Part shown: positions 1 through 64,000 of the stretch, piece by piece | Layout: each line of letters begins with the position of its first letter | Position numbering within the stretch: position 1 is the stretch's first letter | Origin: Candidatus Krumholzibacteriota bacterium | Lineage (GTDB): Bacteria; Krumholzibacteriota; Krumholzibacteriia; JAJRXK01 | Assembly (NCBI GenBank): GCA_029262065.1 | Contig: JAJDAC010000005.1 | Span: 62,001-126,000, forward strand | Direction: 5' to 3' | DNA length: 64,000 bases | Translations under genes and position numbers: made by a program | Notes under the pieces: generated by a model | Told to the model about the DNA's origin: nothing | The model's input: only the letters and a program-made list of their open reading frames with translations | Databases searched by the model: none

Positions 1-2470
1 AGACGTTCTCGACGCCATCCACCCTCCGGTCGTAGAGCAGCCGCGATCCATCCGCCGACCAGGTCATCAACTCGCTGATCTGTATGTCCAGGGTCGCCAC
101 GCGTGCGCCTGTATCGGCGGTCAGGATGGCCACTCCCCAGTGCCCGTCGGATTCGTTCAGTGTGTTGACCGCCAAGCGGGTACCGTCCGGGGACACGATT
201 CCGAAGTTCACCTGTTCGTCCGCAATGGGGACCGACTCACCACCCTCGATCGAAACCTTCATGAGCCGTGCCCGCCGGGCGTCCAGGTAGTAGACCCAAT
301 CGCCGCGTTGAGCCATGAACGGGTAGAAGTCCTGGCTGCCGCTCGTCAGGCGCAGTGGGTTGCTTCCGTCGAGTTCGGTGCGCCAGACCTGAACGGGACC
401 TTCCCGGTTGGAGGAGAACACGATGTACCGACCGCTGGCATCGACGGACCCGAAGAACTCCACTTCTGGCCACGACGTGATCTGTTGCGGTGGCCCTCCG
501 TTGGCGTTGATCTTCCAGATGTCGACCGACATGGTCGTCACCGAGCTCGTGCTGCAGAAGATGCCGCCGTCCGACAGCCACGCGAACGGCCAATTCAGGG
601 CCGCGCTGTTCGGTGTCAACTTCCTCGGGGTTCGCGTGCCGTCGAGGGGCACCATCCACAGGTCGGTCGCAGACTGTCCCTGACGGGTGACCAGCGATCG
701 TCCGTCCGCCGTCAACGTCAGGTCGAGATAGGTGCTGAGGTCGTTCGTGATACGTCTGAACTCGCCTCCCGGATAGGAAATGTGCCACAGCTGGGAAGAC
801 AGTGGACCCTCTCCGCCCACGAAGGCGAAGCCGTCGCCTCCGGGGAACCATGCGAGATCCTCCGCGGTCCACCACGCTCGGCCCAGCGGTCGGGATTCCT
901 TCGAATCGAGGTCGAATATCCACAGCCACGTTGCGTACGTTGGTTCGAACGCGAACTGAGGTACGACGATCGTGCTCCCGTCTGGTGACCAGGCCGGATC
1001 CCTGAATCCTTCGTGCCCCTGCAGCTCGGACAGCAACTCTTCGTTTCCGTCGGTCACGTCGGCAATCATGAGCGAGCCAATGTTGGGATCGCGTGTGCGG
1101 ACGAACACAATGCGCTGGCCATCCGGTGCGAACGAGATCCGTGATCCGACGCCGGTGACGATCTTGCGCGGCTGTCCGCCAAGAGCGGGCACACGGTACA
1201 AGTCGCCCTGGGTCGAGCCGGCTTCCCGGTGCGTGTAGTAGACGAAGTCTCCATCGGGTGAGTACGTCAGCTCTTCGATCGTCTCGGACTGAGGCGGAAC
1301 GATCTCGATCTGACTCTGGGTCGCGACCTGGATCACGGCGATGTTGTTCATGCCCGCTTCGTCGATGCAATACGCCACATGACGACCGTCGGGTGAGATC
1401 GCCGGCGCGCGGGCGTTGCCGCTCGAGGTCAGGCCACGGACCTCCATCTGCGATGGAGGCGTGGATGGGACCGATGTCGATTCACGAGACGTCCATTGGC
1501 TCACGCCGAAAGCGATCGAGGCAATGGTGACCACGGCCATGCCCACCACGAGTCCGCGGTGTCCAGCGCTCTTCTGGGCGGGGGCGAGAACCGGGGCTTC
1601 GATTTCACCCGAGCTGATTTCATCGCGCAGGTTCTCGAGCTCGTTCTTGACGTCCAACGCGGTCTGATAGCGACGGTCCGGATCCTTCTCCAGGCACCTC
1701 TTCACGATGCGGCCGAGATGCCGTGGCAGCCTCTGATTGAGATTGGTAACAGAGCTCGGCGTGTCGCGGAGGATCGCGGTGATCGTCGATACCGGAGTGT
1801 CGCCGCGGAAGGGTTGGAGCCCGGTGGCCATCTCATACAGGATGATCCCCATTGCGAAGACGTCGGAACGAAAGTCGGCTGGTTTCCCCTCAGCCTGCTC
1901 GGGCGACATGTAGGCCGGGGTTCCGAGAATCGTCCCCTCTCCCGTCATGGCTTGGGTCGCAGCCGCGTCGGCTTCCTGTTCTTCGACGCTGCGCGGGTCT
2001 TCCTGCAGCTTGGCCAGTCCGAAGTCGAGGACCTTGAGTCGACCCTCGTCGCTGATCATGATGTTGTCGGGCTTGAGATCTCGATGCGTGATTCCCTTGC
2101 GATGAGCACTTGCCACGGCGTCGGCGATCGCGATGCCGGCATCCAGGATCTGTTCGAGGGCCATTCCATCGTTGGGTATCGTCGCCGATAGCGTGCGCCC
2201 CTCCAGCAGTTCCATGGTGATGTAGTGTTGATCGCCCTCGTGCTCAACCGAGTACAGGGTCACGATGTGAGGGTGGTTCAACCCGGCGACGGTCTTGGCT
2301 TCGCGTTCGAATCGACTCAGGCGTTCGGGGTCCTTCGCCAGTTCGGCGGGAAGGAGCTTGATGGCGACGTCGCGGTCGAGCCTCGTGTCGCGGGCGCGGT
2401 AGACCTCGCCCATGCCGCCCTTGCCGAGCAGGCTGGTGATTTCGTAGTGAGCGAGCGTGTTGCCGATCAA
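1..2470 (-). CDS. Ser/Thr protein kinase with TM segment and TolB/WD40-like propeller (3'-truncated by window)
   Basis: Membrane protein kinase expected to phosphorylate Ser/Thr residues in the cytosol and sense through an extracytoplasmic propeller. Reading from a TTG at 2470, the protein begins LIGNTLAHYEI, has the glycine loop GKGGMGEVY, catalytic Lys in VAIKLL (about residue 38), HRDLKPDN (about 129) and DFG (about 149), so the kinase should be active. A hydrophobic span (GLVVGMAVVTIASIAFGV) follows near residue 310. The rest is repeated SPDG-containing blades such as AISPDGRHVAY and AWSPDGSTIVV, typical of TolB/PD40 propellers. No ATG fits the conserved N-terminus, and the other kinases here start at the same place. 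It lies 28 bp downstream of the TPR kinase on the same strand and may be cotranscribed. The C-terminus is outside the window. Target unknown. Confidence 0.9.
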   Translation of the reverse strand, partial: MIGNTLAHYEITSLLGKGGMGEVYRARDTRLDRDVAIKLLPAELAKDPERLSRFEREAKTVAGLNHPHIVTLYSVEHEGDQHYITMELLEGRTLSATIPNDGMALEQILDAGIAIADAVASAHRKGITHRDLKPDNIMISDEGRLKVLDFGLAKLQEDPRSVEEQEADAAATQAMTGEGTILGTPAYMSPEQAEGKPADFRSDVFAMGIILYEMATGLQPFRGDTPVSTITAILRDTPSSVTNLNQRLPRHLGRIVKRCLEKDPDRRYQTALDVKNELENLRDEISSGEIEAPVLAPAQKSAGHRGLVVGMAVVTIASIAFGVSQWTSRESTSVPSTPPSQMEVRGLTSSGNARAPAISPDGRHVAYCIDEAGMNNIAVIQVATQSQIEIVPPQSETIEELTYSPDGDFVYYTHREAGSTQGDLYRVPALGGQPRKIVTGVGSRISFAPDGQRIVFVRTRDPNIGSLMIADVTDGNEELLSELQGHEGFRDPAWSPDGSTIVVPQFAFEPTYATWLWIFDLDSKESRPLGRAWWTAEDLAWFPGGDGFAFVGGEGPLSSQLWHISYPGGEFRRITNDLSTYLDLTLTADGRSLVTRQGQSATDLWMVPLDGTRTPRKLTPNSAALNWPFAWLSDGGIFCSTSSVTTMSVDIWKINANGGPPQQITSWPEVEFFGSVDASGRYIVFSSNREGPVQVWRTELDGSNPLRLTSGSQDFYPFMAQRGDWVYYLDARRARLMKVSIEGGESVPIADEQVNFGIVSPDGTRLAVNTLNESDGHWGVAILTADTGARVATLDIQISELMTWSADGSRLLYDRRVDGVENV

Positions 2471-2498
2471 GTGTGACTTCCCGGGTTAGCGCCGTCCC

Positions 2499-5400
2499 TC
2501 AAAGCGACCCCTTCGCCTCGGCCAGATGCTCCACAACCAACTCCCGCCCCGGCTGGACTTCCCTGGCCCGCTCCAACAACCTCACCGCATCCTCGTACCG
2601 CTTCTTCTTCAGGTAACCCAGCCCCAGTGCGTGTTCCCTCGTCGGCAGGTACGGACGTGCGCGGTACCCCGGTGCAACGTAGAACGCCAACGGCATGGCC
2701 ATCGCCTTCTCGGCCAGCTCAATGCCTTCGTCGACATTCAGATCTCCCGCGATCAACACCCACGCCAGGAGTCCGTGGGAACCCGCGTTCGGTTTCCGCG
2801 CGAACGCCCACCGGGCTTCCGCTTCGGCCTCTTCGTACCGCCCCCGCTCGGCCAGGGTCAGCGCCAGGCCCGCCCGGAATTCGCTCGTGACGGGACCATC
2901 GCGCAGAATGGACCTCAGGCGTTGCTCCGCTCCGGTAGGGTCGCCTCGCAGCATATCCAGTTCCACCATGGATAGTTCTCCGTTCCGCAGGAGTCGGGGA
3001 GAAAGCTCGAGGGTTCGCTTGGCCGCCGCCTCCGCGTCGTCGTATTGACCCAGGTGGATGTACGGTGTCGCGAGATCGTCCCACAGCCAGGAGATCTCCT
3101 CACCGTTTTCCATGGCCATGCCGCGGCGTGTGGTTTCCACGGACTGCTCCAACTCGTCGCCCCAGAGATACGCGAAGGCAGTCCACGACAAGATGGCTTG
3201 TTGACCTCGGGTCGATCCGCTGGACTCCAACGCCGACTCCGCGATCCGCGCGGCTTCGGTCGGTTGGTTGTCGCGCAGGTAGCACGTGATCAGAAGCGTG
3301 CGTGCGAAATCACTCGGCCAGAGTTCGGCGTGCTCCCTGGCCAAGCGCAAAGCATCCGCGGTTCGATCTTCCGACAGGGCGATTATGATCCGAGGCCGGC
3401 TGATCGCCCGCAGCCCAGATCCGTCCACGCTCGCTTCTTCCGCGCGGCGAAACCAGCGTTCGGCTTCCTCCCATTGGTCCAGCCCGAAGTGTGTCCCGCC
3501 CAGTTTTGCCATCGTCTCGGCCGACGTGGGGTCGATCGCGAGGGCCTCGGTCCAGCACTCCAGCGCACGCACCGGGTTCTCCACTCTATCGTAGTGTCGG
3601 GCGGCCGAGGTCCAGATCTCCAGCTGGTTTTCGTCACCACGGAACCGGGTCAGGGTCGCGCGCAGAAGCTGCTCCGCCTCGTTTTCGTCTCCGTGCGCGA
3701 TCAGTGCCCCGAGTAGTGAGGTGTACCAGAAGATGTGATCGGGATCCCCCCGCATCAGGCCGCGGTAGCTGAGGATCGCTTCGGCGTAGCGGCGTTGGTT
3801 GGTGTAGAAGTTTTCCAAATGTGTGAACGCGGGAAGGAACGTGGGATCCAGCTCCAGGGCGCGCGCGAATGCAACGGCCGCACTCTCCATGTCATTGGGT
3901 ACCTTGTGATACCGCGCTTCCCCCAGTCCGTACCAGGCGTCCTTGTCGTCGGGATAGAGCTCGGTCATCCGCTGCATCAGCGGTTCGCCTTCGGCGTAGC
4001 GGGCGTTCAAGATGGAGAACATGCCGCGGGCGAGCAGCTGATCCCGCTGCGACACCTTCAACGTTCCGTCCACGAGCGGCAGTAGGAGGTCGTCCGCCAC
4101 CTCGCCGCCGGACCCCGTTTCGCCCGCCCACCAACTCGCGATGGCCAGACGCAGACGAGCTTGGCCGAAGTTCGGATCGAGCCGCAGAGCTTCCTGCAGC
4201 TTGAGCTCGGCCTCTTCATACTCGCGGTGAGCCAGGAGTTCCACGCCTTCGAGGTAGCGCTGATAGGCGGAAAGGGAGGAGGTCGTCTGTTCGGAAACCG
4301 CCAGGTCGGCGGCCGGCGCCGTTTCCGCCGGTGCGAGGTCCGCGTAGATCCGCCCCGATAGGTCGTCCACCATTCGGTAGAGATCGCTTCCGTCGATGCG
4401 CTCGGACGTAATGACCTTCCCGGAACCGAGGTCCACGATCTGGCTCGCGATGATCCACCGGTCTCCCAGTTGGCTCAGCGTTCCGGTGAGCATGGCGGTG
4501 GCACCGGCCTGGGAAGCCACCTCGGTGAACTTGGAGCGGTCGATTCGGGATACGCCGCCGCCCGCGATCTGGCGGTGGAGGTCGAACAGGCGCTGGCTGC
4601 TCAGGATGTCGAGCCCGTCGTGGCCGGAAAGATCCGTGATCACGAGTTCCTGCAGAATCTGTCCCAGACGTTCGGGGTCTTCCGGGTCCTTGAGATTCTC
4701 GAACGCGAATATGGCGATGGAGCTGGGCGACGCCGACGCTTCGGGCACCGAAGCCGTGTCGCCGGGCAGCAGGCGGGACAGGCCAAACGCCGCGAGCACC
4801 AACACCACCGCGGCGCCGCCGAGAAACGCCGGCTTCTTCCAGAAGGGGTCCGGTCGCACTTCCTGCCGCAGTTCTTCCAGTTCGTTGCGCACGTCCTTCA
4901 TGGACTGGTACCGGCGCTCGGGGTCCTTCGCCAGACAGCGGTGGATGACGCGGGCCAGGTGTCGCGGTAGAGAAGGTTTGAGGTCGGTCACCGACGACGG
5001 CGTGTCCTTGAGAATGGCACTCAAGGTGGACATGGACGTTTCGCCCTGGAACGGACGTTCTCCCGTCACCATCTCGTATAGAAGGATACCCGCCGAGAAG
5101 ATGTCGGATCGGTGGTCGACCGGTTTTCCCTCGGCCTGCTCGGGCGACATGTACGCGGCCGTGCCCAGGATGCGCCCCTCGCGCGTTTCCGTCTCGGCGG
5201 CGAGGACGGTGGCGTCGGCATCGGCCGTCGCGGGGCCCAGGAGTTTCGCCAGTCCGAAGTCGAGCACCTTCAGGCGGCCGGCCGCATCGAACATGATGTT
5301 GGCGGGCTTGAGGTCGCGGTGCGTGATGTTCTGGGCGTGCGCCTCGGCCAGCGCGTCCGCCAGCGGGATGGCCAGCTCGAACGTCTTCTCCAGGGAAAAA

Positions 5401-5705
5401 CCGTTCTTCGGGATCAGATCGGAGAGCGATTGGCCCTCGATCAGTTCCATGGTGAAGAAGACGATGTCGCCGTCCTCTTCCACCGAGTGGATCGTGACGA
5501 TGTTGGGATGCTTGAGCGCGGCCACGGCCTGGGCCTCGCGCTGGAAGCGTCCGCGGCGTTCCGGGTCGGCCGCCATGTCGGCCGGCAGCACCTTGAGCGC
5601 GACATCCCGTCCCAGCCGGGTATCGCGGGCGCGGTAGACCTCGCCCATGCCGCCCTTGCCGAGCAGGGAGGTGATCTCGTAATGGCCTAGGGTCTTGCCA
5701 ATCAT
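2499..5705 (-). CDS. Ser/Thr protein kinase with TM segment, FlgO/TolB-like domain and TPR repeats
   Basis: 1068-residue membrane kinase. Residues 8-275 form a complete Hanks-type kinase: GKGGMGEVY loop, K38, HRD at 129-131, DFG at 149-151, and APE-like MSPEQAEG. A single membrane span (AAVVLVLAAFGLSRLL) lies near residue 300. It is followed by a domain beginning SIAIFAFENL and containing LVITDLSG and VLTGTL-like strands, resembling the FlgO/TolB-N-like domain seen in TPR adenylate cyclases and kinases. From about residue 480 to the end the protein is TPR-rich (for example YQRYLEGVELLAHREYEEAE). The start is ATG at 5705. Middle gene of three same-strand kinases, 95 bp after one and 28 bp before the other. 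The TPR part is probably a partner-binding or sensing arm; no substrate can be named. Confidence 0.92.
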   Translation of the reverse strand: MIGKTLGHYEITSLLGKGGMGEVYRARDTRLGRDVALKVLPADMAADPERRGRFQREAQAVAALKHPNIVTIHSVEEDGDIVFFTMELIEGQSLSDLIPKNGFSLEKTFELAIPLADALAEAHAQNITHRDLKPANIMFDAAGRLKVLDFGLAKLLGPATADADATVLAAETETREGRILGTAAYMSPEQAEGKPVDHRSDIFSAGILLYEMVTGERPFQGETSMSTLSAILKDTPSSVTDLKPSLPRHLARVIHRCLAKDPERRYQSMKDVRNELEELRQEVRPDPFWKKPAFLGGAAVVLVLAAFGLSRLLPGDTASVPEASASPSSIAIFAFENLKDPEDPERLGQILQELVITDLSGHDGLDILSSQRLFDLHRQIAGGGVSRIDRSKFTEVASQAGATAMLTGTLSQLGDRWIIASQIVDLGSGKVITSERIDGSDLYRMVDDLSGRIYADLAPAETAPAADLAVSEQTTSSLSAYQRYLEGVELLAHREYEEAELKLQEALRLDPNFGQARLRLAIASWWAGETGSGGEVADDLLLPLVDGTLKVSQRDQLLARGMFSILNARYAEGEPLMQRMTELYPDDKDAWYGLGEARYHKVPNDMESAAVAFARALELDPTFLPAFTHLENFYTNQRRYAEAILSYRGLMRGDPDHIFWYTSLLGALIAHGDENEAEQLLRATLTRFRGDENQLEIWTSAARHYDRVENPVRALECWTEALAIDPTSAETMAKLGGTHFGLDQWEEAERWFRRAEEASVDGSGLRAISRPRIIIALSEDRTADALRLAREHAELWPSDFARTLLITCYLRDNQPTEAARIAESALESSGSTRGQQAILSWTAFAYLWGDELEQSVETTRRGMAMENGEEISWLWDDLATPYIHLGQYDDAEAAAKRTLELSPRLLRNGELSMVELDMLRGDPTGAEQRLRSILRDGPVTSEFRAGLALTLAERGRYEEAEAEARWAFARKPNAGSHGLLAWVLIAGDLNVDEGIELAEKAMAMPLAFYVAPGYRARPYLPTREHALGLGYLKKKRYEDAVRLLERAREVQPGRELVVEHLAEAKGSL

Positions 5706-5781
5706 TTGGGATCGGGCTCCAGTGCAGGGAAGGCGGGACAGTCAGGGACACCAGCGGCTGCTCGGAGACTAAACGACCCAG

Positions 5782-5816
5782 ACCGCTCCAACAACACCCC
5801 TCACCGCTCCAACAAC
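5782..5816. repeat. 14-bp direct repeat across a kinase stop codon
   Basis: ACCGCTCCAACAAC occurs at 5782-5795 and again at 5803-5816, a period of 21 bp. The second copy covers the last codons and stop of the upstream kinase. This looks like a small slippage duplication in the 95-bp gap between two kinase genes. No function is evident. Confidence 0.6.
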
Positions 5817-8491
5817 CGCTCCCAATCTAGCACTACCCGAATCGACCGCGTGGGCAACCCACCCGTCGGCACATGAAACAGGAACCGATCGCCCAGCACC
5901 CCAATCAGACTCGGACTCGAGCTCGAATCCTCCATTTGATCGACGGGCCCCAGCGGTGGTTGGAACAGCCCAACCGGTCGTCCAATCTGCGGGACCGCAC
6001 CCGCGCCGTCGATCGACACGGCGTAGAGCACATCCTCCGAAGACAGGAAGTAGAGTTCGCTGCCGTCTTCGTTCCACTCGGGCGCCGAGCCACCGTCGTT
6101 CGAAACGATCCATCGCTGCGATCCGGGCCCGCTGCTGCGAAGGTACACCTCGTTGCGTCCCGATTCGTTCGAGTGGTAGGCGACCCACTTCTCGTCGGGG
6201 GAAATGCTCGGATGCCCTTGCGTGCGGGAGGCCTGCACGAGTCGCACCGGCAGCGCCCCTTCGCGAAGATCGAGTCTCCACAGGTCGTAGTCCGAATCGG
6301 ATTGCCACCCGTCGAAGATCATCATGGATCCTCCACCGGCAATGCTCAGTGTTCGTGGTCCCATACAGGTCTGCCCGTCGACCGGCAAGGTGGTGTCGAG
6401 CACCAGGACCCGCTTCCGGCCCGCGATGTCGTGACGGTAGAGCAGTCCCCCTTCGGAGTAGATCACACCGGCGTCGTCCGGGGTCCAGACGACCGCTTGG
6501 GCGTTGAACTGGTTGAGCTCGGCAACGAGGGATTGGGTTCCGCGCCCGAGGTCGAGCGTACGCACCGAGCCTCCGGTCTCGACCGAACCGACGCGAAAGA
6601 CGACCCGCGTGCCGTCGTGACTCAACGCGGGCGTGCTGTAGTAGTTCTCTTCGGCTACCGACTGGAGAGCTCGACCCGCGCGGTCGGCCCATTGGAAGTT
6701 CGTGGGCACGCGATCGGTCTGCAGATAGGCGAGGGTTCCTTCATCGGAAACGGAAAACGCGGAATTGCCCGTGCGCGGGTACGTGTCGCTGATGCCAGAG
6801 AACAGGGGGTACGGCTCACCAACCAGTTCATTGTAGCCAGACCCGAACTCGTGGGCCACGACCGTTCCCTGGCGCACGTAGAGCAGGTGGTTGCCAGCCG
6901 GGTACGCCTCGCTCATGCCATCGGGCAGTCGCAGCGGAGTGGCGTTGGAACCGTCGCTGAGATAGCGACGTCTCGGGTTGCTGTTGGCGCCATGCGCTGC
7001 GAACACGAAACGGGTTCGGTCGGGCAGGAAGTGCGGGAAACGGTGCGAGATCTCCGGCTCCTGAAGCGTGGTGACGGGTTCGGGAGTGCCGCCCAGGGCC
7101 GAGACCCGCAGCAACACGCCATCGCCCTCGGGGGTGTAGAGGATCGTACCGTCCTCGTTCCACGCACCGCCGCGACCATTGGGAGCATCGGCGATGATCT
7201 GCAGGCTTCCGGTCGCGAGGTCCATGCGCTTGAGCTTGCCGTCGGCGAAGAAGGCAATCGAACGCGAGTCCGGCGACCAGAACGGAAACATCGCGCGTTC
7301 GGTGCCTGGCAACTGCCTGGGGTCGGCGTTGTCGAAGTCGCGGATCCAGAAGCTGCTGGTGCCCGCGCGATCGATCGCGGAGAACACGATCGCGGTACCG
7401 TTCGAAGCCAGTTCGAACTCTCGCAGTTCGTAGCCGTCCGGCGCGGTGATGGCGAACTCTATAGGCTTCCGCGGTGCTTCCTGGCTTCCAAACCACATGC
7501 TGGCCATCGCGATGGCGAACGCGGCCAACAACACCCACGGAAGTACCAACACCCAACCCGGTGTTCCCGTGGCTCCGTTTCGTTGCGAAGACGCGTTCGG
7601 GTCGAGGCCCGCCGGCATGAAGCCGAAACTCTCGCCGCTGGGGTCGGCCAGGATCCCCTCGATCTCGATCCGCACGTCGGCCACGTCGTGAAAGCGATCT
7701 TCCTGATTCTTGGCCATGCAACGTTCGAGCAGTCGCCGCAGCAACGGGTGGCAGTCGGCGCCCAGTTCTTCCCACGGCGGATCGCGCTCGAGAATGCGCG
7801 CGATGACATCGGAGATGACCTCACCGTCGAAAGGCTTCTTTGCGGTGAGCATCTCGAACAGCACCGCGCCCAGCGCCCACACGTCGCTGCGACGATCGAT
7901 GGGGCGACCGCGCGCCTGTTCGGGACTCATGTAGGCGGCTGTACCAAGGATCACGCCGGCCTGGGTCATGGCCGAGGTAATGGTGGGTGAGTTGGCCAGG
8001 TCTTCCGCAGTGCCCGAGTTTTCGTAGGCCCGCGCCAGACCGAAGTCGAGCAGCTTGACCTTTCCATCGGAACCGAGCATGACGTTCGCCGGCTTGAGGT
8101 CGCGATGGATGATGCCCTTGTCGTGCGCGGCGGCGAGTCCGAGCGCGATCTGCCGCGCGATGCGTAGGGCCTCGGTGGTGTCGATGGCACCGCGGGAAAG
8201 GCGGGTTGACAGGTCTTCGCCCTCGGCCAACTCCATCACGAGGAATCGGTGTTCCGCTACATGTTCGAAGCCGTAGATCGACGCGACGTTGGGATGCTGT
8301 ACCGATGCCAGCGTACGTGCTTCGCGCTCGAAGCGCGCGAGGCGTTCTGGGTCCTGGCTGAACTGGGGAGGCAGCAGCTTGATCGCGACGTCGCGATCGA
8401 GCTTGGTGTCGCGCGCGCGGAACACCTCGCCCATGCCTCCCCGACCGAGGAGGGCTATGACGTCGTAGTGGGCGAGGGTCTTACCGATCAA
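5801..8491 (-). CDS. Ser/Thr protein kinase with TM segment and TolB/WD40-like propeller
   Basis: 896-residue kinase read from TTG at 8491, which has a GGAG Shine-Dalgarno about 8 nt upstream and encodes [11 protein letters not shown], the N-terminus shared by its paralogues. It has [25 protein letters not shown] and LDFGLA, then a membrane span ([20 protein letters not shown]) and a C-terminal six-bladed TolB-like propeller with repeated SPDS/SHDG/SPDE blade motifs. The frame stays open upstream as far as 8974 and would add 161 residues from a broken permease. That extension is rejected because the TTG has its own ribosome site and matches the family start. First of three tandem kinases on this strand and divergent from the secreted cassette at 9.0 kb. 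Confidence 0.9.
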
Positions 8492-8578
8492 TCTGTGCTC
8501 CGGGTGGTTGGGGGGCTGGGAGTGTAGGCGGGAGGCTATTCGGGGGTCAACGGCCCCGCGGTGGTCCTGGTTGGTAAT

Positions 8579-8974
8579 GTAAGGGTCCGGGTTCACCCCC
8601 AGCCTCGTCGCCAGCTCGATCGCAATCGGCGCCGCAATCACCGCCGTCGCCGTGTTGTTCATGACCGCCGACAGCGCGGCCGCGAGGACCGCCATGATTC
8701 CCACGTGCGCGCGGAGCGACCGGCCGCCCGTGATGACATGGCGTGCGAGCATCTCGATGACACCAGAATTCGATAAGCCGCGGCTGACGATCAAGACGAT
8801 CGCGATGATGATCGTGGCGGGGTGGCCGAACCCGGCGAACGCGCGTGATGTGGGGACGAGCCCGGTCAGCACGGCGACGAGCAGCGCCACGAAGGCGACG
8901 AGGTCGTAGCGCCAGCGGCCCCAGATCAGGAGTCCGAAGACTACGGCGAGGAGTGCGTTAAGAGATTCTCCCAC
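8579..8974 (-). pseudogene. Truncated SLC13-family permease (N-terminal third only)
   Basis: About 132 residues match the start of SLC13/DASS-type anion:Na+ symporters: WRYDLVAFVALLVAVLTGLV, then GFGHPATIIIAIVLIVSRGL and LSAVMNNTATAVIAAPIAI. Family members are usually about 400-600 residues with 10 or more membrane spans. Here homology stops near GVNPDPY (about 8579), and the frame runs through unrelated residues straight into the kinase that starts at 8491. A transporter cannot be made from this piece, so I call it a remnant left by a deletion or insertion. Its 5' end overlaps the promoter region of the divergent secreted cassette. An alternative is a real permease-kinase fusion, which I consider unlikely. 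Confidence 0.7.
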
Positions 8975-9010
8975 ATGAACCCAGCGACTCCTATATAATG
9001 ATACGGACCC
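8962..9010 (+). promoter_or_regulatory. Conserved promoter of secreted cassette, copy 1
   Basis: A perfect TATAAT lies at 8994-8999, 32 nt before the ATG at 9026. A 22-nt block around it (8989-9010) is identical to 54063-54084 upstream of cassette copy 2, and a GAGATTC motif at 8962-8968 recurs at 54035-54041 at nearly the same distance (32 against 33 nt to the TATAAT). No good TTGACA lies at the -35 position, so an activator or another sigma contact is possible. Confidence 0.7.
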
Positions 9011-9025
9011 ATTCGAAGGAACTCC

Positions 9026-9940
9026 ATGCGACGCTCCCGGTTCCTGTTCGGCTCCTTGATCCCGTTGACCCTGTTGGGGTTACTCACACCCATTAGTGGC
9101 CAGTTCTTCCCGGCCGCGTCGGCCACTCCCTGCGTGCCGGCCACTTTGACCATCGATCACGATAACACCGGGATCCCGGTGGTTCATGCCGTGGGTGATC
9201 CGGCACTGGCGTACGAGCTGCAGGCAAACGCGGACCTCGTGGGCTTCTGGGTTCCACTGGCTCCGTTCACTGGCAGCATCGACTATGTCGATGCCGATGC
9301 GCCGCTCTTGCCCAAACGTTTCTACCGTGCGGTATGTCTGGACGGCGCGATGCTGAGCCAGAACGCCGTGGGCTACGTAAAGGACAAACCTCCCGCGGGC
9401 AGTAAACGCTCAATGGTCAGTGGTTGCTTCAACGCGCCCGGCGGGTTGCCGCCAACGGTATCGCAGCTACTTGGTGGCCAGATCGACGGACAGATTCCGG
9501 CGGGCGTCACGGTGCACGTGTGGAACGGCACGACGTTCGAGAGTGCCCTGCGCGGTGCATCGGGCTGGATCAACGATCCTATCGTGATGCCCGGACACGG
9601 CTTCTGGATCGACGTCGATGACACGGCGCCGCCGCAGGACATCTACATTGTCGGTGAGGTACCCACGCAAGAAGTGATCGTGATCAACGGAATACAGAAT
9701 GACCTGCTGGGCTTGCCGTATCCAGTGGAGGTTTTCTGGGAAGACACCACACTCGCGGGCGTGGCGTCACTGGGTTCGACCCTGACCATCTTCGACGGGC
9801 TGTCGTATCTGGATTTCTCAAAGACGTTCATGGGTTGGAGTGGGGCCCCGGTTACTCTATCCGCCGGTGAAGGATTCTTCTTCTCCACGGGCGCCACGCT
9901 GAATTCGAATATCTGTACCAAACCCTACGATTGGCCATGA
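9026..9940 (+). CDS. Secreted protein of duplicated cassette, first gene (copy 1)
   Basis: 304-residue exported protein with an N-terminal signal peptide (hydrophobic PLTLLGLLTPI, cleavage probably near ASA-TP). The ATG has AAGGA 6 nt upstream. The first part contains LAYELQANADLVGFW...PLLPKRFYRAV, resembling the short beta-sandwich module ending FPxRFYR in extracellular proteins of Verrucomicrobia and related groups. The second part has two related units built around a VWNGTTF or TIFDGLSY strand, a GW...P stretch and a GHGFWI or GEGFFF strand, which suggests an internal duplication. Homologous along its whole length to the protein at 54101 and followed in both places by the same second gene, so the two probably act together outside the cytoplasm. 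Function unknown. Confidence 0.85.
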   Translation: MRRSRFLFGSLIPLTLLGLLTPISGQFFPAASATPCVPATLTIDHDNTGIPVVHAVGDPALAYELQANADLVGFWVPLAPFTGSIDYVDADAPLLPKRFYRAVCLDGAMLSQNAVGYVKDKPPAGSKRSMVSGCFNAPGGLPPTVSQLLGGQIDGQIPAGVTVHVWNGTTFESALRGASGWINDPIVMPGHGFWIDVDDTAPPQDIYIVGEVPTQEVIVINGIQNDLLGLPYPVEVFWEDTTLAGVASLGSTLTIFDGLSYLDFSKTFMGWSGAPVTLSAGEGFFFSTGATLNSNICTKPYDWP

Positions 9941-9987
9941 TGCGTACGATCAAGGCGTGCATTGAAGCGCGCGAAAGGTCCCGGACC

Positions 9988-10809
9988 ATGCAGACACGTT
10001 TGCGTACGACAATCGCAGTTCTGGCGTTGGCAGCTTTGATCGCCGCGCCGGCCCAGGCGCGGGTGGAGCTGGTATGGGGCGACGCCAACGGTTTCACCAT
10101 CGACGGTGTGAGTGTGTTCGATCACGGAACCTCTGAGCTGTTGGCCCAACTCATACTGACGCCGGGCGCCCCGGTGCCGCCTGATCCGAATACGATCGAC
10201 GGTGTCGGCAGCACAGACGTGTTGCTGGCGGCGGTCACCATGATCGTCGATGCCGCCAACCCCAACGTGGCCTTCCTGGAGAACTTCGGTGCTCTGGTAC
10301 CACCCCCGCTCCCGGGCGAGACTGTATTCGTGCGGGTGTTTGCCGCTACGAGTGTGGCGTCGGGCGTGCGCTACGCCGAAGCCAGCGTCGTTACCGTGCA
10401 AGACATAACGGTGCAACCGCCGCAACCTGTCACATTCACGGGGGCGCCGCCGGCCACGGGCTTCGGGGCACCGCCGCAGGAACTGAACCTCACGGTCGTC
10501 GATCCCACGGCGAACCTTCCGATCGCACATTCCGTTCGACTGGGCGAGGCCAGGCCCAACCCATTCAATCCCCGCACCGTGCTGACACTACGCGTTCCGG
10601 CCGGCGGGGCCGAGGTCATCGTAGCGGTGTTCGACGTACGCGGGCGTCGCGTAGGTACGCTGACCAACGGCTGGCGACCCGAAGGTGAGTACCGCCTGCA
10701 GTGGCAGGGGATCGATGCAGAGGGACGCCCGTTGCCATCGGGCGTGTACCGCGCGCGGTTGCAGAACGGCGACGACACGCAAGTGCGTTCGATGGTGTTG
10801 GTGCGCTAA
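9988..10809 (+). CDS. Secreted protein with C-terminal FlgD/T9SS-like module, second cassette gene (copy 1)
   Basis: 273 residues from ATG at 9988 (AAAGG 10 nt upstream); in-frame codons before it are not supported. The signal peptide ends near APAQA-RV. The middle part (VELVWGDANGFTIDGVSVFD onward) is an unassigned extracellular domain. The last 85 residues are a FlgD-Ig/T9SS type A-like module: ARPNPFNPRT, then VAVFDVRGRRVGTL, WQGIDAEGRPLPSGVYR and a final MVLVR. In the FCB group this module marks proteins for surface display or secretion. It starts 47 bp after the first cassette gene and has exactly the same length as its copy at 55080. Confidence 0.87.
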   Translation: MQTRLRTTIAVLALAALIAAPAQARVELVWGDANGFTIDGVSVFDHGTSELLAQLILTPGAPVPPDPNTIDGVGSTDVLLAAVTMIVDAANPNVAFLENFGALVPPPLPGETVFVRVFAATSVASGVRYAEASVVTVQDITVQPPQPVTFTGAPPATGFGAPPQELNLTVVDPTANLPIAHSVRLGEARPNPFNPRTVLTLRVPAGGAEVIVAVFDVRGRRVGTLTNGWRPEGEYRLQWQGIDAEGRPLPSGVYRARLQNGDDTQVRSMVLVR

Positions 10810-10824
10810 CGGTTCATGATTTCG

Positions 10825-10847
10825 GTGTGCGATTGGGAGTCGCACAC
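10825..10847 (+). terminator. Stem-loop after cassette copy 1
   Basis: GTGTGCGA (10825-10832) and TCGCACAC (10840-10847) pair perfectly around a 7-nt loop, 16 nt after the cassette stop codon. There is no U tract, so it may be a weak terminator or an mRNA 3'-end stabiliser. Confidence 0.4.
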
Positions 10848-10917
10848 GATTGAGCATCCAGCCGTCGGATTCTGGTATCATTGGAACCACAACCAGTTCT
10901 CCAGCCCCGAGGTCCCC

Positions 10918-11526
10918 ATGCGAATCCTCCTTGCTCTCGTATTCACCTTGCTCGCGGCCAACGCCTCGGCGGCGATCGTCGCCACCACCGGTACCGTAGC
11001 GGTCGAAACAACGCCGTACCCGCCCCAGGACGACGACACCGTCTGGGTCTACCAGGAGAAACAGGCCGTTCCCTTCGTGGATACCCAGCCGCTCGACTTT
11101 GGCAGCATCGCACCGGGTACCCTGGTCGACAGCCACTACGTGCAGTACGACCCGCTCACGCCCGTGCACTCCGTTGGATCGGGATCCATCACGTTCGATG
11201 GCCCGGTGCTGGGAGTCATCACCCTCACGGCCAATCTCAACGCCGATCTATCGCCGGCGGCGGCGGCCACTTCGGATGAATACTTCGGACTGGCGACGAC
11301 GCTCGGTGCCTATCCGACCGGTGCCGATCCCCTCGCGCGTGGATTGGGTAGCCCCGAAGACGATCTGGTCATCACGATTGGTAGCCCCACGCTTCTCATC
11401 GATTCGTTGGAGATTCCGGTTTGTTGTGGTGGCAACCTCGATGGGTTTCGCGTGCTGACGGAATCGGTGGATCCGGTGTCGACGGACAGCAGGAGTTGGG
11501 GTGCGGTCAAGTCGCTGTTCGAGTAG
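10918..11526 (+). CDS. Secreted protein with C-terminal SWG tag
   Basis: 202 residues from ATG at 10918, chosen because it directly begins a signal peptide (MRILLALVFTLLAANASA) and has GAGG 5 nt upstream. The mature part (IVATTGTVAVETT onward) is predicted mostly beta and matches no family I recognise. It contains one Cys pair, PVCCGGNLDG. The end, SRSWGAVKSLFE, is almost identical to the ends of the proteins at 32560 and 33777 and close to that at 15526, although the rest of these proteins differs. Next gene starts 27 bp downstream in the same direction. Confidence 0.8.
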   Translation: MRILLALVFTLLAANASAAIVATTGTVAVETTPYPPQDDDTVWVYQEKQAVPFVDTQPLDFGSIAPGTLVDSHYVQYDPLTPVHSVGSGSITFDGPVLGVITLTANLNADLSPAAAATSDEYFGLATTLGAYPTGADPLARGLGSPEDDLVITIGSPTLLIDSLEIPVCCGGNLDGFRVLTESVDPVSTDSRSWGAVKSLFE

Positions 11527-11553
11527 TGAACGCTGTCCCGGAGGTGATCGTTC

Positions 11554-12480
11554 TTGAAGCCGCTGCTCCTTGCCGTCCTGCTCGTTGCGATTCTGCCCCT
11601 TCCCGCACAAGCCCAGCTATCCAAGCAGGGTACCCTGCTCGATCACTTCGCGGGCGACTGGGTCATGACCGGCACGATCGCCGGCGACGAAGTGGTTCAC
11701 GACGTCGACGCCGACTGGGTGCTGGCTGGGCACTATCTTCGCTTCCACGACTTTTCGCGCCAGCGCGAGGAAGGCGGAGCCCGCGCCTACGAAGCCACGG
11801 TATATATAGGATGGGATGAACAGACGGAGCGCTTCGTCTGCCTGTGGCTCGACGTCACCGGCGGCAGTGGCCTTGCGTCCGGCGTCCTCGGCTACGCGGC
11901 GCCCGCCGGCGATACGATTCCGTTCGTCTTCGGGTTGGACGAGTCGCAGATCCACAACACCTTCGTCTACAACCGCGATGCGAACACCTGGGACTGGACC
12001 ATCGTTAACGTGCGCGGCGACGAACGTCAGCAGTTTGCGCACGTGACCTTGCAGCGACGGTTCGACGCGGTCGCGGGGGACTGGTCGCCGCAGCAACGCG
12101 AGATCCTCGATGCCATCGCCAGACTCTCCGCCTCGACCGCGCCCGGCGGCGGCGGCCCCGACGACTACGCCGCGATGCTCACCGAAGACTTCAGCCGCTG
12201 GACCATTGGCAGCGACGTCCTGAACGGCAAGAAGGACTGGGTCGACGGCGTCCGTGGCTGGTTCGACGACGGTTGGCGCGTTTCCGACCGTCAGGCCAAC
12301 GTGCTCGAGATCTCGGTCGAAGGGCCAACGGCCATCTCTCGTCGGATCGTGACCGAAACCTACGCCGGGCCCGACGGTGAGGTTTCGCCGCCCGCGAAGG
12401 CCGCGCTCGCCGAGGTCTGGAGACGGGACGGTGAAGGTTGGAGATTGCAGCGGGTGACCGTTCATCCCATCAAGGAGTAG
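11554..12480 (+). CDS. Exported DUF1579-like / SnoaL-like two-domain protein
   Basis: 308 residues starting at TTG 11554, fixed by a strong GGAGGTGAT ribosome site 5 nt upstream. Signal peptide MKPLLLAVLLVAILPLPAQA. Residues 25-165 resemble DUF1579/lipocalin-like proteins (HFAGDWVMTGTI, WVLAGHYLRF, ATVYIGWDEQTERFV, WLDVTGG). Residues 180-305 resemble the SnoaL/DUF4440 NTF2-like fold (DYAAMLTEDFSRW, WVDGVRGWF, AEVWRRDGEGWRLQRV). Both folds bind small hydrophobic ligands in other families, but no ligand can be named here. Probably cotranscribed with the preceding SWG protein. Confidence 0.75.
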   Translation: MKPLLLAVLLVAILPLPAQAQLSKQGTLLDHFAGDWVMTGTIAGDEVVHDVDADWVLAGHYLRFHDFSRQREEGGARAYEATVYIGWDEQTERFVCLWLDVTGGSGLASGVLGYAAPAGDTIPFVFGLDESQIHNTFVYNRDANTWDWTIVNVRGDERQQFAHVTLQRRFDAVAGDWSPQQREILDAIARLSASTAPGGGGPDDYAAMLTEDFSRWTIGSDVLNGKKDWVDGVRGWFDDGWRVSDRQANVLEISVEGPTAISRRIVTETYAGPDGEVSPPAKAALAEVWRRDGEGWRLQRVTVHPIKE

Positions 12481-12656
12481 AGTTTGACCGGCTCGACCGG
12501 CTTGACCGTGGGCACGCGCTGTCCCGCGCTCCTTGGTTCCAGCTAAAGTTTCACCTTCCGTTGGACGATCCCCACACAGCGGCGGGGTCCCGGATCTTCG
12601 CGGCGTTCCATAGCATTCGGGGCGAGACTTTGGCATACGGGAGACGGGAATCAGCC

Positions 12657-13958
12657 ATGCGATTCGCCTTGATATTGCTTGGCGCACTCGCGGTGGGTTG
12701 CAGCGATGGAGGAGGCATTCCTCTCGCAAACCTCGAGCCTCCCGGCGACGATCAGTGGTCGACCATCGTGTCTCCGTACCTGAGCGAGGACCTATGGAGT
12801 TCTCGCGATGCGTACGATGCCGGGCATGTGCTTCTGGTTCCGCTGCTCTATTCGGCACAGCTGGAGGCGGGTTCGAAGTTCGCCGAATTCGGGGCGCAGT
12901 TTGAGCGGTTCGTTGATGCCGCCGGCGCTGGATTTACCAGCTCCAGGTTGTCGCGACTGCAATATTTCTATCTCGCCTCCGTATTTCTCGAGAAGGCGGC
13001 CGAGAGGGGAGTCTTCACCGCATCGGACCAGGCGCTGTTGGAGATGATCGAGGCACAGGTCTCTGCGTACTGGTCCACCGAGCCGGCGTGGCAATGGGAC
13101 CGACCCGATTTCGCGGGTGGAATGCGGGAGCGTCTCCTTTGGAAGCTCGAGACCCCCGACACCTCGTACAACTTCTATCAGGCGGTTCTCGATGAGGACC
13201 TCTTCCTGATGGCGATTTCCGCGCAAGCCCACATGGTCCACGAAATACTCGGAACGGACGTTGAGCATCCATCCGACGAGATCTTCGAGAGTGCGCTACG
13301 CGTCCTCCGCGAACGTGGACATTTCACACAGAGCGGAGGTTGGCTGTTCCAGGTTGGTCTGTGGTCGGATCATCGCGACTTCGCTTTTGCTGGCCGTGAC
13401 AGCGTTCTTGCAGATCTAACACCTGCTCCTGTGCTCGAAATCTCCGAGGACGTCTCACACAGCGTTCGATTCCCCGCATGGCTGCTCAGTCTCTTGAAAT
13501 CTCCACTATGCGATCCTTCAGGGTTCAGCACGCTTTCGTCGATTCGGGAATCGCTCGCTCGCCAGATGTTGTCTCACGCGCTGGTTCCTCCGACCGAGGA
13601 AGTTGGGCTCTGGAGAACCAACAATTTTCTCGATGGCAGCAACGGCGTGTACCGGTACAACTATCCCACGCAGGGGATCGGTGGCGGCTACGGTCCCTAT
13701 GAACTCTCGGGGACTTTCTACCTGGGTTGGTGGGCGCTTCTCGACACTCCCGAGATCCGCGCCATCTACCGCGCGTTCAGCGAACGGACCACGTTCGAGG
13801 ACGAGGAACTGGCCGCTCTCGTGGGGCCGAACACGTCACGGGCCCGGCACCCCTCGGTAGCGTACCCCGAGTTCTTCACTCAGGGGTTCGCGGGATTCTT
13901 GAGTCGCCTGGCGGCGCAGCTTCAGGACACACGAGTGAATGCACGGGCTGGGGGGTGA
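12657..13958 (+). CDS. Lipoprotein of unknown function
   Basis: 433 residues from ATG 12657, the start that places a lipoprotein signal (MRFALILLGALAVGC) at the N-terminus; a longer frame upstream encodes no plausible leader. After Cys17 comes SDGGG, then a largely helical body rich in aromatic residues (LSEDLWSSRDAYDAGHVLL, TSYNFYQAVLDEDLFLMAIS). Near the C-terminus is a glycine-rich stretch, YPTQGIGGGYGPYE. I recognise no catalytic motif or known family. Its stop codon lies in a terminator-like hairpin, so it probably ends the transcript running from about 10.9 kb. Confidence 0.75.
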   Translation: MRFALILLGALAVGCSDGGGIPLANLEPPGDDQWSTIVSPYLSEDLWSSRDAYDAGHVLLVPLLYSAQLEAGSKFAEFGAQFERFVDAAGAGFTSSRLSRLQYFYLASVFLEKAAERGVFTASDQALLEMIEAQVSAYWSTEPAWQWDRPDFAGGMRERLLWKLETPDTSYNFYQAVLDEDLFLMAISAQAHMVHEILGTDVEHPSDEIFESALRVLRERGHFTQSGGWLFQVGLWSDHRDFAFAGRDSVLADLTPAPVLEISEDVSHSVRFPAWLLSLLKSPLCDPSGFSTLSSIRESLARQMLSHALVPPTEEVGLWRTNNFLDGSNGVYRYNYPTQGIGGGYGPYELSGTFYLGWWALLDTPEIRAIYRAFSERTTFEDEELAALVGPNTSRARHPSVAYPEFFTQGFAGFLSRLAAQLQDTRVNARAGG

Positions 13959-13984
13959 TCGATCGCATGATCACTCCCTTCTTC
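13952..13984 (+). terminator. Terminator-like hairpin at lipoprotein stop codon
   Basis: A 9-bp stem (13952-13960 with 13969-13977, one G-U pair, 8-nt loop) includes the TGA at 13956-13958 and is followed by CTTCTTC. Confidence 0.6.
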
Positions 13985-13994
13985 AACTCATTGC

Positions 13995-14023
13995 TTGCCC
14001 CCCAAACAAACGTTTGCTATACT
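13995..14023 (+). promoter_or_regulatory. Promoter of the DUF222-like gene
   Basis: TTGCCC (13995-14000) and TATACT (14018-14023) are separated by 17 bp, a sigma70-like pair. Transcription should begin near 14030, so the in-frame TTG at 13995 cannot be the start codon; the ATG at 14067 is the first good one inside the transcript. Confidence 0.55.
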
Positions 14024-14066
14024 GCACTCATCGACGTTCCTCAGCCTCCCAGTTGTGGATCGCACG

Positions 14067-15536
14067 ATGTTCGCACAAACGGTTCCGGCGCAGCGCGCGC
14101 GACAATTCAAGCACACACCAAGACAACTTCTACGCGAGCTCTCGCTTGTCGCAGTCGAGTTGCGTCGACGTTGCTGCCATCGCGAGCTTGGCTTCTCGTC
14201 CTTGCGCGACTACGTGCGCGCTCGCTCGGGCATCACCTGGAACACATGGTCGGGCTTCGTGCGCGTGGGTACTGTGCTCGCTGCATCACCCCGAGCGTCC
14301 ACCCACTATGAGCAGGGCAGTCTGGCGTTCTCCGTACTGGAGCGTATGGCATCGCAATCCGAGCCGTCGCGCTGGGATGACCTCGCCGACGAACTCCAGG
14401 GCATGCCCACCCGAAAAGCCTTCGCGCGCCTGCATCAAGAGCGCAAACGCCGACCACCGCCCGCCTTGTGCACGCCCAGTGACGAACTGGTGCGCGTATC
14501 TATATCTATGCCCGCCTCGGTAGCGGCCTACGTCGAGGAAACGCTCGACCTCGCCAGCTATCTGTTGGGGGACGATTCCACGCCCGACCAATGCATCGAC
14601 GCCGTGTGTGCGGAAGCGGCCAGCGAAGTTCTCGCCAGCGTCTATCCAGAAGAGGCCCGGGAACGCTACCGCCGGTCCACACGCACCGTTGCGCGCACCA
14701 GGCCTTCGGTGCCGCCCAATGTTGCGACGCCGCAAAGTTCTTCGCCGCCGACCGCACAAGAACTCGACCAGCAGTTCTCGCGCCTCCTACTGCAGCACGC
14801 TCAGCTGGAAACGCAGCGCGAAAGCGAATTGTTGTCGATGTATCAAGAAAACGTACACGGCCAGTGCGGTTTCCCAAGCTTCGAGCGATTCGCCGAAGCG
14901 TGCCTGGGATTGCCGACCAGCACCTCCCACGAAATGCTCCGCCGCGCCCGCGAGCACCGCGCCGGCCACCCCTTGGCCCTGGCCCGTGTCGCCGGCGAAA
15001 TCACCGCGTTCCAATTCGACGAGTTGCATCGCCTGGAGCGCCGCGCGGGAGTGCCACGCGGTCGACTTCGATCCTGGGTGATCGAGGCTCGTCAAATCAC
15101 CACTCGGCGTCTGACCGCCAAGGTGGAGTGGGCCATTCGTTTGTCCCGCACCCACTACGCGCGTTGGAGCCGCGTGGACTTCGCACCACCATCCGACGAC
15201 GAACTCCGAGCGTCCATCCAGTCGCCCACGACCATAGCGTCCGACCCGTCGCTTCCCGACTTCCTGCTGCCGGCCGAAGATCTCTTTGCCGATTCCGAAC
15301 TGCCACCGCTCGACTTGGTAAACCTCAGCTGGACCCTGTCACGCGACACGGCCGATGCTCTGTTCCAGCTCATGGCCTCCATCGGCGATCACGCCCGTGA
15401 GGTGGCCCACCGTCGCACGGGTGTTCCGACCGAAGACCTACCGCACCCACCCCCGTGGTGGTCATTGCTCAAGGTCACGGTTGCCACGTTGCGCAACTCT
15501 TCGTTTGCAACCCGCAAGAGGGAGGCTACTGCTTGA
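14067..15536 (+). CDS. DUF222/HNH-N-terminal-like protein with duplicated helical module, no HNH domain
   Basis: 489 residues. Two related helical modules are visible: residues 40-125 (ELGFSSLRDYVRARSGITW...GSLAFSVLERMA) and 265-350 (QCGFPSFERFAEACLGL...GEITAFQFDELHRLERRAG). Both resemble the region before the nuclease domain in DUF222/HNH endonuclease-like proteins of deltaproteobacteria and actinobacteria, where a GYxSLxxYV motif precedes an SxAxxRxRxA helix. Between them lies a segment (DELVRVSISMPASVAAYVEE) like the middle part of those proteins. The C-terminus has no HNH or Cys-x2-Cys signature, so nuclease activity is not expected; nucleic-acid or protein binding is possible. No signal peptide. 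It overlaps the convergent dockerin-like gene by 11 bp at its 3' end. Confidence 0.6.
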   Translation: MFAQTVPAQRARQFKHTPRQLLRELSLVAVELRRRCCHRELGFSSLRDYVRARSGITWNTWSGFVRVGTVLAASPRASTHYEQGSLAFSVLERMASQSEPSRWDDLADELQGMPTRKAFARLHQERKRRPPPALCTPSDELVRVSISMPASVAAYVEETLDLASYLLGDDSTPDQCIDAVCAEAASEVLASVYPEEARERYRRSTRTVARTRPSVPPNVATPQSSSPPTAQELDQQFSRLLLQHAQLETQRESELLSMYQENVHGQCGFPSFERFAEACLGLPTSTSHEMLRRAREHRAGHPLALARVAGEITAFQFDELHRLERRAGVPRGRLRSWVIEARQITTRRLTAKVEWAIRLSRTHYARWSRVDFAPPSDDELRASIQSPTTIASDPSLPDFLLPAEDLFADSELPPLDLVNLSWTLSRDTADALFQLMASIGDHAREVAHRRTGVPTEDLPHPPPWWSLLKVTVATLRNSSFATRKREATA

Positions 15537-16779
15537 CACCCGTACCCATTATCGGCGCGCGCCCCGCGGAACCGTAGAGCGACTTCAACGCCCCCCAGGA
15601 GTCTCGCGTGGTTGCGATCAGGCGAATCACCTCGATTTCTCCCGACTGGATCTCGTCGGAACTCGCCAGGCCCACGCGGAACTCAAGGTCGCCCGGCAGC
15701 TGAACGAATGGCTGGGTCCAGGACGCTCCCAACGCTGCGGAAGCGCCGGCCGCCAGGACAAATGCGTTCCCCAGGTTACCCGCGTCATGTCCTTGTCCGG
15801 AAGCGAGCATCGTGATGGTGAACGGAGTCGACGTATGGTTCGCAAGAGCATCGCTCGTGGTAGCCAGGGAGCATCCCAGGATCATCTCGTCGGAAGAACC
15901 GTCGTTGCGAATGGAGAGGCCCTCCGTCTCGTCCATGACCAGAGTGATCGAGCCCTGCGGCAGATTCGCGCTTGGCTCCTGGCCCACACTGTCGTAGCTG
16001 CTGGAAAGGATCAGGAAATCGGCGAACGCCACAGTTCCGTTGCCGTCGAGGTCGGCCACGCCCAACGGATCCGCCTGATTGAACCTGCGTGACAACATGA
16101 TGAAGTCGGTGAAACCCACGAAGCCGTCCAGGTTGACATCGCCCGCGCGCCTCATGGTGATGGGTGCCGTATACACAACGTCTGAGTCGTCGAGTCCGTA
16201 CCGGAATTGCAGGTCGTCAGGTAGCTGGCTGAACGCAGCCGCCAGCTCGACGCTCAGAAACGTTTGTTCTCCTGCGGGCAAAGTGAACGCGTTGGCAAGA
16301 TTGCCCGCGTCCTGCAGGGTGATGGAGTTCGCCATTCGTATAGAGAAAGGTGCCGCGACCGATCCAGTGCCGAAGTTTCCATTGGGTGACGCTAACGAGA
16401 ATCCAAGTAGGTTCGCGTCACTGGCCGTGGGATTCCGCAGCGCCACGGTCAGGTCTTCGTTGATGATCAATTGCAACTCGCCGACGGGGAGCGACTCACC
16501 CACCAGCCCCACGGCATCGTACGCAGTGGACAGGATGAGAAAATCAGCAAAGGCCACGGTGCCACTGCCGTCGATATCGGCCAACGGGTCGTCGGTATTG
16601 AACCGACGCGACAACATCAGGAAGTCCGAGAACCCCACGATGCCGTCGCCGTCGAGATCGGCGGGCTCTCCCGCCCAAGCCGGTGCAAGAAGCAGCAGTT
16701 GAAGCAGAAGCAACGTGCCCATGATCGTCCGAGAGCGTGAACGCAGGATCAGGGCCTTCGCGGGCGTGGGGTGACTCAT
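15526..16779 (-). CDS. Secreted protein with two dockerin-like EF-hand pairs and SWG tag
   Basis: 417 residues from ATG 16779, which has AAAGGAGA 6 nt upstream; the longer frame from 16803 would overlap the promoter. The long signal peptide is hydrophobic at GTLLLLQLLLLAPAWA. The body is a tandem duplication. Each half starts with a dockerin type I-like pair of calcium loops (DLDGDGIVGFSDFLML with DIDGSGTVAFADFLIL; DVNLDGFVGFTDFIML with DLDGNGTVAFADFLIL), followed by a beta-rich module containing PxGxLxLIxxE-like and DAGNLxNAF strands. The C-terminus has the DSWGALKSLYG tag, but 14 more residues follow before the stop. Dockerins normally bind cohesins; no clear cohesin gene is adjacent. Overlaps the convergent DUF222-like gene by 11 bp. 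Confidence 0.85.
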   Translation of the reverse strand: MSHPTPAKALILRSRSRTIMGTLLLLQLLLLAPAWAGEPADLDGDGIVGFSDFLMLSRRFNTDDPLADIDGSGTVAFADFLILSTAYDAVGLVGESLPVGELQLIINEDLTVALRNPTASDANLLGFSLASPNGNFGTGSVAAPFSIRMANSITLQDAGNLANAFTLPAGEQTFLSVELAAAFSQLPDDLQFRYGLDDSDVVYTAPITMRRAGDVNLDGFVGFTDFIMLSRRFNQADPLGVADLDGNGTVAFADFLILSSSYDSVGQEPSANLPQGSITLVMDETEGLSIRNDGSSDEMILGCSLATTSDALANHTSTPFTITMLASGQGHDAGNLGNAFVLAAGASAALGASWTQPFVQLPGDLEFRVGLASSDEIQSGEIEVIRLIATTRDSWGALKSLYGSAGRAPIMGTGVKQ

Positions 16780-16804
16780 GGGCGTCTCCTTTCGGGAAAG
16801 CACA

Positions 16805-16835
16805 ATTATAGCACCCCCAAGGCTTCGGAATACAA
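16805..16835 (-). promoter_or_regulatory. Promoter of dockerin-like gene
   Basis: On the minus strand TATAAT (16805-16810) follows TTGTAT (16830-16835) with a 19-bp spacer. The predicted transcript starts near 16798 and has a leader of about 20 nt containing the AAAGGAGA ribosome site. Confidence 0.6.
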
Positions 16836-16865
16836 ATGTGCGATTGGTCTGCTAACCTACACGGC

Positions 16866-19331
16866 ATGAATCGCACGCCCGAAGACCCCACCCGCAAGGA
16901 TCCACACCTGGATCCAACCGTCGCGTCGGATCCGACTCCCAGCCCGACCCCCGCCCCGGTCTCGATCGGCAACTACACCATCCTGGGCAAGCTGGGCCAA
17001 GGCGGCATGGGCGTCGTCTACGAAGCCGAACAACGGACTCCCAAACGTAAAGTCGCTCTCAAAGTCGTGCGCGGCGGTCACTTCGTCGACGAGATGTCGG
17101 TTCGCATGTTCCAACGTGAAGCCGAAACCCTGGGGCGACTGAAGCACCCGGGCATCGCCGCGATCTACGAGTCAGGCCGTACCGACGAAGGCCAACACTT
17201 CTTTGCCATGGAGTTGGTGCGCGGTCAGACCCTCGATGCCCACCTCGCCAATCAGAAGCCCTCGGTAACGGCGCGTCTGGCCCTGTTCCGCAAGATCTGC
17301 GAAGCGGTGAACTACGCGCACCAGCGCGGCGTGATCCACCGCGACCTCAAGCCATCGAACATCCTGGTCGCCGAGAACGGCGAACCGAAGATCCTCGACT
17401 TCGGCCTGGCCCGCATCACCGATCCCGACGCCGCGGCCGTGAGCATGATGAGCGAGGTGGGGGCCATCAAGGGCACGCTTCGTTACATGAGCCCCGAACA
17501 GGCGCGCGGCAATCCCGACGAGATCGACCTTCGTACCGACGTCTACTCGCTCGGTGTAATTCTCTACAACACCTTGTCCGGCGCTCTTCCGTACGACACG
17601 GGCTCTGGTTCTCTTACCGAAGCCGTGCGGGCTATCGAAGAATCGTCACCGGTTCCGCACCCGCTGATCAACGGCGAGCTGGAGACCATCGCAAATCGGG
17701 CCCTGGAAAAAGACCCCGATCGCCGCTACCAATCGGCGGCCGAGCTGTCGAACGACATCCAGCGGCACCTGACCAACCAGCCGATTCTGGCGCGCCCACC
17801 CAGCGCGATCTACCAACTCAGAAAACTCGTCGCCCGCAACAAGCTTCCATTCTCGTTCGCTTCCGTGCTTGGTTTGCTGCTCATTGGCTTCGGCATCTGG
17901 ATGAGCGTGTTGTTCACGCGCGCCGAAATTGCGCGGCAGGAATCCGAAGCCGTCACCGACTTCCTCTCCAACATGCTGGGTGCGGTCAATCCCGAAGATC
18001 GAGGGCGCGACGTTACCGTCCAGGAAATGATCGATGAAGGGGCCCAGACGATCGACGGCGAGTTCACCGAGCAACCGCTGGTCAAGGCGCGCCTCATGCA
18101 GACCATGGCCTATGTCTACTGGAGAATCGGCCGCTACGACGCGGGGTTGCCGTTGGCCGAGGTTGCCCTGTCTCTTCAGGAAGAATCTCTTGGCCCCGAC
18201 CATGTCACGGTCGCCAAGACACTCAACACGCTGGGGACTCTTCTCCAAAGCAAGGGAGAGTTCGCGGAGTCACGCGAAGCCTTTGAGCGTTCGATGTCCA
18301 TATTCGAAGATCAACTCGGACCCGACGACGTCGAGATTTCGAAGGTGCTGGCTCACCTGGGCCAGGTCATGGCCAGCCAGGGCGAACGGGCACAGGCCCA
18401 AGAACTCCAGGAGCGCGCATTGGCCATTCGTGAGCGGGCTCTTGGACCCGATGATCCGATGGTCGGGCTGGCCCTGGGTGACCTGGGCAACCTGCATTGG
18501 GAAGCTGGCGAGTACGAAACCGGCAAAGCCCTGCACGAACGCGCGCTGGCCATCGACGAAGAGGCCTACGGTCCGGATCACGTGCGCGTGGCCACCACGC
18601 TGAACAACCTGGGGCTGTTGCTGGCCAGAACCGGAGAGGGCGAGCAGGCGCGTGCCCATTACGAACGCTCCGTCGCCATCCGCGAGAAGGAACTGGGCCC
18701 TGACCATCCCCTGGTGGCTTCGACTCTGGGCAACCTGGCCAACCTCTTGCAGCAAAACAAAGACTACGACGCCGCCCTCCCGGTGTACGAACGAACGATC
18801 GCAATCCAGGAAAAGACCCTTGGCCCCAATCATCCGCAGTTGGCCAACAGCCTGAACGGTCTGGGAATCGTCATGAAAGCGGCGGGCAACTACGCCGAGT
18901 CGTTCCAGACCTACCAGCGTGCATTCAACATTCTCGAAACGGCGCTAGGCCCCGAGCACGCGAATCTGGGCGCGGTGCTCGACAACATGGCGGTCGTCAA
19001 ACGACTGGACGGCGACCCGGCCCAGGCGCGCGTGCTGCACGAGCGCGGTCTCGCCATCCGCGAGAAGGCGCTTGGCCCCGATCATCCCGACCTGGCTCCA
19101 AGTCTGTACAACCTGGGCGAGTTGCTTGCATCCGAAGCCGACTACCAAGGCGCTCGACTGCTATTCGAACGTGCACTTGCCATCGACGAGGCCAAGCTGG
19201 GTCCCGACCACTCGTACGTGGCCGATGATTGCGCCGCACTGGCGGACGTCCTGCGCAACCTGGGCCAGACGGCCAAGGCCGACGAAATGGACAAACGCGC
19301 CCAGTCCATTCGCGAGAAGAACAAGAGCTAG
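16866..19331 (+). CDS. Ser/Thr protein kinase with TM segment and kinesin-light-chain-type TPR array
   Basis: 821 residues from ATG 16866 (an in-frame start ten codons earlier is possible). A Pro-rich leader precedes the kinase ([42 protein letters not shown]), so catalysis looks intact. One membrane span (FASVLGLLLIGFGIWMSVLF) follows near residue 345. The C-terminal half is nine consecutive 42-residue TPR units, each starting with LGPDHP or a variant and ending ERALAIREK-like, the TPR_12/kinesin-light-chain pattern. This subtype differs from the TolB-type kinases elsewhere in the window and also from the divergent TPRs of the kinase at 2499. It heads a same-strand run with three lipoproteins. 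The decayed kinase at 53.6 kb belongs to the same subtype. Confidence 0.92.
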   Translation: MNRTPEDPTRKDPHLDPTVASDPTPSPTPAPVSIGNYTILGKLGQGGMGVVYEAEQRTPKRKVALKVVRGGHFVDEMSVRMFQREAETLGRLKHPGIAAIYESGRTDEGQHFFAMELVRGQTLDAHLANQKPSVTARLALFRKICEAVNYAHQRGVIHRDLKPSNILVAENGEPKILDFGLARITDPDAAAVSMMSEVGAIKGTLRYMSPEQARGNPDEIDLRTDVYSLGVILYNTLSGALPYDTGSGSLTEAVRAIEESSPVPHPLINGELETIANRALEKDPDRRYQSAAELSNDIQRHLTNQPILARPPSAIYQLRKLVARNKLPFSFASVLGLLLIGFGIWMSVLFTRAEIARQESEAVTDFLSNMLGAVNPEDRGRDVTVQEMIDEGAQTIDGEFTEQPLVKARLMQTMAYVYWRIGRYDAGLPLAEVALSLQEESLGPDHVTVAKTLNTLGTLLQSKGEFAESREAFERSMSIFEDQLGPDDVEISKVLAHLGQVMASQGERAQAQELQERALAIRERALGPDDPMVGLALGDLGNLHWEAGEYETGKALHERALAIDEEAYGPDHVRVATTLNNLGLLLARTGEGEQARAHYERSVAIREKELGPDHPLVASTLGNLANLLQQNKDYDAALPVYERTIAIQEKTLGPNHPQLANSLNGLGIVMKAAGNYAESFQTYQRAFNILETALGPEHANLGAVLDNMAVVKRLDGDPAQARVLHERGLAIREKALGPDHPDLAPSLYNLGELLASEADYQGARLLFERALAIDEAKLGPDHSYVADDCAALADVLRNLGQTAKADEMDKRAQSIREKNKS
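18189..19322 (+). repeat. Nine tandem 126-bp repeats encoding 42-residue TPRs
   Basis: Nine units of exactly 126 bp run without interruption to nine bases before the stop. Each encodes a 42-residue unit beginning with [LY]GP[DNE][HD]. The fixed length and repeated codons point to growth of the array by unequal recombination. Confidence 0.85.
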
Positions 19332-19422
19332 CTGTTCGCTCACCGCCGTGTGCTTGCTCGGGAGAACGCAGGGCGCCGACAAACAAGACTGGTTACACAC
19401 CCAATCCGCCGGGGAGGGCCTC

Positions 19423-22400
19423 ATGTCGCGTCGAATTCCATGGTTCTTGCTGTCCCTCGCCCTCATCGCATGCGAGAGCTCCGTGGCGCCGGACCCGACC
19501 GACCGCCCATCCCAGACGCAGATTGGCGTAGACGGTGGCACGTTGGAGGCGGCTACCGAAGATGGCGCCCAGCTCCGCATCGAGTTTCCCGCCGGCGCGG
19601 TGGTCGAGCCCACTGACTTCAGCCTGAAAGCAACCACCCCCAACTCCGGCGATCTAGCCCGTTTCACGATCCACCCCGCGGGCTTGTTACGGGTACCGGT
19701 TACCATCGAACTGGAGATGCCCGCGGACTGGAGCCTGGGGGCGCGACCCGGTTTCCATTTCGGCTCCGCCGCCTCGCCCACCTACGTGCTGGCAACCTTC
19801 GACTCCGGCGCACGCACGCTCAGCTTTCAAACCCAGTACCTCGGCTATCCCGCGCTTCCGGCCGTGGCCGCCCGTAAAGATATCGACGGTGTTGGCGACG
19901 GGGACGAACCCGAACCCACCGAAGACGAGCTGACCGACGCCCTGAACGTCGGCGACATCGAATGCTCGGTGCTTCTGAACAACATGGCCGGCCAGATCCA
20001 GCAGGCTCAGCTCTACCAGTTCTCGATTCAACCCGTGGACCAGTTGATCAAGGAGTTCAAGCTACTGCAGGCCGAGTGCGAGAACGAACTCGGGGCGGAT
20101 TTCCAGGACCAGGTTGCCTTCCTGGAAACCGTGGCCTGTGCTGGCTACGCCGAAGCCATCATCAACGCGGAATCGGTACTGCCCGCTACGACGGCCGCGG
20201 AACTCTCCGACCGCGTCTGTAGCATCATGAGCACCCAGGCGATCAAGAACGTGGTCGTCGCCGAGTGCGGTGACGACTTCGAGGACGCGGTAGCCGAACA
20301 GTTTGCGGGCTACATCCAGAACATCGAGGCTGAGGTCACCGCGCCCGGTTACATCTCGGGGGTTGGACCCTGGGATACCCTGTGGGGGCAGCTTCACGAT
20401 GTCCTGAAAGTCCTGGCGGCTGCCCATACCCTCGACGTCGTGGAAGCGCAGCAACTGATCGAAAACGACCTCCTGCCGCTCATGCTCACAGTCTTCCGCG
20501 AAGCCGCCTACGCTCCATGTCTGGGCGAGTTCCACACGCAACAGTACCTGGCCGATCTACGCATCGCGGGCGTGCTGATGAATCACCCCATCGGCTCGGG
20601 CACCGCGTTGCCCGACTGGGCGCCCTTCACACAGGAAGAACTCGAGGAAGACCTGCAGTGGTGCGGGTCGGAACTCGACATCGCGATCTTTGAAGCCGTC
20701 GAGAACCAGCCCATTGAGACGGTTCAGCTGATCGGAGGAACGGCGCCGGGTGAGTCCGAGCACGAAGTCTCCATCGACGTGCCAGCCGACGGATTCATCG
20801 AACTCTCCGGCCCCATCCGAGCCTTGTTCTGCATCGATCCCCTTGGCGGCAACACTTCGTTCTCGCAGGACACCCTCGTCATCCAGGCCGACGGCGAGAC
20901 GCTTGGTACACTCAACGCCACGGCCGGAGTGTTTCTGACCTCACCGTTCGATATTTCCGTGGAGCAGACCCTGGAGTTGCTGGGTTTGCCCGCCGATGGT
21001 TCCGAGGGATTCACACTCCGAATCGTGAGACAGGGCGATGTGTGCCAGGGCCTGTACGGATCACCCACGTTCGAACTCTTTCGCGTCGACGTGAACTCCG
21101 AGGGTTGCCCCGTAGGCAAGGCCGGCTGCCAGGCCGGTTTCGTCATTGCCACCAGCCAGGCCGAGATCAACGCACTCGCGGGAATCACGCACATGGAACG
21201 CCTGAGGGTCGGTAGCTACGAAGGTCCCACGGACATCGTGGACCTATCGCCGCTGGCCAGCCTGCAGGTCGTGGAACAATCGGTGGAGGTGGATAACAAC
21301 CCATCGCTGGCGAGCTTGTCCGGTCTGGACGCACTGCGCGAGGTTCCGAACCTGGTCGTGCAAACCAACGAGTCGCTGACCAATCTGGTCGGGCTGGGCG
21401 GATTGGAGGTCGTGGCATCGGTATCGATCAGCAACAATGCGAACCTCGTCAGTCTGAACGGTCTGGTCTTGCCCCCGAATTCGCCCGAACTCCGTCTTTC
21501 CATCTTTCAGCCGGCGCTGACCGATCTCGCGGCATTGAGCGGGCTGACGTCCATACAGAGCGCGAACCTCAGCGTGGGATCGACGGATTTCACCGCGTTG
21601 TCTTCGCTCGCGTCGGTTGACGGTTCCATTTCCATTACTCGGTGCCCCAATCTGACCAGCCTCGATGGGCTCCAGGGCCTGGCCTTGAACGGAGTGACCA
21701 TTCAGGACAATCCCTCTCTGACCACGATTGCCGCGCTATCGTCGGTTGTGTGGCCGAACGACCCGCAGGGTCAACATGTGCGGGTGCAGGAGAATCCCGT
21801 GCTTACCAGTCTGCAAGGACTCGAGAGCCTCACCACGATGTGGGACGTCTTCATTCAAGACAACTCTGCGCTGACAAACCTGCAGGGACTGGACAACCTG
21901 GAGAGCGTGACCCACATATTCTTGATCCAGGAGAACGAGAATCTCGCGAGCCTCGCGGGGTTGGAATCTCTCGTCGATGGGAGCCTACGTCTGAGCATCA
22001 CCAACAATCCCAACCTGACCAGCGTGGGAGTGCTGTCGGGTTTACAGAACTCCGACCTTTCGCTTGAGCTGATCGGCCTGCCCGCGCTTTCCAATCTCAG
22101 CGGCATCCAGAACCTCACCATGGAAAGTTTCCAGGTTTCCGATTGTGACCAGATGACGAACCTTGGCCTTTCGAACTGCGTCGTCACCCAGGGAATTCAG
22201 ATTTCCGGCAACGAGTTGCTTCAATCGGTGGACGGGCTTACCAATACCACGTCTCTGGATGTACTCCAGATCCTCGACAATCCTTCGTTCGTAAGCCTCG
22301 CCGGCTTGGCCAGCCTGCAGACCGTCACGGGTAACGTGGAGATCAGCAACAACGTGTCGTTGGACAATTGTGCGGCCGAGGCGTTCGCGGCAGCGATCAA

Positions 22401-22449
22401 CGTTGGCGGGACGACCACCGTAGGTTCCAACGGACCCTGTGAAGAGTAG
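19423..22449 (+). CDS. Large lipoprotein with ZU5-like N-terminal part and leucine-rich repeat C-terminus
   Basis: 1008 residues from ATG 19423, preceded by GGGGAGGG and opening with a lipoprotein signal (FLLSLALIAC, Cys17). The frame is open further upstream inside the kinase gene, but that part is antisense-like filler. Residues 30-130 (GGTLEAATEDGAQLRIEFPA, LARFTIHPAGLL) resemble ZU5-like domains of bacterial surface proteins. A Cys-containing helical region follows. From about residue 590 to the end there are many irregular leucine-rich repeats of 20-25 residues with the pattern L-x-x-[LVI]-x-[GSN]-[LN] (NNPSLASLSGLDAL, NNANLVSLNGL), similar to the receptor-L-like LRRs of other bacterial surface lipoproteins. 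Probably anchored at the outer membrane. Partner unknown. Confidence 0.85.
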   Translation: MSRRIPWFLLSLALIACESSVAPDPTDRPSQTQIGVDGGTLEAATEDGAQLRIEFPAGAVVEPTDFSLKATTPNSGDLARFTIHPAGLLRVPVTIELEMPADWSLGARPGFHFGSAASPTYVLATFDSGARTLSFQTQYLGYPALPAVAARKDIDGVGDGDEPEPTEDELTDALNVGDIECSVLLNNMAGQIQQAQLYQFSIQPVDQLIKEFKLLQAECENELGADFQDQVAFLETVACAGYAEAIINAESVLPATTAAELSDRVCSIMSTQAIKNVVVAECGDDFEDAVAEQFAGYIQNIEAEVTAPGYISGVGPWDTLWGQLHDVLKVLAAAHTLDVVEAQQLIENDLLPLMLTVFREAAYAPCLGEFHTQQYLADLRIAGVLMNHPIGSGTALPDWAPFTQEELEEDLQWCGSELDIAIFEAVENQPIETVQLIGGTAPGESEHEVSIDVPADGFIELSGPIRALFCIDPLGGNTSFSQDTLVIQADGETLGTLNATAGVFLTSPFDISVEQTLELLGLPADGSEGFTLRIVRQGDVCQGLYGSPTFELFRVDVNSEGCPVGKAGCQAGFVIATSQAEINALAGITHMERLRVGSYEGPTDIVDLSPLASLQVVEQSVEVDNNPSLASLSGLDALREVPNLVVQTNESLTNLVGLGGLEVVASVSISNNANLVSLNGLVLPPNSPELRLSIFQPALTDLAALSGLTSIQSANLSVGSTDFTALSSLASVDGSISITRCPNLTSLDGLQGLALNGVTIQDNPSLTTIAALSSVVWPNDPQGQHVRVQENPVLTSLQGLESLTTMWDVFIQDNSALTNLQGLDNLESVTHIFLIQENENLASLAGLESLVDGSLRLSITNNPNLTSVGVLSGLQNSDLSLELIGLPALSNLSGIQNLTMESFQVSDCDQMTNLGLSNCVVTQGIQISGNELLQSVDGLTNTTSLDVLQILDNPSFVSLAGLASLQTVTGNVEISNNVSLDNCAAEAFAAAINVGGTTTVGSNGPCEE

Positions 22450-22579
22450 GTTCCCAAGCTCATCACAGAACCACATCGCCAACGGGGTTTCCCTTCTGGG
22501 GGAAGCGCTTAGGTTGTGAGCCGTAAGTCTCGACAGCGTTGCCATACAGCAATCCAGTTGTCGGAAGGACAACCCCAAA

Positions 22580-23254
22580 ATGTCTATCTCCAAGATGGCT
22601 CTATGGCCGGTCTTGGCGGCATGTATCTCATTCATGCTGATCGGCTGTAGTGAAGATCTCGTTGCCCCGCGCGGCCCCTCCGAGACCATGAAGGCAAACG
22701 GGACTCTGAATATCGTTTTCAACACATTCGGACCCGATGCCGACTACAACGGTGTCGTGTTCGAAATCAAATCCTACCCCAGTGGCTCGGTAACCGCGCA
22801 TCGCGTGCACGAACCGGGCCTCTACGCGTTCGCCCTCAACGCTGGTCGTTACGAAGTAACCATCAAGGACGTCATGTGGAATGGCGACCTGCAGACGGCC
22901 GCAGTTCAGCGCGTGCATGTGTTATCTGGTCAGCCGGCCGAGACCCGTTTCGAGCTGAACTGGATTCCCATTTTCACGCAGTTCGACGCGTATGCGGTCG
23001 AACTGGTCGACCAGGGTCTCATTCAACCCTACCTGTGCAGCGAGCTGCACGGGATGTGCATCACCGGTCAGCAATCGCGGGACCGAAACCTGGATTGGGT
23101 CGCGGCGGCACTACTCACCCAGCAGATTCAGCACGTTGCCAACCTGTCCAGAACCGAACTCTCGGTGCCGGTCGCAATCGATTTGGTGACTCGGATGGCC
23201 ATCGTCAGGAATCACTACCTGCAACTCGAGCCGCCGGATATCCACATGCCCTGA
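22580..23254 (+). CDS. Small lipoprotein of unknown function
   Basis: 224 residues; ATG at 22580, with GGAAGG upstream. The signal ends in a lipobox (ISFMLIGC, Cys23). The body starts with a beta-rich region (GTLNIVFNTFGPDADYNGVVF, PGLYAFALNAGRYEVTIKDV) reminiscent of small Ig-like or PEGA-like folds. It ends with a helical stretch containing CSELHGMC, a possible disulfide. I recognise no family. It lies 130 bp after the LRR lipoprotein and is followed by a good terminator. Confidence 0.75.
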   Translation: MSISKMALWPVLAACISFMLIGCSEDLVAPRGPSETMKANGTLNIVFNTFGPDADYNGVVFEIKSYPSGSVTAHRVHEPGLYAFALNAGRYEVTIKDVMWNGDLQTAAVQRVHVLSGQPAETRFELNWIPIFTQFDAYAVELVDQGLIQPYLCSELHGMCITGQQSRDRNLDWVAAALLTQQIQHVANLSRTELSVPVAIDLVTRMAIVRNHYLQLEPPDIHMP

Positions 23255-23301
23255 ACCGTGGTGCGCGGGCGATCACTGATGGTCGCCCACTTGCACTACG
23301 C

Positions 23302-23333
23302 GCGTCGCCTGGTGGTAGCTGGGCGACGCTTTT
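23302..23333 (+). terminator. Rho-independent terminator after small lipoprotein
   Basis: GCGTCGCC (23302-23309) pairs with GGCGACGC (23322-23329) and is followed directly by TTTT. It lies about 50 nt after the stop at 23254. Confidence 0.75.
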
Positions 23334-23410
23334 CGTTCACCCTGCCCACCGCATGGCGGGTTTCAGCCCACCATGACGCGTATCTGGGTAACTCAACCCA
23401 GGAGCAGGCA

Positions 23411-25987
23411 ATGGCGAAGTTCCCAATGCGCCGATTCAAGGCGATTCTCATACTCGGTGCCATGACGGCCCTCGTCGCATGCGGTGGGAGCGACCCCAGT
23501 GGGCCAACTCCCTCTGGCCCCAACACTTTCACCCTTCCTTCCGGGCAGACCCCCGTGGCCGGTGGCCCGCTCCTGCTCCCCGCCATGGACCTGGGCGGCG
23601 CGAACCCATCTCGACTGACCGCAACCGTCGGCGGCGAACCGGCCAGCCTGATCGTGTCGGCGAACGGCGAGCTGCGCATTCTTCTGCCCCTGTATCTCGA
23701 CCCCGTGGAGCTCTGGTTCGCCGTACCCGCCGCACCCCAGGACATAGAGCTGATGCTCGACGGTGACCTGCTGGCGAAGTCGGAGCAAGGCGTGCGGGTC
23801 GTCACTCCGCCCGACGCGCCTGACGCCACCGTGGAAGCGCTGTCCGATCTCTCACGACGGTTCGGCGCATTTGCTAGCTGGCGCGAGAGTTTTGTTTCAC
23901 CGCCGAACCCGCAAGACCAACACATGTACGCGGTGATCGAGGGGCTACGCGCGTTCGTTGCCTCCGAAGAAGAGGGGTCGTTCCGAGACCTGGTGGCGAA
24001 CTACTCCGCCAAGGAGTTGCGTCTCAGCGACGCACTCATCGCAGTCAGCGGCACGCGCGGCGCGTTCTCGGAGATTGCGGATCTGGCCGAAGACCTACCC
24101 CTCGAAGACAAGGCGCTACAACAGGCCGGAGGCGGTGGTCTGTGTGGGATCCCCTTCCCCGACACTGAACTCGCGGCAATGATGCAGTTTTCCGCGATGG
24201 CCAAGCTCTTCGCGTCGAACTACCTGTCGGGGATCGCGGCCTCGGCGTCCGGCTGGGAGTCCTCCCTTGGAGCCCTGGCCACCATCACCTATCTGGATCG
24301 CACTCCGCTCTTCGACGGACTCGGAAAACTTCTGGCCATCGGCAACGCCTACTTCGCGCTGCTGGATCTCATCGCCAATAAGTATGTCACGGCCATGATG
24401 CCCACGGTCATCGAGTCGATCACCGTAACCGTCGACGACCCGAGCATGACCGCGGGCGAGACGACGGAATCCCTGAAAGTCATCTGTGTTCGTAACGATC
24501 CTCCCCCTTTCACCCTCACCGATGTCATCGGACAGCTCCTGAACGTCGTGGGTCTGATCGCGAACCCGCCCGCCGACGTGATCGAACGACTGGAGAACCT
24601 GGGAATCATCATGCTGGATCGCGTGAATGGGTTCATCGGCAGCTACGCCGCCGATCACCCCGGCATCTCGCTCGACGTCGAACTCTCTTCGATGCCCGAG
24701 ATTTCCTGGACGGCCGATATTGAAGACCCCGACCTTCTCGAGTTGATGTCGGCCGATACCGCAGTCGCGATGCCGTTGACCGATGAACTCGAATGGGAAG
24801 CTCCCCTGGGGGCGTCGGGCGCCACCAACGTATCGTGCCGCCCAGCATCAAATCCAGATGCCGTGTTCGTGGAAGACTTTCTGGGTATTTCCTACGGTGG
24901 TGCCGCCTTCGGCTTCGACGTGGTCGCCTCGAATTCGGTCACGCTCACCATCGACGACCTGCCGTCGATGGCCCTGTCGTTCGACGAAGGCAGCGGCGAT
25001 TTCTACATAGACCGTCCCACTCCCGTGAGATTCCGCGCCGGCTACAACGAAGAAACCGGAGTGAACTGGACATCGGGAATCCAGATACAGATCGTAAACG
25101 CCGAAGGCTGCACCTTCACTCCGTTCTCGGGAACCACCGACGCCAACGGCTACTTCGACGCGGAGGTGACACCGTTCGAGTCAGAGTTCTGGTTCGAAAC
25201 CCTCGTCACCGGCGCCGACGGACAGGATCACGATGACAGTTTCGGTGAATACAACGCCGAACCCGTAGCCTTCGATTTCATCGGCGGCAGCGCCAGCTCG
25301 ACAATCACCATCGACTCCAAGGTGTGCAGTCCAACCTGCGGACAGTCCATGTATTTCTACCACGAGTACACGCACGACTCCCAGTACGGACCCACCATGG
25401 CGGGAGCCGCGTCGTCCGGTTCAGAATCGGATTCAGGGACCTTCAACAGCGCTATTCTCGAGGGACCAATGATGAGCATGGCCTCGGGTTCCGGCAGTGG
25501 GTCGACGGCTGTAATCGAAGGCGACGACCAGGTTACGTTGTCGATGATGGTCTCGGCCGATGCCACGGCCGACTTTCAAGACGGCAACCCGGACGAAGAA
25601 TCCGATTACTGGCGATGGCACGCACGGGGCGAAGGATCAGCCGGCGCCAGTCGCAGCCTCGTTGTACGCGGGTGGGATTCTGAAGTGAACGTGTCTTTTA
25701 CGCCGCCCTCGTCCGGGACTGCGACCCTGGGTCCCTTTGGAACCTGGACCAACGCCGGGGGGTTCCTTGGCCCAGGCGAGTGGACCGAGACCGAAGATGG
25801 CTTCGGACTGACATCGACGTTTTCGGGCACCAAGGGATTCAATTTCGGTATCTCCTGCAAGGTGATCGCGGAAGCCTGGAAGGGCACCGATGACCCGCCC
25901 GGTGGGCGGTCGGACTCCAAGAGTGCGACGGGGTCGCTGGTCGTTACCATCAAGCTGGTTCGGCCCGAGAAAGTTGCGCAGCGATGA
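23411..25987 (+). CDS. Large lipoprotein, paralogue of the protein at 44355
   Basis: 858 residues from ATG 23411 (AGGAG 6 nt upstream). Lipoprotein signal RRFKAILILGAMTALVAC. The first 520 residues share the order and many segments of the protein at 44355: an opening beta module (GELRILLPLYLD here, GEVHIMPPLNVD there), a helical region with LAAMMQFSAMAKLFASNYL (there LALLMQFSVYSKRYAEWYL), a DLIANKYVTAMMPTVIESI stretch, RNDPP, and VVASNSVTLTI. The C-terminal 330 residues have Ig-like and Gly/Ser-rich segments (SGSGSGSTAVIEGDD). No enzyme motif is visible. The pair defines an unnamed lipoprotein family in this genome, likely on the cell surface. Confidence 0.82.
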   Translation: MAKFPMRRFKAILILGAMTALVACGGSDPSGPTPSGPNTFTLPSGQTPVAGGPLLLPAMDLGGANPSRLTATVGGEPASLIVSANGELRILLPLYLDPVELWFAVPAAPQDIELMLDGDLLAKSEQGVRVVTPPDAPDATVEALSDLSRRFGAFASWRESFVSPPNPQDQHMYAVIEGLRAFVASEEEGSFRDLVANYSAKELRLSDALIAVSGTRGAFSEIADLAEDLPLEDKALQQAGGGGLCGIPFPDTELAAMMQFSAMAKLFASNYLSGIAASASGWESSLGALATITYLDRTPLFDGLGKLLAIGNAYFALLDLIANKYVTAMMPTVIESITVTVDDPSMTAGETTESLKVICVRNDPPPFTLTDVIGQLLNVVGLIANPPADVIERLENLGIIMLDRVNGFIGSYAADHPGISLDVELSSMPEISWTADIEDPDLLELMSADTAVAMPLTDELEWEAPLGASGATNVSCRPASNPDAVFVEDFLGISYGGAAFGFDVVASNSVTLTIDDLPSMALSFDEGSGDFYIDRPTPVRFRAGYNEETGVNWTSGIQIQIVNAEGCTFTPFSGTTDANGYFDAEVTPFESEFWFETLVTGADGQDHDDSFGEYNAEPVAFDFIGGSASSTITIDSKVCSPTCGQSMYFYHEYTHDSQYGPTMAGAASSGSESDSGTFNSAILEGPMMSMASGSGSGSTAVIEGDDQVTLSMMVSADATADFQDGNPDEESDYWRWHARGEGSAGASRSLVVRGWDSEVNVSFTPPSSGTATLGPFGTWTNAGGFLGPGEWTETEDGFGLTSTFSGTKGFNFGISCKVIAEAWKGTDDPPGGRSDSKSATGSLVVTIKLVRPEKVAQR

Positions 25988-26032
25988 GTAGCGCAGCGAT
26001 GAGCGGGGGGTGACGCGGTGACCAGGTTCGGC

Positions 26033-26058
26033 GACCGTATATCTTCCGGTCATTTCTT
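26033..26058 (+). terminator. Terminator between convergent genes
   Basis: GACCG (26033-26037) pairs with CGGTC (26047-26051) and is followed by ATTTCTT. An outer 8-bp inverted repeat (TGACCAGG ... CCTGGTCA) encloses it. Short stem, so moderate support. Confidence 0.45.
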
Positions 26059-26063
26059 CCTGG

Positions 26064-28727
26064 TCAGCGGGCGTCCCAATTCAGGATCACGTGCAACGGT
26101 TCGCTCGCCGCCTCCGGTCGCGTGGCCAGCAGGAAGCGCGAATGATCACCCGTGGCGTCCCAGGCAATGACGTTCTGAACGATCTGGAACAATTCCCTGG
26201 GCTGGCCAAGCGCCAGGCTGTTCTCTTCGACGACCACATCAACCGTCATGACCCTTCGTTGCGGGTCGAGATACACGATCTCACGTCCGTCGTCGCTCCA
26301 GTGCGCCAGGCGTCCTCCGTTGGTCGAGGCCTGCCAGCGTGCGCCGCCCTCTACTTGCAAAATGAAGACCTCGCTGCGTCCGCCCTCGTTCGCATCGTAG
26401 GTGATGTAGTTGCCATCGCGCGAGAAGCGGGGCCGCGGCAAGCCGGAGTACTCAAAGAGTGTCGTGGATTCGCCGGTCGTCGTGTCGTAGATGTCGAACA
26501 AGGACCCCGCGAATCCTGAGTCCTCCTTCCAGTAGAGCACCCGATTGCCGTTCCAGTCGGAAGCAACCTTATCGAGGGGGCTCAGTAGAAACGGTTCTTC
26601 CTGGCCCGAGCCGTCGGCGCTTCGCGTGTAGAGATCCCAGGTTCCCGTCTTTGCAGAAACGTAGAGAATGCGCTCGCCGTCCGGCGACCAGATCGGGCGC
26701 TCGAAGGTATAGGGTGCCGAAGGGGTCAAGCGAGCGCGAACCCCGCGCACCAGGTCCAAAACGAACACCTCGGGATCGCCGGTTGGGCCGGGGCATGTTG
26801 TTACGGCCTTTGTCGCATCTGGTGAGAGCCGAATGTGGCTGAACATCGCGCCGGGTTTGACGGGGGTATCGGTCAACTCGCCCGCGCGGTCAGCCCAAAA
26901 ATAGGAAGAGCTCGGCAACGACCCCAGACCACGGGCAAACACCAACGTTCCATTCGCCGAGGCAGAAAACGCAGCGTGACCATTGTTGCGATTCAGGAGC
27001 ACGCCATCGGCAACTATCAAGGCATCGCCGGTGGTTTCCAGTCTGTCCATGTCGAACGGGATGGCAACCAGGTTGCTCTCCTGCATCACCAGCAGATGGC
27101 CCGACGACGTGTAGTTGACGCTCGATGTGTCGGACACAATGCGACGCGGTTCGCTGCTGCCATCGATCGACGCCAGGTACACGCCGCCATGTTTGATCAG
27201 CGCCTCGGAGTCGTTGCTCCATACGAGATACAGGAAGTGCTCGCCGTCGGGAAGGGCGTGGGGCCAGCGATGGCTCGAGTCGGCGACGTTCGGGTCAGGC
27301 GTGGTGATTTGTCGTGGCGTGCCACCGGCAGCGTCGACGACCCAGATGCCCGTATTGGAATTGGGCACAAAGAGAATCTGATCGTTCTGGGACCAACTGG
27401 CGCCGCGGGAAAGGAACGCCCGTTCGCCGCCAACGGTCTGGACACGCCCCGAAGAGACTTCGATGCGTCGCACGCGTCCATCCAGAAAGAACCCAACATG
27501 ACGGCTGTCGGGTGACCAAAAAGGGTATCGCGCACCGGTCGTGCCACTGAGCGGACGGGCATCGAAACTGTCGATGGGTCGCAGCCAGAGTCGGTCAACG
27601 CCCTCGTCGTCGGTCATGCCGTAGACGATCAAGCTGCCGTCGGGAGAAATGGCCGGAGGGCTGGCCTGATTCTCAAGGAAATGGGTGCTGCCGGTCAGGG
27701 GAATGGTGAGGCGCGACGACGTCGTTTCGGTCGACGAGGTTGTATCGCCTCGGAAATAAACGAAGGCAAGGGCAGCCAGGGCCAATGCGGCAATCGACCA
27801 CGGAAGAATTTGAGCCCGTCGCCCCGACTGTGCGGCTAGATCCGTTTCCGCTTTGGCTCGCGCCTCGAAGGACGGTGGGTCGGCAAGATAACTCTCCCAC
27901 ATGACACGTGCCTCGCCGATGGCCTGTAGACGCTGCTTGGGGTGCTTGTGAAGACAGCGTTGCAGGAGTTCGATGATGCGCGGTGGAACGTGCGACGGGA
28001 ATTGATCCCAGTCCGGTTCATCTTTCAACACCGAGGCCATCGTGTGCGAAACGCTCTCGCCACTGAATTGTTGTTGGCCACTCAGCATCTCGGATAGAAC
28101 GACACCGTAGGACCAGATGTCGGCTCGACGATCCGTGGCGGAACCGGCCGCCTGTTCGGGCGACATATACGCCGCGGTCCCAAGGATGATTCCAGCCTGC
28201 GTAGCCGCGGCCGTGAGCGTGGGAGAGTTGGACAACTCCTCGGGGGTCTTCTCTTCTTCCAAGGCCTTGGCCAGGCCGAAGTCGAGGACCTTGACCTGAC
28301 CTTCGGCGTCGAGCATGACGTTGGCGGGCTTCAGGTCGCGGTGGACGATGCCCTTCTCGTGCGCGTACTCGATGGCTTTCGCCAGCTCGAGGCCGATGCG
28401 TGCGGCCTCGTCGAAGGGAATCAGGCCACGACCTATGCGGTCCTGGAGGGTTTCGCCCTCGACCAGTTCCATGATCAGGGCGTGCGTGCCGTCTTCTTCT
28501 TCTAGCCCGTACACCGCGGCAATGTTGGCGTGGTTCAGGGCCGCCAGCATCTGTGCTTCGCGGGCGAAGCGCCCCATGCGCTGCTGGTCCTTGGCGAAAG
28601 CCTGCGGCAGGACCTTCAGGGCAACGTCACGCGAGAGCTTGGTATCCCGGGCTCGGTAGACCTCGCCCATGCCGCCCTTGCCAATTTGTTCCTTGATTTC
28701 GTAGTGGGCGAGTGTGCGACCAAGCAA
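26064..28727 (-). CDS. Ser/Thr protein kinase with TM segment and TolB/WD40-like propeller
   Basis: 887 residues starting at TTG 28727, with AGGAG 6 nt upstream. N-terminus LLGRTLAHYEIKEQIGKGGMGEVY, then [16 protein letters not shown] and LDFGLA, all active-site motifs intact. A membrane span (LPWSIAALALAALAFVYF) lies near residue 310. The C-terminal half is a TolB-like propeller with blades such as AISPDGSLIVYG, FWSPDSRHVGFF, IWSPDGERILYV and HWSDDGREIVYL. It points away from the catalase-peroxidase region and is convergent with the lipoprotein at 23411. It is the same type as the kinases at 1, 5801 and 55941. Confidence 0.92.
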   Translation of the reverse strand: MLGRTLAHYEIKEQIGKGGMGEVYRARDTKLSRDVALKVLPQAFAKDQQRMGRFAREAQMLAALNHANIAAVYGLEEEDGTHALIMELVEGETLQDRIGRGLIPFDEAARIGLELAKAIEYAHEKGIVHRDLKPANVMLDAEGQVKVLDFGLAKALEEEKTPEELSNSPTLTAAATQAGIILGTAAYMSPEQAAGSATDRRADIWSYGVVLSEMLSGQQQFSGESVSHTMASVLKDEPDWDQFPSHVPPRIIELLQRCLHKHPKQRLQAIGEARVMWESYLADPPSFEARAKAETDLAAQSGRRAQILPWSIAALALAALAFVYFRGDTTSSTETTSSRLTIPLTGSTHFLENQASPPAISPDGSLIVYGMTDDEGVDRLWLRPIDSFDARPLSGTTGARYPFWSPDSRHVGFFLDGRVRRIEVSSGRVQTVGGERAFLSRGASWSQNDQILFVPNSNTGIWVVDAAGGTPRQITTPDPNVADSSHRWPHALPDGEHFLYLVWSNDSEALIKHGGVYLASIDGSSEPRRIVSDTSSVNYTSSGHLLVMQESNLVAIPFDMDRLETTGDALIVADGVLLNRNNGHAAFSASANGTLVFARGLGSLPSSSYFWADRAGELTDTPVKPGAMFSHIRLSPDATKAVTTCPGPTGDPEVFVLDLVRGVRARLTPSAPYTFERPIWSPDGERILYVSAKTGTWDLYTRSADGSGQEEPFLLSPLDKVASDWNGNRVLYWKEDSGFAGSLFDIYDTTTGESTTLFEYSGLPRPRFSRDGNYITYDANEGGRSEVFILQVEGGARWQASTNGGRLAHWSDDGREIVYLDPQRRVMTVDVVVEENSLALGQPRELFQIVQNVIAWDATGDHSRFLLATRPEAASEPLHVILNWDAR

Positions 28728-28805
28728 GCGGGGCTCCTGAGCTGTTGGGCCAGTGAGAGTATCTTAGGCGAGGCTCAGGTGTCCAGCGCGGTGCCGGTCG
28801 ACGGC

Positions 28806-28883
28806 CCCGACCACATCTGAAGCCACATCCCGAACTACATTCCCGATCATATTCCCCCGATCACATCCCCCCGATCACATCCC
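28806..28883. repeat. Degenerate tandem repeat after amidohydrolase gene
   Basis: Imperfect units of about 13-16 bp related to CCCGATCACATCC are repeated five times, the last ones overlapping the stop region of the minus-strand amidohydrolase. It looks like replication slippage and could also slow or end transcription. Confidence 0.5.
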
Positions 28884-29879
28884 ATGGTGCCGGGCGATCT
28901 CCCCTTCGCTGAACCGAAGAAACCGCGCGGCGTTGTTGTAGAGAATGTCCCGCTTCTGAGCGTCGTCGAGAAACGGTGCTTCTTCGATCGTGGCGATCGA
29001 TCGTTCGATCACGCCCGGCCAGACCATCTGGTCTGAGCCGAACATCACACGGTTACCGAATCCGGCGTCTGTGATTCCCTGAAGAAACCGATAGAAGACT
29101 GCTCGGGGCTGCGAATACACAATGATGCCGACCTCGACGTACACATGGGGGTGTGTGTACATCACCGTGAGAAGGTCATCGAGCAGGGGAAAGCCAGCGT
29201 GCATGATGTACACGCGTAGGCGAGGATATCTCACGAGAACTTCTTCTATGGTGAGCGCGCTGTGCATGCGGGCGCGATAGCCCTCCGCGCCCAGATAGAT
29301 CACGCCCGGAGGGCCGGTGCCGATGTGGATTCCCACCGGAATATCCAACTCTTCGGCCAGAGCCCAGTACGGATCCATGCGCTCGTCGTCGGGGGCGATT
29401 CCCGAGTACTGGTTCTTTATTTCGGCGAAGACCGCGAGCTTGCCCTCTTCGTGCAGTGAAGCAATGGTCTCGACGGAATACTCTTCGCGTCCCAGATGGA
29501 AACCCAGCCCCGGGTAGAATCGCCCGGGAGCGGCGGCCATCCAGGTAGCAACCCGTTCGGGCGTGCCACTGAGAACGCCGACGATGTTGCGACGCTGCAT
29601 GACGTCGATCGTCTGGTTCATGACCTCGTCGTCGGTTTCCGGAGACCAGACCGGGTCGTCGCACGGCGGCTGCTTGAACATTCCAAAGAACACTTCAGCG
29701 AATGGTGTGGCAGGGTCCCACGCCGGAAATTCAGCAACCGGTGCGCACATTCCCAACGGCGGCGGCCCCTGCGAGTCGGCGGCGTGCGCGTGCAGGTGCA
29801 TATCGACGATGGGGAGGCGTTCCTGTGCGGACGCCGAGGGCGCGAGAAACATCAGCAACAAGCATAATAAGTACTTCAT
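28875..29879 (-). CDS. Exported metal-dependent amidohydrolase (amidohydrolase_2 type)
   Basis: 334 residues from ATG 29879, chosen because it starts a clear signal peptide (MKYLLCLLLMFLAPSASA). The mature protein is a TIM-barrel hydrolase of the amidohydrolase_2 class, related to TatD/PHP-like and decarboxylase enzymes. It has the N-terminal HxH metal site (VDMHLHAHA, residues 28 and 30), a strand-4 region EIKNQYSG, GIHIGTG, a MHAGFPLLDD histidine, and FGSDQMVWP with the acid of the metal site. Substrate cannot be read from sequence. Export is less usual for the family and suggests a periplasmic role. Divergent from katG with a 233-bp gap. Confidence 0.82.
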   Translation of the reverse strand: MKYLLCLLLMFLAPSASAQERLPIVDMHLHAHAADSQGPPPLGMCAPVAEFPAWDPATPFAEVFFGMFKQPPCDDPVWSPETDDEVMNQTIDVMQRRNIVGVLSGTPERVATWMAAAPGRFYPGLGFHLGREEYSVETIASLHEEGKLAVFAEIKNQYSGIAPDDERMDPYWALAEELDIPVGIHIGTGPPGVIYLGAEGYRARMHSALTIEEVLVRYPRLRVYIMHAGFPLLDDLLTVMYTHPHVYVEVGIIVYSQPRAVFYRFLQGITDAGFGNRVMFGSDQMVWPGVIERSIATIEEAPFLDDAQKRDILYNNAARFLRFSEGEIARHHGM

Positions 29880-29989
29880 CGGGGAATCTCGATTCGCGCG
29901 GGAATGTGGAGTGGGCGAGGTTCGCACGTGGTCCGATTGTAGCTCTCGGTCCGCTGGCTTCATATAGGCAACGGATCAGAACGCGTTAA

Positions 29990-32401
<2,412 letters not shown>

Positions 32402-32498
32402 GTCTCGGCGCCTTTTGTTTGGTGCCATAGGCTTGGCGCCCCAAGCTCGGGCCATAAGCTCGGGACCATAGGCCTGACGCCCTGCGTTGGTAAGACAG

Positions 32499-32533
32499 CG
32501 GCCGCTCGACTCCTGCAGTCGGGCGGCCGTTTT
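32499..32533 (+). terminator. Rho-independent terminator of katG
   Basis: A 13-bp stem (32499-32511 with 32517-32529, one G-T pair), 5-nt loop CCTGC, then TTTT. It lies about 100 nt after the katG stop. Confidence 0.85.
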
Positions 32534-32559
32534 CGTTGTCGAACGTTGATGGACGCCCC

Positions 32560-33663
32560 TCAGAACGCAGCCTTCAAAAGGCCCCAGGACGACCGCAGGT
32601 TGGGCACCGCTTCGGACTCCACGACGACAAACTTCGACAGTCTGTGCGTGGTGGCCGTGGCCGTGCCGCCCAGGAGATCGAGCCGGGTGTCGAGCAACTG
32701 CCAGTTGCCTTCCGCCGGATCGAACACCGCGATCGCCACGGCCGCGGGGTTGACTTCCGGCGGTAGCGGCACTGCATTCAGATCCAGGGTCACCTCGGCC
32801 GTGAACGAATCGGGCGGCATGTTGGTGTGCACGTCCCAGTAGCCGTTCAGGTGCTCAATGAACGGCGTCCCCGGCACATCGGCCTGGACGCGGCTGACCG
32901 AAACCACGCCTCCCGGCGACGACAGGAAGTCGATCGCGAACTGACTGGAACTCACCGCGACTTGTTCTGAGTCTCCGGGCTCCACCTGCAACGCATCCAA
33001 GCGGCCCGGCATGTCGAGCCTGAACCCATGCATGGAGGAGCCGGAGATTCCACAACCGGCTCCCCAGTACACCAGTTCGCTGCACACTTCGAAGCGAAAC
33101 GGAATCTCGTGCGCCTGGTCGGCCGGAATGAGCACCTGGGTGTTGCCGTCGCCGGTGACGGTGACTTCAGGATCGTTGCCGATCTGGTACGTCACGCTGA
33201 CGGGAGTGCCGTCGCAGGTCTGGGCCAACGGGCGGTCCAGCCACTGGATACCCGCCCGCAGAACCGCGCCGCACGGAAAGAGATCGGGTGTCACGCGGAC
33301 CCCGTCGATATCCAGGAACGGGCGCAGAACGCCCTCGGCGCGCCCGGTGGTTACCAGGTTGGGGAAGCTGGCCCCCAGAACCAGCATGAGACGGTGATCT
33401 CCGGTCGTATCCGCGTCGTTCACGCAGGTGAAGCAGCCCGAAGGATTCGCAGGACAGGACACCGTGAGTTCACTGAACTCGAAATCGCCCAGTACCGGAG
33501 TGTGGCTGACCTGAGCGTGGGCGGATACGGGGAGGCACGGTAGTAGGAAAACCGCGCTGGCGCCTAGAAGCGTGATCAGGGCGAGAGTCATAAGCGGGGC
33601 AAGGGTTGGGATCGGAAAATGCGCCGTGAGTGTGCCTTTTCCAGTGGGCAATCGAGCATTCAT
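32560..33663 (-). CDS. Secreted protein with C-terminal SWG tag
   Basis: 367 residues; ATG 33663 has GGAGGT 7 nt upstream. The signal sequence is long, with hydrophobic LMTLALITLLGASAVFLLP ahead of SAHA-QV. The mature protein is beta-rich with several Cys (SCPANPSGCFTC, ELVYWGAGCGISGSSMHGF), which suggests disulfides. Near the C-terminus a segment (VTLDLNAVPLPPEVNPAAVA) resembles extracellular Ig-like spacers. It ends RSSWGLLKAAF, the tag shared with three other proteins. No known family. Convergent with katG; downstream of the propeller protein at 33777 in the same direction, but separated by a hairpin. Confidence 0.8.
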   Translation of the reverse strand: MNARLPTGKGTLTAHFPIPTLAPLMTLALITLLGASAVFLLPCLPVSAHAQVSHTPVLGDFEFSELTVSCPANPSGCFTCVNDADTTGDHRLMLVLGASFPNLVTTGRAEGVLRPFLDIDGVRVTPDLFPCGAVLRAGIQWLDRPLAQTCDGTPVSVTYQIGNDPEVTVTGDGNTQVLIPADQAHEIPFRFEVCSELVYWGAGCGISGSSMHGFRLDMPGRLDALQVEPGDSEQVAVSSSQFAIDFLSSPGGVVSVSRVQADVPGTPFIEHLNGYWDVHTNMPPDSFTAEVTLDLNAVPLPPEVNPAAVAIAVFDPAEGNWQLLDTRLDLLGGTATATTHRLSKFVVVESEAVPNLRSSWGLLKAAF

Positions 33664-33686
33664 CGAGTGACCTCCGAACGAATGGA

Positions 33687-33718
33687 GTGGGCAACGGGCC
33701 TTGTGGCCCGCTGCCCAC
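33687..33718 (-). terminator. Terminator hairpin after propeller gene
   Basis: A 14-bp stem with one mismatch (33687-33700 with 33705-33718) and a TTGT/ACAA tetraloop. On the minus strand it is followed by TCCATTCGTT, only weakly U-rich. It separates two SWG-tagged genes. Confidence 0.6.
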
Positions 33719-33776
33719 CAGTTCGAAAATCAGAAGCCGAAACTGCCACGCTGGTTTTTCACCCGGCGGAGGCCCC

Positions 33777-34679
33777 TCAGAACCGCGCCTTTACCGCGCC
33801 CCACGAGTGCGATTCCGTCCCAATCGGCTGCGCGGGCGTGTAGAACAACAGGTAGATGGGGTTGGCCAGCCCACTCGCGAACGTTCCCATGTCGGCGCCG
33901 GACGCGCCGTTGAATCGGCGCACCTGTCCCGTGAAGGTACTGGCCACGTAGAGATTTCCATCGGGCCCGTACTCGACGCCCTGCGGGTTGTTCAGCACAC
34001 CACCGGGCGTGAAGTTGTCTATGAATGCCCCCGTGGCACCGTTGTAGCGCTTGATCACGTTGGCTTGACTGGCGACATATAGATTCCCGTCGGGTCCGAA
34101 TACCAATCCGCCCGGTTTGTTCAGCCCACCCGAACCGGCCGGCACGAAGTTATCGATGAACACGCCGTTCGATGCGTTGTAACGCCGCACCTCATCGGTG
34201 AGAAGGCTGGCCACGTAGAAGTTTCCGTCGGGTCCGAAGGTCGCATCCTGCGCGTCGAGCCCCGCGCCGCTGGCGAAGAACCCCAGGAACGAACCGCCCT
34301 GATCGTAGCGAGCCACGCCGGTGGATCGCGTGCATACGTACAGGTTGTTGTCGGGTCCCCACTCCATGCCCTGAGTCGTACTGAACGGTCCCGAGGAAAC
34401 GAAGTCGTCGATGTAGTCGCCCGTGAAACCGTGGAACCTGGCGATGCGGGTTCCCTTGGCCACGTACAGGTTCAGGTCGGGACCGACCGAGAGGCCACGA
34501 GATCCACCCGTGGTACCCGAAGTAAACACTCCCAGGTCGGTACCGGCGAAGCCGTCGTATCGCTTGGTCAGCGTCGACGCCTGGGTGACGAACAGATCCT
34601 GGGCGAAGGCTTCCAAAGCAGAGCCGCAGATGCAGAGAACGACAAGGAGCAGGGAACAGCGAGTAACCTTCGAGACCAT
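33777..34679 (-). CDS. Secreted NHL/Vgb-like beta-propeller with C-terminal SWG tag
   Basis: 300 residues; ATG 34679 preceded by GGGAGAGG 7 nt upstream. Signal peptide LLLVVLCICGSALEAFA. The mature protein is almost entirely a propeller of about six repeats of 40-45 residues with the pattern FGPDGNLYVAS...V(R/K)RYNGATGAFIDNF, as in NHL or virginiamycin-lyase-like repeat proteins that many environmental bacteria secrete. The Vgb catalytic His is not evident, so enzymatic action is not proposed. It ends ESHSWGAVKARF, matching the tag in the proteins at 10918, 15526 and 32560. Likely extracellular or surface bound. Confidence 0.83.
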   Translation of the reverse strand: MVSKVTRCSLLLVVLCICGSALEAFAQDLFVTQASTLTKRYDGFAGTDLGVFTSGTTGGSRGLSVGPDLNLYVAKGTRIARFHGFTGDYIDDFVSSGPFSTTQGMEWGPDNNLYVCTRSTGVARYDQGGSFLGFFASGAGLDAQDATFGPDGNFYVASLLTDEVRRYNASNGVFIDNFVPAGSGGLNKPGGLVFGPDGNLYVASQANVIKRYNGATGAFIDNFTPGGVLNNPQGVEYGPDGNLYVASTFTGQVRRFNGASGADMGTFASGLANPIYLLFYTPAQPIGTESHSWGAVKARF

Positions 34680-34927
34680 ATATATACCTCTCCCGTTCTG
34701 GAGGTCCGTTGCGAGTGGGCGTCGCTTTCACGAGACAATGCCCGTCGAATCGCGCATGCGAGATAAGTTGAGAGATTACCCCATCCAGGCGATGGCCACC
34801 AGGGCGGGCGAAACCGCGCACGTTGCCGTGGCGGTGCGTCAACGGCGTGATCAGGCGAACAAAACAGCGAGAAAAACTGCACCCGGGTACTCGGTTGAAA
34901 ACAAACGAGATGGGTTTTGAGCCGGTG

Positions 34928-35626
34928 CTACGTCTGCTTCCGCTCGTGTTCCTCCAAGGCCGCGCGAAATTGCGCGACCGTCTTGGGGATGAACCGCCTG
35001 TAAACGCGTCGCAACAACCAACCGGGCAACCACTGTCCCCGTTCCTCCAACGCGACCCGTGCGCGCGGATGATCCAGGAATCCGCGGATGCCGCGTTTGA
35101 TGATCGGCACGTCCGGATAGAACTCGATCTGCTCCACGTGCTTCAGCGATTTGTATCCGTAGTGTTGCGGCGCCACCAGTCGCAGCGGCGCGCCGTGCGC
35201 AACGGTCAGCGGCTGTCCGTTCAACTCGTTGGCCAGAAGCACATCCTGCGCCATGAGATCTTCCAGTAGCAGCGCGGTCTTGTAGCCGTCCTGCGCGCGG
35301 AACACCACGCCGACGACATTGGTCGACGCGGGTATCAGCGGTGCGACCCGCTCGCGAAAAAAATCGGCGAATCGAACGCCGCTCCACTGAAGTCCCAGGT
35401 GCGACCAGGTGGTAACGCAATGGAAGTCGGCGGTCTGCGCGGTTCTGGGCAGGTCAGCCAAGGCATCGTCGATCCAAATCGGGTCAGCCGACAGCACCTT
35501 GATGGTGACGGCCGGATCGTTCGGACGCGACGGAAACCGCGTAGCGTACGGCGTAAGGCCGAACCGCGGGAAGTCAGGCCGAGGCTGCTGGCCCAGGGGA
35601 AGCTTGGGAGAATCGTGGCGTGACAT
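34928..35626 (-). CDS. Sulfite-oxidase-type molybdopterin oxidoreductase
   Basis: 232 residues, a single Oxidored_molyb domain related to MsrP/YedY and sulfite oxidase. The molybdenum-ligating cysteine is Cys70 in DFHCVTTWS. The cofactor-binding end is HGAPLRLVAPQHYGYKSLKHV. There is no twin-arginine or Sec signal, so this is a cytosolic member that must hand electrons to an unidentified partner; no haem or dimerisation domain is attached. The ATG at 35626 has no Shine-Dalgarno, while a TATACT box lies 6 nt upstream, which suggests a [20 protein letters not shown]. Divergent from the DUF819 permease. Confidence 0.9.
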   Translation of the reverse strand: MSRHDSPKLPLGQQPRPDFPRFGLTPYATRFPSRPNDPAVTIKVLSADPIWIDDALADLPRTAQTADFHCVTTWSHLGLQWSGVRFADFFRERVAPLIPASTNVVGVVFRAQDGYKTALLLEDLMAQDVLLANELNGQPLTVAHGAPLRLVAPQHYGYKSLKHVEQIEFYPDVPIIKRGIRGFLDHPRARVALEERGQWLPGWLLRRVYRRFIPKTVAQFRAALEEHERKQT

Positions 35627-35632
35627 GGTTGA

Positions 35633-35638
35633 AGTATA
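35633..35638 (-). promoter_or_regulatory. -10 box placing transcription start at the ATG (leaderless)
   Basis: TATACT on the minus strand ends 6 nt before the ATG of the molybdopterin gene. A start 7 nt downstream of the box falls on the A of that ATG. A convincing -35 element is not seen. Confidence 0.4.
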
Positions 35639-35727
35639 GCCGCAGTCGACCGCAGGTTATACGATCGCATGTGCGAAGCTTGCCAAACCCCGTGACAAAC
35701 AGGCCGTGAAAACAGCCAGGAGAACAA

Positions 35728-36876
35728 GTGGACCCCCAAACCCTGATCTCGCCCGACCACAACTGGGCTCTATGGGCCATTCTTCTTTCGACCGCGGCGT
35801 TTGGACTTTGGGCCGAGCGCACGCGCTGGGGGGCGCGTGTATCGGGAGCCGTGCTCACAATCGGCGTCACGTTCCTGCTTTCCAACACCCGCGTGATTCC
35901 CATCGCCGCGCCGGCGTACGACGTGGTGTGGGGCTACTTCGTGCCGCTGGCCATTCCGCTGCTGCTGCTGCGCGCGAACCTGCAGCGGATTCTGCGCGAA
36001 GCGGGGCCCACTCTATTGGCCTTCGTGGCCGGCGGAATCGGTACCGTGCTGGGAACGTTACTGGCATTTCAGATCGTTCCGCTGGCCGAAGAAGGCTACA
36101 AGCTCGCGGGCATCTTCTGCGCCACGTATATCGGTGGATCACTGAACTACGTGGCAGCATCGGAAGCGTTGGACCTGCGCTCTGGCGATCTGCTGACCGC
36201 GGGCATCGCCGCCGACAACCTGGTCATGACGTTGTACTTCCTGGTGTTGTTTGCGTTGCCGTCCATGGGGTTCCTACGCCGACACTTTGTGGACCGGCAT
36301 GGCATTGGGAACACGACGGCCGCAACGACCGCATCGACCGCCAGCGCCGAGCCAGAACCGATCCGCCTGCTAGACGTCTCCATCTCGCTCGCACTCGCCG
36401 GCGCCCTTTGCGCCGTGGGCTACGGAATCGCCAATGCACTCGGCTACCCGAGCGCCGGCATTCTGGTGGTGACCGCACTCACCGTGGTAATGGCCAGTGT
36501 CTTCGCCAATCGACTGTCGACACTGACGGGGGCGCAGGAAATGGGCACCCTGCTCATGATGGTGTTCTTCGCCGTGATCGGCGCCAGCGCGAACATTGGC
36601 GTGGTGTTGCGTCAGGGCCCCATCCTGTTTGTGTTCGCAGGGCTGATTCTGACGGTGCACCTGTTGTTTATTCTAACCGCAGGCAAGCTGTTGAAGTTGG
36701 ACCTGGCTGAAGTGGTGATCGCGTCCAACGCCAACATGGGCGGGCCGACCACGGCCGCGGCCATGGCGTCCGCACGGGGTTGGACCGGGCTGGTTACACC
36801 GGCCGTACTGTGTGGAACGTTGGGGTACGCGGTGGCCACGTTCATTGGCACGGCAGTGGGGACTTGGCTCAAGTGA
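35728..36876 (+). CDS. DUF819 family integral membrane protein
   Basis: 382 residues from GTG 35728 with AGGAGAAC 5 nt upstream. About 10-11 membrane spans. The sequence follows the DUF819 (YjcL-like) family: FGLWAERTRWGARVSGAVL, NTRVIPIAAPAYDVVWGYFV, ATYIGGSLNYVAASEAL, ADNLVMTLYF, and ASNANMGGPTTAAAMASARGW near the end. Family function is not established, though a transporter-like fold with inverted repeats (here the repeated Asn-rich NYVAA and NANMGGP motifs) is evident. Convergent with the erythromycin-esterase-like gene, 14 bp apart. Confidence 0.9.
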   Translation: MDPQTLISPDHNWALWAILLSTAAFGLWAERTRWGARVSGAVLTIGVTFLLSNTRVIPIAAPAYDVVWGYFVPLAIPLLLLRANLQRILREAGPTLLAFVAGGIGTVLGTLLAFQIVPLAEEGYKLAGIFCATYIGGSLNYVAASEALDLRSGDLLTAGIAADNLVMTLYFLVLFALPSMGFLRRHFVDRHGIGNTTAATTASTASAEPEPIRLLDVSISLALAGALCAVGYGIANALGYPSAGILVVTALTVVMASVFANRLSTLTGAQEMGTLLMMVFFAVIGASANIGVVLRQGPILFVFAGLILTVHLLFILTAGKLLKLDLAEVVIASNANMGGPTTAAAMASARGWTGLVTPAVLCGTLGYAVATFIGTAVGTWLK

Positions 36877-36890
36877 TACGCAGTGCCCCG

Positions 36891-38204
36891 CTAGTACATC
36901 ATTACGCGTGGCGTTACCCGATCCACGAAAAGAATGGCGCTGTACTGGTCACGGAGAACCATCTGCAGAGCGGTCGCTCCGTTGAAGCGCGCCGTGATGG
37001 GTTGATCCATCCACGTTGTCATGGGTTGCCGCGGCGCCTGCGATAGATCGACAAACAGAGCACTGGTTCCAACTTTGTGAAGAAGTTCTTCCAGACTCCC
37101 CGGAAGTGCGGGTTCGATCTCGAACACCATCCCACGGTTGTTTGCCGCCTGGCCCTGGTACATGTATAAGCCGACGGTGTAGACGGCATCTCCGTAGCGT
37201 TCGTAGATCCAGCTTCCCGTGGTACGAACCGCGACGTCGGGATACATGGTGGAGTCGGGCAGAATCGCGAGGTTGTCGTGGCGAAGATGCAGGTTGTGCC
37301 CCCAGACGATGACATTGTGGTCGGGGTAGGCTTCGTCCAGTAGGAACATCAGGTTCTCCGCCATTCCCTGGTCACGGCGCTCGAAGTGCTCGCGAACCGT
37401 TGGCGAAGACTGTTGCCGAACATAGTTGGCCATGGAAGCCGCCGTCTGGCGGGCAAACAAGATCCTATCGGGAGCGATCGCGGCAGCCTCGATGACACTT
37501 GCGTTGTCAGCCAGAAAAGCCGCGAGGCGATCGTAGGCTTCGGCCATGTCCTGGCCGGTCTCTTGCATGAAGTAGGAGCGACGTTCCGAGCCATCGCGTG
37601 CATACACCTCGAGAAATGTCGAATCCAGCGCGAGCACTTCGGCCGCGTAGTCCGCGTTGATCGATGCGACCACGTCCGACAGAAACTGCGGGCGACCTTC
37701 CTTGTTTCTGCCGATGGGTTGAATATCAAAACCGGCCAGATTCAATGGCCGTTCACTGTCGTGGGTTTGGCGCAGGTATTCGAAAAGTGGAAGAACCTCT
37801 TTGGTGTGCCACACGCCGAACGCGCAGCCCGTGAGCGTCCTTCCCGCGGAAGACTCGCCGGCGGCAAGATCGGCATCGTAACACTGGTACAGCGCGCTCT
37901 CGAAGGCGAGGACGTCATAGCCCAATTCCTGATGAAGAAATCGAACGATTCTGGCTTTCAGGAGATTGAACTCGCGCACACCGTGCGTGCTCTCGCCCAG
38001 CTGGACAATGCGTTTTCCTTCTAGCAAGGGCTTCAGGAATTGCAGGTCGTCGAAGTTCTCGGCTTCCATGGCGAGCGGATGGCCGTGTTCCTGGAGCCAC
38101 GACTCTGCCGTGTCGACATCGCGCGTCTGCGCACTCGAGGGCGAGCAGCCATGAAGAAAGATGAGAAACAGGAGTGAAACTGGAACTGGCCAATTGTTCG
38201 ACAT
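36891..38204 (-). CDS. Erythromycin-esterase-like lipoprotein
   Basis: 437 residues with a lipoprotein-type signal (PVSLLFLIFLHGC, Cys20). The rest matches the erythromycin esterase/EreA-like fold: VQLGESTHGVREF (Glu71, His74), AFESALYQCYD (Glu102), FARQTAASM, RDQGMAENL and VIWGHNLHLRHDN-like VWGHNLHL. These Glu/His residues form the metal-independent hydrolytic site proposed for Ere enzymes. Most chromosomal members act on unknown esters, so macrolide resistance is only a possibility. A lipid anchor would put it in the periplasm or at the surface. The gene lies 184 bp upstream of nothing in operon terms: the next same-strand gene ends at 38389 before a terminator. Confidence 0.85.
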   Translation of the reverse strand: MSNNWPVPVSLLFLIFLHGCSPSSAQTRDVDTAESWLQEHGHPLAMEAENFDDLQFLKPLLEGKRIVQLGESTHGVREFNLLKARIVRFLHQELGYDVLAFESALYQCYDADLAAGESSAGRTLTGCAFGVWHTKEVLPLFEYLRQTHDSERPLNLAGFDIQPIGRNKEGRPQFLSDVVASINADYAAEVLALDSTFLEVYARDGSERRSYFMQETGQDMAEAYDRLAAFLADNASVIEAAAIAPDRILFARQTAASMANYVRQQSSPTVREHFERRDQGMAENLMFLLDEAYPDHNVIVWGHNLHLRHDNLAILPDSTMYPDVAVRTTGSWIYERYGDAVYTVGLYMYQGQAANNRGMVFEIEPALPGSLEELLHKVGTSALFVDLSQAPRQPMTTWMDQPITARFNGATALQMVLRDQYSAILFVDRVTPRVMMY

Positions 38205-38298
38205 GACACATCACATGCGAAGGGTGATTCGTCCGGAGGCAGATACTACATGTTTGACGCGCGGCCACCCAGGAAGGTTGTAGCGTACCACGCACGAA

Positions 38299-38327
38299 AG
38301 CGGCCCCAGCATTTCGCCAGGGCCGCT
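38299..38327 (-). terminator. Terminator of the FG-GAP/carboxypeptidase gene
   Basis: AGCGGCCC pairs perfectly with GGGCCGCT (38299-38306 with 38320-38327) and is followed on the minus strand by TTCGTGCG. It lies about 60-90 nt past the stop at 38389. A 12-bp tandem repeat (CCTACAGCCAGA) lies between stop and hairpin. Confidence 0.6.
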
Positions 38328-38388
38328 CCGCACGTAGACCGATCCGCTCTACCCAATTGCCGGCCTACAGCCAGACCTACAGCCAGAC

Positions 38389-41300
38389 CTATTTCAACAG
38401 AGTCATTCTCCGCGCCTGCGACTGACCGCCGTCGCTCATGAGTCGCAGTGTGTAGACTCCCGAAGCCACGGCCGTTCCGCGGTCGTCGGTGCCGTTCCAT
38501 TCCACCTCGTGCCGGCCGGCCGCCAACGCGTCGCCCGATGCGATGGTCTTTACCAAGCGACCACGCACGTCGTAGATGGCCAGGTTGACGGTCGCCGCCA
38601 ACGGAAGGTCGAAACGGATCGTGGTGCTGGGGTTGAACGGGTTGGGGTAGTTGGGCAGAAGCTGCTGTGACAGCGGCGCGATCGGCAACGAACCCGGGTC
38701 GACCGCGGTAGGCACGGTGTTGTCCTGGCGCATCACCAGATCGAGCGTGTCGGGGCCGCAGTCGTCATCCATGCCGCGCACGATAACCTCGATGTTTTCA
38801 GCCGTAATGTTGCCCATGCGGGTGAGCTGACAGGTGTGGACGTCGGCGCCCGGTCCCGCCAGCGCGAAGTCGAACTCGTAGCCCAGCTCCTGGACCGAAA
38901 GCATGGTGCCCGAAAGGCTGAGCGAGACCATCTCGGTTTGGACCGTATCGTCACCGGCCGGCACGCTTGTCGATTCTCCCGGCGTAAGCCGCACGATGTC
39001 GGTCGTGGTATCGTAGCGCAGTTCGAAGTAAGCGTCGGTGGCGCCGATGTTGGTGAGCACCAGGCCCTGACTCGCGTCGGCCTGGGGCACGTTCCACTGC
39101 ACGGTCTCGAACGAGTCGACGATGATTTCCGAGTCACGCTTCACCAGCATCTTCACCGGGATCGACGGATCCTGGTAGCCGTTGCGCAGCAGGTCGATCT
39201 GCACCAGACGGCCGGGCTCCACGATCTGCTCTTCGCTCAGGTTGACCGACATGCCGTGCATGCCTTCGTCGGGGCAGGGAGGAATACCCGTGAGCGTGCC
39301 CCACGGCTTGGGGCCGGGGTCGGGCGTGGGTGCGAAGTCGTCGATGGGAGCGGATCCCGAGCAGAACGTATCGCCCAGCTTCAGTAGATCGCCGTGCAAC
39401 GCGGTGCTGCTGCCACCGGACACGCCTTCCACCGGCATGTCGTCGCGGCGCGTGCCGAAGCTGGAGGCCACGGTGTGACCACCCGCGCCGGCGCCCGGAT
39501 CGGAAGCCGACAGACCGGTCGCCCAGCCGCCGGGCGTGCCACCCGGCTTGATGCCCACGGCGCTGTTGTGACGCCCCTTCACGCCGTCGACCCAACCCGC
39601 GAAGAACGCCTGGAACAAGCTGATTTCGCTGTTCTGCTCCCCCTGCGTGGCGAAGAAGCCGAGCGAGGTGCCCGCGGGCTGAACGCGTTCGACGATCCAC
39701 GGCGACTGGTTGACGATGGTCTTCACGCAGTCGTTCTCGATGATCGTCTGGGCCAGGTAAGCCCAATCGAGCGCGGTAACGTAGTGGTTGCCCGAGTCGA
39801 TGCCCGCGGCGTTGGTCAGGGCAGTGGCACTCGATAGTCCCAGTTGGCTCTTGCGCGTGTTCATCATGTCCGCGAACAGCGGCGACGTACCCGACCAGCC
39901 TTCCCACGGACCCCAGTCGCCCGAAAGAATCGAGCCAATCAGCATGGCCGAGTCGTTGCCCGACACCGTCATCATGGTCTGCATGAGCCCCACGAATTTC
40001 AGCTTCTCGTCCTCAACCAGTGGAGTCTGCGAGCCACCGACCGAATCGGCGACCCAGTCGGGCACAGTCCAGAACTTATCGGGATCCACGCCGTCTTCGA
40101 AGATTCCCTCGCAGGCCAGAAGCAACGTGAGCGACTTGGTGGTCGAAGCCGGACGCACGCGTTGGAACGGACGCTGGGCGCAGACCACGTAGCCGTCGCA
40201 GTCGAGCAGAACCGAACTGCGATGCGGGTGGTTCTTCACCTGCCGCCACGGGGCCACGATGTGCACCTGGCCGGCGTTGCCCACGTCGCTGCCGCCTGAC
40301 TCGTACGACAGGTAATCCGCACCGGGGGCGCCGACGGCCAGGCCCTGACGACTGGTGTTGTCGAAGCGGCCGAACGCGAGGGCCTGACCCAGCTTGTCGC
40401 CGCCCACGGCGAAATTGTTCAGCGTCATGGAATTGTACGTTTCCGAGTTGAACATGCTGGGCCCGCCGGGCTGGCCGTACAGAATGTGGAACGTACCGGA
40501 GTCGAACTGCTCTCCCAGCGCGCCTTGTTCAGTCACGTTTTCAAACGGCGCGCCGATGGCGAGTTCCCAGTACGTTCCAATGTCGAATTGTCCCGCCGCC
40601 AGTTCGTAGCCGAACTGATCGCCGGCGGCAGCGCTGGTGGTCTCGCTGATAGTGTGTTGCTGAAGTTCCCTGATCGAGTCGTACGTGTTGGGCTGTGAGT
40701 CGAACTCGACCAGGTACACGGCGCCCGCATCGTTCACCGCGCCGTAGTTGGCCTGCGGTGCGCCCACGGCCACGTCCATCTGACCGCTGGGCTGATAGAA
40801 ATGTCCCGCGGTAAGCGAGAAGCCAAGCTTCGCGTTTCCCTCGGGTGCGTTGGGCCCCATGTTGCTGGCGTCCAGGTACCAGGCGCCGCTGGCGTTGATG
40901 CCACTGGCTCCGGCGTAATAGAAGTACACGCGACCCGACTGGGACTGGTTGTTCACGATAGTCGAAGGCGCGCCCACCGCGATGTCGTCGCCGCCCACGC
41001 CATCTAGTTGCGCGGCGTGGATGGAGTAACCAAACTCGCTGCCCGACGCCTGCGATCCGCCGACGGTGTAGGGATACATCTTGTCCATGCCGCTCGTGGT
41101 CAGACCACCGGCGCCACCGTAGAAGAAATAGAGCACGCCGGTGTCGTTGTCCTGCCCGCGCGCGCTGACCGCGAGATCAGCGAACGAGTCGTTGTCGAAG
41201 TCGCCACTGGTGAGATCCCAGCCGAAGTTGGCGTAGTCTTCCTCGAAAAGTTCCACGTCGTCGTAGAAGATCTGCAGATACGGCGCAAGCTGAAGACCGC

Positions 41301-41760
41301 CGGCGCCGCCCGCGTAGATGAACACCGCGCCCCGACCGGGCCCTCCGAAGTTGTCGAGTTGAGGAATGCCCACGGCCAGATCCTCGGCGCCGTCCTTGTT
41401 GAAATCGGCGGCGACCAGGGACCAGCCGAAGCGCGCGGCTTCGGTCCCCAGATCGCCTATGTCGATCTGACTCGCGCCCTGGTGGCCGATTCCGCGCGAC
41501 GTGCCGGGGCTGATGATCACCATGCCGTGCGCGGCGGTGTTGATGAGCCCATTGGATTCGTCGGGCGCCGCGGTGGCCAGGTCGTCGATGCCGTCGCCAT
41601 TGAAGTCGCCGGCGCAGACTTCGCGGCCGAAGTAGTCGTTGGTGTTGGGCACGTCGCGCGACTCCGCGCCCTGGCGCACCAAGGTCAGGTAGGCGAGGGC
41701 CGGAGCCGGAACCAGGGTGAGTGCGATAAGTGAAGCAATGACAATGAGTTTCGAAAGCAT
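38389..41760 (-). CDS. Secreted FG-GAP beta-propeller fused to S11 D-Ala-D-Ala carboxypeptidase-like domain and FlgD-like C-terminus
   Basis: 1123 residues; ATG 41760 with GAGGAG upstream; signal peptide SLIALTLVPAPALA. Residues 40-500 are about seven FG-GAP/integrin-alpha repeats with calcium-type loops (GDFNGDGIDDLATAAP, ADFNKDGAEDLAVGIP, GDFDNDSFADLAVSA). Residues 510-760 match peptidase S11: SSVLLDCDGYVVCAQ, the SxxK motif PASTTK (Ser539, Lys542), and SGN (600-602). The third motif, normally KTG, reads VDGVKGRHNS. Two beta domains follow, then a FlgD/T9SS-like end (NYPNPFNPST, IYDVRGRLVKTI, GVYTLRL, MTLLK). Known S11 enzymes trim cell-wall peptides in the periplasm; joined to a propeller and a surface tag, it may instead act extracellularly. 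The altered third motif makes activity uncertain. Confidence 0.88.
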   Translation of the reverse strand: MLSKLIVIASLIALTLVPAPALAYLTLVRQGAESRDVPNTNDYFGREVCAGDFNGDGIDDLATAAPDESNGLINTAAHGMVIISPGTSRGIGHQGASQIDIGDLGTEAARFGWSLVAADFNKDGAEDLAVGIPQLDNFGGPGRGAVFIYAGGAGGLQLAPYLQIFYDDVELFEEDYANFGWDLTSGDFDNDSFADLAVSARGQDNDTGVLYFFYGGAGGLTTSGMDKMYPYTVGGSQASGSEFGYSIHAAQLDGVGGDDIAVGAPSTIVNNQSQSGRVYFYYAGASGINASGAWYLDASNMGPNAPEGNAKLGFSLTAGHFYQPSGQMDVAVGAPQANYGAVNDAGAVYLVEFDSQPNTYDSIRELQQHTISETTSAAAGDQFGYELAAGQFDIGTYWELAIGAPFENVTEQGALGEQFDSGTFHILYGQPGGPSMFNSETYNSMTLNNFAVGGDKLGQALAFGRFDNTSRQGLAVGAPGADYLSYESGGSDVGNAGQVHIVAPWRQVKNHPHRSSVLLDCDGYVVCAQRPFQRVRPASTTKSLTLLLACEGIFEDGVDPDKFWTVPDWVADSVGGSQTPLVEDEKLKFVGLMQTMMTVSGNDSAMLIGSILSGDWGPWEGWSGTSPLFADMMNTRKSQLGLSSATALTNAAGIDSGNHYVTALDWAYLAQTIIENDCVKTIVNQSPWIVERVQPAGTSLGFFATQGEQNSEISLFQAFFAGWVDGVKGRHNSAVGIKPGGTPGGWATGLSASDPGAGAGGHTVASSFGTRRDDMPVEGVSGGSSTALHGDLLKLGDTFCSGSAPIDDFAPTPDPGPKPWGTLTGIPPCPDEGMHGMSVNLSEEQIVEPGRLVQIDLLRNGYQDPSIPVKMLVKRDSEIIVDSFETVQWNVPQADASQGLVLTNIGATDAYFELRYDTTTDIVRLTPGESTSVPAGDDTVQTEMVSLSLSGTMLSVQELGYEFDFALAGPGADVHTCQLTRMGNITAENIEVIVRGMDDDCGPDTLDLVMRQDNTVPTAVDPGSLPIAPLSQQLLPNYPNPFNPSTTIRFDLPLAATVNLAIYDVRGRLVKTIASGDALAAGRHEVEWNGTDDRGTAVASGVYTLRLMSDGGQSQARRMTLLK

Positions 41761-41884
41761 GGATTACTCCTCAGTAAGCGTTGCGTAGTGCGCTGGTACC
41801 GAGGAGACGCCGCCGGAGGCGAATGTGCTGCATGAATCAGGAACCGAAACCCAGGGAATTTGCGGGCTACGTTGACCCGTTCCC

Positions 41885-42316
41885 TCAGTCGACCGGCACC
41901 GGGTCGAACACGACGTCAAACTTCGTGGTCAGATCTTCACGGACGTAGAAGTGACCCAGCGATCGCACCCGGTACCCGGTCGGCCGGTCTACGTCGATCC
42001 AATAGGTGCCCACCTCGATGTCGTCCAAGCGAAAGTTGCCCGCGGCATCGGAAACGGCGCGACCCACCTCGCGGGTCGTGTATCCGTAGCACAGCAAACA
42101 AGGTGATGACTGATAACGTCCTTCAACTTTCACCGTGAAATCGGCGACCGGCCCAACGTCGGTCAGGAGAACCGAGCCGACAATGCTGCCGCTACCGATG
42201 GAACGTGGAGGAGGGTCTGGGATGTCGACTACGCATCCGGACACGGCCACGGCAATGGCCAGGAGAAGGGTGCGGGCCAAACGATGATAGCGTGAAAGTA
42301 GGGGCGGCTGCGCCAT
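41885..42316 (-). CDS. Small lipoprotein with carboxypeptidase-regulatory/SdrD-B-like domain
   Basis: 143 residues; ATG 42316 with GGGAGGA upstream. Signal LLLAIAVAVSGC, lipidated at about Cys28. The mature part is one beta-sandwich of the carboxypeptidase-regulatory-like/SdrD B type: GSIVGSVLLTDVGPVADFTVKV, VSDAAGNFRLDDIEVGTYWIDV, then VVFDPVPVD. It contains a CLLC pair. Such domains are common spacers or adhesion modules on the surface. It lies 124 bp upstream of the FG-GAP fusion gene on the same strand and could share its transcript. Confidence 0.75.
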   Translation of the reverse strand: MAQPPLLSRYHRLARTLLLAIAVAVSGCVVDIPDPPPRSIGSGSIVGSVLLTDVGPVADFTVKVEGRYQSSPCLLCYGYTTREVGRAVSDAAGNFRLDDIEVGTYWIDVDRPTGYRVRSLGHFYVREDLTTKFDVVFDPVPVD

Positions 42317-42637
42317 ACGGGTCCTCCCAGGTCAGAGAAGGGGGTACTCGCTTGATGGCAAGCTCCGCGCCGGGAGGCGGGAATTCGATAACTGCTTACT
42401 GGGTGGCCGATTGGCGACGTCGGTCTTGGACTCGGGACCGACGGCTGTTCACTTTCCAATACACGCGGACCCGTGGCCGATACAGAAGACCAGCCGAACT
42501 CGATCAGTCGAGTTCAGCCGCCAGCCTCCAGTTCGTCCAATACACGGTTGTCGAGTCGATCAGTCGTCCGCCAACAGAGTGGCCGGTTGCGTTGAGAATA
42601 CCCGGCAGAGTGAGACTGCCGGGTATTCTCCTGTACT
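42317..42637. other. Non-coding gap with repeats and hairpins
   Basis: No convincing gene. It holds a perfect 8-bp inverted repeat (GAACTCGA, 42496-42503, with 42508-42515), the 11-mer TCCAATACACG twice (42455-42465 and 42536-42546), CGATCAGTCG twice (42501-42510 and 42557-42566), and a strong terminator-like hairpin at its right end. The paired repeats upstream of the lipoprotein gene could be binding sites. Confidence 0.5.
42595..42629 (-). terminator. Perfect 14-bp hairpin after channel gene
   Basis: 42595-42608 pairs with 42616-42629 without mismatch around a 7-nt loop, starting 9 nt after the stop of the minus-strand channel gene. No U tract follows on either strand. Confidence 0.65.
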
Positions 42638-44161
42638 CTAGCTCTGGGCGTGGCGGGTTTTTATCTCGCCCGACTCGGGCTGCAGTTCCTGGCTCCACTG
42701 GGTGAGTTGACGCTCGGCGAATGACCTGCCGCCGACGCCGAAGGCCACCGCGGCCGCTACGGCCACCGCCCCCAGCAGCAACCCGAACGCCAGGTTGATG
42801 ATGTCGCTGGCCAGACCCATCTGACGCAGCGCCATCGCCGTCGTGAGCACCATCACCGCGGTCCGCGCGAAGATGGACATGGCATTCGCCTGGCGGGTGC
42901 CGCTGTCGCGCACCAGTCCGCCGACGAAGTTGGCAACGAACATCCCCGCGCCCAGGATCACCACGCCCATGGCCACCTGGCCGGCGAACACGGTGAGGTC
43001 CCGAGCGAGCGAAGCCACGGCGTCCATGCCCAACATGCGCAGCGATTCGGTCACGGCAAAGAGAAGAATGGCTACCAACACGATGGTTCCCATCACCTCA
43101 GATGGTGTGCGAGCGCCGGGCTTGGCCGAGATTCCCAGCTTGCCCAGCACGTTGTCGAATCCGATTCCCGACAGCACGTTGGTCACCAGATTCGAAACCA
43201 CGCGTCCGATCAGGAACGACACCGCCAGGATCATCATGGCCGCGATAAGCGCGGGGAGCGCGCTCAGCATGGTGTTGAGCATGGCGCTGGCGGGTTGCGT
43301 GAGTGCATCGATCTGCAGCGCGTTGAGCGCGGCGATGAGTACGGGGATGAGGATGAACGCGTAGAGCACCAGCCCGATTGCGCCCGATAGGCGCTGCTCT
43401 CCGAGAGCGGTGCCGATGCCAATACGATCGGCCAGGCGGTCGGCGCCGGCCGCAGCCAGAAGGCTGCTCACCACGCGTTGGACGATACGGGCCACGAACC
43501 AACCCACGACGAAGATCATGCCGGCCGCGAGCAGGTTGGGCAGAAAGCCCACCAGCCGGCTGGTAAGATCTTCGGCCGGGCCGAGCAATCCCGTCACTCC
43601 CAGCGCACTTATCACGCCCGGTAGGAAGAGCAGGAAAACCAGCCAGTACCCGGCGTCGGCCAGCGACTTCGAAACGGGTACGTTCGGCTTGTCGGACTCG
43701 GCCACCGAATCGCTTAGCCGCCGATCGAGATCGACGCCGCGCAGCACCCCGCCTACGCCCAGGCGTACCACCGTGGCCACGATCCAGGCCACTACCAGCA
43801 GGGCGCCCGCACCCAGTACCTTGGGCAGGAATACTGCCACCTGGTTCAGCATGTTGTTGAGTGGTTCGGTGATGAGGGTCAGGCCCAGGGCCTGGAAGAA
43901 TGCCACCAGGGCGAGCAGCATGACCACCGCGTAGACGCCGCGTCCGATCAGTTGCCCCGACTCGACCTGCCTCTCTCCATCGCCGGTTCCCATGAAGCGG
44001 TCCAGCTTCTCGTCCAGATGCAATCTGCGGAAGGACGCGCGGACCACGCGCGAGAGAATGGCGGCTAAGACCCATCCAACAATGAGGATAGCCAGGGCCG
44101 CGAGTAGGTTCGGCGCGTACGCCCGAGTCGACTCGAGCATATTCGCTAAGAGATCGTTCAT
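42638..44161 (-). CDS. CmpX-like mechanosensitive-channel-related membrane protein
   Basis: 507 residues; ATG 44161 with AAAGGAT 7 nt upstream. About ten or more membrane spans arranged as four copies of the conserved TM-helix unit (PF05552 type) found in CmpX and cyanobacterial/pseudomonad MscS relatives: NLLAALAILIVGWVLAAILSRVV, FLPKVLGAGALLVVAWIVATVV, FLPNLLAAGMIFVVGWFVARIV and ALPALIAAMMILAVSFLIGRVV. Each is followed by a linker with a D+L(A)D+IG-like motif. There is no MscS beta domain, so gating like MscS is not assured. Members are thought to help during osmotic or envelope stress. Inner membrane. Confidence 0.87.
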   Translation of the reverse strand: MNDLLANMLESTRAYAPNLLAALAILIVGWVLAAILSRVVRASFRRLHLDEKLDRFMGTGDGERQVESGQLIGRGVYAVVMLLALVAFFQALGLTLITEPLNNMLNQVAVFLPKVLGAGALLVVAWIVATVVRLGVGGVLRGVDLDRRLSDSVAESDKPNVPVSKSLADAGYWLVFLLFLPGVISALGVTGLLGPAEDLTSRLVGFLPNLLAAGMIFVVGWFVARIVQRVVSSLLAAAGADRLADRIGIGTALGEQRLSGAIGLVLYAFILIPVLIAALNALQIDALTQPASAMLNTMLSALPALIAAMMILAVSFLIGRVVSNLVTNVLSGIGFDNVLGKLGISAKPGARTPSEVMGTIVLVAILLFAVTESLRMLGMDAVASLARDLTVFAGQVAMGVVILGAGMFVANFVGGLVRDSGTRQANAMSIFARTAVMVLTTAMALRQMGLASDIINLAFGLLLGAVAVAAAVAFGVGGRSFAERQLTQWSQELQPESGEIKTRHAQS

Positions 44162-44243
44162 GTTTCGGATCCTTTGGTCGCCGCACCAAGAAGGCTCTCG
44201 ATACGGACAGCGAGTCAGGGGCCAAGGCGAGTCTCGGCCTGCC

Positions 44244-44262
44244 CGCCCGGCGCTGCCGGGCG
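44244..44262. other. GC-rich perfect hairpin between channel and lipoprotein genes
   Basis: CGCCCGGC (44244-44251) pairs with GCCGGGCG (44255-44262) around GCT. It lies about 95 nt past the stop of the lipoprotein at 44355 and may act in transcript ending or stability; no U tract. Confidence 0.4.
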
Positions 44263-44354
44263 AGTCTCTACCCTGGACAGAATCCGAGGCCAGGAAGTCA
44301 CATTGGAGGGTCGGTGTTCACAGAATGGGCACCTTCCGATGCTCGCTCTTTGCC

Positions 44355-46913
44355 TCATTCGAACTCGAACGTCACCTGATATGACGCGCTTCTCTGGTAC
44401 GATGCAGCGGAGTCGCAGTTTATGTTCTCGCTGTCGGATCCATAGATCTCGACCCGATACGAACCGGGAGTAAGGGACACCGCTTCGTCCAAATCGAGTC
44501 CGCCGTTCAGGCCGTCCCGCCACTCTGCGAAGACCTCGGTGCCGCGCCGCACGAACACGATCGAGCCGCCAACCAGCCTGCCCCGCACCCTGAGCAGGGT
44601 GGAGACCGGAACGTTCATGTCCACGTTTACGATGTACGAAACGTCGGACCGCGAAACGGCGATTGCAGCGTCGTAGTCTTCCAGAACGCAGTCACCCATT
44701 GAGCCCTCGAGCGTGGCCGATCCGTCCCAGTGGATCTTCTGCAGGTACTGGCCCGACGTGTCGTGAACCAGTTCCAGATCGCACGTGGCCGTGGCCGAAG
44801 CGCTGGCGGAAGCGCGGCCCAGCGTTGCCTGGGAGTTGCAATCCCACGCGAACTGGTGTCGTTCGTCGTGGGCCAGCGTTCGATAGTTCTCAGGAATGGC
44901 GGGATCGCCGCAGGGATCGCCCATGCTCGCCGGCGTTTCCTGGATGTCGTTGGCGTAGGCGCTGGTGAGCAGGAAGTGCCCGGCCGCAAAGGGCTTGATT
45001 CCGAACTCGGCCACGGTGACCTGGCTCTCGGCCGTGGCCACTGCGGTCGCCGTTTCCTCGGTTTGGTTGCCGAATGCGTCGGTCGCGGTGATGGTAATGT
45101 CGATGCGGCTGCTACCCGGATTCAGTCGGGCCAGGGTAATGAACTCGCCGTCCTGGTCGGTAAGTCCGGAGCTATCTTCCACGAAGCCGCCGGTGGTCGA
45201 CAGCGAAATTGAAATCCCCGCGCGGTAGTCGATGCTGCCATCTTCATTCCGTGTACCCGCCTTCACGCCCAGCGCATTGGCTCCGTCGGGCGAGATCGAG
45301 CCGGCAAAGCTCACCTCCAGCCCCAGTGGCTGGCGCACGCGAACCTGTACGTTGTTGGAAGCCACGATGTCCTCGCCAAAGGCCCCCGCGTTGTATTCGA
45401 AAACGCCCAGGTTGATGCCAATGGCATCGTCGTCCGACGATGGCTGCACGAAGACCGATGCGTCGCCCTGCGTGGCGCGCGCTTTCCATTCACCCACCGC
45501 GGAATCGATGTCCAGCAGGTTGGTGTTGAGCGTCCTGGCGTCGAACAGAATGGGATTGTCCAGTACCGCGGTCCATTCGATGTCGGGCACTTCGTACAGC
45601 TCGGCCGGCGTCAGCAGTTCGGGGTGTTCCTGCGAGTAGCCGTTGATCAGTCCGTTGATGGTGTTCACGACCCGCACCGAGATGCCCAGCACCAGCTGAT
45701 AGTCGACATCGTCGGTCGGAATGAAGATCCCGACGCCGTTGAGAAGCTGGGTGATGAAGTCATTCAGCGTGGTCGCGGGTGGATCGTTGGAAACGTTGAT
45801 GCGCCGGCTTGACTGGGTGTAGTCGCCGTCGCTGAGTTCGGTTTCCGCCAGGCTCAGCTCGATCGAATCGACTCGGGTGGGCATGAGCGCAACCAGGTGC
45901 TTGCTCAAGATGAAGTCGCTCAGCGCGTACACGAAGTTCGCGATGCCCATGACACGTGCCACGATGGTTCCCCGCAATGGGCCACTCAAGAATCGCTGTA
46001 CCAAGAGTGAAATGGTGCCGCCGACGGCGTTGACCCCCGCCACCCCCTGCGACAATCCGTGCAGGTACCACTCGGCGTAGCGCTTGGAGTACACGCTGAA
46101 TTGCATCAGCAGAGCCAGCTCGGTGTCGTCCAGCTCGATCGCCGACTTCCCGCGCGTGGCCAGCTTCGAGGCCACCGGTGCACTGAGCGAGGCCAGCTCG
46201 GTCATCTGTTCGGGAAGGTCCGTCGCACCCCACAGGTTGTCGAGCAGAGCCAACTGCTTCTCGTCCATGGCCGCCAGTTGTCGTTCCAACGCGTCTTCGC
46301 CCTCTCCGAACAGCATGGAGCGCAGCAACGGGACGATGGTGACCATCGCCTGCTCTTCGACGCCAGGCTGGATCGGCAAGCTGTTCAGGATGGTGTCCCA
46401 AGAGTCCAGGTATGACTCCATGGCCGCCAGCACCCGCGCGGACGCCCCCGGATCGGGTTCGGGAACGAGCACGTTGACCGCCGCCGGTAGTTCCACTCGC
46501 GAGCCGTCGGGGAACTGGAACGTGACGTCCATGGGCGCGTTGCTTGGAATCACCCGGAATGTTTCGAGGTCGACGTTCAGCGGCGGCATGATGTGGACTT
46601 CGCCGTTCTCGTTGCGAAGGAGCAGCGTGGGTTCGCCGTCGATCTCTACCTGGACCTGGTCCAGATCGACCTGCGCGGGGTCGAGGCCGGTTATCCGTAC
46701 GGTGGATCCGGCGGGGGCCGCGGGCTCGGCCAGGGTGAGCTCGGGCGGGCTGGGTGTGGTTGGGGGAGAAGCAACGTCGCTTCCGGAGCAGCCCACGATG
46801 GTAGCCAGGAAGACCACCAGGACCACCTGGATCGCCAGGCCCGGCAGGCCCGGCAGGCCGGGTAGAACCGGCAGGACCGGCAGAATGATTGGGTTCGGTC
46901 GGTTGCGTAGCAT
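44355..46913 (-). CDS. Large lipoprotein, paralogue of the protein at 23411
   Basis: 852 residues; ATG 46913 with GGAG 7 nt upstream. The signal region is unusual: a Pro-Leu-Gly repeat (PVLPVLPGLPGLPGL) precedes the hydrophobic VVLVVFLATIVGC lipobox. The protein follows the same plan as the lipoprotein at 23411: an opening IPT-like beta module (GSTVRITGLDPAQVDLDQVQ), a long helical part with LALLMQFSVYSKRYAEWYL, ILSKHLVALMPTRVDSIEL, SNDPP, then VVASNNVQVRV. C-terminal Ig-like domains follow, including TGGFVEDSSGLTDQDGEFI. It differs from its paralogue in the last 250 residues. No enzyme motif. Likely surface anchored. Confidence 0.82.
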   Translation of the reverse strand: MLRNRPNPIILPVLPVLPGLPGLPGLAIQVVLVVFLATIVGCSGSDVASPPTTPSPPELTLAEPAAPAGSTVRITGLDPAQVDLDQVQVEIDGEPTLLLRNENGEVHIMPPLNVDLETFRVIPSNAPMDVTFQFPDGSRVELPAAVNVLVPEPDPGASARVLAAMESYLDSWDTILNSLPIQPGVEEQAMVTIVPLLRSMLFGEGEDALERQLAAMDEKQLALLDNLWGATDLPEQMTELASLSAPVASKLATRGKSAIELDDTELALLMQFSVYSKRYAEWYLHGLSQGVAGVNAVGGTISLLVQRFLSGPLRGTIVARVMGIANFVYALSDFILSKHLVALMPTRVDSIELSLAETELSDGDYTQSSRRINVSNDPPATTLNDFITQLLNGVGIFIPTDDVDYQLVLGISVRVVNTINGLINGYSQEHPELLTPAELYEVPDIEWTAVLDNPILFDARTLNTNLLDIDSAVGEWKARATQGDASVFVQPSSDDDAIGINLGVFEYNAGAFGEDIVASNNVQVRVRQPLGLEVSFAGSISPDGANALGVKAGTRNEDGSIDYRAGISISLSTTGGFVEDSSGLTDQDGEFITLARLNPGSSRIDITITATDAFGNQTEETATAVATAESQVTVAEFGIKPFAAGHFLLTSAYANDIQETPASMGDPCGDPAIPENYRTLAHDERHQFAWDCNSQATLGRASASASATATCDLELVHDTSGQYLQKIHWDGSATLEGSMGDCVLEDYDAAIAVSRSDVSYIVNVDMNVPVSTLLRVRGRLVGGSIVFVRRGTEVFAEWRDGLNGGLDLDEAVSLTPGSYRVEIYGSDSENINCDSAASYQRSASYQVTFEFE

Positions 46914-47057
46914 CGGACGACTCCATGCGTTGACGTGCCTGTAGGGAGCGGAAACCCCGGTTGGGTCTTCCCCTCCTCAATCCGAACACGACAACGGGAG
47001 CTGAAACCCGACAGTCAAAAAGAGGCCAGCAATGTATTGGGTGTACTCAAAGATTAT

Positions 47058-47504
47058 TCAATCGAGTGTCAGGTTGAACGAATACACCAGCGCCTGTTCG
47101 TCCTTGCCGCCAGCGTTGGCGTACAGATTTCTGGCTGGCTCGTTGTCGGGCTCCGTGGTAACCCACGCTTCACGACATCCGAGTTCCCGGCCCAGCTCGA
47201 ACAACGCTTCCAATAGCCTCCGCCCGATTCCCTTTCGCTGGTAGTCCGGCGCGACGCCTACTTCGTTGATCCACAACTCAACCGGCTTGTCAGGATGGAT
47301 GTAGTCGATGGCCGACGCCATGCCTACCACCGTGCCTTCCGCCATCGCGACCGCCAGATGGTGGCGGGGGTCGGCCAGGAATTCTGCGCTCAGTTTCGGA
47401 TGCACGGGATTGTCGAACACACCCGGAGCGACGCTGTCCAATACGTGGGAGTCGCTTGATTTCAAGATGCGAACTTCGATGTTCGGCGGTGTAGTGGGCT
47501 TCAC
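47058..47504 (-). CDS. GNAT acetyltransferase, AAC(3)-I-like
   Basis: 148 residues from GTG 47504. Typical GNAT fold: the acetyl-CoA loop is VAPDYQRKGIGRRLLEALF, preceded by the beta strand LWINEVGV. The segments HPKLSAEFLADPRHHLAVA, GMASAIDYIHPDKP and GCREAWVTTE resemble AAC(3)-I aminoglycoside acetyltransferases and their many uncharacterised chromosomal relatives. It may acetylate an amino sugar or a small amine, but activity on antibiotics cannot be concluded. Cytosolic. Flanked by unrelated genes, no operon partner. Confidence 0.85.
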   Translation of the reverse strand: MKPTTPPNIEVRILKSSDSHVLDSVAPGVFDNPVHPKLSAEFLADPRHHLAVAMAEGTVVGMASAIDYIHPDKPVELWINEVGVAPDYQRKGIGRRLLEALFELGRELGCREAWVTTEPDNEPARNLYANAGGKDEQALVYSFNLTLD

Positions 47505-47668
47505 TGCGTCTCATCCCTCGATCGTTGAAGTCGAAAATATTGAAGCCTTACCCCGGCGGTTCATCGTATCACCGGCCGCTCTAGCTCGTCCAATCACCCT
47601 ACCAGCACTACCACCTCGGTCGCACCTACTTCGGCGACAGCCCCGCCGGTGCCCTGAACGAGTGCCGA

Positions 47669-48649
47669 TCAGAAAACGTCCGCCCGGAACAAGACAATGG
47701 TCAGGTATCCACCGTATCCCAGAAGCAACAGCAAGCCTTCGAGGCGCGAAATACTTCCCCCTGACCGAATCATCGGAACGAGAGCAAGGGTGGCCAGCAC
47801 CATGATCGGCACGTCGAATGCGAGAATCTGAGGGCTCAGCGTTTGCGGACGAACGATGGCCGATATACCCAGAATCCCGAACACGTTGAAGATGCTCGAA
47901 CCGATGATGTTGCCCACGGCGATATCCGGGTTTCGTCTTCCCGCGGCCACGATCGAGGTTACGAGTTCGGGCAGGGACGTCCCCACGGAAACAACGGTCA
48001 GCCCAATCATCAGTTCGGACATGCCGGCGGCTCGCGCCAGCGTCAAGGCAGAACCAACGAATGCCCTCGACCCAAGAACGAGAAGGGTCAGCCCTCCGGC
48101 TACCAGGACCACGTTCACCCAGGTCTGGTCCAATGCTCTGAGCTTCGGAGTTTCGACTGTATCCAGGAGTTCATCTTTGGCCATCTGGGTATCTTGTGAA
48201 CTCGCTCGCCGACTGGACCGGTAGGCGACGAGCAGGTAGATAACCAGCGAGGACACCAGCAGCACACCCGCGCCCCTCGGCAGCGTGCCGCCGAACCCCA
48301 GGCTCAACCAAGGTGCCGCCGCAGCCACAACCGCAACCGCGAGGTCTCGGCGCAGCGCACGAAGGTGCGCACGAATTGGATGAATGAGGGCGGTAATCCC
48401 GACGACCACACCGATGTTGAAGATGTTGGAGCCAATCACGTTTCCCACGCTCACGTCGGTCGACCCTTCCAAGGTCGCGACGACACTCGCAGCAAGCTCC
48501 GGACTCGACGTGCCGAACCCGACAATGGTCAGGCCAACGAAAAGCGGCGACAGTCCCATGCGTAGCGCAAGGAACGAAGCCCCCCGAACGAGGGCTTCGG
48601 CCCCGAGAGTGACCACACCAAGTGATACTATGAGAGAGATCCATTCCAA
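47669..48649 (-). CDS. CaCA-family Na+/Ca2+ exchanger
   Basis: 326 residues if started at TTG 48649, which has GAGGAA 7 nt upstream and puts the first membrane span at the N-terminus as in other family members; a start 48 nt earlier would add a charged leader. Ten membrane spans with the two alpha repeats of the cation/Ca2+ exchanger superfamily: FGTSSPELAASVVA with GNVIGSNIFNIG, and VGTSLPELVTSIVA with GNIIGSSIFNVFG. Both acidic Glu residues needed for Ca2+ binding are present. It exports Ca2+ in exchange for Na+ or H+ in the inner membrane, which may matter in a cell with many calcium-loop exported proteins. Confidence 0.92.
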   Translation of the reverse strand: MEWISLIVSLGVVTLGAEALVRGASFLALRMGLSPLFVGLTIVGFGTSSPELAASVVATLEGSTDVSVGNVIGSNIFNIGVVVGITALIHPIRAHLRALRRDLAVAVVAAAAPWLSLGFGGTLPRGAGVLLVSSLVIYLLVAYRSSRRASSQDTQMAKDELLDTVETPKLRALDQTWVNVVLVAGGLTLLVLGSRAFVGSALTLARAAGMSELMIGLTVVSVGTSLPELVTSIVAAGRRNPDIAVGNIIGSSIFNVFGILGISAIVRPQTLSPQILAFDVPIMVLATLALVPMIRSGGSISRLEGLLLLLGYGGYLTIVLFRADVF

Positions 48650-48713
48650 CGTGGTTCCTCGTTTCCGCCGGGTGCTGCCGTTCTTGGATTCTCCCACAAG
48701 CTCCGGACATCAG

Positions 48714-48742
48714 AAAGCCCCGCCTCCAAACGGAGACGGGGC
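48714..48742 (-). terminator. Rho-independent terminator of subtilase gene
   Basis: An 11-bp stem with one G-T pair (48717-48727 with 48732-48742) and a 4-nt loop; on the minus strand TTTCTGATG follows. It lies about 110 nt past the subtilase stop. Confidence 0.8.
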
Positions 48743-48807
48743 CACTTTCTTGTCTGAATCGGAACGGCCTCACGGACCATTCTCGACGAACTCTATCGAC
48801 GGATTCC

Positions 48808-48850
48808 GTCGACAGACTCTACATGTCGACAGACTCTACATATAGTCTGT
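48808..48850. repeat. 17-bp perfect tandem repeat and palindrome after subtilase stop
   Basis: GTCGACAGACTCTACAT occurs at 48808-48824 and immediately again at 48825-48841. The second copy also pairs with AGTCTGT (48844-48850) to form a small hairpin directly after the subtilase stop codon. Confidence 0.75.
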
Positions 48851-51800
48851 CTACTTGAGCAGAACCATCCGTCCCTTATCCAGGGTTTCTCCACCCATCT
48901 CCAGTTGGTAGTGGTAGGTACCACTCACCACCTGCTCGCCGCGGTTGTCGGTGCCGTTCCACACCAGCATGTGCGTTCCCGTGGACAGAGTCTGTCCACC
49001 CAGCACACTCACCAAACGACCCGCCACATCGTAGATGCGAACGTTCGCCACGCCCGAGCGCGGCAGATCGAATCGGATCTCCGTCATGGGGTTGAAGGGG
49101 TTGGGATAGTTCGCCAGGTTCACGCCGCGGAACACATACGTGCCGCTCGGTGCGCCACCCTGACTGTTGATCTCGGCCGTGGGCATCTGCACGTCGGCGC
49201 CGTCGACCCGCACCCCACGCAACCTTGTCGTAGTCGTTGCATCACCAGCGATGGCGATGGAAGGCGACTCGACACCGGCCGAAAGCAGCTGGGCCGGTCG
49301 TAGGTACAGTTGAGCCGGCGCGGCGTTGGTAACCTGCAGTCGCACGCTGGCCAGTACCAAAGACTGGCCGTTCTCACCGCGCACCACGCCGCCGGTTCCC
49401 ACTACATGATCGCCACCGCTTCCCACATCCAGGGATGCATCGGGCAGCAACCACTCCAGCACCCTGACGTTGTCGGAGGTCTCGAGCGACCCCTCCCAAC
49501 CCAGAATGCCTTCCGCCGTTGCGGGTCCCTTCAGAACCACGTACGCCGAGACCGTGCGGCCGGGCTCCAGCGAGGTTACGCGCTGGGTGCCGGCCTGGTC
49601 GAAGTACAGGCCCATGTCGTCCAGGACCACTGCGTCCGAGGTTGCAACGGCTGACTTGCTCAGGCAGGCCGCGCCCACTGCGTTGGCGAGTTGGCCCACG
49701 TCGACCAGGTTTAGGGTGCCGTCCCAGACGAAATCGCTTCGGTAGTTGTATGCACCGCCGAAGTCGTTCGCGAACTCACCCACATCGATCAGGTTCACGT
49801 CCAGATCACCGTTGATGTCGGAGCTGTTGGAAAGCAGACTACCGGTCCCGGTGAAGATCGCCGACACGGATGGCACGTAGTCCATACTCACCTCGGTGAA
49901 GAACGACCCACCCGCGCTGAGGGCCTGACTGAACAAGGTCGTTCCCGTTCCGTCGGTCGGACCGTCGGCCGTGGCCCCATCGGGGCATGTGATGAACGAA
50001 GCGCCCGTCAGATAGATTTCCGAAGCGGGAATTCCAACCAACGGCAGGCCGCCGGGGCTGCTGAGCACGTTGACGGTGAACGATCCATCGGCGGGAACCG
50101 CGAGGTCTCCCGGAGTTCCGGACCAGAGCCAGGCCTGGTTGATCGGCGTGCCCGATCCATCCGGAACGCTGTACACCGACTTCTCCCCGGGAACGGGAAG
50201 GTCAATCGTCATCTGCACGGCGGGACGGACACGCAGCGTGACCTCTATCGGCCCAGTGCCTTCCAACGGATGGCGGACGACGGTAAGCCCGTACCATTCG
50301 GCACTGGTCGAAGCCACGTCAATGAACGCGAATCCGCTGGGGTCCGTGGGGACCTGGGCGAGGGCCGCGGCATTGTTGCCGATGGTGAACGTGGGATCAT
50401 AGACGTTCAGCGTTACCGGTTGCGTCGCGCCGGTCACTTCCACCGAGACCCTGAACGTCGCGGCGGCATCGGGGGAGCGTATCTCGCGCACGATCAGCAT
50501 CTCGTCGTTGGCCAGGGGTACCGATTCCGTAGCGCCGTTGTCGACGAAGTACGGAGTTCCCGAGTACCTGGTCTCGACGAAATACGACCCGGTCCCACCC
50601 AGATTGTAGACGGCGACCTCATGGGCTGTACCAACCGTGTTGTCGTTCACGAGAACGAAGTCAGTCGCGCCCGGTCCGCCCGCCGACCAGATCCCCGTCC
50701 AGCTGCCTGAGTCGAGGCCGGTGAACACATCTGTCGATGGGTTCATCAAATAGGGGTCGTAGTTGTCCGCCAGGCTGGCGGCGTGCGTAGCCACCGCTCG
50801 CCAGTATCCTGCGCCAAAATCTGCTGGCATGCCGACGGCATCGTTCAACGATTCGGCGACGTTGCCGCTGGCAATCACCACGAGGTTGTCCGCGGTGAAA
50901 ACCGGAGGTGCGGCCCGTGAGGCCAGGGTGTTTGGCGTCATGTCAACCGGGGTCCATACGTACTGACGTCCGAAGTTGTTGTTCGTCTCGTCCGGCTCGG
51001 GAAAATCGTTCGGATCGTCAAGCAAGACGGTCACCGCGTGGCGGCCGCCGGTCACGGATTGCCCGGCGTTCAGAAAATGAAATCCGCCGCCGATGCCGGT
51101 CGCAGCTGCGGAGAAGGCGATACGGTTGACACCGTCGATACGCGTCCACCACTGCATACCGGCCATGGAGGTTGCGTTGCCGAAGTTGCGGAACGCGCCG
51201 TTCAGGTACGACGTACCGTCACCGGTCAGGGTTGCGGGAACCGGCACACTGCCGAACGTACTCGTGGCTACTTCGCGCGGTACGACCGGGTCGAACCATC
51301 CCGCTTCTTCAAACGCCACGAAGTCCGGTTGCGCAAGCGCCGCGCCCGCGTTGACCAGACCGTACCCGGAGTAGCGATCCCAGCCCGCGCCGGCTTCCAC
51401 GTTCACCACGTCGGTAGCGGTGGCAACCAGCTGCGCGCGTACCTGGGCGTTGGTCCAGGCGGGATAGGCCGAGCGCAGTAGCGCGACTACGCCGGCGGCG
51501 TAGGGCGTGGCGCATGACGTTCCGTTGAACCAGTCGCTGTAGTCGCCGGGATCGTATGCCAGTGCACCCTGGATGTCGGTGGTGGGCAGGATCGTCGGCG
51601 CAATGACGTCCACCGCATTGACCGCGTCCTGCGTGTTCACACCGTAGCTGGATCCCCACCAACGCTCACCGTCGCAGGTGTAGCTGTTGGGATCGGTGAC
51701 CACGCCAGGATTCACCTCGGCGCCGTTCGAACTGCTTCGCTTGCGGTCTCCACAAGGAGATGCCGCGCCCACGGCGATCACGTTGGTGTAGGCCGAAGGG

Positions 51801-52921
51801 TACGAAATGGACGAACTGTTGGAGTTACCCGTGGCCGCCAGCAGCACCACGTCCAGGCCGTAGGCGTAGTTCGCGGCGTCCTGGGCGGCTTGGTTGTAGG
51901 AACTGCCACCGAAGCTCATGCTGATGACCGTCGCGCCGTTGTTGGCGGCGTAGTAGATCGACGCGATCCACGCCGACGACGGAAGACCACCGGTCGTCGT
52001 GAAGTCGGAAATACTCTTCAGCGGCATGACGGAGCATCCGCCGGCCACGCCGGCCACGCCGAGTGCATTGTTTGCACGCGCAGCGGCCACGCCGGCACAC
52101 GCGGTGCCATGACCTGGCCCGTAGCCGTTGGCCAAAGACGGCGTGTTGTCGTTGGGGTTGTTGTCGCCGTCGGCGTAATCCCAACCGTTGATGTCGTCGA
52201 TCAATCCGTTGAAGTCGTCGTCGACGCCGTTCAAGACCTCACCGGGGTTGGTCCAGATGCGCAGGTCTGGGTGGGTCATGTCCACGCCGCTGTCGATGAT
52301 GGCAATGACCACGTTGGCGTCGCCGTATCCCTGCGACGAGTCCCAGGCCGTCTGTGCCTTCGCATCGAAGCCCACGGTTCCCACTGGCACGCCGGCCGGA
52401 TGGCCGCCGCAACCCCAGCAGTAGTTCTTCATCTGACCGGTGTTGTTGTGTCCCCACTGAAGCGCGTACTTGGTGTCGTTGGGGATGGCCGACGTATAGC
52501 TCAAGAACTCCGGCTCGGCGAATTCTACGTTGGGGTCCTTGGCGTAACGGGCAGCAATAGCCACCACGTCGGCGCCAACCGGCAGCTCGAGTATGCGCCA
52601 GCGCGACATGCCGATGGCCGGGTTGCGATCGGTACGGGCCGAAACCCCCGCCAACGGCGAGATGCTCTGCACCTGTTCCTGCGTGGCGATTTCATCGAGT
52701 GAGGCAATGCCCACGAGCGCGGTCGCGCCCTTGGACGCGTCGGCAATTTCCAGGGCATTCATGATGCTGGCCTGGAACTTCACGAGCACGCGGCCCGAGT
52801 GGATCGGACGATCGGCCGTGTCAGGCTGACCAACCAGGTTTGGCGCGTTGGCGAATGCCGACGTAGCGAAGACGACCAGTGTGAGCAGAAGGGTCAGGCT
52901 GCGAAATGTAGATTTCTTCAC
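48851..52921 (-). CDS. Secreted subtilisin-like serine protease (S8) with CARDB, dockerin-like and FlgD-like C-terminal modules
   Basis: 1356 residues from GTG 52921. Signal peptide LLLTLVVFATSAFA. A propeptide (residues 40-145, RVLVKFQAS...EFAEPEF) precedes a complete S8 domain: Asp210 (IAIIDSGVDMTHPDL), His271 (GHGTACAGVAA), oxyanion Asn366 (AATGN), Ser469 (NGTSCATPYAAG). A calcium-type loop rich in Asp/Asn (GDNNPNDN) lies near 252. Next come a CARDB-like domain ending FPEPDETNNNFG, further beta domains, a dockerin-like pair (DINGDLDVNLIDVGEF and DGTLNLVDVGQLAN), a cohesin-like beta region, and a FlgD/T9SS-like tail (NYPNPFNPMT, IYDVAGRLVSVL, MVLLK). An extracellular protease, probably surface retained. 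Translationally coupled to the small exported protein upstream. Confidence 0.93.
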   Translation of the reverse strand: MKKSTFRSLTLLLTLVVFATSAFANAPNLVGQPDTADRPIHSGRVLVKFQASIMNALEIADASKGATALVGIASLDEIATQEQVQSISPLAGVSARTDRNPAIGMSRWRILELPVGADVVAIAARYAKDPNVEFAEPEFLSYTSAIPNDTKYALQWGHNNTGQMKNYCWGCGGHPAGVPVGTVGFDAKAQTAWDSSQGYGDANVVIAIIDSGVDMTHPDLRIWTNPGEVLNGVDDDFNGLIDDINGWDYADGDNNPNDNTPSLANGYGPGHGTACAGVAAARANNALGVAGVAGGCSVMPLKSISDFTTTGGLPSSAWIASIYYAANNGATVISMSFGGSSYNQAAQDAANYAYGLDVVLLAATGNSNSSSISYPSAYTNVIAVGAASPCGDRKRSSSNGAEVNPGVVTDPNSYTCDGERWWGSSYGVNTQDAVNAVDVIAPTILPTTDIQGALAYDPGDYSDWFNGTSCATPYAAGVVALLRSAYPAWTNAQVRAQLVATATDVVNVEAGAGWDRYSGYGLVNAGAALAQPDFVAFEEAGWFDPVVPREVATSTFGSVPVPATLTGDGTSYLNGAFRNFGNATSMAGMQWWTRIDGVNRIAFSAAATGIGGGFHFLNAGQSVTGGRHAVTVLLDDPNDFPEPDETNNNFGRQYVWTPVDMTPNTLASRAAPPVFTADNLVVIASGNVAESLNDAVGMPADFGAGYWRAVATHAASLADNYDPYLMNPSTDVFTGLDSGSWTGIWSAGGPGATDFVLVNDNTVGTAHEVAVYNLGGTGSYFVETRYSGTPYFVDNGATESVPLANDEMLIVREIRSPDAAATFRVSVEVTGATQPVTLNVYDPTFTIGNNAAALAQVPTDPSGFAFIDVASTSAEWYGLTVVRHPLEGTGPIEVTLRVRPAVQMTIDLPVPGEKSVYSVPDGSGTPINQAWLWSGTPGDLAVPADGSFTVNVLSSPGGLPLVGIPASEIYLTGASFITCPDGATADGPTDGTGTTLFSQALSAGGSFFTEVSMDYVPSVSAIFTGTGSLLSNSSDINGDLDVNLIDVGEFANDFGGAYNYRSDFVWDGTLNLVDVGQLANAVGAACLSKSAVATSDAVVLDDMGLYFDQAGTQRVTSLEPGRTVSAYVVLKGPATAEGILGWEGSLETSDNVRVLEWLLPDASLDVGSGGDHVVGTGGVVRGENGQSLVLASVRLQVTNAAPAQLYLRPAQLLSAGVESPSIAIAGDATTTTRLRGVRVDGADVQMPTAEINSQGGAPSGTYVFRGVNLANYPNPFNPMTEIRFDLPRSGVANVRIYDVAGRLVSVLGGQTLSTGTHMLVWNGTDNRGEQVVSGTYHYQLEMGGETLDKGRMVLLK

Positions 52922-53433
52922 TACCGATCACCTCCTTGCTTACCAAAGCGGGACTTGCTGCTGCCCGTCGGGGCGGCCTTGGCATTGCTGGGAACGGCGG
53001 GCGTATCACGCACTGCCTTCTCGGCCCGCAGTACGGTCTGCGGATTCTTCGAAACCTCGATGAGGCGCGCGATATTGGTTTCGATCTTCTTGGCCAACTC
53101 GGTGTTTCCCACACTCTGGGCGTACTCGAGTTGGTAACCGAAGATGTCCAGGCGCAGTTGCAGCGAGGCGTCTTCCATCTGGCGTTGGATCGCCGGGCGT
53201 TGCTCAGCCGAGGTCGCGAGCGAGCGGTCGGTAAGCAGCTTCACTTGCTGTTGGTATTGTTCCACGCGGGTCTCAATCTGCTGCGCGACCTGGATCGCGG
53301 GGAGCATTGAAACCGCTGGCGCGGCTTGTTCCACGGCGGGCGTTGGACTGGATGCCTGTGGAATGGGAGAAGAAGCAGGAGCGGTCGAAACGGCCAGGAG
53401 CGAGAGGGCCCCGGCCAGGAGAGCATGGTGCAT
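52921..53433 (-). CDS. Small exported helical protein coupled to subtilase
   Basis: 170 residues from ATG 53433 (AAGGAG 6 nt upstream), the start that gives the signal peptide HHALLAGALSLLAVSTAPA. A Pro/Ala-rich stretch (SPIPQASSPTPAVEQAAPA) leads to a long amphipathic helical region (VAQQIETRVEQYQQQVKLL, LQLRLDIFGYQLEYAQ) that may form a coiled coil. The tail is basic and flexible. Its stop TAG shares one base with the GTG of the subtilase, so the two are made together; a chaperone, inhibitor or carrier for the protease is an attractive guess but nothing in the sequence proves it. No family recognised. Confidence 0.75.
   Translation of the reverse strand: MHHALLAGALSLLAVSTAPASSPIPQASSPTPAVEQAAPAVSMLPAIQVAQQIETRVEQYQQQVKLLTDRSLATSAEQRPAIQRQMEDASLQLRLDIFGYQLEYAQSVGNTELAKKIETNIARLIEVSKNPQTVLRAEKAVRDTPAVPSNAKAAPTGSSKSRFGKQGGDR
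52926..52937 (-). promoter_or_regulatory. Extended Shine-Dalgarno of subtilase gene
   Basis: AAGGAGGTGATC on the minus strand is a full match to the usual 3' end of 16S rRNA. The GGAGG core is about 9 nt before the GTG at 52921, which fixes this start although the codon is GTG. Confidence 0.85.
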
Positions 53434-53604
53434 GTGACTCCTTGAAAATATTGCAGATAGGCGGATAGGCCCACATAGAAAGCGCCACCGAATGGGAGCG
53501 GTAACAGCGCTCAATGATACACGAGTTGATCAACTGTGGGTTGAGGGTCTTCCCGGAGTCGTATTTGGGCGCGGCGATCCGACGCGGAAACGGGTTCACT
53601 AGGT

Positions 53605-53933
53605 GATATCCTGACCCGCTATCGAGCATCGCTGCTTGCGCAGTTGCAGAAGCACCTTCGCCAACTGCTGAGCTATGACGCCAACAGCCTCGAAGTCCTG
53701 GGCGATGGCGGCTTCGATCGTCTGGTCGAAGACCTCCTCGACGATCCCACCAATGCCCCCAAGCGCGTCGCGGCCTACGAGGTCATCCGCGAACTGGGTG
53801 TCGGTGGCATGGGCACCGTCTACGAAGCGCGCCAGCAGAATCCCAATCGCAACGTGAGTACGAAAACGGCGCGACCGGGCAACAGCCATTCTTCGCCATG
53901 GAACTCATACAGGGAGAAGAACTCGACCGCTAG
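53605..53933 (+). pseudogene. Decayed Ser/Thr kinase fragment
   Basis: The first part reads LTRYRASLLAQLQKHLRQLL, then RVAAYEVIRELGVGGMGTVYEA, the opening of a Hanks kinase with its glycine loop. After NPNRNV (about 53855) the reading frame is lost and about the next 60 codons of a kinase are missing. In another frame the sequence resumes with GQQPFFAMELIQGEELDR and a stop at 53931. Compared with the kinase at 16866 (VYEAEQ...FFAMELVRGQTL) this is an internal deletion plus frameshift, and everything after the hinge is gone. It stands directly upstream of secreted cassette copy 2. No intact gene lies between 53434 and 54100. Confidence 0.8.
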
Positions 53934-54034
53934 CCAATGTAACCACATCACAGAAAGTTGCTGGACCGCACGGTGGGAGCGAATAATTGGGTCGGGTTCC
54001 TTCGGTGGGGTCGTGAACGCGGTTGCCCGATTGA

Positions 54035-54084
54035 GAGATTCACCCATCACAGATCACACTGTTCCTATATAATGATACGGACCC
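54035..54084 (+). promoter_or_regulatory. Conserved promoter of secreted cassette, copy 2
   Basis: TATAAT at 54068-54073, 33 nt before the ATG, inside a 22-nt block (54063-54084) identical to 8989-9010. A GAGATTC element at 54035 recurs in copy 1 at the same distance. The sequence between the two elements is not conserved. Confidence 0.7.
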
Positions 54085-54100
54085 GATCGAGGGGGAATCC

Positions 54101-55033
54101 ATGCAACGTACACGGTTTGTATTCGGCGCTCTGGTCCGGCTGCCCATGCTGGCCAGGCTAGCCATGCTGGTCCTGCTCACGTGTTTCCCGGGATTGACTC
54201 CATTGGCCGTCTCGGCCACGCCCTGCGCTCCCGCCACGCTGACGATCGACCTGGATAACCAGGGAGTTCCCGTCGTGCACGCGACCGGCGATCCGGTGTT
54301 GGCCTATGTGCTACAGGCAACTGGCGATCTCCTTGCGCCCTGGCTCACGTTGGCCCCTTTCACGGGTAGCCTCGACTACGTCGACCCCGACGCTCCGCTC
54401 CTGCCCGCGCGTTATTACCGCGCCGTTTGCGTGGAGTCGGGCGCCGTGCTTAGCCAGAACGCGGTGGGGTACGTGAAGGTGAAGCGGCTCGCGGGGCAAC
54501 GCGCAATGGCCATTGGCTGCCTGAATGCCCCCGGCGGTTTGCCACCCACGGTATCCCAACTCATCGGTGGGCTGGTCGAGGGACAGATTCCCCTGGGCAC
54601 GACGGTGCATGTGTGGAACGGCGTGCAGTTCGAGAGCGCGGTGCTGGGGGAGTCGGGGTGGATCAACGACCCCCTCGTGCTTCCCGGCTTTGGGTTCTGG
54701 ATCGACGTGGACGACGCCAACGATCCGCACGACATCTACATGATCGGCGAAGTCCCGACGCAGGAACTGATCGTGGTGTCCGACATTCAAGACGACCTTG
54801 TGGGCGTTCCGTATCCGGTCGACGTGGTGTGGGACGACACCGCGCTGGCCGGCATGGCGCCGTTCGGCTCCACCATGACCATCTGGAATGGAACGACGTT
54901 CGTGGACTACGTGAAATCGCCCATGGGTTGGAGCGGCAACCCGGTCACGCTGACCGCGGGCGAAGCCGTCTTCCTTTCCACCGGCGTGGAGCTCAATCTC
55001 AACACCTGTGCCAAGCCGTACGATTGGCCGTGA
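54101..55033 (+). CDS. Secreted protein of duplicated cassette, first gene (copy 2)
   Basis: 310 residues; ATG 54101 with GAGGGGGA upstream. Signal region MLARLAMLVLLTCFPG, cleavage probably near VSA-TP. Collinear with the protein at 9026: AYVLQATGDLLAPWLTL...PARYYRAV, SQNAVGYVKV, APGGLPPTVSQLIGG, TVHVWNGVQFESAV, GFGFWIDVDD, IGEVPTQELIVV, and the identical end CAKPYDWP (copy 1 CTKPYDWP). Two half-similar units around VWNGVQF and IWNGTTF are again visible. Strong conservation with many silent and conservative changes suggests both copies are under selection. Exported; function unknown. Confidence 0.85.
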   Translation: MQRTRFVFGALVRLPMLARLAMLVLLTCFPGLTPLAVSATPCAPATLTIDLDNQGVPVVHATGDPVLAYVLQATGDLLAPWLTLAPFTGSLDYVDPDAPLLPARYYRAVCVESGAVLSQNAVGYVKVKRLAGQRAMAIGCLNAPGGLPPTVSQLIGGLVEGQIPLGTTVHVWNGVQFESAVLGESGWINDPLVLPGFGFWIDVDDANDPHDIYMIGEVPTQELIVVSDIQDDLVGVPYPVDVVWDDTALAGMAPFGSTMTIWNGTTFVDYVKSPMGWSGNPVTLTAGEAVFLSTGVELNLNTCAKPYDWP

Positions 55034-55079
55034 TGCAGAAATCCGCGGCGGGCGAGCGCCCATGCGAAAGGCCTTGATC

Positions 55080-55901
55080 ATGCAAACACGCTTACGCACT
55101 TCGATCGCAGCCATCGTGCTCGCCGTTCTGTTCGTGCCTGCGGCCCAGGCGCGCGTAGAGCTGGTCTGGGGTGACGCCAACGGATTCACCATCGATGGCG
55201 TGAGTGTCTTCGATCACGGAACGTCGACGTTGTTGGCCCAGCTTATTCTTACACCGAGCCCGGCCGCGCCGCCCGATCCTACCGCCCCCGACGGCGTTGG
55301 AAGCGGAGACCAGCTACTGGCGTCGCACGTGCTGAACGTCGACGCCGCGAATCCCCAGGCGGCATTCCTTCAGAATCTGGCGACCGCCGTGGGCCCGCCG
55401 CTTGCGGGTGAGACGGTGTACCTGCGCGTGTTCGCGGGCACCAGCGTCGTCTTGGGCACCCGCTTCGCGGAGGCGGCCGTGGTGACGGTGCAGGACATCA
55501 CCGTACAACCGCCGCAGGCCGTGACCTTCACGGGATCGCCGCCCGCGGCTGGCTTCGGCGCGCCGCCGCAGGAGTTGAACCTGACCGTGACCAACCCCAC
55601 GACCAATCTGCCGACTGCGCGCACGGTGTGGTTGGGCGAGGCCAGGCCGAATCCGTTCAATCCTCGCACGACGCTATCGTTGCGGGTGCCGCCCGGCGGG
55701 GCGGAGGTAGTAGTGTCCGTATTCGATGCTCGCGGACGGCGAGTGGGCACGATGGCCAACGGCTGGTTTTCGGGCGGCGAACGAACGCTCGAGTGGCATG
55801 GCACCGACACGAACGGCCGACCGTTGCCGTCGGGGGTATACCGGGCCCGACTGCAAGCCGGCGATCACACCCAGGTGCGGGCGATGGTGTTGGTGCGCTG
55901 A
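55080..55901 (+). CDS. Secreted protein with FlgD/T9SS-like module, second cassette gene (copy 2)
   Basis: 273 residues, the same length as its copy at 9988. ATG 55080 has AAAGG about 10 nt upstream, 46 bp after the first cassette gene. Signal peptide ending PAAQA-RV. The start of the mature protein, VELVWGDANGFTIDGVSVFD, is identical to copy 1; differences gather in the middle (TPSPAAPPDPTAPDGVGSGD). The C-terminal module has ARPNPFNPRT, VSVFDARGRRVGTM, WHGTDTNGRPLPSGVYR and MVLVR. Convergent with the kinase at 55941; the two stop regions form an inverted repeat. Confidence 0.87.
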   Translation: MQTRLRTSIAAIVLAVLFVPAAQARVELVWGDANGFTIDGVSVFDHGTSTLLAQLILTPSPAAPPDPTAPDGVGSGDQLLASHVLNVDAANPQAAFLQNLATAVGPPLAGETVYLRVFAGTSVVLGTRFAEAAVVTVQDITVQPPQAVTFTGSPPAAGFGAPPQELNLTVTNPTTNLPTARTVWLGEARPNPFNPRTTLSLRVPPGGAEVVVSVFDARGRRVGTMANGWFSGGERTLEWHGTDTNGRPLPSGVYRARLQAGDHTQVRAMVLVR

Positions 55902-55947
55902 CCTGACGGAAACGCGGGCTTGGAAAGCACGCTCTGAACGTCAGCGC
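55895..55947. other. Inverted repeat joining two convergent stop codons
   Basis: GCGCTGAC (55895-55902) contains the TGA of the cassette gene, and GTCAGCGC (55940-55947) contains the complementary stop of the kinase. A 37-nt loop separates them. It may be a weak bidirectional terminator. Confidence 0.4.
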
Positions 55948-58586
55948 TTCCCCTGCCAGTTCACCACCAGCGTAATCGGGTACGCGGCGTTCCTGTCTTC
56001 CGGCATTCCGATCACGAACCGTGTTCCGTCGCTCGAGGAGTCCCACGACTCGTCGGCCACGGTGGGGAAGAGCACCTCCGGACGGTCAATCGTCACCAAC
56101 TCGTTCAGCGTGACTCTCGTCGCCGTGACGGAGCCGCCTCCGTCCATGCAGTAGATCTCAGTGCCCGCGGCGTTCCACCCCAGCAGCCATTCCGCGCCAT
56201 CGGTGGACAGCTGCCATTTGCCATCGGCGCTGGGGAAACGCGTGAGATACGCCTCATACGTTCCACTCTCGTTCGACAGGTAGGCCAGCCATTGGCCATC
56301 GGGTGAGAATTGTCCCCAGCCTTCGTCGTAATCGGTAGAGATGAACGATGATGCCTCTTTGGTCTCCAAAGAAAGAACCCAGAGGTCGTCGCGTCCCTCC
56401 GAATGGTTCATGGCGATATGCTTTCCATCGGACGACCACGACCAGGCCTCGTCGTTCGATTCGCTCGAGTAGAGAAGCTCCGCTTCCCCCGTCCCGTCGG
56501 CCGCACGGACATAGATGTCTCCCGGCCCGCCGCGGTTGGATTGAAAGGCGATGCGGCGGCCGTCGGGCGACCAGACCGGCGAGGATTCGTTCGATTCGGC
56601 AAAGGTCAGCCGGCTGCCCACGTTCCGTTCAACGTCGAACACCCATATGTCACCGTTGCCGGAGTCCTGGGGCTTTACGCTGACGGCGAGCCGCGTGTCG
56701 TCGGGAGATAGCCGGATGTAGCCGTAGCGGCCGACATCGCCAATGGTGCCCAGGACCGCGCCCTCTCGGTCGTACCACGAAAGCGCGGTGCTGGAGGGGC
56801 CGCCCTGTTGGAAGATAAGCGTTCCCGCGTTTGAAACCCCGAACGCGCCCGACCAATAGTTGGGCTGAGACAGGGCTTCTTCGCCCACGGGGAAGCCGTC
56901 CCCCGTCAGCTCGAGGCGAGCTGCATCGAAGGGTCTTGCCATCAGAAAACCATCGCGCACCCAGAAGATGTGCCCGAGCGCGTAGGCGGCGTTGGACGAG
57001 GTCTGCATGAGTTCGCGCGTATCGTCGGCGTCGATCGTTCCCACCCAAAGCGAGTTCACGTTATCTCCGTCGGCGGCGGAGTGGCTGGCGCGTACGTACA
57101 GATAGTTTCGGCCATCGGGTAGGAAGAACGGAAACCGATGCGTGCTTTCGCCGGAACGTTGTCGATCGAGTTTCGTGAGCGGAGACGACGAGCCGCCGCT
57201 CGCGGATACGCGGTGGAGAGAAGTGTTCGTGCTGGGAGCGAAAACAATGACGTCGTCGCTATTCCATGTACCGCCGCGGCCATCGGGTGCTTCCGTGATC
57301 GTCACCGGAGCGCCGCCGTCGATCGCCTGCTTCTTCAGGACGCCATCGACGAAGTACGCCAGGTATCGGCCATCGGGAGACCAGAACGGATAGCGCGCGC
57401 CCGCAGTACCGGCCAACACCTGGGCTTCGTCCGAATCCAGAGATCGCAGGTACAGCGTCGGCGATGTGCCTTGCGACCCGGCGCTGAAAGTGATTCTGCT
57501 TCCGTCGGGTGAGATGCTCAATGACCCACCGTACGCGCCGTATCCGTTGAACCGGGTTTCCCTGGGAGGAGTTATCGACGCCCGGACCTCTGGCCGTGCC
57601 GGTGCCTGTTTCGTAAGCGCAATCCAGCCGAGTGCTCCGGCGGCAACCACGGCGAGCGCGGCCACCGCCCACGCCACTCGCGCGCGGCCGCGTCCGGAGG
57701 CCACTGTCACGTGTTCGGAGGTTGTTGCTTCTATCTCGTCTGCCTCGTTTGACGACAGGGTAATGCGTGCCTCGCCGATGTCGCGCAACCGCAACTGCGG
57801 ATCCTTCTCGAAACAGCGAGTCAAAAGGCGCCGTACCTTCAGCGGCGTGGCCGCGGGAAGCCTTTCCAGATCAGGTGTGCGATGCAGGACCAGGGCCAGG
57901 GTGTCGGTGATCGTCTCACCGTGAAAGACATGATCGCCGGTAAGCATCTCGTACAGGATTACCCCGAACGACCAGATGTCGGTGCGCTTGTCGAGCGGCT
58001 TACCGCGAGCCTGTTCGGGGCTCATATAGGCGGCGGTTCCCAGGATCATGCCCGGCTGCGTGAAGGCCTGCGTGATGGTGGGCGAGCTGAGGATGTCGAC
58101 CTCTTCGGCGGGGTCGCCCGCGTAGGCCGAAGCCAGACCGAAATCGAGGATCTTCACTTTGTCACTACCCACCACGACATTGGCCGGCTTGAGATCCCGG
58201 TGGACGATGCCCTTGTCGTGCGCCTCTTCCAAGCCCGCCGCGATGCCGGCCGCGATCCGGAACGCGTCCTCCATGGGCAGGGGACCCTGCTGCATCAGGT
58301 CGGACAGATCCTGCCCCTCGGCCACTTCCATGATAAGGAAGGACCCGCTCTGGGACTGCTCCAGACCGTAGAGTACGGCAATGTTGGGGTGATTCAACGA
58401 AGCCAGCACCTTGGCTTCGCGTTGGAATCGGGCCATTCGCTCGGGGTCGTTGGCCACGTCGGCTGTGAGCATCTTGAGGGCGACCTCGCGACCCAACTTG
58501 AGGTCGCGAGCACGGTAGACCTCGCCCATGCCGCCAGCGCCCAGCTTGTCCAGAATCTCGTAGTTGTTGAGGGTCTTGCCGATCAA
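55941..58586 (-). CDS. Ser/Thr protein kinase with TM segment and TolB/WD40-like propeller
   Basis: 881 residues if started at TTG 58586, which encodes LIGKTLNNYEI and has AGGAA 6 nt upstream; an ATG two codons earlier is too close to that site. Kinase motifs [25 protein letters not shown] and LDFGLA are intact. Membrane span VAWAVAALAVVAAGALGWIAL near residue 320. The C-terminal propeller contains SISPDGSRITFS, FWSPDGRYLAYF, VWSPDGRRIAFQ, WSSDGKHIAM and FSPDGQWLAYL, the TolB/PD40 pattern. Same architecture as the kinases at 1, 5801 and 26064. Convergent with secreted cassette copy 2. Substrate unknown. Confidence 0.92.
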   Translation of the reverse strand: MIGKTLNNYEILDKLGAGGMGEVYRARDLKLGREVALKMLTADVANDPERMARFQREAKVLASLNHPNIAVLYGLEQSQSGSFLIMEVAEGQDLSDLMQQGPLPMEDAFRIAAGIAAGLEEAHDKGIVHRDLKPANVVVGSDKVKILDFGLASAYAGDPAEEVDILSSPTITQAFTQPGMILGTAAYMSPEQARGKPLDKRTDIWSFGVILYEMLTGDHVFHGETITDTLALVLHRTPDLERLPAATPLKVRRLLTRCFEKDPQLRLRDIGEARITLSSNEADEIEATTSEHVTVASGRGRARVAWAVAALAVVAAGALGWIALTKQAPARPEVRASITPPRETRFNGYGAYGGSLSISPDGSRITFSAGSQGTSPTLYLRSLDSDEAQVLAGTAGARYPFWSPDGRYLAYFVDGVLKKQAIDGGAPVTITEAPDGRGGTWNSDDVIVFAPSTNTSLHRVSASGGSSSPLTKLDRQRSGESTHRFPFFLPDGRNYLYVRASHSAADGDNVNSLWVGTIDADDTRELMQTSSNAAYALGHIFWVRDGFLMARPFDAARLELTGDGFPVGEEALSQPNYWSGAFGVSNAGTLIFQQGGPSSTALSWYDREGAVLGTIGDVGRYGYIRLSPDDTRLAVSVKPQDSGNGDIWVFDVERNVGSRLTFAESNESSPVWSPDGRRIAFQSNRGGPGDIYVRAADGTGEAELLYSSESNDEAWSWSSDGKHIAMNHSEGRDDLWVLSLETKEASSFISTDYDEGWGQFSPDGQWLAYLSNESGTYEAYLTRFPSADGKWQLSTDGAEWLLGWNAAGTEIYCMDGGGSVTATRVTLNELVTIDRPEVLFPTVADESWDSSSDGTRFVIGMPEDRNAAYPITLVVNWQGKR

Positions 58587-58700
58587 ATGCATTTCCTGGG
58601 GTAGTGTGTCGGAGCACACTACCGGCCAAAGGGCGCGAGGTCAAATTGGGTGCGCGGGCTCCGTAGCAGAGGCCGCGTAGAAGTGGCCGTGAGGACAACT

Positions 58701-60182
58701 TCAACGGGAGCGCGCCATTTGGACCGGCGGAGTCGAAGTATCCTCGTCGCGGTCACCCATGAACCATGCGCCGGCCGACAGACGTTCGTACTGCAGCAGG
58801 GTCTCGCCCGGGGTCGGCGCCGAAACCATACCCACCGGTTCCACGCGAATGCGGATAGGCTCGATACTCCCCGACGCCGTTCGCAGATTTCCGACGGCGT
58901 CGTAGGAATACGTGTCGGAGTTGAACTTGAACGCGCCAAGGACCAGGCCCGACAACGCGGCGTTGGGCAGGGGCCACGCGGGTTGACCGTTGGCCAGCGT
59001 CATGTTCGCAACGACTCCACCGCGACGGATGATCGACAGACGGTATCCATCGCCCGAAGGATAGTCGCCGGCCACGCGCAGCCCGTTGGGATCCCAGCCC
59101 ACGCTCAGGTTGATGATGAGCGACTCGGCCTTGGAGTTGGCCGTCTTGTAACCCGCTTCGACACCCGAAATCTCGACCATGAACGACTGGCCAGGTGTGT
59201 CCAGCGCCACTCCGTGCAAACGCACCACGTCGGTGTCATCCCATAGGCCCTCCACCGTCATGCCAGGGGCGACGCCGTAGGTTCCGATCAAGCCACCCGA
59301 TCCCGGGAGAGCCAGAACGGAACCGCACGTTCCACGGACGGCCTTGCCGTTGTGCACGAAACTGCTGCCGGTCATTTCAACTTCGGACACCGATGATCCA
59401 GGGGCACGGGCGAACATGAAGTCCTGCGACCAGGTAAGATTGTCTACGGACATGGGCCAGGTAACGCCGATTTCGTCGACCTGCACCCAGCTTCCGTCGG
59501 GAAGCTCCACTGCGATCGACGACTCGAATTCGATTTGCGTACGAATGCCGGAGGCGCCGGCGCTTGCGCCGGTAAACGCGGCGACGCTGGTTCCCGTGAG
59601 CACAGGCGTTCCCTGCAGGGCCACGGCGGCTTGGGGCGAGTTGAATGATTGCGTTCCCACGATCAAACCGTTTTCCAGGAGCTCGAGCTGCACACCGTCG
59701 CTCGGCGACTGCGATCCGTCGAGGCGAAGGACGATCTCGCTGTCGCGCAATTTCAGGCGCTGCCACAAGATGAAGTCAGAGCCGTCGACGAAGCCTTGCA
59801 CCGTCCAGTCGATGTCGGTGGTCAGGGGCGACAGCGTACGGAATTGGTTGGCTGCTCCGTCGGTCTCTGAAAGATCGATGCAGACGCCGTCCAGACCGCT
59901 GCTACCGATGGCGGCAATGACCAAGGCCCCCTGGCAGCTCGCGTACAACAGCGCGTTGCCCATGGGAACGTGGCGGATACCCGAGTAGAGAGTGGTGGCG
60001 CCCATCTTGGGCGCGGCCGCGGGGTCACCGGCGCCCTGCTGGTGTTCGGCGGAACTGTCCAGATACGTGGTCTGGGGCTCGACCAGATCACAGCCGCCCA
60101 GCGCGAAAATCGCGAATAGAAGGGCCAGGCTCGAGTTCAGGGCGGTCTTGGCGGCTTTGGGGAGGTGGATCGGGTTGAGCAT
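58701..60182 (-). CDS. Lipoprotein of unknown function
   Basis: 493 residues from ATG 60182; GGAG lies 5 nt upstream, while the GTG two codons earlier would be too close to it. Lipoprotein signal LNSSLALLFAIFALGGC. The body is beta-rich: GIRHVPMGNALLYASCQGAL, DIDWTVQGFVDGSDFILWQR, VQLELLENGLIVGTQSF. It has four Cys after the lipid Cys, possibly paired. The C-terminal part (FKFNSDTYSYDAVGNLRTAS) has no known motif. I recognise no family. Same strand as the kinase at 55941, 115 bp away. Confidence 0.75.
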   Translation of the reverse strand: MLNPIHLPKAAKTALNSSLALLFAIFALGGCDLVEPQTTYLDSSAEHQQGAGDPAAAPKMGATTLYSGIRHVPMGNALLYASCQGALVIAAIGSSGLDGVCIDLSETDGAANQFRTLSPLTTDIDWTVQGFVDGSDFILWQRLKLRDSEIVLRLDGSQSPSDGVQLELLENGLIVGTQSFNSPQAAVALQGTPVLTGTSVAAFTGASAGASGIRTQIEFESSIAVELPDGSWVQVDEIGVTWPMSVDNLTWSQDFMFARAPGSSVSEVEMTGSSFVHNGKAVRGTCGSVLALPGSGGLIGTYGVAPGMTVEGLWDDTDVVRLHGVALDTPGQSFMVEISGVEAGYKTANSKAESLIINLSVGWDPNGLRVAGDYPSGDGYRLSIIRRGGVVANMTLANGQPAWPLPNAALSGLVLGAFKFNSDTYSYDAVGNLRTASGSIEPIRIRVEPVGMVSAPTPGETLLQYERLSAGAWFMGDRDEDTSTPPVQMARSR

Positions 60183-60389
60183 TGGCACTCCAGTTCGGGT
60201 TCGCGGGCTTGATTGCTGCCTCTATGAATCTGAACGCTGGGAGATGGCCAACCGCACACGCCTTTTCCGGTTACCGCCCCGTTTGGCTTTGAGGTGGATC
60301 AGCCGAAATCGACGTGGCCGGATTCCCCCCGGTTCCACGCGTATACGGCCAAGAGAGGTTCATGCCCCAATCAACCCGCAGAGAAACCC

Positions 60390-61961
60390 ATGTCCAACTA
60401 CGACTTCAGCCGCTACCCGGCTACTCTGGCGCTCCTACTGATCCTATCCACGTGCAACCTGAACCAGGCCCACGCCGGTCCCTGGACGACCCGCGTCATC
60501 GACGACTTCGAGTCGGGTTCTTTTGCGCCGTGGTCGCCCATGAACTGGGTGCAAACCGGGCTACCGCTCGAAAGCTGCTGGGCCAGTCGTCGCGAAATCA
60601 CGGTCAACAATACGCGGCCCATCGTGGCCGAGTTGGCGGGCTCCAATTTTGACGACGAGTTGGAAATAGATTTCGAGAGTGGCCCGCCACCGGACCTGCC
60701 CGACACCATGCAGGAAGTGCTGCGCCTGGAGTACCTGTTCGGAACCACGCGAGATCTCACGGGAGGTGGCGCGTACGACCGGATCCGAATTCGCCTGGAA
60801 AACGTCTTCGCAGTCAGGTTCCGTGTAGAGATCGGCTTGAAGGCGAACACCTATCCCGATGTGGTGTTCCGGGGACAGGGGTGGTTCGGCGTAACCGCGC
60901 CACCTCGCGACGTCGACTACGAATTCCTGTTGAGCGAATACTTTCCCGCGATCAATCCTACCTACGTGGAGGCCATCACGGTCACCGTGCAAACGGAAAC
61001 GTTCAACAGCGGTGGATTCCGCGTGGCGCACATCGACCTGGCGGGCCCCGTTGTGGCGGGGCAGGTGGAGAACCCCGACGGCGGCACCCCCACGGCTTCC
61101 ATCCATAACGCGACGTACTTCGAGGAGTGGAGCTGGCCCGACCTGCCTGGTCCCGGCCCGGTTACCGCGATGCTCAACGTAGAGTTGGTCGAAGACGATC
61201 AGACCGCCGGCGGCGAATACCCGGGTTGGATCTCGTGGGGCGACGACGGCGAGACCGATCCGTTCGTGCCGGGAAACCTGAGCCACGCGAGCCTTGCCGC
61301 CGACGCGATCAACCCCTACCCCGACGGCAGGTTTGAGTTCAACTTTCGATGGGCCGATGAGGGGACGGGTCTGCGGATGTTCTACCCTCCCGATCCGATC
61401 AAGATCCTCAGCAGTACCAGTGTAGTGCTGCGCGTGAATTCGCATCATCTGAACTTCGGTTCGGGTCGCGAAACACAACTCATCCACACCGTGCGTCTGG
61501 ATATCCCCGAAGGATCCCCGCTGATCTTTTCGGATGTGTATGAGCTGTACAACGCGGACGACGAGTTCTCACTGCACTTTGAAGTTGTCAACATCGACTC
61601 CTCCGTGCCAGCCGGACCGCCGGTATTCATGATGGCCCACACGGCCGATGCAGGACCCTATGATGTGTCGACGGACGCGCCGCAATGGACGGCCGCCGAT
61701 GGACCGACGCTCACGGCGACGCCGAGCGTTACCGACGGGCGTACGCGCATTGCATTGAGTCAGCCGCTGGCGTTTGCGTCGACGGTGCAGGTGTTTGACC
61801 TGCGGGGACGGCTGGTACGGCGCATCGCGCTTGCGGCCGGGCGGGAGCAGGTTGTGTGGAGTGGGCGCGATGATTCCGGGCAGCGGTTGGCGTCGGGGGT
61901 CTATTTTGCGCGGGTTGAGGGCGCGCCTTCGCCCGCGGAGAAGATCACTCTCCTGCGCTGA
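60390..61961 (+). CDS. Secreted protein with FlgD-like C-terminal module
   Basis: 523 residues from ATG 60390, which starts a signal peptide (TLALLLILSTCNLNQAHA). The mature protein begins with TRVIDDFESGSFAPWSPMNW, the opening of a carbohydrate-binding-like jelly-roll domain common in secreted proteins, and continues with a second beta region (YPGWISWGDDGETDPFVPGN). The last 80 residues are a FlgD/T9SS-like module lacking the NPFNP motif: FASTVQVFDLRGRLVRRIAL, WSGRDDSGQRLASGVYFARV and ITLLR. Ribosome site weak (AGAGAAA). Convergent with the last gene, 11 bp apart. Confidence 0.78.
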   Translation: MSNYDFSRYPATLALLLILSTCNLNQAHAGPWTTRVIDDFESGSFAPWSPMNWVQTGLPLESCWASRREITVNNTRPIVAELAGSNFDDELEIDFESGPPPDLPDTMQEVLRLEYLFGTTRDLTGGGAYDRIRIRLENVFAVRFRVEIGLKANTYPDVVFRGQGWFGVTAPPRDVDYEFLLSEYFPAINPTYVEAITVTVQTETFNSGGFRVAHIDLAGPVVAGQVENPDGGTPTASIHNATYFEEWSWPDLPGPGPVTAMLNVELVEDDQTAGGEYPGWISWGDDGETDPFVPGNLSHASLAADAINPYPDGRFEFNFRWADEGTGLRMFYPPDPIKILSSTSVVLRVNSHHLNFGSGRETQLIHTVRLDIPEGSPLIFSDVYELYNADDEFSLHFEVVNIDSSVPAGPPVFMMAHTADAGPYDVSTDAPQWTAADGPTLTATPSVTDGRTRIALSQPLAFASTVQVFDLRGRLVRRIALAAGREQVVWSGRDDSGQRLASGVYFARVEGAPSPAEKITLLR

Positions 61962-61972
61962 CGCGAAGCGTA

Positions 61973-64000
61973 TTACTCCACGAGCATGACCTTCCCAACA
62001 TCGGAGAACCCGCCGGCGGCCAAGCGATAGAAGTAGGCGCCCGACGCCACCCGCTGGCCGCGTTCGTCCGTGCCGTTCCACGTTCGAGAATGGGTTCCGC
62101 TGGGGAGCGTCTCGTCCTGCATCAGGGTTCGAACCACCCGACCGGCGACATCGTAGATCACCAGCGAAACCGAACTCGCCGTTGGTAACGTGAAACTCAA
62201 CGTCGTGAGCGGATTGAACGGGTTGGGAGTCGCGGCGTGCAAGATGGCCCGGTTGGGAAGTGTTTCCGGTGTTGCAGTCGCGGGATCGAGGTACCCGATG
62301 GTGAACGGGGACAGCGTGTCGGTCACTCCGCATATCTGGTTGGTCACCATGTCGTGCGACGTTGTGATGTCCACCCAGGTTGTGCCGTCAAAATGCAGCA
62401 GCTGGAGATCCTGCTCGGGAATCTGCAATGCTGCATCGTCGTAGCCGAAGCATAGCGTCACCGATCCCGTGTATACGTTGGAGTCTACGTCGATGTCCCA
62501 CGTCGACGGTGGATCGGTCGCCAGCTGAATGTTGGTGGGGTACGAAGCCAGGGCTGGGTTCTCGACGATGGTCACCTGACCGTTGAGAACGACCTCACTG
62601 AATGTGATCGAGTTGTTTCCGAAGAACACAGTTTCATCCAGGCCGGTGGTCACGGGGTGGACCGTTGTGACCTGGCCCGTATTGAAGAGCTTGAAGACCC
62701 GTGCATTGTCGAACAGCGGTGACGGAGTCGAGTCGCCCCCAGGTAGACCAAGCACCGATGTCAGATCCCTGACGCCCAGCGCTATCTGGATCTTCACGTC
62801 GTCGGGTTCGACCAGGTCCGTGATCGACCTCAGCTGTTCAATGTATGTGGGGTCCTCCGTGAAGTAGTGGAAGAAGTTGTTCTTCCACGGCCCCCACTCC
62901 GACTCGCCGCTGGGAATGGAGCGAATGCGCCACCGGTAGGCCAGGCCGTTGTCTTGCGGCAGGTGGGAATACACATCGAAGGCAATGGCGGCCACGTCGT
63001 AGTCGTCGTCGGTGGTGGTTTGTGGGTCGTCCCAGAGAATCTCGGGAGACCAGACTTCGTTGCTGATCCCCGGCAGAAACGGATCCAGGCCACCGGTGTA
63101 GTTCACAACCCAGTTCCCCGGCACGCCGTAGGTGGTCGTCCCGGTGCTACCGCCCGTGGAACGACCGAACGGATCGTTGACTGGCGGCGTGCCGTCGTCA
63201 ATGAAGCTCCACATGGGCGTTGGATTGTCCGGACCCGGGGCGATGTCCTGAAAATTCGATACGAGCTTCGCGAAGTCGCCGAACAGGCGGGGAACGGCGT
63301 CCCAGCCGTCCGCATCGAATCCCGAGAACGCACCGGTATTGGAAGGGCCCCCAGGTTCGAACGTGGCGTGCGATTCACGCGTACCATCGACCCACACCTC
63401 GATGTTGTCGACCTGCGCCGCCCCCAACTGGCTGGGCCAAAAACCATCTTCGTCCGAAAATCCTCCGTCGCTCTCTACCAAGATGGAAAGGTGGATCGAT
63501 GCAACCCCGGTGACGGGATGCAGATCGTAGTCGGCGGGATTCAGCGCGAAGGTCTGGTCGAACATGTCCGCTCGTCCGAGTCCCGTGTAGTCCTGCAACG
63601 AAACGAAACCCGTTGGGGTGCTGTATCCCACTCGCACGAAGTCATAGAACTGTTCAACGCTGTGATCCAGGCGGAGCTTCAGGCGTACCGAAGATGACAC
63701 CAGTTCGTCGACCACCGGGAAGTACCATCCCAATTCCTGGTACCAATCGTTGCCGTAGCCCGGCGTGTTGCTGTAGGTGGGGTCGGATTCAACCCCGCAG
63801 TAGGCGACGCTGTTCTGGGGAGATCCCGGCGCGTCCACCAGATGTACGCTGTACACGAAATCCCCGCTGGCCCCCGATACGAGTTCGTTGCTGGTCATGC
63901 CGTCGACGTTGCCGCTGGCGAGACTGCGTCCGAAGTTTCCCTCGTCTACGTCTCCTTCGAAGGTGAGCAGGCCGAGCGTGTTGACATCGGGGCCCCCCAG
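61973..64000 (-). CDS. Secreted protein with FlgD/T9SS-like module (5' end beyond window)
   Basis: At least 675 residues; the frame is open to the window end, and the first visible residues (LGGPDVNTLGLLTFEGDVDE) read as protein, so the internal ATG at 63898 is not the true start. The visible part has jelly-roll-like segments (VRVGYSTPTGFVSLQDYTGL, VDNIEVWVDGTRESHATFEP), an ISNEVWSPEILWDD stretch and an immunophilin-free beta domain (VTLCFGYDDAALQIPEQDLQ). It ends with ATPNPFNPLT, IYDVAGRVVRTLM, GTDERGQRVASGAYFYRL and VMLVE. Probably extracellular; function not known. Start, signal peptide and N-terminus are missing here. Confidence 0.82.
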   Translation of the reverse strand: MGGPDVNTLGLLTFEGDVDEGNFGRSLASGNVDGMTSNELVSGASGDFVYSVHLVDAPGSPQNSVAYCGVESDPTYSNTPGYGNDWYQELGWYFPVVDELVSSSVRLKLRLDHSVEQFYDFVRVGYSTPTGFVSLQDYTGLGRADMFDQTFALNPADYDLHPVTGVASIHLSILVESDGGFSDEDGFWPSQLGAAQVDNIEVWVDGTRESHATFEPGGPSNTGAFSGFDADGWDAVPRLFGDFAKLVSNFQDIAPGPDNPTPMWSFIDDGTPPVNDPFGRSTGGSTGTTTYGVPGNWVVNYTGGLDPFLPGISNEVWSPEILWDDPQTTTDDDYDVAAIAFDVYSHLPQDNGLAYRWRIRSIPSGESEWGPWKNNFFHYFTEDPTYIEQLRSITDLVEPDDVKIQIALGVRDLTSVLGLPGGDSTPSPLFDNARVFKLFNTGQVTTVHPVTTGLDETVFFGNNSITFSEVVLNGQVTIVENPALASYPTNIQLATDPPSTWDIDVDSNVYTGSVTLCFGYDDAALQIPEQDLQLLHFDGTTWVDITTSHDMVTNQICGVTDTLSPFTIGYLDPATATPETLPNRAILHAATPNPFNPLTTLSFTLPTASSVSLVIYDVAGRVVRTLMQDETLPSGTHSRTWNGTDERGQRVASGAYFYRLAAGGFSDVGKVMLVE

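Follow-up and report, generated by a model that had tools for sequence, protein, structure and literature searches.

The window, by which we mean the whole stretch of 64,000 nucleotides that was analysed, contains two copies of a pair of genes for exported proteins, separated by 45 kb, both on the plus strand and with the same gene order (copy 1 at 9026-10809, copy 2 at 54101-55901). Gene 1 encodes 304 amino acids in copy 1 (9026..9940) and 310 in copy 2 (54101..55033), gene 2 encodes 273 in both (9988..10809 and 55080..55901), and the intergenic gaps measure 47 bp and 46 bp, respectively. Both proteins carry N-terminal signal peptides. An earlier note on this DNA had described a duplicated secreted cassette with near-identical spacing, second genes of equal length and collinear first genes, and both loci bear this out: the DNA of the two copies aligns colinearly and without a break (70% identity), beginning at the promoter and stopping where gene 2 ends, and the amino-acid identity between the copies is 67% for gene 1 and 74% for gene 2. 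A search of the whole genome (5.77 Mb) returned the two window copies and no third copy of the pair.

Both copies are kept under purifying selection. The dN/dS ratio between them is 0.155 (NG86) or 0.105 (ML) for gene 1 and 0.108 (NG86) or 0.065 (ML) for gene 2, values that are rough because dS is saturated (1.4-2.6) and yet lie far below 1. A ratio near 1 had been named beforehand as the outcome that would speak against the pair; the range found is about 0.07-0.16.

The promoter core, likewise announced as identical at both copies, is so. The element of about 20 bp, CCTATATAATGATACGGACC, is present at exactly two positions of the window, 8990 (8990..9010, plus strand, TATAAT at 8994-8999) and 54064 (54064..54084, plus strand, TATAAT at 54068-54073), and it is absent from 100 shuffles with up to 3 mismatches allowed. 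We considered the core as the mark of a wider regulon and rejected this, as the window and the fetched loci together contain just these two sites. Further upstream, both copies share the opening of a divergent gene on the minus strand, six codons reading M/V-G-E-S-L-N, GTGGGAGAATCTCTTAAC from 8974 at copy 1 (GESLN, 8957..8974) and ATGGGTGAATCTCTCAAT from 54047 at copy 2, where a remnant start MGESLN is left (54030..54047). At copy 1 these codons open a CitMHS transporter fragment, the start of which lies inside the duplicated block. The presence of the same codons upstream of both copies suggests that the duplicated block probably took in the divergent promoter.

The surroundings of the two copies show some further peculiarities. 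A single long frame on the minus strand (window 5801-8974) combines the truncated CitMHS N-terminus (about 133 residues) with a Ser/Thr kinase bearing PD40 repeats and resembles the product of a deletion that fused the two. What appears to be a fragment of a broken Ser/Thr kinase N-terminus lies on the plus strand immediately before copy 2 (window 53644-53940, VIRELGVGGMGTVYEARQ), and a kinase-PD40 gene adjoins each copy. Downstream of copy 1, the plus strand encodes an exported protein with neither a Pfam match nor a recognisable C-terminal tag (window 10918-11526).

Gene 2 is composed of a body (10057..10536 in copy 1, 55149-55628 in copy 2) and a C-terminal FlgD_ig / PNPFNP sorting tag (10537..10806 and 55629-55898), all on the plus strand. 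The earlier attribution of a FlgD/T9SS-like tag to the second protein holds, in that FlgD_ig (PF13860) is matched above its Pfam cut-off of 27 bits (34.4 and 39.8 bits) and T9SS type A (TIGR04183) below its cut-off of 23 bits (20.2 and 19.6 bits). The bodies are homologous to those of gene-2 proteins that end in PEP-CTERM: against a profile of 44 such gene-2 bodies, from which the window copies were left out, they score 44.6 and 38.2 bits, compared with 10.8 for the best of 1000 shuffles. The tag sits where the relatives have PEP-CTERM. PEP_CTERM (TIGR02595) is matched in 9 of the 9 non-window gene-2 rows scanned, whereas both window rows (2/2) match the FlgD/T9SS tail, and the PEP motif, the hydrophobic segment and the basic end are absent from both window proteins. 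Judged by these profile matches, gene 2 of the window is the same protein body as in the relatives with another tag.

The host genome contains FlgD_ig/PNPFNP tails in at least 150 places and, in a 2,354-aa ORF, a SprA_N domain above cut-off (E 6.7e-14), the one T9SS component looked at. The window itself showed no PEP-CTERM tail. The genome also encodes an exosortase (L116, G000:C14:311140-311889, E 6e-43), so that a tag change forced by a missing exosortase had to be rejected as an explanation, and both sorting routes may exist in this host. An EpsI-like frame follows the exosortase and a glycosyltransferase adjoins it; FlgD-tailed proteins abound in the same genome.

Neither copy of gene 1 matches a Pfam or TIGR family or carries a recognised sorting tag, in agreement with the earlier description of a first protein without a sorting module, and no named family was found to which it belongs. 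Its conserved part is a domain of two repeats (SQNAVGYV...GEVP...KPYDWP, 9353..9937 on the plus strand in copy 1) that is common to gene 1 of Verrucomicrobiota and Kiritimatiellota, where the domain often ends in KPYTWP instead of the KPYDWP of the window. This domain is preceded by a module ending in RFYR/RYYR (residues 37-104 of copy 1, 9134..9337, plus strand), which is extra in comparison with the standalone gene-1 relatives and matches other Verrucomicrobiota proteins (profile positions about 20-115 in L047-L052). AlphaFold models are too poor for interpretation (pLDDT 54 and 49), and a PDB fold search with them gave no significant match.

Homologues were found in none of 58 relatives from the host's class, and in a sample of 80 genomes from the host's phylum no standalone homologue appeared and the pair is confined to this genome (1/80). 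A 14-row concatenated profile of gene 1 and gene 2 recovered there the two window copies, one gene-1-like domain in a 1,189-aa ORF, and nothing else. Plasmid and PDB searches yielded nothing past the FlgD tail. The relatives lie instead in another phylum, to which we were led by a gene-1 pattern (LSQNAVGYV...WNG...GW...GFW...GEVP) that resembles Verrucomicrobial secreted proteins. The alignment of the retrieval scan was topped by a consensus of such proteins and was used for genome fetching alone; all claims of homology are based on later searches with profiles built from real sequences. With this lead, a pattern scan gave 29 loci, nearly all from Verrucomicrobiota or Kiritimatiellae. A first scan of contigs with peptide patterns derived from profile A1, which consists of the two window gene 1 proteins alone, had given no match, probably because these patterns are specific to the window copies. 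A1 itself recovered gene 1 in the retrieved Verrucomicrobiota/Kiritimatiellae genomes at E 5e-16 and in 34 of 388 Verrucomicrobiota/Kiritimatiellota genomes (best E 6e-23), and the concatenated profile matches in 88 of the 388. The window genes match the iterated profile at E about 1e-57. Phyla outside the two that were searched with profiles were covered by pattern scans. A description of the pair was not found in the open-licence literature; the pair, which had no name before, is present in many bacteria from a phylum other than that of its host.

Gene order is conserved in these bacteria. The fetched loci include 61 gene-1 homologues, 56 of them with downstream sequence and 53 of these distinct (L044, L045 and L046 repeat earlier loci). 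Gene 2 lies directly downstream, in the same order, in 52 of the 53 distinct loci with enough downstream sequence, a fraction that applies to the part of the family inspected, since the strongest gene-1 matches alone were examined and 11 loci come from closely related Verrucomicrobiales. In 50 of the 53, the gene directly after gene 1 is on the same strand and ends in PEP-CTERM. The pairs counted include L029, where the PEP-CTERM of gene 2 is severed by the contig end, and L074, where gene 2 ends in FG-GAP repeats and not in PEP-CTERM; the sole distinct locus without gene 2 (1/53) is L068. The ending of gene 2 in L074 represents a further C-terminal exchange. The median gap between the genes is 42.5 bp in the relatives compared with 47 and 46 bp in the window, and no third conserved neighbour was found beside the pair. 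Among the 32 gene-2 matches listed, 24 directly follow gene 1, two stand in tandem and six do neither, one of the latter coming from a genome in which gene 1 is located at a contig end. A second gene 2, or the whole pair, occurs in tandem in G269:C39, G190:C12 and G359:C74 (L075).

The division into an untagged first and a tagged second protein, already pointed out in the earlier note, is likewise conserved in the relatives, with a different type of tag. The same note had seen in the pair a real two-component extracellular system and had asked for its relatives. None were present in related genomes, but homologues are common in another phylum, and the adjacency at 52 of 53 distinct gene-1 loci together with the low dN/dS supports the claim. 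We infer that the two proteins may physically work together. Distances of gene 1 and gene 2 correlate with r 0.79, a correlation to which the core segment of gene 1 contributes beyond the framework (partial r 0.41); shared descent alone can yield both effects.

This core segment occupies the centre of each repeat and spans about 15-40 residues. In the relatives (L041, L053-L081 and others) it varies from protein to protein, yet its two versions within one protein match each other. Identity of the variable core between repeats 1 and 2 is 52% within proteins and 26% between proteins, and the excess is smaller in the flanking segments (26 vs 23% and 39 vs 28%). The partner repeat of the same protein is the best match in 34 of 46 cases by core identity and, when matches are ordered by score, takes first place in 32 of 44; the observed mean was reached in 0 of 20,000 permutations. 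In the window copies the score of the own partner ranks 18 and 4 of 44, and with the pattern this weak here the idea of a crosslinker rests on the relatives, in which the matched segments suggest two equivalent binding sites. A resemblance of the variable core to the accompanying gene 2 was considered and rejected, as no match was found. Two gene-1-like modules with similar middle segments are also present in a FlgD-tailed protein of 1,189 aa from the host's class (L083, G045:C16).

We lean, if only slightly, towards the interpretation that the window holds one extracellular pair, with gene 2 as the anchor and gene 1 as its partner, which was acquired, re-tagged and duplicated. As the pair is kept in another phylum with a different tag on gene 2, it looks like one extracellular unit with an exchangeable anchor. 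Both proteins would leave the cytoplasm by means of their N-terminal signal peptides, and protein 2 would be retained on the cell surface or in the matrix outside the cell through its C-terminal sorting tag. The untagged protein 1 would be a soluble partner, whose ligand is most likely protein 2 or else a polymer of the matrix, for example exopolysaccharide. The latter suggestion derives from the known link between PEP-CTERM and exopolysaccharide genes (PMC7468200) and from PepA in flocs, a PEP-CTERM protein of another bacterium for which an increase in bound polymers and restored floc formation have been shown (PMC9850573). Two repeats with matching variable segments in most relatives point to two equivalent binding sites, one per repeat, through which protein 1 may act as a crosslinker.

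In an unrooted tree the window copies are nearest to each other and group with Kiritimatiellota-type sequences (93/92, under the star threshold), connected by a long branch. This grouping and the absence from the rest of the phylum make acquisition, tag exchange and duplication the simplest order of events. The pair would most likely have been gained from a Kiritimatiellota/Verrucomicrobiota-like donor, a source and direction made uncertain by the long window branch and by the coverage of other phyla with pattern scans. Subsequently, the tag of protein 2 would have been swapped from PEP-CTERM (exosortase route) to FlgD_ig/PNPFNP (T9SS-like route), and the block with the divergent promoter would then have been duplicated and both copies retained under purifying selection. 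It is possible, and we put this forward tentatively, that the pair represents a widespread undescribed system: an untagged protein, equipped with two self-matched but otherwise variable recognition segments, would perform lineage-specific crosslinking to an anchored partner or the matrix, and the anchor would be exchangeable between exosortase and T9SS-like routes on moving between phyla.

A competing explanation, doubtful in our view but to be taken seriously, regards the products as separate surface proteins that are co-transcribed only and share a compartment without binding each other. Gene 2 diverges faster than gene 1, a few genomes have gene-2-type proteins away from gene 1, and the variable core of gene 1 is without a match to its own gene 2, as would be expected under this explanation. 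It accounts poorly, however, for an order, adjacency and short gap held at 52 of 53 distinct Verrucomicrobiota loci, and for an arrangement that persists in a different phylum and with a different tag, with no other neighbour retained. Somewhat less probable still is that the matching repeat segments reflect intragenic gene conversion only and are functionless. Some of the best-matched proteins do exceed the expected number of identical codons (25 vs 15 in L059, 21 vs 13 in L076), but over all proteins identical residues between repeats have identical codons at 0.49 compared with 0.43 expected. Given this slight excess, recent gene conversion accounts for some cases and not for most; the majority of matches are old in the DNA and kept in the protein.

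Two further explanations are less likely. A transfer in the opposite direction, from the host's phylum to Verrucomicrobiota, or an ancestral presence in both with loss elsewhere, is compatible with the tree, in which the missing root and the long branch to the window copies leave the direction unproven; we consider it improbable in view of a pair found in 1 of 80 host-phylum genomes against matches in 88 of 388 in the other phylum, with deep diversity there. Least credible is a spreading and duplicating conflict module of two genes, for instance of the toxin-immunity or the contact-dependent kind. Such a module would likewise be a two-gene unit, patchy in its own phylum, duplicated and with a variable segment in gene 1. 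What speaks against it is that the two proteins are exported and without a match to any toxin or immunity family, that gene order does not vary among the loci seen, that purifying selection acts on both copies, and that the variable segment has its match inside the protein and is not a C-terminus that has been swapped.

The exosortase/PEP-CTERM and the T9SS-like FlgD/PNPFNP routes are usually studied apart. One body with different tags in Verrucomicrobiota and in the host, next to the same partner, provides natural evidence that both tags may do an equivalent job, and the pair constitutes a matched set for testing the poorly characterised FlgD/PNPFNP tail. Gene 1 in turn offers a defined partner for a family of PEP-CTERM proteins, and its internally matched variable segments hint at a recognition function that is directly testable.

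Among the systems with which the pair can be compared, the large FlgD-tailed protein L083 contains, like gene 1, a twice-repeated module of this kind, but there the gene-1-like domain is embedded in a multi-domain protein, with no adjoining gene 2 in the stretch seen. The flocculation-associated PepA (NF033554; PMC9850573) is a secreted PEP-CTERM protein tied to exopolysaccharide and in this respect parallels the gene-2 relatives with PEP-CTERM; the paper's abstract names no gene-1-like partner. Five of 11 gene-2 rows match the PepA model at E <= 0.01, a match that may lie in the shared tag. PEP-CTERM/exosortase surface proteins in general (TIGR02595; Haft et al. 2006, as cited in PMC4960237) are, like the Verrucomicrobiota relatives of gene 2, small, exported and PEP-CTERM-ended, whereas gene 2 of the window has a FlgD_ig tail in place of PEP-CTERM and the family described here has a consistent gene 1 partner outside any named family found. 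With T9SS type A and FlgD_ig-tailed proteins (TIGR04183, PF13860), the window protein shares the PNPFNP motif and the C-terminal FlgD_ig domain, in a genome that also encodes SprA_N; it differs from them in missing the TIGR04183 cut-off and in a body whose family is otherwise mostly PEP-CTERM.
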